This document shows, in pieces, positions 1-35,849 of a DNA stretch of 35,849 nucleotides (its first letter is position 1; every line of letters begins with the position of its first letter). The stretch covers positions 1 to 35,849 of the forward strand of contig JAJHQJ010000011.1 in the NCBI GenBank assembly GCA_020833415.1. Direction: 5' to 3'. Below the pieces are notes generated by a model. It saw only the letters and a program-made list of their open reading frames with translations. It was not told where the DNA came from and made no database searches. Origin of the DNA: Desulfurococcaceae archaeon. Lineage in GTDB: Archaea > Thermoproteota > Thermoprotei_A > Sulfolobales > NBVN01. The translations under genes were made by a program, and so were the position numbers.

Positions 1-126
1 AACCGGGTGGCTGCCCCTTCTACTACCATACCCCGCTTCTGCTAGGAGCTCCAGGCGATTCGATACGTCATCTTGCGGAACACCGATCGACCTAGCCATA
101 CCCTCTATAGAGTAGCCGCCCCCCAA
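1..126 (-). CDS. Partial gene running off the left edge; HTH-containing protein (N-terminal part)
   Basis: Minus-strand translation from a TTG at 126: LGGGYSIEGMARSIGVPQDDVSNRLELLAEAGYGSRRGSHPV. Helix-turn-helix-like (SIEGMARSIGVPQDDVSNRLELL), no stop before the window edge. Start uncertain. Confidence 0.4.
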   Translation of the reverse strand, partial: MGGGYSIEGMARSIGVPQDDVSNRLELLAEAGYGSRRGSHPV

Positions 127-133
127 GCGCCCC

Positions 134-225
134 GCGGATGACAGATGTAAAGATGTAAACCCGATGTAGGTGCAGGGAATCTGTAAACCGCCCTAGGGAA
201 CCCTTTAGGCGGGAAGGGGGGTCAG
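134..225 (+). mobile_element. Degenerate tnpB 3'-end / omegaRNA-like remnant (remnant A)
   Basis: GCGGATGACAGATGTAAA...GCCCTAGGGAACCCTTTAGGCGGGAAGGGGGGTCAGG. Shares the GCGGATGACANATGTA block, hairpin and GGCGGGxAGGxGG..TC end with the minus-strand element at 31630-31735. Confidence 0.5.
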
Positions 226-331
226 GCACGTCTTCACAGGTTGTCTTCACTTAAGAGCTTCTCCAGGTTTAAGTTTTAACCCTACTTATGCTGGAGTTGA
301 GCAGGAGCTCAGCTCGGGCGAGGCTGGGGCT

Positions 332-1144
332 ATGTCTCGGGAGCCTCCGTACGTAGACCTTAGTAGGGGGTTTAAGGAGGTGCTGAGGGTTATCGAGGAC
401 TACGGGGTTCAGCTTGAGAGCCTGTGGATCATACCTGAGAGGGATAGCTCCGGCTCACTGAGGGAGAGATACCACGGTGAGTTCGTTGCCCAGGTACCTA
501 GGAACGCTATCGTTAGGTTCACCAAGCCCTATGAGCTAGTCCTAGACCCGTTCGTAGGCTACGGTACTACGTTAGTTGAGTGCCTCAGGCTCGGTAGACA
601 CGGTATAGGTGTTGAGGTCGAGCCCGGCATCGCTGAGGTAGCTAGGAGGAGGGTCGCTAGTGAGTCCAACCCCTACGGTGTTAGGGTCGAGGTCGTAGTG
701 GGTGATAGTAGGAGGGTTGACTTCAGGAGGCTGATCGAGGAGAGGGGGTTTAAATTTGTAGACCTAGTCATAGCCCACCCACCGTACTACGACATAATCA
801 AGTACGGGGACTCACCGGCTAACCTCTGCAACGCCCCCAGCCTGAGGGAGTTCCTTAGGTGGTACGGTGAGGTAGTTGACAACGTCCTCAGGGTACTGAA
901 GCCCGGAAGCTACTACGTACTGGTCGTAGGCGATAAGTACGAGGACGGTGAGTGGGTACCCCTAGGCTTCTACACCATGAGTGAGACGCTTAGGAGGGGC
1001 CTTAGGCTCAAGGCTATATGCGTTAAGAACATAGAGGAGACAACAGCTAAGAGGGGTAACGTAAACCTGTGGAGGTACAGGGTTTTAAAGGCGGGTACCT
1101 ACTACTTCAAGCACGAGTACGTGATGTTCTTTAGGAGGGTCTAG
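332..1144 (+). CDS. DNA methyltransferase-like protein (N4/N6 amino-MTase type)
   Basis: SAM motif DPFVGYGTTLVECLRLGRHGIGVEVEP followed by catalytic-type HPPYYD; order motif I then IV. Confidence 0.75.
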   Translation: MSREPPYVDLSRGFKEVLRVIEDYGVQLESLWIIPERDSSGSLRERYHGEFVAQVPRNAIVRFTKPYELVLDPFVGYGTTLVECLRLGRHGIGVEVEPGIAEVARRRVASESNPYGVRVEVVVGDSRRVDFRRLIEERGFKFVDLVIAHPPYYDIIKYGDSPANLCNAPSLREFLRWYGEVVDNVLRVLKPGSYYVLVVGDKYEDGEWVPLGFYTMSETLRRGLRLKAICVKNIEETTAKRGNVNLWRYRVLKAGTYYFKHEYVMFFRRV

Positions 1145-2918
1145 AGGTCTGAAGGTACTTACCTAGGAATAGGGCTGTGTACAGTAGGAACTTAGCTAGG
1201 GAGCTCCTCTCCAGGCTTATGGCGTGGCCTATGTCCGGGATTACGTGGAACTCGAAGGTCTTACCTAGCTCAGCTAACCTCTGGACGAACCTCATTACCG
1301 GCTTAAGCGGTGTCCTAGAGTCGTTCTGGGGTTGTACTATGCATAGCGGGGCCACCACGTTCTCTACGTAGTTTATCGGGGACCTCTCCCTGAATAGCTC
1401 CCTCTTACCGGCGAACAGGATCTCCTCGAAGCGCTTGAAGAAGGTGTCGGCTAGCTCGTACATCTCCTCCCAGTCAGCTACCGGAGCTCCAGCAACACCA
1501 CACCTCCATAGGTTGGGCTTCCTAGTTAACTGCATCAGGGTTGTGTAGCCTCCGTAGCTATAGCCTACTACAGCTACTGAGTCCCCGGATGCTAGCCCCC
1601 TCTCCACAGCCCAGTTACGTGCTGCAGCTACGTCCTCCATATCGGCACCACCGGGGTCACCTATATCCATCTTCCTAAACCTCTGGCCGTAGCCTGTGGA
1701 ACCTCTGAAGTTCGGGGCTACTACGTGGTACCCGAGAGCTGCTAGGGTTACGATTATTGGGGACCACGAGTCGGCTACCTCAGCCCACGGACCTCCGTGC
1801 GGGTAGACCACCGTTGGTCCGGGCTTTGGCACTACAGCACTCTCAAGTACGTACGTAGGTACCCTAACCCCGTCGAAGGACCTGACCTCAGCTAGGTACA
1901 CATCGCCGAGCCTCCGGGAGATATCCTCTGGTAGGTCCGCCCCCTCGAGAACCTCGTAGTTAAGCCCCACAAGGTCTACGGAGAGTACCTTCGGAGGGGT
2001 CTTAAGGGTTGAGTGGACTACGTAGGCCCTACCACCGTGTAGTACTGCCGATGATACGAAGCCTGTATCGAAGCCGACCAGCCTACCATCTACGTAGAGG
2101 TGGGCCCTACCATCCCTCTTAGCTATAGCCCACACCAACCCGTCGTCAGTCCACCCGTAGTCTACGAACTCCACAGGGTCGAAGAGCTCCATATCCCTCC
2201 ACGAGGTCTGAGCCTTACTTAGCTCACCGCTCTCTAGGTCTAGTACGTACAGCCTCTGCCTATCCCCATCCTCGAAGTCACTTGCGAAGATGGCTTTAGA
2301 ACCCCTGAGCCTTGGAGCTACGTTAGTACTACCCTCCCTAGGTGTGTAGACCCTTAGCTCCCCTCCCCTAGATAGGTCCACTACGAACAGCTCAGTAGAG
2401 AACGGGTCCCCTCTGAGATGTCCGTAGCCCACTACGTACCTATCGCTAACGTCCGTCGTGTACTCCCTACCGCTTACCCTAGCTACCAGCTCCGGCTCAG
2501 ACCCTAGCTTAGCTAGGAAGATCCCGGCGTACTCCTTAGTAGCACCTGTCCATACCACCCGCTGACCGTCGAATGCTAGACCGAGGACCCTCTGAGGGGG
2601 TAGGCTCGATGATACGTCAACGACCTCACCTCCGGAGGCTGGTACTGTGTAGACCCTCGAGAGCTCGAAACCCCTACTAACATCCCTTACGTACACGACG
2701 TAGTCCGATGATGGGCGTGCAGTAGCTAGGAAGTGGATACTCCTCGCAAGTACCCTCCTAACCCTAGGCGGTACGTCTAGTGAGTAGAGGTCGAAGGTCC
2801 CCTCGGAGCTGGAGCCGTAGACCAGAGACCCCCCTTTAGCAACCCCGTAAACTACGTAGACAGGTACCGCGGTAACTCTATCGATAATTGACGAGACCTC
2901 TGAGAGGGTTAACCCCAC
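1131..2918 (-). CDS. S9 family peptidase (acylaminoacyl-peptidase-like alpha/beta hydrolase)
   Basis: C-terminal HGGPWAEV, GYSYGGYTTL nucleophile elbow, DSRTPLKPV, GHAI; N-terminal beta-propeller-like repeats. Confidence 0.85.
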   Translation of the reverse strand: MGLTLSEVSSIIDRVTAVPVYVVYGVAKGGSLVYGSSSEGTFDLYSLDVPPRVRRVLARSIHFLATARPSSDYVVYVRDVSRGFELSRVYTVPASGGEVVDVSSSLPPQRVLGLAFDGQRVVWTGATKEYAGIFLAKLGSEPELVARVSGREYTTDVSDRYVVGYGHLRGDPFSTELFVVDLSRGGELRVYTPREGSTNVAPRLRGSKAIFASDFEDGDRQRLYVLDLESGELSKAQTSWRDMELFDPVEFVDYGWTDDGLVWAIAKRDGRAHLYVDGRLVGFDTGFVSSAVLHGGRAYVVHSTLKTPPKVLSVDLVGLNYEVLEGADLPEDISRRLGDVYLAEVRSFDGVRVPTYVLESAVVPKPGPTVVYPHGGPWAEVADSWSPIIVTLAALGYHVVAPNFRGSTGYGQRFRKMDIGDPGGADMEDVAAARNWAVERGLASGDSVAVVGYSYGGYTTLMQLTRKPNLWRCGVAGAPVADWEEMYELADTFFKRFEEILFAGKRELFRERSPINYVENVVAPLCIVQPQNDSRTPLKPVMRFVQRLAELGKTFEFHVIPDIGHAISLERSSLAKFLLYTALFLGKYLQTSRPS

Positions 2919-2991
2919 AGGACCACCGCAACTATATTACGTATGCGGAAATAAATAGCTACAGCGTAGTACCCCGGGGGCTAGCCTGGTA

Positions 2992-3402
2992 CTAGCCCTC
3001 CCGGCGTAGTTCCGAGAGGGTAGCTACGTACGTACCAGCAACTATCAGCCCACCCCAACTCCCTTACTCAGGATAGCTCCTCAAGCCCTAGGGCTAGGGA
3101 AAAGGCTAAGGCAAACACGGGCTCCATTGGGAATACTACAGCCGCTGTTACAGGTGATACACGCCTCTGCCCGAGGATCTGCAGGAGTGTGGCAACCCCT
3201 ACGGCTAGGCCCCTCCTGTAGCTCCCGCGGTCGAACCCCCTGCGTAAGCCCTTAGCTAGGGCTAGGGGGCTAGGAGGGCTACCGATAGTAGGCACCTGTA
3301 GGACGTATAGGTAATGCTGGAGATGTTCTCGACCGAGAGCTTTATGAATGAGGAGGAAGTTCCCCAGAGTGCTGTAGTTAGAGTGAGGAGGGCTAAGTCC
3401 AA
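2992..3402 (-). pseudogene. Decayed EamA/DMT-family transporter with internal deletion and frameshifts
   Basis: Joined frames read MDLALLTLTTALWGTSSSFIKLSVENISSITYTSYRCLLSVALLAP | LALAKGLRRGFDRGSYRRGLAVGVATLLQILGQRRVSPVTAAVVFPMEPVFALAFSLALGLEELS*VRELG | GLIVAGTYVATLSELRREG*. Only ~137 codons where ~280-300 are expected. Confidence 0.7.
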
Positions 3403-3555
3403 GTCCTTCCCCTCCTCAACGAGTTTAATGAGGCATTACCTAAGGACCTGGCAGGTCTTTCGTAACTGTGTCGAGTTTCATAGAGGTTTATAGGGGTTGT
3501 CGGTGCTTCCTTTACTGGGGAGCAGCCTCAGGATGCGGGTATATCGTGAAGACCC

Positions 3556-3785
3556 AGGAGGGGCGGTTTGAGGGGAGCCAGGATGTGGGGGTTTCCCCAC
3601 AGCAATGACCCGGAGGAAGCGATGAGGGGGGAGCTGTGGGTCGGGGTTACCCCGAGGGGGCGGAGCCCTGTGATGTGGGCCCCGATGAAGGGGGTTCCGA
3701 GGGCTGTGAAGCCAAGGGTCGAGGGCTCGGTATCGTTTGATACTAAGCCCTATGAAACCTGAACTCCGGGCAACCCGGTGGACCT
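3556..3785 (+). mobile_element. Possible tnpB C-terminal tail remnant with terminal hairpin
   Basis: Frame encodes ...MWGFPHSNDPEEAMRGELWVGVTPRGRSPVMWAPMKGVPRAVKPRVEGSVSFDTKPYET*, Pro/Arg/Gly-rich and resembling TnpB tails, followed by hairpin CCGGGCAACCCGG. Family resemblance only. Confidence 0.35.
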
Positions 3786-3815
3786 AAAAGTCTCTTCGGG
3801 TTTACTACCTAAACG

Positions 3816-6381
3816 CTAGCTAGAGTACCTGTAGAGGGCGTTGAAGAAGGTCTTGAAGGTCGCGTGGGTCTGGGCTCTGAAGATAGGTCTGTATGCGTAG
3901 GCTATAGCCCTACCTCTACCTACCTCTACCTCTAGGAGGGCCGGCTTCCTGCTTAGAACGCCCTCACCTATAAGCCACCCGCTCTGCAGTATATCGCGCT
4001 CCGGGAACCTAGCTACGACCCTGAATCTCTCGTTGGTGTGTGAGGGTACTACCTCCAGTACCGGCCTATCCACGATCATCGCGTAGGCCTGCCTGGGCAT
4101 GCCGAAGCCAAGTGGATGGGCGGCGTCTACGGTTATCCGCAGGGTGGAGCCGGGGCAGAAGAACTGCCTCGTGTCCTTGATGTCCTCAGTAACGTCCCTC
4201 AGGGGTAGTGCGAACCCCTTAGTCAGCAGCTCCACGGACTCCCCCATCGTAATGACGGTACCTCCCGACTCTACGAAGGCCTTGAGCTTCTCTATACCCT
4301 CCTTACCGAAGCCGCTCCGGTACTCCGGTGGGAACGGCGGTAGCTTTACCGGCCTACCCCACCTCTTACTCAACTCCTCCTCGATGTTCTCACCGGTTAG
4401 GTAGGGTAGAGGGTCTGACGGGAAGATCAGAGTATCTATGCTATCCCCTAGCTTACCGCTCTTTACTAGGTCGTCCCTGACCTCCACGTATGGGAAGCCG
4501 AAGGTATCTAGAACGTACTTAACCCAGCCGCTCTCCATGTTCCCACCGTAGTACCTAACGTAGACCCCGACCCTAGCTAGGGATGTCCTCATAGCCCTAA
4601 CCGGGGGTGGCTCGTTAACCCCTACTACCGGGACACCCCGGGCTGCGGCGTACTCCGAGAGGATCCCTATTGAAGCCTCGGATCTCTCAACGAGGAAGGC
4701 ACCCGGTGGTAACCTCATACCCCCCACCCTGGCCTCCTCGAAGAGCCTCAGCACCTCCACACCCCCCCTCAGGAGTGCGTTAACCGCGTAGTACGTATCG
4801 TTAAGCCTCGGGTCTAGGATGTAGTAGCGGTAGTCACCGAGCTTCACCTCGGGTAGCCTTACCTCCTCAACCTTCCGCAACTTAATCACCACCGGCTCGT
4901 CGACTCTGATAACGCTAACCCCCATGAACTCAGCTAGGGTATCTGTAGCTATGTCGTAGGGTCTTATCGGCTTACCCTCCCTATCTCTCGTAGTCTCGTC
5001 GTCTGGGTAGAAGTACCTATCCAGGAGCTTCTTAACGAGAGCTCTCCTAGGCTGTGCTAGAGGTACTACGTAGGTCCCGGCGGGGTATGTAGCGATACCT
5101 AGTCTAAACTCCTCGGAGGCCTCGTAGACCTTCACCCCGAGCTTGAGGAGTATGTCCAGTAGCTTCAGGGTCGTCAGGTAGTCGTGCTGCTCCCTAGGTA
5201 TCAGGAAGTAGTGGGGGGACTCCGACTCACCCCTATCTATGTTCCTAGAGGCCTTAACGTAGGAGTTCCTCAGAAACTCCTCCCTGTGCTTAGCTACCGC
5301 GGAGAGTATGGCTATGGTCGCCACGAGCTGTTGCCTAACTATATCTGATAGCCTCCACCACCCACCCCTCCACGGGTGCGGGTAGTTCATGTAGGGTCTA
5401 TCGGCTAGCCTACCCCTACCGTAACCCCGGAGCTGGTGGGGGTCTACGAATATCGGGGTAGCTATCCTAGCTGAGGCGGACTCCGTAAGTATGCCGACTA
5501 TGTTCATTGTGTAGACCATGGTCTGGAAGGCCGATATGAAGTCAGGTGTATAGGGGGCCCCGGTTTCAACCCCCTCGATACCCTCCTTCTCCAAACTCAT
5601 AGCTGCGTAGGTCCCGAGGAACTGGACCTCCCTCCAGACTAGGGGGTCTATCTCGGGGTATATCGGGTCCATCTCCGGGGATATGAAGAACCTGGCTCCG
5701 TAGGGACCCATCTGGTGGTGGTCTACGTAGACCTGCGGGCACCACTCCCTGTAGACTATCTTAGCCATGTAGCGGCTCTCGACTAGGTTGAGGGCGTAGG
5801 CGTCCCTGTTGTTATCGTGTCCGCAGTACCTGTGGTAGAGCCAGGGGAGGGGAGCCCCCTCGTACTCGGTGCCCAGGGTCTTGTTGTACCAGTCCACTAC
5901 AGCTATCTGACCGTCGGGGTTCTGGGACGGTACTAGGATAACCACGACCTCCCTAAGGATCTCGAGGATCTCGGGGTCGTTGGATGAGGCTAGCCTATAC
6001 AGTAGCTCTATAGACATCTGCGTACCACCGACCTCCGTGGAGTGCATGCTGTTTGTTACAACGACCACGGCCCTACCGCGTTTGACTAGCTCCTCAACCT
6101 CCTCCGGGCTTAGCCTACCGTCGGGATTGGCCAGCCTACAGGAGATCCTCCTAAGCTCCTCCAGCCTAGCTAGGTTCTCCGGGGACGATATGTAGGCAAC
6201 TATGAAGGGGTTACCCTCTGTAGTCTTACCTACCTCCTCAACGATAACCCTATCGGACTCCGATGCAACCTTCTTGAAGTACTCCACTATAGTGTCCCAG
6301 CGGGCTAGCTTCCTATCCTCACCTATCCTAAAACCGAAGAACTGCTCGGGGGGAGTGATGACCCCCAGGGGCTACACCCAC
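3816..6381 (-). CDS. M14-family zinc carboxypeptidase; N-terminus reaches GTG at 6381 only if a 1-nt frameshift at 6362-6366 is corrected (ORF track starts at 6287)
   Basis: VTNSMHSTEVGGTQMSIEL (HxxE), VPSQNPDGQ, YVDHHQMG, LTESASA. Upstream in-frame sequence VITPPEQFFGFRIGEDRKLARWDTI matches the expected start of this family. Confidence 0.85.
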
Positions 6382-6475
6382 TCCCTAAGGAGCCTAGCAA
6401 TATAACTTTAAAGGTACCGTAAACCGCGGGCTACAGCTAAAACCCGACCCCTAGCGATGTTGTGATACCTCGTGC

Positions 6476-8344
6476 TTAGATAACTCTCGAGAGGGATAGC
6501 TCTATGAAGGCTACTACGTCTGCAACCTCCCTAGCTATAACGCTAGGTGAGGAGCTGGCGTGCCCTGAGGACGTCTCCAGCCTGAGGCACGCTTCGTTTC
6601 CGTAGCTCCTGAGCTTAGCGTAGAACTTCAGTGCGTGGGCTGGGTGTACCCTATCGTCGTAGAGCCCTGTGTACAGTATCGTCGGCGGGTACCTGACCTC
6701 CCCCCGGATGTTGTGGTAGGGTGAGTACTTGACTAGGTACTCGCGGTCCCTGGGGTCATCCGGGTTCCCGTACTCGGGTATCCAGGCCGCACCTATGTAC
6801 AGCTTGTGGAACCTCAGCATATCGAGAACGGGGTAGCCGATCGCAGCTACATCCAGGAGGCCGGGTTCCATAGTTATTACAGCACCTATCAGTAGTCCAC
6901 CGTTACTCCTCCCCAAGCCGACGACCTTGTACCCGGCGGACTTGAACCTACGGGCTACAGCTATGTAGTCGTGGAATACGTTGACCTTCCTATCCCTCAT
7001 ACCGGCCTCGTGCCACTTCTCACCGTACTCAGAGCCCCCTCTAAGGTTAGCCACCACCACGTCGTAGCCCATCTCGATGAGGACCGGGATCCACGGAGCG
7101 AACAGCGGGGTTAGAGCTACGGAGAACCCTCCGTAGCCGTACACTACCACCTTACTGGAGCCAGCCCTCCTCCTTACCCAGAAGTAGTGTACCTTAGTAC
7201 CGTCGTAGGAGTCCACAAACCCCTCAGTAACCTCAGCATCCATTACCCTAGGGTGCTCAGTGATCTTCTTAAAGCTAAGTCCGTTAGACTTGAGTACCTC
7301 GAGTACCTCGTAGGGTTTCGTAAAGTACCTGAGCTCTACGAAGCCGCTACTACCGTGCGAGCTGAGTCGGACTACGGAGGCGGGTTCGTCGAAGGTTACC
7401 TCCCTAACAGGTCTACCACCTAGGTCGAACACAGCTAGGTAGGATGAGGCGTGCCTGATGTAGGAGGCTACGATGTACCTACCCACTACAGCAGCATCCT
7501 GGAGATACTCCCCCCTCTCGGGTACCAGCTCGGTAACTTCCCCACATACCTTAACCAACTTACCGAACTTCTCCCCGTCGTAGAGTACGGCGAGGTAGCT
7601 ACCTCCGACGTAGTCCACTAGCCTAGACCTAAACCCACCCTCGTATACCTTAACCCACCTACTCGGAGAGCCTAGGGGACCTGCGTATAGGGTGTCCCTA
7701 GCCCACCCGTAGCTAACCCTAAGTAGGGCGTGAGAGTAGTCTGTGGAGGTTGCCAGGGATATGAAGTGGCTCCTGGGTAGCCCCTCACCGAAGACCGCTT
7801 CGTCCCGACCACCATCCCTTAGGAAAACCCTCTCACACGGTGCTTCAACCCCGTCGGGGCACCGCCCCTCCCTAAAGAACCTAACGTAGTAGTACCTACC
7901 TCCATCCAGGAAGACTACGTCGGATATACTCCCACCAACTCTATCTACTACGGATAGAGTGTCTACCTCAGCTACAACTAGCTCACCTACATCCGAACCC
8001 TTCAGAGTGTAGAAGTAGGCAAACAGCCTACCCTCCCTATCGATGTAGTAGCTATGTATAGCCGCGTCCTCACCCAGGTTCCTACTATCAACCAGCACCT
8101 CAGTACTACCATCCCTAACCAAATTGATGCTGTAGGCCAGGTCCCTCCTAAGGAAGAAGAGCCCGGCCCTATTCCGTGAGAAGCTGTAGAGTACTGGTGT
8201 GGAATAGTAGCGTAGTGCGATACCGAAAACCCTGTCGCTAACCCCCTTAAGTCTCTCAACACACCTCCTACTTTCAGATAGGGCCCAGTTAACTACATCT
8301 GGGTTCCGAAGATCCTCTAAGTACTCGAAGGGGTCCTCAACCAC
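6476..8344 (-). CDS. Prolyl oligopeptidase family protein (S9A-like)
   Basis: VVVYGYGGFSVALTPLF, ANLRGGSEYGEKWHEAG, GRSNGGLLIG nucleophile elbow, YDDRVHPAHALKF, SSGHASS. Confidence 0.88.
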   Translation of the reverse strand: MVEDPFEYLEDLRNPDVVNWALSESRRCVERLKGVSDRVFGIALRYYSTPVLYSFSRNRAGLFFLRRDLAYSINLVRDGSTEVLVDSRNLGEDAAIHSYYIDREGRLFAYFYTLKGSDVGELVVAEVDTLSVVDRVGGSISDVVFLDGGRYYYVRFFREGRCPDGVEAPCERVFLRDGGRDEAVFGEGLPRSHFISLATSTDYSHALLRVSYGWARDTLYAGPLGSPSRWVKVYEGGFRSRLVDYVGGSYLAVLYDGEKFGKLVKVCGEVTELVPERGEYLQDAAVVGRYIVASYIRHASSYLAVFDLGGRPVREVTFDEPASVVRLSSHGSSGFVELRYFTKPYEVLEVLKSNGLSFKKITEHPRVMDAEVTEGFVDSYDGTKVHYFWVRRRAGSSKVVVYGYGGFSVALTPLFAPWIPVLIEMGYDVVVANLRGGSEYGEKWHEAGMRDRKVNVFHDYIAVARRFKSAGYKVVGLGRSNGGLLIGAVITMEPGLLDVAAIGYPVLDMLRFHKLYIGAAWIPEYGNPDDPRDREYLVKYSPYHNIRGEVRYPPTILYTGLYDDRVHPAHALKFYAKLRSYGNEACLRLETSSGHASSSPSVIAREVADVVAFIELSLSRVI

Positions 8345-8528
8345 GTCTCTCGACCGAGAAGAGGTTGTGGAGTAGGTATAAATAGCTCTCTATAACCTAT
8401 CAACTACTTTCGAGATTATGTGCGGTCGGGCTGGTATCGAGTACACGTAATCCTTAGAAAGGCCGAGAGGGCTCCTACAGCTATAAACCACACCTTTTAT
8501 TGTGGAGACCAGCTACTAAGCTTTCAAG

Positions 8529-8807
8529 TTACTCGGTGAAGAGTCTCGTAACGTACTCTACGTCTACCGAGCTTACCCCCTCTAGGTTACTTAGAATACT
8601 CTCCAGCTCGTAGGTCCCTCCCTCGAGTTCCTCAGGCATCATTACGTATATCCTCAGTCCGTAGAGACCGAAGGCTATGTAGAACTTCTCAGCCCTAACT
8701 AGCTCGTAGTGGGGTGGTAGGGAGAGTCTTATCCTCTCCACCAGCTCGTCTAGGTTTACCTCGTCACTGGAGGGGTTTACCCTTATAGCTGCCACTACCC
8801 TACCCAT
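8529..8807 (-). CDS. ef1b: Elongation factor 1-beta (aEF1B)
   Basis: 92 aa; MGRVVAAIRVNPSSDEVNLDELVERIRLSLP...FGLYGLRIYVMMPEE...LEGVSSVDVEYVTRLF. Confidence 0.88.
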   Translation of the reverse strand: MGRVVAAIRVNPSSDEVNLDELVERIRLSLPPHYELVRAEKFYIAFGLYGLRIYVMMPEELEGGTYELESILSNLEGVSSVDVEYVTRLFTE

Positions 8808-8816
8808 AGGGTCACC

Positions 8817-9038
8817 TCAAGGTCCTTCGAAGCCGCAGGACGGGCACCTGTACGGTGCCCCCAGCTTTTTACACCTCTCGCAACGCCAGATAACAGCCTT
8901 TCCGCAGTTAGGGCAGGTGAACCTAACAGCGCGGCTGTAGGGCTCTATAACCCTCCCGCAACTACTACACAGAGGTGGGGTACTAGCATCTATTACCACA
9001 GGTTCCCTCTCAGCTATGGTACTGCTTATCCCGGACAC
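8817..9038 (-). CDS. Small zinc-ribbon protein (HVO_2753-like)
   Basis: Four CxxC pairs (CSSCG, CPNCG, CERCKK, CPSCGFEG); next to the EF-1beta gene. Confidence 0.8.
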   Translation of the reverse strand: MSGISSTIAEREPVVIDASTPPLCSSCGRVIEPYSRAVRFTCPNCGKAVIWRCERCKKLGAPYRCPSCGFEGP

Positions 9039-9080
9039 CCAGCATAGAGTTTACCTAGGTTTTTAAGTGTGCGGAGTCGG

Positions 9081-9926
9081 TTAGAGCTCAACACCGTAGT
9101 ACCTAAGCGGGGACCTCTGGAGCATTTCACGTGCGCAGTCGGGAGTTAGGGTACCTCTCGAAACGGCCTCACCCACCTCCCGCGGTATGTCCCACGGGTA
9201 CATCACCGCACCGGGTCTTCTAGGGTCGTCAAGGTAATCACTCTCGACCAGAACCCTCTCACACCTACTACCTAGGTTGGAGAGTACCTCGCTCCTACCT
9301 ACTACACTTACGTAGAAGCCCTCCGAGATGTAGGTAGGTGCTTGGGTAGGTGGTACGTGGTGCACTAGTACCCTCTCTAGGCTAAGACGTGCGTACCTCG
9401 CTAGGATCTTCAGGCTCTCGGAGGTCACTCTCCCAGAGCTCTTGCTGTGTATGTGGATAGGTAGTGAGTAGTCCCTAGCTAACTCCATGGCCTTAACCGT
9501 CAGGACCTCACTTAGGGCGATAGACTCAGGTGTAGCTGGGTAGTGAGGTCTACCGAACTCCCCCAATCCATCAGCTAACCCCTCGCGTACACATCTCTCG
9601 AGGTACTTCAGTACCCTCTCTACGAGATCTACGTAGAGTGCGTCCAGGCTCCTACTCGACCTAGCTAACCTATCCACGGTGGCTGGGTGTACACCGGCTA
9701 GGCAGAGGACCCCTCCGAACTCCTCCCTAACCTTACCACATAGCTGTAGGTGTATGTCTATAGACTTCAGAACACCGTCTAAGCTCGTTTCAAGACCGTA
9801 GCTACTGGGGGTGAGGCCTACTAGGGCTATAAGCCTCCCACCAGACCTTCTAAACTCCCTTACAACAGCTTCGTAACCCAAGCCGGCCGTAGATGCATGT
9901 GCATGGGAGTCTACGTACCAGTCCAA
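9081..9926 (-). CDS. TatD-related metal-dependent hydrolase
   Basis: DSHAHA, GLGEFGRPHY, IHIHSKS, VLVHH, VLVESDYLDDPRRPGAV. Confidence 0.8.
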   Translation of the reverse strand: MDWYVDSHAHASTAGLGYEAVVREFRRSGGRLIALVGLTPSSYGLETSLDGVLKSIDIHLQLCGKVREEFGGVLCLAGVHPATVDRLARSSRSLDALYVDLVERVLKYLERCVREGLADGLGEFGRPHYPATPESIALSEVLTVKAMELARDYSLPIHIHSKSSGRVTSESLKILARYARLSLERVLVHHVPPTQAPTYISEGFYVSVVGRSEVLSNLGSRCERVLVESDYLDDPRRPGAVMYPWDIPREVGEAVSRGTLTPDCAREMLQRSPLRYYGVEL

Positions 9927-9940
9927 GGAGCGTTCCCCGA

Positions 9941-11560
<1,620 letters not shown>

Positions 11561-11619
11561 CTATTAAGCTTAAAAGCACTAACCCCTATATGGAACGGCT
11601 AGTGGGAGGGTGATGGTAG

Positions 11620-12141
11620 GTGGCGTTCGAGGAGGCCTTGAAGCAACTCAGAGCATACTTAGATAGGTTTGAGGAGGTTAGGAGTAGGGCTTTGAAGAGT
11701 CTACCTAAGCAGAGGGCTGTTTGTCTAGACGTAGTCTTCGAACTACTTACGAAGACCCTGACCGCGGTTAGGATCGTAGCAGCTATAGAAGAGCATGCTG
11801 CAGTTAGCTCCGGGGTTAAGGGGGTCTGCGGAGGGGCTTTCCTCACACTCTCGCAGTCCGAGAGCTCCTTCACCCGTCTAAAGCCTCTGAGGTCCGTTAG
11901 CTACGACCCGGCTAGGGGGGCGGTTAGGATATCCTACGGAGGTTCCCACGTAGAGATAACCAGAAACTCCATAGATGTGAACCTAGAGGGGGTTAGCAGG
12001 TCCGTGAACTACCTAGACACAGCGGAACTAGCTAACAACGCAGCTGAGTACGTAGCTGTACTGAACAGGGCTAAGGTACTCGTAGAGCTTCTACTACCCT
12101 CCCTAACATCCTGTGCTAAGGTACTCGGTGTAAAGCTGTAG
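11620..12141 (+). CDS. Uncharacterised protein upstream of rps7
   Basis: 173-aa ORF directly abutting rps7 (12141/12142); no recognised motif. Confidence 0.7.
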   Translation: MAFEEALKQLRAYLDRFEEVRSRALKSLPKQRAVCLDVVFELLTKTLTAVRIVAAIEEHAAVSSGVKGVCGGAFLTLSQSESSFTRLKPLRSVSYDPARGAVRISYGGSHVEITRNSIDVNLEGVSRSVNYLDTAELANNAAEYVAVLNRAKVLVELLLPSLTSCAKVLGVKL

Positions 12142-12759
12142 GTGAACGCTGTGAGCTCCACTACGGCTGTTCAGCAGAGGGTTGAGGTAGTACCTACGGA
12201 GATAAAGCTATTCGGTAAGTGGGACTACGTAAACGTACAGGTTAGGGACCCGAGCCTAAAAAAGTACATATGCCTAAGACCCTACTACATCCCGCATACC
12301 GGGGGTAGACACGAACACAGGAGATTCGGTAAGGCCGAAGTACCTATAGTTGAGAGACTTATGAACAAGCTCATGAGGCCTGGTAGGAATACCGGTAAGA
12401 AGCACCTAGCCTACAACATAGTTAGGCTAGCCTTCGATATAATCTACGAGAGGACTGGGGAGAACCCGATACAGGTCCTAGTAAGAGCTATAGAGAACAG
12501 CTCCCCGCGTGAGGAGACCACTAGGATAATGTACGGAGGTATAATATACCACGTCGCTGTGGACGTATCACCTCTAAGGAGGGTAGACCTAGCCCTCAGG
12601 TTCCTAACCGAGGGAGCCAGACTCGCGGCCTTCAAGTCGACTAAACACATAGCAGAGTGCTTAGCTGAGGAGATCATGCTGGCAGCAAACAACGACCCGA
12701 AGAGCTATGCGATATCTAGAAAGGACGAGATAGAGAGGATAGCCCTCAGCTCCAGGTAG
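12142..12759 (+). CDS. rps7: 30S ribosomal protein S7
   Basis: [49 protein letters not shown]...[16 protein letters not shown]. Confidence 0.96.
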
Positions 12760-12869
12760 AGGAACCCCGCTAGGCTATTACAGATTTGTCGATATGTTCG
12801 GGTATCTGTGAGTACCTGTAGATCTTAGCGCTGTAGAGTAGTGTTTAAGTATCCCTACTCCCACCGTAG

Positions 12870-13030
12870 TTTCTTAGATGATCCGCACTGCGGTGACTCT
12901 ATGAACTCGGATGGGAGCTCCGTGGTGTTGGGCTCGACGGGGGCCCATGGGGTGTAGGTGAGGCTGGCGAACCCACACCGAGGTCCAACCCTGCCAGCGG
13001 AACCGCAAGTACACAGAGATACCATCGAGT
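12870..13030 (+). ncRNA. Candidate structured RNA (possibly omegaRNA / tnpB-tail derived)
   Basis: TATA-like TTTAAG near 12844; hairpin 12951-12979 GGTGTaGGT-GA-GGCTGGC-GA-ACCcACACC with tandem G.A pairs; loop GCTGGC is complementary to GCCAGC at 12993-12998 (possible pseudoknot). Confidence 0.4.
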
Positions 13031-13123
13031 ACCGTTAGCGGGAAAACGCACTTACTTAGGGTAGTATATTGCTACAACCTATCTACTTATTTTACCTACC
13101 GCACTAAGTGCTTAGGGAGTTAG

Positions 13124-13672
13124 ATGCTAACCGAGGTTAGGTGGCACGGTCGGGGAGGACAGGGTGCGGTAACGGCAGCTGAGCTTACAGCCTACGCATC
13201 GATAGTAAGAGGGCTCTACGCCCTAGCCTTCCCGGAGTTCGGTGCTGAGAGGAGGGGGGCCCCAGTTACGGCCTATAACAGGATATCCGATAGGGTTATA
13301 TACGATAGGTCACCCGTGGAGAGGCCAGATATAGTTGTAATACTGGACCCGTCCATGGTTAACCTGGAGACTGTCCGGGGACTGAAGGAGGGTGGTTTCA
13401 TTATAGCTAACACAGCTAAGAAAGGTCAAGAGCTTAGGGCTATCCTCGGTGAGAGGTACAGAATCGCTTACCTAAATGCAACGGCTATAGCTATGGAGGT
13501 CTTCAGACTACCCATAGTCAATACAGCCATGGTGGCAGCCCTAGTAGCAGCTACGAAGGTAGTCGACCTAGACGCCGTTCTAGAGGCTGTTAGAGCTAGG
13601 TTTAGTGCTAGGCTAGCATCCCTTAATGAGCAGGTAATTAGGAGGGCCTACGAGTTAACTGAGGTAATGTAG
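13124..13672 (+). CDS. porG: 2-oxoacid:ferredoxin oxidoreductase, gamma subunit
   Basis: EVRWHGRGGQGAVTAAELTAYASIVRGLYALAFPEFGAERRGAPVTAYNRIS. Confidence 0.92.
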   Translation: MLTEVRWHGRGGQGAVTAAELTAYASIVRGLYALAFPEFGAERRGAPVTAYNRISDRVIYDRSPVERPDIVVILDPSMVNLETVRGLKEGGFIIANTAKKGQELRAILGERYRIAYLNATAIAMEVFRLPIVNTAMVAALVAATKVVDLDAVLEAVRARFSARLASLNEQVIRRAYELTEVM

Positions 13673-13990
13673 ATGGCTAAGCTACCCGGCTGGAGGGAGC
13701 TACCTAGAGGGGCTGTCATACTGGAGCCAGGGTCCTCGGTAAGGTATAAGACAGATAGCTGGAGGGTCTTGAGGCCTGTAATAGATCAGGAAAGGTGCAT
13801 TAGGTGTAGGATATGCTGGACCTACTGCCCCGAGCCGGCCATTATCGAGGTTGAGGAGCCCTATACCACGAAGACTGGGAGGGCCTACAGAATTAGCTAC
13901 AGGATCGACTACGACTACTGTAAGGGGTGCGGTATCTGTGCTGAGGAGTGTCCGGTTAAGGCTATAACGATGATTGAGGAGGTGGTGTAG
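13673..13990 (+). CDS. porD: 2-oxoacid:ferredoxin oxidoreductase, delta (ferredoxin) subunit
   Basis: Two 4Fe-4S motifs: CIRCRICWTYCP and CKGCGICAEECP. Confidence 0.92.
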   Translation: MAKLPGWRELPRGAVILEPGSSVRYKTDSWRVLRPVIDQERCIRCRICWTYCPEPAIIEVEEPYTTKTGRAYRISYRIDYDYCKGCGICAEECPVKAITMIEEVV

Positions 13991-15181
13991 GTGGGTAGGA
14001 AGGTAATACCCCTATCGGGGAACCACGCAGTAGCCTACGCAGCTAAGGCCGTAGACGTAGACGTAATCGCAGCCTACCCGATCACACCTCAGACAGCAGT
14101 AGTCGAGAAGCTGGCTGAGTTCGTAGCTAACGGGGAGCTGGATGCAGAGTTCATACACGTAGAGTCGGAGCACTCAGCCCTCTCAGCAGTTGTAGGGGCT
14201 TCAGCAGCTGGTGCTAGGGTGTTCACAGCGACCTCAGCTCAGGGGCTCCTACTGATGTACGAGATAATGCACATAGCCTCAACCATGAGACTACCGGTAG
14301 TTATGTCTATAGCTACTAGGGCCATATCGGCACCGATCAACATATGGTGTGACCACAGCGACTTCATGGCCGCGTCAGATACCGGGTGGGTGATGTTCAT
14401 GGCCTTGAACGCCCAGGAGGCTCACGACCTAACCGTAGCTGCCTACAGGATCGCGGAGGACCCGGAGGTGGAGCTACCGGTAGCTGTAGGCTACGACGGC
14501 TTCTGGCTCTCACATACTGTGGAGCCCGTGGAGGTCCTAGATACGGACGAGGCCCTCAAGTACGCACCTAAGAGGTATAGGCGGTACGTTCTAGACCCCG
14601 AGAGACCTATAACTATGGGTCCGCTAGCCTCACCCGATTGGTACTTCGAGTTCAGAGTACAGCTCCACGAAGCTGTTGAGAAGTCCCGGGAGGTTATCCT
14701 CAGGGCGTTCGACGAGTTCGGGAGGAGCTTTGGGAGGACCTACAGACCCGTAGACGGGTACTACACTGAGGATGCAACTGTAGTACTGATCTCGATGGGT
14801 AGTGCCTCCGGGACAGCCCTAGCCTACGTTGAGGAGGCTAGGAGGTCTGGCGTTAAGGTAGGGCTAGTTAACGTTAGGCAGTTCAGGCCCTTCCCTGAGG
14901 AAGAGCTCTACAAACACGTAGAGAGGGCTGGGGTGGTAGCTGTGGTCGATAGAGCTATCAACTCGGGCTCAGCATTCGTAGGCCCTCTATACTCTGACGT
15001 AGCGCTAACCTTCTTTAAGAGAGGGTTCGACATCCCGGTACTGGACTTCGTGGTAGGCCTCGGCGGTAGGGCTGTTACTAGGAGGGATTTCGACGAGATA
15101 ACTAGGAGGTCCCTAGCCTACCTAGGTAAGAGGATGAGGGACGTTAAGCAGCACTACGCTTTCATCGGGGTGAGAGAGTGA
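13991..15181 (+). CDS. porA: 2-oxoacid:ferredoxin oxidoreductase, alpha subunit
   Basis: AAYPITPQTAVVEKLAEF...EFIHVESEHSALSAVVGASAAGARVFTATSAQGLLLMYEI. Confidence 0.93.
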   Translation: MGRKVIPLSGNHAVAYAAKAVDVDVIAAYPITPQTAVVEKLAEFVANGELDAEFIHVESEHSALSAVVGASAAGARVFTATSAQGLLLMYEIMHIASTMRLPVVMSIATRAISAPINIWCDHSDFMAASDTGWVMFMALNAQEAHDLTVAAYRIAEDPEVELPVAVGYDGFWLSHTVEPVEVLDTDEALKYAPKRYRRYVLDPERPITMGPLASPDWYFEFRVQLHEAVEKSREVILRAFDEFGRSFGRTYRPVDGYYTEDATVVLISMGSASGTALAYVEEARRSGVKVGLVNVRQFRPFPEEELYKHVERAGVVAVVDRAINSGSAFVGPLYSDVALTFFKRGFDIPVLDFVVGLGGRAVTRRDFDEITRRSLAYLGKRMRDVKQHYAFIGVRE

Positions 15182-16125
15182 GCTCCGTAACCATAGCTAC
15201 TCTACCTAGGGAGGAGCTCCTAGCACCTGGTCACAGGATGTGCCAGGGCTGTGGAGCGGCCATAGTAATGAGGCACCTACTTAAGGCCCTAGGTAAGAAC
15301 GTGATAATAGCCCATGCAACTGGTTGCGTTGAGGTTACAACAACCCTCTACCCGGAGACAGCCTGGAGAGTTCCCTGGGTACACGTAGCCTTCGAGAACG
15401 CGGCCGCGGTTGCCTCAGGTATCGAGGCAGCAATTAAGGTGCTGAAGAGGAAGGGGGTTATAGAGAGCTCGAAGAAGGTTAAGGTAGTTGCAATAGGGGG
15501 TGACGGCGGTACCGTAGACATAGGTCTGCAGGCCCTCTCCGGGATGCTGGAGAGAGGGCATAACATACTCTACGTACTCTACGACAACGAGGCATACATG
15601 AATACGGGTATCCAGAGGAGCGGTGCTACACCGATGTATGCCTGGACCACTACGACCCCAGCTGGTAAGGTGTGGAGGGGTGAGTGGAGGAGGAAGAAGG
15701 ACATAGTATCAATAGTTAGAGCCCACGGGGTACCCTACGCTGCGACGGTCAACTTCGCCTACATAACGGACTTCTACACCAAGATTAGGAAGGCGGCAGA
15801 GATCGAGGGGCCGACGTTCATACACGCGTTCGCCCCTTGCGTACCTGGGTGGAGGTACGAGCCCCACCTCACCGTTAAGATAGCTAAGCTAGCCGTTCAA
15901 ACAGGTATCTGGGTAAACTACGAGATCGAGAAGGGGGTCTTCAGGGTAACGACCCCAGTACCTAGGAGACTACCTGTAGGGGAGTACCTAAAGCTTCAGG
16001 GTAGGTTCGCTCACCTAACTAAGGAGGAGATCGAGACAATACAGAGGATCGTTGACGAGGACGTAGAATACATAAACAAGCTAGCCGGAGCTACGGTAAT
16101 AGGACCAGTTGAGAGGAAGGGCTAA
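15178..16125 (+). CDS. porB: 2-oxoacid:ferredoxin oxidoreductase, beta subunit
   Basis: GHRMCQGCGAAIVMRHLLKALG, TPP motif GGDGGTVDIGLQALSG...DNEAYMNTGIQRSGATP. Confidence 0.94.
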   Translation: MSSVTIATLPREELLAPGHRMCQGCGAAIVMRHLLKALGKNVIIAHATGCVEVTTTLYPETAWRVPWVHVAFENAAAVASGIEAAIKVLKRKGVIESSKKVKVVAIGGDGGTVDIGLQALSGMLERGHNILYVLYDNEAYMNTGIQRSGATPMYAWTTTTPAGKVWRGEWRRKKDIVSIVRAHGVPYAATVNFAYITDFYTKIRKAAEIEGPTFIHAFAPCVPGWRYEPHLTVKIAKLAVQTGIWVNYEIEKGVFRVTTPVPRRLPVGEYLKLQGRFAHLTKEEIETIQRIVDEDVEYINKLAGATVIGPVERKG

Positions 16126-16910
16126 GTTAGTCCAACCCTTTTATTTAACTCCCTCACTATCTCCACGTACAACTTCCTAAGCTCAGGGTCCTCCCTAGTC
16201 CTACCTGAGGAGGGAGCTATACTCACGTATACAACCTCAGACCTCTCCTCAGTAGATAGGTCTACGGGTCTACCATCGCTTCTAACTAGGACCGTCGGGG
16301 TTGTACCACCCTCGGAGTACCCTCCAGCTACTATTACGTGAATACGGTTCTCCACAGCTCTAGTACGTGAGGTAGCTACCAGAACCTCAGGGTCTAAGTC
16401 TAGGAGTGGGGGTACCATACCGATCATGACGTCCGCCCCTGAGTAGGTGCAGTACCTAACTACCTCGGGGTAGAGTATGTCATCCAGTACTGTAAGGCAT
16501 ATACGTAGGCTACCTACATTAACTAGGGGAGACCTCCCGGTATAACCCCCACAGTAGGGGTTTAGCTTCACTACCTTCCTAGCAACCTCCTGACCAGTAA
16601 CGGCGTCCACAACGGAGAGAAACGATGCGTTACCGAACTTTACTAAAGCTGGTCCGGCGAAGACCCTCCCCGAGGAGCTCTGTAGGGTGGCTAAGCGCTC
16701 TAGTAAGGCCCTTACGGACCTCCTGTACGAGGTGTAGCTCTTCCTACCAGTTACAAGGTCCCTTAAGGGCTTAACCGTTAAGGGGACTACGGAAGCGTCA
16801 ACCTGTCTAACCCCTCTGGAAAGCTCTGTAAGCTCCCTCAGGAACTCGCGGAAACCCGTACCTAGGTTAAGCCTGTAGACTGCTAGAGTTACCGTACCTT
16901 GCGTCTCCAT
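16122..16910 (-). CDS. Nitrilase/carbon-nitrogen-hydrolase-fold protein, probably catalytically inactive
   Basis: ARKVVKLNPYCGG...GSLRICLTVLDDILYPEVVRYCTYSGADVMIGMVPP...SRTRAVENRIHVIVAGG follows the nitrilase pattern, but the Cys position is Leu. ATG at 16910 chosen over the longer ORF start. Confidence 0.6.
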   Translation of the reverse strand: METQGTVTLAVYRLNLGTGFREFLRELTELSRGVRQVDASVVPLTVKPLRDLVTGRKSYTSYRRSVRALLERLATLQSSSGRVFAGPALVKFGNASFLSVVDAVTGQEVARKVVKLNPYCGGYTGRSPLVNVGSLRICLTVLDDILYPEVVRYCTYSGADVMIGMVPPLLDLDPEVLVATSRTRAVENRIHVIVAGGYSEGGTTPTVLVRSDGRPVDLSTEERSEVVYVSIAPSSGRTREDPELRKLYVEIVRELNKRVGLT

Positions 16911-19900
16911 GGCCGACCAGCCCCAGTTCCGATAGGTCTCTGTATAGCTCTGATACGACCTCGGAGTACTCCTTACGACCCTGTTCAACCATATCCATCT
17001 TCTGCTCAAGCTCCCTAGTCCTCTCCTCGCTAACCAGTTCCCTAAACCTACTGGTGAGGTACCTGTAGACCTCTATACCAAGGGGCATTGGGATTAAGTA
17101 CCCGGTACCCCTGGTCCTTATAGCGTAGCTCCTCTTCAGTATAGTCTCGACTATTTTCGAGTACGTGCTAGGTCTACCTATACCCACCTCCTTCATCCTC
17201 CTAACCAGTGTTGCCTCGGTATGTGGAGGCCGGTCACTCCTGTAGAACAGCCTAAACTTAGTAGCTGGGTACCTACCGATATCCAGGCTCCTCCTCAACT
17301 TAAACCTCCTATCGTACTTTAGGAAGCCCTCCCTCCTAGCCTCGACGTAGAGGGTAAGAGGTGCTGACTCAAGTTCGTAGACCTCACCGTCCTTCAGTTT
17401 TACGACGGCCCTACACCTTAGGTGCTCCACGGTTACCTCAGCATCAACCATCTGGGAGGCTACGAACCTGCGGAATATGGCGTCGTAGACTGAGAAGTGC
17501 TCCTTACGTAACTTAATCACGGGCTCTATGATTCCCTCCTCGATAAGTCTCCTAAGGGCATCGGAGTCTATAGGCCTCGTGGGTCTTATAGCCTCGTGGG
17601 CCCCGCCCTCACCCCAAGTTCTTGGAACGAAGAGCTCCCTGTACCTCTCGCCCTCAGCCTGCCTAAGGTACTCCTCAGCAACTCTTATACCTACGTCGGA
17701 AACCCTAGTGCTATCGGTCCTGTGGTACGTGATGAAACCCGCCTCGAAGAGATCCTGGAGTACCTCCATGACCCTCGGGACCGGGATCCCGAACCTAGCG
17801 CTTAGCTCCGATAGAGCTACATCAGTAGTAAATGGGGGCTCCGGCTTGATCCTTAAATCCTTCCTAGTCTTCTCGTAGACCTCTACCTCCACCTGTTCTA
17901 TATCGCTAGTCCTAACACCGCTTAGTTCCTTAGGTAACTCGAAGACTAGTTCTACTTCTAGGCCTTCTACAGATACTGAGAGGTACTTCCTCCGCGTCTT
18001 CCTGTACATCTCGGTAGCCTCTATTACCCAGCCAAGTACCGGTGTCTGAACCCTCCCAGCGGAGAGGTTTCTGTAGGAGATCGGGTACTCCCTACATAGG
18101 GTCCTATACCTATCGTAGCTAGCGTTAGTACGCGACGATACGATCTCACTGCAGAAGAGTCTCCAGAAGTCTTCCTGGAGTAACCTCGACAGTGAGAAGC
18201 CTATCCACCTATCCTCGACTCTCCTCACTAGCTGAGCCCTAACTAGGTCTACGTTAACCTCCCGGGGGTTGGCTATAGCGTTCAGGAGGGCTCTCTTAGT
18301 TACCTCGTGGAACTCAACACGCTTCACATCGTTGTTGAAGGGCCTTACGGCATTCACTATATCGTAGGCTATCTTCTCACCCTCGGTATCCGGGTCGGTC
18401 CCGACGAGGACCTCGTCAACCTCCCTAGCTACCTCCCTGATAGCCTCGATCACGTCTGCGGAGTCCATTACGTTCGGGGAACCGCAGTACGGGCAGAGTC
18501 TGCCCTCCTTAAGTTCCTCAGTAAACTGCCGTCCGCAGTTCGCACACCTCTTAATAGAGGTGTACACGGGTACGTACCTTCCGTTCCGTACGGCGATCCC
18601 GTAGACGTCTGCCCACCCCCCTGAGGGTTCTGCATGTAGGTGTAGGTCCCCCGTAACCAGCTCGTAGACATGTCCTCCGGTAGCTGTTATAAGTATGGTC
18701 TGATTACCTAAGCTAACCTCGTATACACGTAGACGTCCATACTCCTTAACGCTGGGCCTCCCGAAGAACCTAGCTATGGTCCTAGCCTTATTCGGGGATT
18801 CAACAACGAGTAGGGAGGTCTTAAACTCCAGTCCCCTCAGCTTCGATAGCTCCTCCTTAGTTATAGCCTCCGTCCGTATTAACCTGATCAGCTCCCTATC
18901 CCTATCTACCTCGGCGAGCACCTCGTTCAACCTCCCCTCAACGTCCGCGTAGTTGGAGAACCTGAAGTCCTCGATAACCCAGGACAGCCTTCTCTCAAGT
19001 CCTCTAACTAGCCTCGGGTCATCTACAACTACAACCGAGATACCCCTACTAATACCACCTAGGTAGAGCCTAGAGGTCCTCCCACTAGCCTGTATGTATG
19101 TCGGGGCGTCAGGTATCAGTACGTAGAGCCTCCCATCCTCCGCAACTACAGCTACATCAGGTAACTTTGTAAGCTTCTCGACAACGTCCCTCCTCCTCAC
19201 CAGCTCCCCAACCCTCGCGAGTACCTCAGCAAAGGTCCTCTCAGTGGATGTCTCGGGGGGTCTCACCCCCCTAGCTACCTCCCTTAAGTGCTCTACTACC
19301 AGTGACCCAGCCCTCCTAATAGCCCTCCTAAGCTTCACTAGAGATGCCTCGAGGAAGTCCCTAGTACCCTCATCCTCAACTACTTCAACAAGAAGCGGTA
19401 GGAGTCTTAACACATCCGTGACGTCTAGTTCCTCGATCTGTAGCCCAACTTTATGCCTAGGGACTCCAGCGAACACTGCGTATCTAATGTGCTCCGGTAG
19501 GTCCAGACCCCTAACTAGGACTCCATAGTATGTAGCAACACCGACAAGTACGTCCACCTCTCCGGATGTGAACCTATCGAGAACCTCGGCCTTCCTACTG
19601 TGGACGGCCTCGGCCCTTACCCCAGAGGACCTAAGGAACTCAGCCAGCTTGTTCGCGTACTCTATACCCCTGTCTACGGGGACGTACACTAGACCTCCCT
19701 TACCGAGGGCCTTAACTACCCTGAGTACCCCCTCCTCAATACTCCGTGAGGGGATTACGTAGAGGTCGTACACGTTCCTAATTAGTTCAGGCCTAGCGCC
19801 AACCTCAAACCCGAGGAGTTCCCTAAAGAGTCTAGACCTAACCCCCCGCGGGTTCCCCGTTGCTGACGATATCACTAAGATCGAGGAGACCCCCTTAATC

Positions 19901-20748
19901 TCCCTTCTTAGCTCCTCCTCAAGCTTCCTCAGGTTGCTCACCAACTCCTCCTTAAGCCCTCTGTATGCTATCTCCCGCCTAAGCCTAACGAGTTCTAGGC
20001 CTAGCGATATAGCCCTCTGGGAGAACCCCATGAGCTGGAGTATCATGTCTATAGCCCTAGACCCCCTCATAACCGCGTCGACGTCGTCTACGAATATGTA
20101 GTTGAACCTAAGGTTCCTCATCCTCTCAAAGTTCTTCATCAGGTACCTAGAGGTCGTTACCAGTATGTCGAAGCTACCGCTCTCGAGGGTACCCTCCCTC
20201 CTAGTCTTCTCGGTCTTGCTCAGCTTGGAGTGTATAGCTAAGCTGATGAGGGTGGACCCGATCCTAGTACTGAAGAGCTCGAGGAGCCTCTCTACCTGCC
20301 TTACTAGAAGGGTTGTCGGTACTACTATGTAGCTTTTACCGCCCCTCATAGCGAAGTATATGGCTGCAACAACCCCTAGGGTCGTCTTACCTACCCCCGT
20401 CGGGGCTAGCATAGCGAAGGAGGTACCACGGCTTAACCTCCTCAGCCACAGTCTCTGTATACCCCACGGCTCACTCCCAACAGCCCTCCTAAACAGCTCC
20501 ACAAGCTCCTGGAAGGTCCTCTCAGCCCTCTCCAGCTCCTCGTACCTCCTCAGAGTACCCAGCTTCCTCATAACGCTGTAGGTAGTCTCCCCACTGAGGA
20601 GCCCTAGGTAGCTCCTAGGGATGCAGCTCCCGCAGGGGAGCCCGGCGGAGAGCCTCGAGTCACTTATAGCTCCGCCACAGTTCGGGCAGCTCTTCAGGTA
20701 GACTACCAGCGACGCCTCGTCGAGCTCCTCCCAAAGCCCCATATACAT
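16867..20748 (-). CDS. rgy: Reverse gyrase (helicase-like + topoisomerase IA)
   Basis: N-terminal Zn finger CPNCGG..CGSC, Walker A APTGVGKTT, FVDDVDAVMR, topoisomerase LLVVESPNKARTIARFFG, second Zn finger CANCGRQF..CPYCGS, active site FITYHRTDSTRVSD. Confidence 0.97.
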   Translation of the reverse strand: MYMGLWEELDEASLVVYLKSCPNCGGAISDSRLSAGLPCGSCIPRSYLGLLSGETTYSVMRKLGTLRRYEELERAERTFQELVELFRRAVGSEPWGIQRLWLRRLSRGTSFAMLAPTGVGKTTLGVVAAIYFAMRGGKSYIVVPTTLLVRQVERLLELFSTRIGSTLISLAIHSKLSKTEKTRREGTLESGSFDILVTTSRYLMKNFERMRNLRFNYIFVDDVDAVMRGSRAIDMILQLMGFSQRAISLGLELVRLRREIAYRGLKEELVSNLRKLEEELRREIKGVSSILVISSATGNPRGVRSRLFRELLGFEVGARPELIRNVYDLYVIPSRSIEEGVLRVVKALGKGGLVYVPVDRGIEYANKLAEFLRSSGVRAEAVHSRKAEVLDRFTSGEVDVLVGVATYYGVLVRGLDLPEHIRYAVFAGVPRHKVGLQIEELDVTDVLRLLPLLVEVVEDEGTRDFLEASLVKLRRAIRRAGSLVVEHLREVARGVRPPETSTERTFAEVLARVGELVRRRDVVEKLTKLPDVAVVAEDGRLYVLIPDAPTYIQASGRTSRLYLGGISRGISVVVVDDPRLVRGLERRLSWVIEDFRFSNYADVEGRLNEVLAEVDRDRELIRLIRTEAITKEELSKLRGLEFKTSLLVVESPNKARTIARFFGRPSVKEYGRLRVYEVSLGNQTILITATGGHVYELVTGDLHLHAEPSGGWADVYGIAVRNGRYVPVYTSIKRCANCGRQFTEELKEGRLCPYCGSPNVMDSADVIEAIREVAREVDEVLVGTDPDTEGEKIAYDIVNAVRPFNNDVKRVEFHEVTKRALLNAIANPREVNVDLVRAQLVRRVEDRWIGFSLSRLLQEDFWRLFCSEIVSSRTNASYDRYRTLCREYPISYRNLSAGRVQTPVLGWVIEATEMYRKTRRKYLSVSVEGLEVELVFELPKELSGVRTSDIEQVEVEVYEKTRKDLRIKPEPPFTTDVALSELSARFGIPVPRVMEVLQDLFEAGFITYHRTDSTRVSDVGIRVAEEYLRQAEGERYRELFVPRTWGEGGAHEAIRPTRPIDSDALRRLIEEGIIEPVIKLRKEHFSVYDAIFRRFVASQMVDAEVTVEHLRCRAVVKLKDGEVYELESAPLTLYVEARREGFLKYDRRFKLRRSLDIGRYPATKFRLFYRSDRPPHTEATLVRRMKEVGIGRPSTYSKIVETILKRSYAIRTRGTGYLIPMPLGIEVYRYLTSRFRELVSEERTRELEQKMDMVEQGRKEYSEVVSELYRDLSELGLVGHGDARYGNSSSLQA

Positions 20749-20841
20749 CCACTTCTAGGGAGTTCCTTCTACTCCTCTACTTGCTTCTGCAACCAATTAA
20801 ACTTTAATAGAACTAGACCCAATCCATGTAGGGAATAGGCT

Positions 20842-21576
20842 GTGAGCTCATCCATCGCGGTAGATGTACGCGACCTAGTTAAGGTATACCCAGGCGGTGT
20901 CCGGGGGGTTGACGGGCTCAGCTTTGGGGTAGCGGTGGGTGAGATATACGGTCTCGTAGGACCTAACGGTAGTGGTAAGACTACGGCCCTACGTATCATA
21001 GCCACCCTACTAAAGCCCTCCGGAGGCTACGTAAGGGTCCTAGGCTTCGACCCGGTAACGGAGGCTACCAGAGTCCGCGAGGTGATAGCCTACCTACCCG
21101 AGGAGGCCGGCGCGTACAGGGACCTAACGGGGCTGGACTTCATAAGGTTCTTCCTGAGGGCTAGGTTCAGCGGGCGTAGGCTTGAGGAGGCCGTTGAGGA
21201 GGCTGTGCGCATAGCCGACCTCGGGTCCGATATCAGGAGGCCGGTGAGAGGGTACAGTAAGGGTATGAAGAGGCTACTAGCCCTCTCGGTGGTACTAGCC
21301 TCGAGGCCGAGGCTGCTCGTACTGGACGAACCCACGAGCGGTCTAGATGTCGAGCGTAGCCTGAGGGTTCGCAACCTAGTAAGGGAGCACGCGCGGAGCT
21401 ACGGGGCGACGGTACTCCTAAGTAGCCACAACATGCTCGAGGTCGAGTACCTGTGCGATAGGGTCGGCATAATATACAGGGGGAGGCTGGTGGCCGAGGG
21501 GACCCCGGGGGAGCTCAGGGCCAGGTACTCAGCTAGGAACCTGGAGGAGGTCTTCTTAAGGGCCGTAGGTGGGTAG
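20842..21576 (+). CDS. ABC transporter ATP-binding protein
   Basis: GPNGSGKTTALRI, YSKGMKRLLALSVVLASRPRLLVLDEPTSGLD. Confidence 0.94.
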   Translation: MSSSIAVDVRDLVKVYPGGVRGVDGLSFGVAVGEIYGLVGPNGSGKTTALRIIATLLKPSGGYVRVLGFDPVTEATRVREVIAYLPEEAGAYRDLTGLDFIRFFLRARFSGRRLEEAVEEAVRIADLGSDIRRPVRGYSKGMKRLLALSVVLASRPRLLVLDEPTSGLDVERSLRVRNLVREHARSYGATVLLSSHNMLEVEYLCDRVGIIYRGRLVAEGTPGELRARYSARNLEEVFLRAVGG

Positions 21577-21579
21577 GCC

Positions 21580-22839
21580 TTGGTCTTCGCGTCACTGGTG
21601 AAGAAGGAGGTTATGGTTGTACTGAAGAGCCCGGCCTTCATAGTTGGGGTAGTGATACTGGTGGTCTACTTCAGCATCCTAGGTAGGGCCATCGGGGTGG
21701 CTACGGAGCAGGCAACTAGGGAGGTCGTAGGGTCGTACGTCGGCGTCGTTAGTGAGGACGCGGGCTACGTCACCTGCCGGCTCCTACAGCTAGCTAACAC
21801 CACCCTCAGCGGTAGGCTAATCAAGGTACCTACAGTTGAGGAGGGGCTCGGGAGGTTCCCGGCGGTCGTGGTAGTCCCGAGGGGCTTCGGGGACTCCCTA
21901 CTGAGGAACAGCACCCTGTACCTATACGGGTACGTGAGGCTAGACAGCGTATCGCTAGCTCAGTCCGCTAGGGTCCAGCTGGTCAACTCCGTGGCTAGGG
22001 TTCTAGAGGAGCTGTCTAGGGCTCTATTAGCGGCTGAGAAGGGGGTCAACGTATCCGATATCCTCAGAACCCTGGTCCCCAGGGTGGAGGCTAGGGTCGG
22101 TGGGAAGGTCGTTGACTTCAATGCGCTCACCTCCCTACTGCTCTCAGTTATGATGTTCGTGTACATGGTTGGGCTACTGGGGGTGCTGACACTTATGTAC
22201 AGCTCGCAGTCCGTTGCTACGGAGAAGGAGGAGAAGGCCTTCGAGATGCTCCTAACCCTACCCATCAGTAGGACCGCGATAGCCGTTGCTAAGGTAGTCG
22301 GCGCGGCAGTGCTCTCGCTCATAATGGTCGTAGCCTACTTCGCCGGGCTCTCATTTATCTTGGTCTCAATAGGGACCTCGGAGTCGGCTGTAGAGGGGCA
22401 GAGGGTAGCCGCGGCAGCCTCCCTGTGGAACCTCGTGCAGTTCCTCGGGGGTGAGGGGGTGGCCCTCCTCGCGCTATCCCTAGGCCTCATGCTGGTGTTC
22501 TCGGGGTCCCTAGGGCTTCTGGTGGGGGCCTTATCCAGTGATACCCGCGTTGCTGGAGCTATGGCAGGCCCTGTGGGGGTCGTACTCTTCGCTGGACTAC
22601 TGGCTTCGCAGTTCACCGGTATCCCCCTAAGCCCCCTGTCCTCACTCCTGGGCGCATCCGTCTACGGACTACCGCTAGCTATTCTAGTATCCTACGTACT
22701 GGGGGATATAACCATAGCTTTGCAGGCCACGGGGTTGGCCACCGCGGTAACCGTACTCACCGTACTAGCGGTTATAGGGGTGTTCGACAGTGAGAGGATT
22801 CTGATCGGGGTCTCACTACGTAGGAGGAGACCTGGGTAG
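21580..22839 (+). CDS. ABC-2 type transporter permease
   Basis: KKEVMVVLKSPAFIVGVVILV...KAFEMLLTLPISRTAIAVAKVVGAAVLSL; directly downstream of its ATPase. Confidence 0.85.
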   Translation: MVFASLVKKEVMVVLKSPAFIVGVVILVVYFSILGRAIGVATEQATREVVGSYVGVVSEDAGYVTCRLLQLANTTLSGRLIKVPTVEEGLGRFPAVVVVPRGFGDSLLRNSTLYLYGYVRLDSVSLAQSARVQLVNSVARVLEELSRALLAAEKGVNVSDILRTLVPRVEARVGGKVVDFNALTSLLLSVMMFVYMVGLLGVLTLMYSSQSVATEKEEKAFEMLLTLPISRTAIAVAKVVGAAVLSLIMVVAYFAGLSFILVSIGTSESAVEGQRVAAAASLWNLVQFLGGEGVALLALSLGLMLVFSGSLGLLVGALSSDTRVAGAMAGPVGVVLFAGLLASQFTGIPLSPLSSLLGASVYGLPLAILVSYVLGDITIALQATGLATAVTVLTVLAVIGVFDSERILIGVSLRRRRPG

Positions 22840-22904
22840 GCGGAGCTCTACGGGCTACGCCCCCAGTCCCCGCCTTTTGGAAGCCCCGGGCTAGGAGTGC
22901 CCGG

Positions 22905-24263
22905 CTATAGCCGGCCTCCACCGCCCCTGGTTAGGAAGGTACCAAGAGGTCTATCGACCACCAGCTCCCCATCGTCAACTATGAGCTCCCCACGTAGTAG
23001 TACCTTCTCAACCCTACCACGTAGCTTCATACCTAGGACCGGGGCTAGCTTGTGCGTGTAGGCTAGGTCGTCCTCCCTTACTACGTACTCCCCGGACGGG
23101 TCGACTACGACTATATCGGCATCCGCACCCGGGAGTAGGCTCCCCTTCCTAGGGTACAGCCCGAAGATCTTCGCCGGTTTTTCTGAGCATAGCTCTACGA
23201 TCCTACCTAAGTCGATGAACCCCTCGAGGGCTGCGTGCACCATTAGGCTAAGTAAGTGCTGAACCCCTGGAACCCCGGCAGAGGCCTCCCAGATATCCCC
23301 CCGCTTCTCGTACGGTGAGTGTGGTGCGTGGTCCGAACCTATAACGTCTATCAGACCCGACCTCAGGGCTGCCCACAGCTCCCTCCTATTGCTTGAGCTA
23401 CGTATTGGTGGGTTAACCTTGAGTAAAGCCCCGAGGTGTGAGTGCCCCTCGTAGTCGAAGAAGAGGTAGGTCGGGGTGGTCTCCACGTAGATCCTAGTCG
23501 AGGCCCTCCTATACCTCTCGACTATGGTAAGAGCTGTAGCGGTACTTAGGTGGGCTATGTACGCCGTACCGCCGGCGGCCCTAGCTACCGACGCTACGTA
23601 CTCTATGCTTAGTTCCTCACATAGAGGAGGCCTAGCCTCGCTGTAGGCTGCTAGGCCCTCCAACCCCCTACCCCTAACTAGCTCTGTGAAGTACTCTACA
23701 CAACCCCGGTCCTCAGCGTGGAACACCACTGGGAAGCCAAGCTCTCCAGAGAGCTTTAGGGCTAGGTACAGGGACTTGAAGCTCGGTGTGGGTAGGTTAC
23801 CCGTTGTCTGAGCCATGAAGGCCTTAAAGCCCACCGCCCCGGCTTCGACTATCTCGCGGACCCTCCTCTCAACATCGTCTGCGTAGTCGTAGAGAACTGC
23901 GTAGAGCCCGAAGTCCACGAAGGATCTACTGGAGAGCATCTCACGCTTCTCAACCAGTCTCTCCAGACTATCTACCGGCGGTAGGGTATTCGGCATCTCC
24001 AGAACAGTAGTAACACCACCTAGGGCAGCAGCCTTGGTGGTGTTAGCGAAGTTATCTTTATGGAGAAGTCCAGGTTCACGTCCGTGTACATGCGGGTCTA
24101 CAGCCCCCGGTATGACTAGCTTACCGGAGGCGTTTATGACCTTGGTGAACCCGGACTCGATACTCTTACCAACCCTAACTACCCTACCCTCATCGACCAG
24201 CACATCACCTACGGTAACTATATCCTTAAGAACTAGGGTACCACCCCTAATGAGTAACCCCAC
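22905..24263 (-). CDS. pyrC: Dihydroorotase
   Basis: VIPGAVDPHVHGREPGLLHKDNFANTTKAAALGGVTTVLEMPNT, KAFMAQTTG, VFHAED, IGSDHAPHSPYEK. Confidence 0.85.
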   Translation of the reverse strand: MGLLIRGGTLVLKDIVTVGDVLVDEGRVVRVGKSIESGFTKVINASGKLVIPGAVDPHVHGREPGLLHKDNFANTTKAAALGGVTTVLEMPNTLPPVDSLERLVEKREMLSSRSFVDFGLYAVLYDYADDVERRVREIVEAGAVGFKAFMAQTTGNLPTPSFKSLYLALKLSGELGFPVVFHAEDRGCVEYFTELVRGRGLEGLAAYSEARPPLCEELSIEYVASVARAAGGTAYIAHLSTATALTIVERYRRASTRIYVETTPTYLFFDYEGHSHLGALLKVNPPIRSSSNRRELWAALRSGLIDVIGSDHAPHSPYEKRGDIWEASAGVPGVQHLLSLMVHAALEGFIDLGRIVELCSEKPAKIFGLYPRKGSLLPGADADIVVVDPSGEYVVREDDLAYTHKLAPVLGMKLRGRVEKVLLRGELIVDDGELVVDRPLGTFLTRGGGGRL

Positions 24264-24421
24264 GTCTAACCCCCAGGCAAGATGATGGGGGAGGTATATC
24301 TACTCCAGTATGAGGTCCCCCCATCAACTCAATAGTCTAAGACTGTACTGAAGTGGGTGGGGTCGCTATTCTGAGAAGCTCTGCTACCGGGTTCGGGGTT
24401 GCCTCAGCCTAGTCTATGGTC

Positions 24422-24973
24422 TCAGATATCGGAGATCCCCTTGATGTAGAGGTAGAGGGTTGCATCCCTATAACCTAGTGATACCCTAGTAATGTGGACA
24501 GGTTTCCAGCCGGGGATCTCGAAGTCTAAGCTCACTACACGAGTACCTAACCTAAGCTCCCTCTCTAGCTTAGGTCTGAGGGCTCTATTGACCGAGGTCA
24601 GCAGGTACATGTAGACTATGGTAGCATCCCTTAGGTCTACGTTGAAGAAGTCCTCGTTTATGAAGGTTATCCTAGAGGCTACGTTAAGCCTCTCGGCAGC
24701 CTCCATAGCCCTCCTAATAAGGTCCGGGTTTATCTCAACACAGACCCCTCTCGCACCGCGTAGAGCGGCCTCTATGACTACCCTTCCATCACCGCAGCCG
24801 AGGTCGTAGAAGACGTCGTTCTTAGTAGGCTTAGCTAGCATCATGACGTAGGGGAGGAGTTCCTCTCTAGTAGGAACCCAGGGGGCCTGTGCTAGGGGAT
24901 GTGTGTACACCACTCCCAGTAGCACCCAGAGATCGCGGATCTCAGCCAAGCTTTTAAGGACGTCCTCGTCCAT
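24422..24973 (-). CDS. Class I SAM methyltransferase, aKMT-like protein-lysine methyltransferase
   Basis: WVPTREELLPYVMMLAKPTKNDVFYDLGCGDGRVVIEAALRGARGVCVEINPDLI...DFFNVDLRDATIVYMYLLTSVNRALRPKLERELRLGTRVVSLDFEIPGW matches the recalled crenarchaeal aKMT layout. Confidence 0.8.
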   Translation of the reverse strand: MDEDVLKSLAEIRDLWVLLGVVYTHPLAQAPWVPTREELLPYVMMLAKPTKNDVFYDLGCGDGRVVIEAALRGARGVCVEINPDLIRRAMEAAERLNVASRITFINEDFFNVDLRDATIVYMYLLTSVNRALRPKLERELRLGTRVVSLDFEIPGWKPVHITRVSLGYRDATLYLYIKGISDI

Positions 24974-25041
24974 CCTCCCACCACATTACCCTCTTACCAG
25001 GGTCTCGTTCAGTAGCTTAAAAGTGGGCTCCACGACCTCAG

Positions 25042-25903
25042 GTGGACCACCCAGCTGGGGTGTCAAACCACGGGAGCTAGCTGCCTCCGCGACCGCAGTA
25101 GGGGGGAGTACGTAGCTAGACTACTTAGAGAGCTGGGGGTCAACGTCGTTCTGGAGCTGGAGGAGGTCGATCCGCAGTACGAGGCTGTTGCAGACCTCTG
25201 CAGGGTTCTCGGGCTTGAGGGGACCGTAGCCTCCTACCTGGTAGCCGTAGCTACCTACCATCTTAGGTGTACTGGTGAGGTGTTCTGGGCTAGGTTCTCG
25301 AACTACGTGCGTAGACTACCCCCCAGTAGGGTTGTGGAGGGGGTTGTGGAGTTTATCCTAGGTGACCCGTGTAACTCCATCCAAAGGCTGGTTAAGGTAG
25401 GCAGGGTACTCAAGCTATCGAAGTATCTAGGCGAAGTTAGAAAACTTCTATCAGATTGCGGCTTCCTAGAACTGTGGAGGTTAACCTATAGAGCCTTGGA
25501 GGCGGACCCAGCTAGTAAGACCGTAGTCTTTGCTGTTAAGATGGGGTACTACGGTACTAGAGCTCTCGGTATCTGCAGAGGACCCCTCCCTATGGAGATC
25601 CCCATACCCCTGGATAGGAGAGTGGCTAGAGCAACCCTTAACCTAGGTATCATCAGGGCCGGTAGCCTAGAGGATGTTATGAGGTGCCGGGACGTGGTTG
25701 TGGAGAGCTGGAGGAGTATCGGTGAGTCTAGCGGTATACCACCTATCCACCTAGACCTCCTACTGTGGGCACTCCAGAACTCCAGCACTCTCTCCAAGGC
25801 GCTTCGCAGGGTCGATCAGAGAAGGGGGGAGGTGCTTAGGACCCTACTCGAGTTAGTCGAGCAGAGTAGGAACATCGGAGAGATTTCAGAGGAGGTTCAT
25901 TAA
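25042..25903 (+). CDS. AGOG-type 8-oxoguanine DNA glycosylase/lyase; 5' end disrupted or start non-canonical
   Basis: LLRELGVNVVLELEEVDPQYEAVADL...SKTVVFAVKMGYYGTRAL...LPMEIPIPLDRRVARATLNLGII...SGIPPIHLDLLLW. The called ORF at 25280 lacks the N-terminus; the frame stays open back to 25016 without ATG/GTG/TTG. Confidence 0.85.
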
Positions 25904-26029
25904 TTCACCGGTCATCTTCGGCAACGCTCATCATCTGCTACACCTCTAAGTACTTTCTTTAGGGGGTATTAACCGCTCCTATAGCTAGGAACTCTTAATA
26001 TCCTCCCAACGCAGTTCTACGGGGGTTAG

Positions 26030-26890
26030 GTGCCTCGGAGGAGTAGGAGGCAGAAGACCCCTGAAGAGGGGGAGGAGAAGCCCTCAGCTTCAGCTGGGGC
26101 GGCTGCGGAGCCTAGTGGAGGTGGGGAGCGTAGTACTAGTAGGAGGAGGTCCTCGAGGAGGGGCGTCGACCTGGACTCGTGGGTGGAGAGGAACATAGAT
26201 GAGGTAGTCCTCAGATCAGGTCTGGACTACCTAGGCTTAGGTAGGGATAAGTGGCTGGAGGTACTTAGGGATATCCTCGAGGAGCTCTACGGCTCTACCT
26301 CCAGCTACAAGTCGGCTGAGGATATAGCTAAGAGGTTGGTCAGGAACTCGGACAGGGTGTACCCGGTAATAGCCTCTAGGCTTGCCTACGTACTGGAGAA
26401 GCCTACGGCAGACCAGCTGGAGTTTATAGTCTCTAACATAGGTGAGGCCGTGCTAGACCTAGCCCCCAAGCTCTACCGCCTGCTCGTAGAGGTCGGTAGG
26501 GAGGACCTCCTAGGGGTACTTAGGTATAAGTGGGCGAGTACCTGGTCTAAGCTCAGGACATCTATACTACCCGTGAAGTGCCCTAGGTGCGGCTTTAACT
26601 CAGTCATGCCGGACCTAAGCTGTGCTGTGTGCGGAGCCCTTCTTAGTGAGAGGGAGGTTAAGAGCTCGGTAGACCTCGCTAGGAGGCTTGAGGAGTTAGC
26701 TAGGGGTATGCCGTGCTCAGAGCTCGGGAGTCTGCTCAGGTACGACTACGTACTCGTAAACGACCTAGAGGTTAAGCCTCCCTCGTCGAACCGCCTAGCT
26801 GTAGACATAGAGGTGTACCTAGGTAGGGAGGAGAAGAACCTGCTTAAGAGGATCTACGGGGAGAGGTGTGGGTATGCAGCAACTAAGTAG
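26030..26890 (+). CDS. Uncharacterised protein with basic low-complexity N-terminus and zinc ribbon
   Basis: MPRRSRRQKTPEEGEEKPSASAGAAAEPSGGG...; CPRCGFNSVMPDLSCAVCG. Confidence 0.7.
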   Translation: MPRRSRRQKTPEEGEEKPSASAGAAAEPSGGGERSTSRRRSSRRGVDLDSWVERNIDEVVLRSGLDYLGLGRDKWLEVLRDILEELYGSTSSYKSAEDIAKRLVRNSDRVYPVIASRLAYVLEKPTADQLEFIVSNIGEAVLDLAPKLYRLLVEVGREDLLGVLRYKWASTWSKLRTSILPVKCPRCGFNSVMPDLSCAVCGALLSEREVKSSVDLARRLEELARGMPCSELGSLLRYDYVLVNDLEVKPPSSNRLAVDIEVYLGREEKNLLKRIYGERCGYAATK

Positions 26891-27203
26891 CATAGACGAC
26901 GTGAGGAGGCTCGTCTACGGCAACAAGATAGCTGTTGTGGTCTACCTAGGCTCGGACGAGGAGCTCAACAGTTACGTAACCCGCGTAGTTAGGTCCATCG
27001 AGAGCGTGTCGAAGAACGCGATAGCGTACGGTCTTTACAGGGTCGGTAAGGGGGGTAGGGAGACCGTAGTGATCGTGTACGTAGACGGTAGGGAGGTTCT
27101 CGAGCAGAGGTACTACTTCATGAACCTAGACCTCGACGTAAAGGCCCTGAAGATGGGTATAAGGAGCGTCATCAACGCCCTGGGTCTAACAGCACCATTC
27201 TAG
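26868..27203 (+). CDS. Uncharacterised small protein, possible thioredoxin-like fold without cysteines
   Basis: KIAVVVYLGSDEELNSYVTRVVRSIE...TVVIVYVDGREVLEQRYYFMNLDLDVKALKMGIRSVI; overlaps the preceding ORF. Confidence 0.6.
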   Translation: MGMQQLSSIDDVRRLVYGNKIAVVVYLGSDEELNSYVTRVVRSIESVSKNAIAYGLYRVGKGGRETVVIVYVDGREVLEQRYYFMNLDLDVKALKMGIRSVINALGLTAPF

Positions 27204-27209
27204 ACCTCC

Positions 27210-27692
27210 CTAGTCCGCACCGATAGCTACTAGTTCCGCTACTACCCTCCTAACGGCCTTGACTATGTTTATGTAGCCCGTACACCTGCAGATGTTCCCG
27301 GAGATGGCTCTAGCTATCTCGGTGCTATCCCCGCGTCTAATCATCCCGGACTTCAGGGCGGCGTAGATCGTTACTAGAAAGCCCGGTATGCAGTAACCGC
27401 ACTGAATAGCTCCCTCTAGGAGTAGGGCGTTGACTATCCTAGTACCGAGCTCGGTCTTAGCTAAGTAGTCCGCAGTTTCGATGGAGGTGCCGTCTAGCCC
27501 GGCAGCTAGGACTAGACAGGAGGTCACCGGTCTACCGTTCAGTAATACCGTACATGAACCGCATTCACCTATACCACAACCGTACTTCACACTCCTAATC
27601 CTGAGCCTATCCCTCAGTACGTTGAGTAGGGTTTCGTGGGGCTCTACGTCGACCTCAACCCAGCTCCCGTTTACTCTAAGCCTAACCCTCAT
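27210..27692 (-). CDS. Molybdenum hydroxylase (xanthine dehydrogenase family) 2Fe-2S subunit
   Basis: YGCGIGECGSCTVLLNGRPVTSC and QCGYCIPGFLVTIYA...GNICRCTGY. Confidence 0.92.
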   Translation of the reverse strand: MRVRLRVNGSWVEVDVEPHETLLNVLRDRLRIRSVKYGCGIGECGSCTVLLNGRPVTSCLVLAAGLDGTSIETADYLAKTELGTRIVNALLLEGAIQCGYCIPGFLVTIYAALKSGMIRRGDSTEIARAISGNICRCTGYINIVKAVRRVVAELVAIGAD

Positions 27693-28593
27693 GGACCCAC
27701 CCCGGGTTCAGGGACCTTTCGTAGGCTGTTCTAAGGGAGTCGCGGAGTAGTACCTTAGCTACCTCCCTCCTGTACCATGCGGTAGACCTTACGTCGTCTA
27801 TTGGTGCTATATCCCCCTCAACAAACCTAGGCCCCACCTCCAGAGCCTCCTCCAGGCTGAGACTCTCGATAGCTCTCTCGGTACTCCTAGCCCTAACGGG
27901 GGTTGGAGCTACCGCACCGAGGGCTATCCTGGGATCCCTAATTCTACCTCCATCGACCTTGAGTAGTACGGCTACACTTATCTTAGCTATGTCAAACGAC
28001 GTCCTAGAAACCTTCCTGAAGGACCAGCCGTACCCAGCTGGGTGCACGGGTACCCTAATTGCCTGCAGAACTTCGTCAGGTCTTATAATGCTCCTCTTAG
28101 GTCCTACGAAGAACTCGCCGATACCCACCTCCCTAACTCCATCTAGGGAGGTTAGCAGTAACTTAGCTCCGTAGGCTAGTAGTGGAGGGGCTGTATCGGC
28201 AGCTGGGGATGCGTTGCAGATGTTGCCACCTATGGTAGCTATGTTCCTTACCTGCCAGGAGGCCATGGAGTTCACGGCCTCCCAGAGTAGCGGTAGCCTA
28301 GCCCTAACTACCTCGCTCTCCACAAGCTCCTGGAGGGTGACAGCACTACCTATCTCAACGTAGTCCTCCACCAGCCTTACGTACCTAAGCTCCTCCAGCT
28401 TCGATACGTCCACTAAGGCCTTGGGCTCGACACGCCTGAACTTCATATCCACTACGAGGTCGGTACCGCCAGCAACTACCTTAGCCCCCTCAACGGACCT
28501 GAGTATCTCTAGGGCCTCCCTGAGTGTTCTAGGTCTGTAGTACTCGAAGGTGAACGGTATCCTGTAGGTGTTGATACGGTTTACGGACAGCAT
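27682..28593 (-). CDS. Molybdenum hydroxylase FAD-binding subunit
   Basis: KVVAGGTDLVVDMKFR, RNIATIGGNICNASPAADTAPPLLAYGAKL. Confidence 0.92.
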   Translation of the reverse strand: MLSVNRINTYRIPFTFEYYRPRTLREALEILRSVEGAKVVAGGTDLVVDMKFRRVEPKALVDVSKLEELRYVRLVEDYVEIGSAVTLQELVESEVVRARLPLLWEAVNSMASWQVRNIATIGGNICNASPAADTAPPLLAYGAKLLLTSLDGVREVGIGEFFVGPKRSIIRPDEVLQAIRVPVHPAGYGWSFRKVSRTSFDIAKISVAVLLKVDGGRIRDPRIALGAVAPTPVRARSTERAIESLSLEEALEVGPRFVEGDIAPIDDVRSTAWYRREVAKVLLRDSLRTAYERSLNPGWVHEG

Positions 28594-28601
28594 GGCCCCA
28601 C

Positions 28602-30938
28602 CTACCCACGCTCCCTCAGGGCCTCGAGTACCCTCTCGGGGGTTATGGGTATCTCGTAGAACCTGATCCCTATGGCGTTGTATATGGCGTTAGCAACTGC
28701 GGCTATGACGGGGTTGGAGGCGGCCTCCCCAAGGCCCTTAGCCCCGAAGGGTCCAGTAGGCTCGTACGTAGATGCGAACAGCACTACGAACTCCTCCGGC
28801 TTCGGTAGGTCGAGGGCTGTCGGGATCTTGTAGTCCGCCACGCTGAGCCTATGCGCCGGGACCCCGTCCTCGGTGTAGCTGACCTCATCCCCTACGGCCC
28901 AGCTCCAGCCCATGGCGAAGCCCCCGTGTAGCTGGCCGGCGGCTAGCTCCGGGTTTATTACGGTACCCGCGTCCGCCCCAGCTACCACCCTAACGGGCCT
29001 CACGATACCCGTCTCAGTGTCTACCTCTACCTCAACGAAGTAGACTGTAAAGCTGGGCGGTGCCGCCGTCGCTCTGTAGCTTACCGATGCCGATATAGAG
29101 CCCCAGTTCCTCTGCCAAGCTATCCTAGCTACCTCGCTAAGCGTTACCCTCCTATCGGGGGCCCCCTCTACGTAGATAACCGCGTCGTCGAGCTCCCTAT
29201 CGTACTCCACCCTCAGTGCCTCGGGGTTTACGGCGTCCAGTATCCGCGCAGCGTACTCGAGGACCTTCCTCCTAACCTCCGCTGCGGCCCTCCTAGCCGC
29301 CTCACCACCTACGTAGACACCTCTCGAAGCGTGAGTGCAGACGTCGTAGACCGTCGTAGCCGTATCGGACCAGACTATCCTCACCTTACTCGGTGGGATC
29401 TTAAGCTCCTCAGCGATTATCTTAGCGTGAGCATCTAGAGTACCCCCGCCGTGGTCCTGCAGGGCTGTGATGTAGTCTACGGTACCATCCTCATTAACCT
29501 TCACTATAGCACCGCTGTAGTCTATTATAGCCCCCGATAGAGGTCCCCCAGCTCCGGAGGTGTGGAAACCCCTCCCAACTCCTATACCCCTCCTATACCT
29601 ACCTGTCTTACTCCTCGGGTCCCCCCTATTCCTCCAGCCTATTAGCTCCGAACCCCTAGCTATGAGCTCCGGAACCCCATCACTCCTTATAACCGACTTA
29701 ACGGTAGGTCCCTGACCCCAAAAGATCTCTCCCCTCCCCCTATAGTTCCTCAGCCTAAACTCGAGGGGGTCTATACCCAGTTCTTCAGCCATCTCATCTA
29801 CTACGGTCTCAACAGCCCAGGTTACCTCAGGTGCTCCGTAGCCTCTGATAGCGCAGGATGGTACCTTATTGGTGTAGACAGACCTACCGTAGTACCTAAC
29901 AGCCCTCCACCTATACAGGGATACGAACCACCCCAGGGCAGTCCCTAGGAGGGGGTATGCCTGGACTTGGTGGGCCCCTATGTCGAGGATGTTCTCAAAC
30001 TCTCCGAACGTGATCGTCCCGTCCTTGGTAGCCCCAGCCCTGATCCTCATGTAGAACTCGAAGCTTACGTGGTCGTGGACCATGTCCTCCTCACGTGTTA
30101 GTACAAGCTTAACGGGCCTACCGGACTTCAGGCAGAGCCCTACGGCTATTAGTGTAACTAGGTTCGTGTGTATACTGGACCCGAAGCCCCCACCTATAGG
30201 CACCTTCTTAACGTTCACCCTACTCATCGGTATACCGTAGACCTGCGATATCAGTATCTTGGTGTTGTGGATCGTCTGCGTAGTAGTCCACACAGTTATA
30301 GAGCCGTCGGGTTCGGGCTTACAGACAGCCCCCTTAGGCTCGAGCTGCACGTGGTACCTACGGGGTACGTGGAACCTCCTCTCAATTACCACATCCGACC
30401 TCCTCTCCTCTAGCTCCACATCCCCCTCCGAGTACCTGAGCTCAGCCGCGACGTTATTCCTAACCTCAACCCATGTCCTGCCCCTCACGATCCTCTCGTG
30501 TATGGGGCGCGCACCGGGTGCCATAGCCTTAAACGGGTCTAGGATCGGCTCGTAGACCTCCTCAAACTCTACCTTAAGGGCCTCCAAAGCCCTCTGGGCT
30601 AGGTCCTCAGAGGGTGCTGCTACCGCAGCTATGGGCTCCCCCAGGTACCTGGGGGTGTAGGTCAGTACCCTCCAGTCCTTAAAGGTGTCCTCCTCTATGC
30701 TAACTAGCCTAGGGTTGAAGAGCCTATCGGGTACGCTGTCCGGGGTTAGAACGACGGCACCTAGAGACTCAGCTAGTGAGGTATCTATCCTCCTGACCTT
30801 AGCGAAGGCATAGGGGCTCTTAAATATACGTCCGTACAGCATATCCGGGATCTCGATATCGAACGTAAACTCTACCAGCCCCGTAGCCTTAGCTACACCG
30901 TCGTGCCTAGGGAAGGTCTTACCTATGAAGTCGTACAC
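28602..30938 (-). CDS. Molybdenum hydroxylase large (molybdopterin-binding) subunit
   Basis: IGGGFGSSIHTNL, CAIRGYGAPEVTWAVETVVDEMAEELGIDPLEFRLRN, GAKGLGEAASNPVIAAVANAI; no AYRCSFR form-I CODH loop. Confidence 0.92.
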   Translation of the reverse strand: MYDFIGKTFPRHDGVAKATGLVEFTFDIEIPDMLYGRIFKSPYAFAKVRRIDTSLAESLGAVVLTPDSVPDRLFNPRLVSIEEDTFKDWRVLTYTPRYLGEPIAAVAAPSEDLAQRALEALKVEFEEVYEPILDPFKAMAPGARPIHERIVRGRTWVEVRNNVAAELRYSEGDVELEERRSDVVIERRFHVPRRYHVQLEPKGAVCKPEPDGSITVWTTTQTIHNTKILISQVYGIPMSRVNVKKVPIGGGFGSSIHTNLVTLIAVGLCLKSGRPVKLVLTREEDMVHDHVSFEFYMRIRAGATKDGTITFGEFENILDIGAHQVQAYPLLGTALGWFVSLYRWRAVRYYGRSVYTNKVPSCAIRGYGAPEVTWAVETVVDEMAEELGIDPLEFRLRNYRGRGEIFWGQGPTVKSVIRSDGVPELIARGSELIGWRNRGDPRSKTGRYRRGIGVGRGFHTSGAGGPLSGAIIDYSGAIVKVNEDGTVDYITALQDHGGGTLDAHAKIIAEELKIPPSKVRIVWSDTATTVYDVCTHASRGVYVGGEAARRAAAEVRRKVLEYAARILDAVNPEALRVEYDRELDDAVIYVEGAPDRRVTLSEVARIAWQRNWGSISASVSYRATAAPPSFTVYFVEVEVDTETGIVRPVRVVAGADAGTVINPELAAGQLHGGFAMGWSWAVGDEVSYTEDGVPAHRLSVADYKIPTALDLPKPEEFVVLFASTYEPTGPFGAKGLGEAASNPVIAAVANAIYNAIGIRFYEIPITPERVLEALRERG

Positions 30939-31045
30939 CGACCCACCAAACCCCCTAGCCCGAGCTAGGAAAAAAGCCTTTCAGGGAATTCCACTTAGTG
31001 GGTTAACTTATTTCTACGTAATAGGCTATGCTCTAGGGGGTCTCC

Positions 31046-31531
31046 GTGGGGGTTTCAGAGTACCCGGATGAGGTTAGGACCCACACAGCCCTCCACATAC
31101 TTAAGGGAGCTGTTGTGAGGGTCCTCGGGGAGGGGGCTATGTGGACAGCCTCCGTCTACGCAGAGGGTAGACACGGGAGGCTTACGGTACAGTTCGATAG
31201 GAAACCGACAGATGAGGAGGTTAGGGCTATAGAGGAACTGGCCAACGCTAAGGTAGCTGAGGACCTCAGGATAGAGGTTAAGGTACTACCTAGGGAGGTT
31301 GCTGAGAGAACATACGGAAACGTAATCTACGACCTCTTCCCCGTACCTCAGCACATTAAGGAACTGTACATAGTGATAGTCTACGATAAGGACGGAAGTA
31401 TCTGGAACATAAACGCCTGCAACAAGCAACACCTACCATCAGCTAGGTACATAGGTAGGATTAAAGTAGGTAAGGTTAGGTTCAGGCAGACGAAGAAACT
31501 CCTAGAGATACCCTTCGATATAGAGCCCTAG
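31046..31531 (+). CDS. AlaX-like alanyl-tRNA editing domain protein
   Basis: RTHTALHILKGAVVRVLG (HxxxH) and CNKQH (CxxxH). Confidence 0.7.
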   Translation: MGVSEYPDEVRTHTALHILKGAVVRVLGEGAMWTASVYAEGRHGRLTVQFDRKPTDEEVRAIEELANAKVAEDLRIEVKVLPREVAERTYGNVIYDLFPVPQHIKELYIVIVYDKDGSIWNINACNKQHLPSARYIGRIKVGKVRFRQTKKLLEIPFDIEP

Positions 31532-31629
31532 CCCAAACCAAGGGGTGTTCCAGCACAGAATTCACCATACCTAGGGTAACCATTCCCAGAGTACCGACCC
31601 CTTCAGAGGAGTTCTAGAGCCGACCTCCT

Positions 31630-31735
31630 CCCCGCCCTAGAGGGTGTGGTTCCCTCCAGGGCAGCTCGTGGGTTCCTCGCATCTATTCAGGTCTACATAT
31701 GTCATCCGCAGGGTAGCCAGGGTGGTCAGAGATCT
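31630..31735 (-). mobile_element. tnpB 3'-end / omegaRNA-like remnant (remnant B)
   Basis: Minus strand: ...LATLRMTYVDLNRCEEPTSCPGGNHTL*; hairpin GCCCTGGAGGG-aaccaca-CCCTCTAGGGC then GGGGAGGAGGTCGG, typical of archaeal IS200/IS605-family right ends. Confidence 0.65.
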
Positions 31736-31868
31736 CCCACCGGACTAGGTCTTTCCCATATCTGCGGTTGCCGATCCCGCATCCCCGTGGAGGGCTTGGG
31801 GACAACCACATCTACCCGACCTCATCACCGGGGCACTACGGTAGCTACTTCAGGTGCTGTAGTTCGAT

Positions 31869-32597
31869 TTATTCGAGCCCCCATTTAAGGACCTTCAGCG
31901 TAGCTATAGCCGTAACTACAAGCCACACAACTATAGATGCCGTACATAGCTCTACCGGAAGCGTGGAGACACCTAGACTTAGAAACTTCGTAACCTCAGC
32001 TAGTGCGACCGTCGGTACTACTACAGATGCAGTTCTCAGGGGTTCTGGTATCATTGCTGGTGGGTAGAGAACAGGTGGTAGGAATGTTGTTAGTGTTGCA
32101 AGGGGGTTTGTGACAGCCGAGATATTCACGGGGTTCCTGATCCTGAGGACTATTGCTAGCGATAGAAACGCCCCTAAGACCATGGCGATGAGCGAGACCG
32201 GTAGGGCTACTACTACTGCGGGTGTTAGGTCAAAGCCCCACACAACCATTAGCACCATGAGCACTAGGATACCAGTTAGAAGTGGTGGTGAGGTACCTAC
32301 TGTAAGACCTATGAAGTATTCTACAAGCTTAAGTGGTGAGGCAACGAGCCTCTCCCACTCCTTGGAAATCCTGTCGTACCCGACGAACTGCGCGATGATG
32401 TTAAGACCGAAGCCCCAGCCGGAGATAACTATATATACAGGTATCAAGACCCTTACAGCTGCGGAGCCTCCCCATCCGAGGGCTAGAAGCAGCACGCCTA
32501 GGCTGAACATGATGTTCTGGACTATCCACATCCACTGCCTTCTAAAGACTGTGAAGTTGAGTAGTGCCGCACCTAGGGTTCTCCACAGGGTCCTCAT
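31869..32597 (-). CDS. ABC-2 type transporter permease
   Basis: Six-helix hydrophobic protein partnered with adjacent ATPase; RISKEWERLVASPLKLVEYFIGLTVG. Confidence 0.85.
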   Translation of the reverse strand: MRTLWRTLGAALLNFTVFRRQWMWIVQNIMFSLGVLLLALGWGGSAAVRVLIPVYIVISGWGFGLNIIAQFVGYDRISKEWERLVASPLKLVEYFIGLTVGTSPPLLTGILVLMVLMVVWGFDLTPAVVVALPVSLIAMVLGAFLSLAIVLRIRNPVNISAVTNPLATLTTFLPPVLYPPAMIPEPLRTASVVVPTVALAEVTKFLSLGVSTLPVELCTASIVVWLVVTAIATLKVLKWGLE

Positions 32598-33478
32598 CTC
32601 CTCCCACCTACCATGTACAGGTATACGTCCTCCAGCGTAACTTCTTTAATAGTGAACGAGCTCGGTTTACAGACCTCCACTAACTGCCTTACGTTACCGT
32701 CATCCCTGGCCCACGTAATTACCCTCTCACCTAGGTCTATGTAGGTACTGTCTAGGCACCCCCTATCCACCCCCTCTAGGATAACTCTAAACCTATACGG
32801 GAGCGTGGATAGAAGCTCCCTCGGTTTACCACTAGCTATAACCTCACCGCTATTTATGAAGATTACGTAGTCAGCTACTAGCTGAGCCTCCTCGAGCATG
32901 TGTGTTGTTAGTAGAATAGTCGATCCGAGAACCTTCGTAGAGTCCTTAACCGCCTTGAGTACGGTGTACCTAGCCTCGATATCTAGGCCTGTAGTAGGCT
33001 CGTCGAGGAATACTACGTCAGCATTCGATGCTAGTGCCGCTGCAGCGAGGGTCCTCCTCCTCTCACCACCGCTTAAAACCCTTAGAGGTCTCCTACTAAC
33101 GTTCTCTAAATCCAGGAGCTCTATCCACCTCCTAGCCTCCCTCCTAGAGTCAAAGTAACTGAGACCCCTCATCATGAGGCTGTAGGCTATGAACTCGTAC
33201 GGTGTTATATCACCTGGGCTACCGTAGTCCTGGGGTAGGTACGCTATCCTCTTCCTCACCTCCTTAAAATCCCTAACAACGTCAAACCCTGCAACACGCG
33301 CAAACCCCTTACTAGGTCTAAGAAGAGTTGCCAGTATTCTAATGGTCGTAGTCTTCCCAGCTCCATTAGGACCTGCAAGTACGGCTATACTCCTCTCCCT
33401 AATACTGAGCGACACTCTCTTAACAGCCCAGAAATCCCCGAACCTCCTACCTAGGTCAACGGCCTCTATGGCGTACAT
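32594..33478 (-). CDS. ABC transporter ATP-binding protein (ORF track starts at 33526; Met at 33478 preferred)
   Basis: GPNGAGKTTTIRILATLL, LSGGERRRTLAAAALASNADVVFLDEPTTGLD. Confidence 0.93.
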   Translation of the reverse strand: MYAIEAVDLGRRFGDFWAVKRVSLSIRERSIAVLAGPNGAGKTTTIRILATLLRPSKGFARVAGFDVVRDFKEVRKRIAYLPQDYGSPGDITPYEFIAYSLMMRGLSYFDSRREARRWIELLDLENVSRRPLRVLSGGERRRTLAAAALASNADVVFLDEPTTGLDIEARYTVLKAVKDSTKVLGSTILLTTHMLEEAQLVADYVIFINSGEVIASGKPRELLSTLPYRFRVILEGVDRGCLDSTYIDLGERVITWARDDGNVRQLVEVCKPSSFTIKEVTLEDVYLYMVGGRR

Positions 33479-33527
33479 CCGTTTTCCCACATAGATCTGG
33501 AGAAGCCTCGTCAGATTTAGCCCCATC

Positions 33528-33581
33528 TGCTGAGTCTCCTAAGCAAAACACTTTCTACCTATATGCTTAGGAAACTCAGCA
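33528..33581. promoter_or_regulatory. Paired 18-bp dyad operators flanking the divergent promoter
   Basis: 33528-33545 TGCTGAGTCTCCTAAGCA and 33564-33581 TGCTTAGGAAACTCAGCA: each TGCTNAG-N4-CTNAGCA, and inverted copies of one another with one mismatch; 18-bp spacer with TATA-like CCTATATG. Confidence 0.8.
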
Positions 33582-33597
33582 AATTACCTTATCTACG

Positions 33598-34977
33598 TTG
33601 AGTATAGTAAATCTATGGGTGGTGTACTTGGGTGAGCAGAGCGGTAGCGATGTTGAGGAGCTAGTCTTCAGCTCCCTAAGTCATAGAATCAGGAGGATGA
33701 TTATACTAACCCTCGGTGAGAGGGGTAAGAGGAGCTTTACGGAGTTAATGGAGGAACTAGGTATCGACGATACGGGTACCTTAACGTTCCACCTTAGGAA
33801 GCTGAGCGGCCTAATCACGAAGACGGGTGACGGCTACTACACGCTTACAGAGCTGGGGCGGAGAGCCTACGCCATACTAAAGTCTCTTAGGGTTAGCGGT
33901 GAGGAGAGCAAGGAGGTTAGAGCTAGTGCTACAAGTGCTAGACCCTCCAGTACCACCGATGTAAAGCCAGACCTCGTCGTTCTCAGCGATAGGCTTAGCC
34001 TTAGAATTAGTAGGGAGCTTCTCGAGAGGGTTAGGGCTACGGGTAGGAAGCTTCTGGTGAAGGATGTTGTGAAAGTCGAGGTAGCTGACGACGTTGATGA
34101 AGATCTCTTTAACGAAGTTGTAGAGTCTATACAGGATGTTGTAACACTCAGGGTCCCTAAGCACCTAGAGGCTACTGCCCAGCTTAAGGCTAGGGATGTC
34201 CTCAACGTTGTCAGCTCTAAAGTGAGGGCGCCGATACCCTCAATTGCGGACCTAGCTACTAGCATTGTAGAACCTATAGTGAGTACAGTTACGCGCGTAG
34301 TAACCTCGGTAACACCACTGCTACTGACAAGGGTTAGTAAGGGTGGGGAACTCCTGTACAGTACGTCCTTAGATATTGTTAAGAGCTTGGAGCTGGATAT
34401 CGACGGCGGTTCCATCGAGGTATCTCAGGGGGATGTAGGTAAGCTCGAGGTCTACAGCAGTAGATTTAGTAGATGCGACTTCGACGTAGATGGGGAAGGT
34501 GGTGAGCTGAGAATTGACTTAAGGGGCTGTGAGGCGTACGTAACCCTACCTAGAGTAGCTTTAGAGAGGATAGGTGTCGACCTCTCTGGAGGCATCCTAG
34601 AGGTAAGGGTGGATGAGGGGGTGAGGGTCGCTGACCTAAGCCTTAGGGGCGGGGTACTGAGGGTAGATATGGGCGGACTTCAGGACTCGGGTATATCCAT
34701 AGACCTCAGCGGGGGTTTTGTAGAGGCTAGGCTGGGCTACTCAGAGTTTAAGGGGGTATCGAGAGTCTCCATAGACTTGGGCGGAGGTGTAGTTAAGCTA
34801 GGTATGGAGGTCCCGAAGGGGACTTTAGTCAATGTTAACAGGGAGGGTATTGGAGGGTACGCAGATATAGACATCGATGAGGAGCTAAGGAGGGTTGAGA
34901 AATCCGATAGAGTCGTTAATGTAGAGCTAGACGTTAGTGGAGGCTTTGCAGAGATCTCCGCAAAGGTCAAGAAGTAG
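33598..34977 (+). CDS. Winged-helix regulator fused to a DUF4097-like beta-repeat domain
   Basis: N-terminus LVFSSLSHRIRRMIILTLGERGKRSFTELMEELGIDDTGTLTFHLRKLSGLITKTGDGYYTLTELG; C-terminus repeated LSGGxxEVRV/LRGGVLRVDM/LSGGFVEARL/LGGGVVKLGM/VSGGFAEISA. Confidence 0.8.
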   Translation: MSIVNLWVVYLGEQSGSDVEELVFSSLSHRIRRMIILTLGERGKRSFTELMEELGIDDTGTLTFHLRKLSGLITKTGDGYYTLTELGRRAYAILKSLRVSGEESKEVRASATSARPSSTTDVKPDLVVLSDRLSLRISRELLERVRATGRKLLVKDVVKVEVADDVDEDLFNEVVESIQDVVTLRVPKHLEATAQLKARDVLNVVSSKVRAPIPSIADLATSIVEPIVSTVTRVVTSVTPLLLTRVSKGGELLYSTSLDIVKSLELDIDGGSIEVSQGDVGKLEVYSSRFSRCDFDVDGEGGELRIDLRGCEAYVTLPRVALERIGVDLSGGILEVRVDEGVRVADLSLRGGVLRVDMGGLQDSGISIDLSGGFVEARLGYSEFKGVSRVSIDLGGGVVKLGMEVPKGTLVNVNREGIGGYADIDIDEELRRVEKSDRVVNVELDVSGGFAEISAKVKK

Positions 34978-35051
34978 AGGACCTCCAACCTACCCGACGA
35001 CCTCCTTAGTAGTAGCGATCCGTTTGTCCCTAGATGCTCATCCTCACTAAT

Positions 35052-35849
35052 TCATTTTCTCGTTGCACCTAGGGACTTCCTCCTCGCCCACTCCTTCATC
35101 GGTAGCACTGCTACCTCCAGTGCGGGTTCACTGGGCATCGGGGCCAACGGCACAGGCCCCTTGGAAGTTGTATACTTCTTCTCGAGGTTTAACACTGCAA
35201 TTACATCTCTACCAGCTCTAAACCCGCATCTAGGGCATCTGAGTTGCCTCGGGGCATCGCCCCTCATCAGCTTGGAGCCGCAGAACGGGCATGTGGATGA
35301 AGTGTTCCTCGGGTCTACCCTAACCACGGGGACTCCCCTCTCCAGACACTTCTCCTCAATAGCTTTAACCATGCCTCTGAAGCCTGCTTGGTATATCCTG
35401 TGCCTCAGCAGCGGGTCTCTCACATCTCTAACCATGTTCCTGGGGCACTGCTTAGGAAGCTCCTCCAACACGACCACGGCGTTGAGGCTCTTAGCTGTAT
35501 TGGCGATGATGTTTGCGATCTTCGACCTAATATCCCTCTTCCTCCTATGCTCCCTACCACGAGTAGCTCTACCAACATATCCATTGCCCTTAACACTCTG
35601 CACAACTTCCCTGTATCTAGCGTAGCCGGTGGTGATCCTCTTAATCCCCGTCTCGAGAATATACACTTTATCGAGCACCTTGACAGCCACGTTACCCTCA
35701 TTAATATCGACGGAAATAACACGTTTAACACTATTTTCATCAACATTAACAGCCTTGACAAACACGAAGTACACTAGTAGCCTCCTACGTCTATAGTCAA
35801 TCTTTATCTTCGGCTGCGTCCTCAGAGCCCAGCCACCATTGATGTACCT
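35052..35849 (-). CDS. tnpB: TnpB (IS200/IS605-family RuvC-like RNA-guided nuclease), 5' end beyond the window
   Basis: RuvC residues ISVDINEGN, VVLEELPK, GRDVIAVLN; Zn finger CPFCGS...CPRCGF. Frame continues past the called Met: YINGGWALRTQPKIKIDYRRRRLLVYFVFVKAVNVDEN. Confidence 0.9.
   Translation of the reverse strand, partial: RYINGGWALRTQPKIKIDYRRRRLLVYFVFVKAVNVDENSVKRVISVDINEGNVAVKVLDKVYILETGIKRITTGYARYREVVQSVKGNGYVGRATRGREHRRKRDIRSKIANIIANTAKSLNAVVVLEELPKQCPRNMVRDVRDPLLRHRIYQAGFRGMVKAIEEKCLERGVPVVRVDPRNTSSTCPFCGSKLMRGDAPRQLRCPRCGFRAGRDVIAVLNLEKKYTTSKGPVPLAPMPSEPALEVAVLPMKEWARRKSLGATRK

Follow-up and report, generated by a model that had tools for sequence, protein, structure and literature searches.

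A probable six-half-site operator between a winged helix-Toastrack regulator and a divergent ABC exporter in a Desulfurococcaceae archaeon

Results

The DNA between a winged helix-turn-helix (wHTH) regulator gene and a divergent ABC exporter operon, in a Desulfurococcaceae species described as a heat-loving archaeon, probably contains a six-half-site operator; through it the regulator, a wHTH-Toastrack protein, would locally repress both promoters by occluding their TATA/BRE elements, with relief by way of its Toastrack domain. The region lies in contig JAJHQJ010000011.1 (assembly GCA_020833415.1), the whole 35,849-nucleotide stretch of which was analysed and is referred to here as the window.

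Two rare palindromes form the core of the array

The initial annotation described two copies of TGCTNAG-N4-CTNAGCA lying 36 bp apart centre-to-centre, and both are present with no mismatches: dyad 1 at 33528..33545 (TGCTGAGTCTCCTAAGCA, which reads TGCTGAG-TCTC-CTAAGCA) and dyad 2 at 33564..33581 (TGCTTAGGAAACTCAGCA, TGCTTAG-GAAA-CTCAGCA), separated by an 18 bp spacer (33546..33563). The genome-wide scan suggested as a check on the motif returned two exact sites in the host genome (G000; 1,254,310 bases, or 1.25 Mb, in the 85 contigs of an incomplete draft), and both are the window pair. All eight sites with one mismatch fall within open reading frames, one of which resembles ribosomal protein L44e, and the scan found no intergenic exact or one-mismatch dyad elsewhere in the genome. 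Because the one-mismatch sites are all in open reading frames, we rejected a wider regulon for the dyad-binding regulator; the near-uniqueness of the dyad fits a local, autoregulating regulon. Looser matches are common, with 136 places in the genome within two mismatches of the pattern and eight in the window where 1.3 are expected, an excess that is apparently due to codon usage; the claim of rarity is therefore confined to the exact sites and their pairing.

The pair had also been described as a larger inverted repeat that has a single mismatch. The reverse complement of dyad 1 does equal dyad 2 save for one position, but relatives retain the half-sites and the spacing without the larger repeat, which we regard as incidental and rejected as a functional unit.

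The twin dyads are conserved at related loci

Homologues of the regulator are patchily distributed, occurring in 46 of 214 genomes of the order at E 1e-20, and a class-wide search added one outside the order (G217). The closest by identity are in G157 (62%), G158 (51%), G084 (43%), and G053 and G043 (41%). A contig search with an alignment of nine closer proteins identified six named loci, in RSNS17 (a Desulfurococcales archaeon), Ignisphaera sp. RSNS13, an Acidilobaceae MAG, Desulfurococcaceae archaeon AG1, a Thermogladius MAG and a Desulfurococcales MAG. A divergent ABC ATPase adjoins the regulator at loci L006, L016, L017, L048 and L091-L096.

Phylogenetic footprinting gives good support to the core of the original reading, an operator of the divergent wHTH regulator. 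Between regulator and exporter the dyads and their 36-bp spacing are conserved at five orthologous loci, namely the window (TGCTGAGTCTCCTAAGCA-18-TGCTTAGGAAACTCAGCA), L035 (TGATTAGGGCTCTAACTA-18-TGCTGAGAAGCCTCAGCA), L036 (TGGTTAGGATTCTCAGCA-18-TGATTAGCAGACTCTACA), L037 (AGTTGAGCCTCCCCAGCA-18-TGCTGAGAGCTCTCAGCA) and L006 (TGCGGAGAAGACTCTGCA-18-TGCCGAGACGGCTCTGCA); the spacer keeps its length at all five, but its sequence differs among them. A degenerate form of the pair (TGNNNAG-N4-CTNNNCA twice, 18 bp apart) occurs with no mismatches at four places in the 214 genomes, and the reversed control at none. Three of the four are regulator/exporter intergenic regions (the window, L036 and L006), and the fourth is in G108. 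A two-mismatch twin-dyad scan gave mostly chance matches (140 of 214 genomes), and the zero-mismatch scan alone was used to judge rarity. That the palindromes are functionless products of chance could be argued from the frequency of two-mismatch versions in G000, but the exact spacing is kept at five loci and three of the four no-mismatch pairs fall at this type of locus; the probability of such a coincidence is negligible, and we consider it refuted in practice.

The same 54-bp twin operator is found on two contigs of G084 (L037, G084:C77:3188-3241, and G084:C34:6507-6560), as either a duplicated cassette or assembly redundancy.

Six half-sites enclose the likely TATA boxes

Read directly from the sequence, the full array of the window is CTCGTCA-14-TGCTGAG-4-CTAAGCA-18-TGCTTAG-4-CTCAGCA-14-CGTTGAG, a symmetric arrangement of which the dyads are the inner part. 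The outer half-site on the exporter side (33507..33513, minus strand, where it reads TGACGAG) lies 14 bp beyond dyad 1; CTCGTCA is exact in L036 and L037, is replaced by ATCGTCA in L006, and is weak in L035. Its counterpart on the regulator side (33596..33602, plus strand) lies 14 bp beyond dyad 2 and is imperfect, CGTTGAG agreeing with TGCTGAG at five of seven positions, and the equivalents are TGCTTAG in L035, TGCTGAA in L036, and TGACGAG in L006 and L037. Six TGNNNAG/CTNNNCA words occur in the 162 bp examined, where 1.2 are expected and 0.05% of shuffles reach six; one of the six lies within the start of the regulator's coding sequence.

In each 14-bp gap of the array a TATA-like box is caged by a pair of inverted half-sites. 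For the exporter operon the likely TATA box is at 33514..33522 on the minus strand (GGCTAAATC), placed by comparison with L035, L036, L037 and L006, and for the regulator gene at 33587..33594 on the plus strand (CCTTATCT), placed by comparison with L035 and L036, in which the window's ACCTTATCTAC is conserved as CACCTTATCTAC. The cages measure 16 bp on both sides in L036, 13 bp on both sides in L006, 14 bp in L037, and 16 bp on the regulator side in L035. The TATA-like CCTATATG that the dyads had been said to flank is present, but it overlaps the start of dyad 2; we rejected it as a promoter element because it is unconserved in relatives, and the likely TATA boxes are external to the pair. The putative operator unit is the six-half-site array, not the twin dyads alone.

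The placement of the array and TATA boxes also bears on the gene starts. The open reading frame start at 33526 falls in the exporter core promoter and that at 33598 in the outer half-site, so both are probably too far upstream. By comparison with L035 and L036, the exporter ATPase (32594..33478, minus strand) most likely starts at ATG 33478, and the regulator (33619..34977, plus strand) most likely at 33619, 33622 or 33628 instead of TTG 33598. The intergenic length of 72 bp given initially came from these over-extended frames, and the corrected gap is about 140 bp.

Taking 10.5 bp per turn, the spacings of 11 bp within a dyad and 21 bp across a cage place half-sites at 0, 2.0 and 3.05 turns, so that the three belonging to one promoter would share roughly one face of the DNA; between the two triads there are 25 bp, or 2.4 turns. 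We propose that one dimer occupies each 18-bp dyad (7-N4-7), and that further subunits on the outer half-sites would enclose each TATA/BRE. The bound regulator would then exclude TBP/TFB from both promoters, repressing the exporter operon and its own gene, until a signal, plausibly the exporter substrate or the state of the membrane, brings about release; we tentatively assign reception of this signal to the C-terminal Toastrack domain. With TATA/BRE enclosed in this way, the suggested mechanism is steric exclusion of TBP/TFB, and the putative operator encloses these elements at the regulator's own gene, as in archaeal autorepressors that act by occluding them, as far as sequence and comparison can tell.

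Repression is only moderately favoured over activation, because a BRE-side position of the dyads at both promoters would, taken alone, equally suit an activator. For TrmBL1/Tgr, Ptr2 and TFB-RF1, sites activate when upstream of BRE/TATA and repress when downstream (PMC4158304). On this precedent the same protein might, as an activator or dual regulator bound just upstream of the BREs, recruit TFB/TBP, the signal switching on exporter and regulator together. We regard activation as unlikely, as the outer half-sites put the TATA box between bound subunits in most homologues, which suits TBP exclusion better.

The regulator and its recognition helix

The N-terminal part of the regulator is a wHTH of the Pfam DUF7347/HTH_20 kind; DUF7347 (PF24038) scores 45.8 bits against a cut-off of 27.6 in the window protein and matches 26 of 26 homologues. 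An AlphaFold2 model (mean pLDDT 84) has the wHTH at 9-95, a middle alpha/beta domain at 119-199 and a C-terminal all-beta domain. For the last of these Foldseek finds two solved structures of putative Toastrack-type adhesins, 4qrk (E 6e-7) and 4ygu, and a sequence profile search also matches 4qrk (E 2e-4). The Pfam Toastrack models (DUF4097, DUF2154 and DUF2807) find no match in the window protein, and the matches among the 26 homologues are to DUF4097 in two, LiaF-like_C in four and DUF2807 in one, with E up to 1. The wHTH-DUF4097 label given at the outset is right by predicted fold, though the window protein lacks a DUF4097 sequence match.

Foldseek matches of the wHTH domain include PagR (2zkz), SmtB (8qkf) and HxlR. 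ArsR/SmtB and PagR-type wHTH repressors bind short dyads as dimers. The window regulator shares their wHTH fold but has extra middle and Toastrack domains, and its score of 23.3 bits against the curated ArsR/SmtB metalloregulator model NF033788 is below the cut-off of 55, a resemblance of fold only. None of its Pfam or NCBIfam matches is to the GntR family. Literature searches on DUF4097/Toastrack with a winged helix in archaea, and on DUF7347, found no wHTH-Toastrack regulator described. At L044/L096 (G062:C104) the regulator is apparently split, with 14919-15503 coding for the wHTH and middle domain and another frame, 17262-17837, for the Toastrack portion.

That the regulator beside the array is the binder is best indicated by its recognition helix, with which the half-site changes. 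Helix DTGTL goes with TGCTNAG, DTGTM with TGACGAG (or TGCNGAG), DSGTF with TGTGGAG, ES[PS]AL with [TA]GTAAA, and DSSVM with AGTTGAT or TGTGTAG. Among 21 homologues with half-sites picked automatically, similar recognition helices go with similar half-sites (Mantel r 0.35, p 0.006), and this holds when similarity elsewhere in the protein is removed (partial Mantel r 0.36, p 0.003); similarity elsewhere gives only r 0.10 by itself. The automatic N4 pick is spurious for L036, L007 and L044, of which the first two were kept in the test and the third lies outside the alignment. We strongly infer that the adjacent regulator binds the dyads, and the array is very probably its own docking site. Adjacency alone is no proof of this, and another cellular DNA-binding protein could use the operator, with the adjacent regulator merely its target. 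This is very unlikely, given that the half-site bases track the recognition helix of the adjacent protein, that the site travels with the regulator across genomes of several families, and that no further intergenic copies were found in G000.

A common grammar upstream of regulator homologues

With no motif assumed, inverted repeats with 7-bp arms in 38 homologue upstream regions peak at a spacer of 4 (53 against 16.2 +/- 3.9 in shuffles, in 29 of the 38), and a spacer of 14 is also raised (34 against 16.8 +/- 3.7); the regions are partly non-independent, some homologues being close relatives. When each clade's own half-site is used, a convergent N4 dyad matching at 12 or more of 14 positions is present in 19 regions, and a divergent cage occurs as N13 in 12 regions, N14 in 5 and N16 in 4, against at most 0.2 expected from other clades' half-sites and 0-4 at other spacers. 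The clade half-sites were first spotted by eye in the same regions, so this scoring is partly circular; the motif-free spacer test is not.

The caged segment usually has a TATA-like box, for example in L041 (CTCGTCA-GAAGAGCTTATCTT-TGACGAG), L009 (CTCCACA-AAGACCTTATCCC-TGTGGAA) and L040 (CTTTACG-TAATAATATATAAT-TGTAAAG). Many homologues, most of them only 25-45% identical, have this grammar of an N4 dyad and an N13-16 cage upstream; among the homologues, a clear N4 dyad was not found in L009, L054 and L055, nor a strong cage in L098, L102-L104, L016 and L018. The TGTGGAG clade (L046, L050, L011, L008 and L009) has the dyad and/or TATA cage, and a search there found no divergent ABC ATPase resembling that of the window; the operator therefore goes with the regulator and not with the exporter. 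At L041 and L113 (G064 and G063) an ABC ATPase homologue lies downstream on the same strand, and the TGACGAG cage and dyads are still upstream of the regulator.

A broader reading, to which we give about an even chance, is that these proteins form a lineage-wide group of Thermoprotei one-component wHTH-Toastrack regulators sharing one operator grammar (an 18-bp N4 dyad and a 13-16 bp TATA cage). In each clade the half-site letters and a few residues of the recognition helix would have been rewritten together; before FHL, for example, T or V goes with TGC/TGA half-sites, and A or G mostly with NGT half-sites. The result would be an archaeal repressor-operator code that can be read, and portable regulator-operator-exporter cassettes would move between families.

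The exporter and the origin of the cassette

The divergent operon encodes an ABC-2 type exporter, with the ATPase (ABC_tran, 90.5 bits) and a permease as membrane subunit (31869..32597, minus strand; ABC2_membrane_3 at 35.8 against a cut-off of 31.6, ABC2_membrane at 32.4 against 26.9). The best-scoring model, that of DrrA-type drug exporters (TIGR01188), is below its cut-off (212.9 against 312.45 bits).

The regulator and ABC ATPase were not found in any of six same-genus genomes; as several are incomplete, absence is not proven in each. In five same-genus genomes the XdhA-like gene next door shows 82-86% identity, and synteny ends just to its right in the four compared. In the regulator tree the window protein groups with those of G157 and G158, from another family and one labelled Ignisphaera (support 100/99), and the cassette, operator included, was probably acquired laterally.

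In four same-genus genomes, window positions 30948-35849 have no DNA match beside the XdhA-like gene, and the segment is either a genus-absent island or a rearranged contig end. It carries the exporter, the regulator, a gene for an AlaX-like small protein (31046-31531, plus strand; similar to the editing domain of alanyl-tRNA synthetase/AlaX, with scores far under the family cut-offs) and a TnpB-like RNA-guided nuclease gene (35052-35849, minus strand), which adjoins the apparently acquired cassette and runs off the contig end.

The TnpB-like gene 1.5 kb away, the near-perfect larger repeat formed by the pair and the absence of the cassette from same-genus genomes might suggest that the inverted repeats are mobile-element ends, a recombination site or transcript hairpins. 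However, half-sites, spacing and TATA placement are conserved in other families and the larger repeat is not. We rejected the transposon-end idea because the array is conserved in those families' genomes, and consider this whole class of explanations extremely unlikely.

Discussion

By analogy, the nearest functional precedent for the proposed autorepressor is YtrASa of Sulfolobus acidocaldarius, a GntR-family local autorepressor whose core palindrome is accompanied by extra half-sites that contribute to binding (PMC6746942). It too is crenarchaeal, with a very small regulon, a membrane-protein operon and a core semi-palindrome flanked by half-sites; however, it uses a GntR-type HTH and a 14-bp core over the transcription start, downstream of BRE/TATA (PMC6746942), whereas in the window there are half-sites on either side of the likely TATA box at each of the divergent promoters, and the regulator is a wHTH-Toastrack protein. 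The TrmB/TrmBL1/Tgr regulators of Thermococcales are likewise archaeal wHTH proteins with short inverted repeats (TGM, TACT-N3-AGTA) positioned relative to BRE/TATA, including at ABC transporter operons, but they have a sugar-binding C-terminal domain, global regulons, and a single dyad upstream or downstream of TATA, not both (PMC4158304).

One proposal for Toastrack domains is that they pass on signals from near the membrane, among other routes by way of HTH domains fused to or associated with them, and in the lia/PSP envelope-stress systems (DUF4097/DUF2154/DUF2807) they are tied to transcription control, in some bacterial operons with ABC transporters (PMC11237479). Those proteins are mostly membrane-anchored or have separate two-component, PadR, GntR or LytTR partners (PMC11237479); in contrast, the window Toastrack domain is fused C-terminally to the wHTH, with no PSP context in view.

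Few crenarchaeal operators have been defined, and here a pair of palindromes leads to a precise, testable six-half-site model. The family as a whole offers a set of naturally occurring variants that could be used to read protein-DNA specificity. If the sequence comparison and the structural model are right, a Toastrack domain, of the kind associated with envelope stress, would be linked directly to the control of an exporter in archaea.
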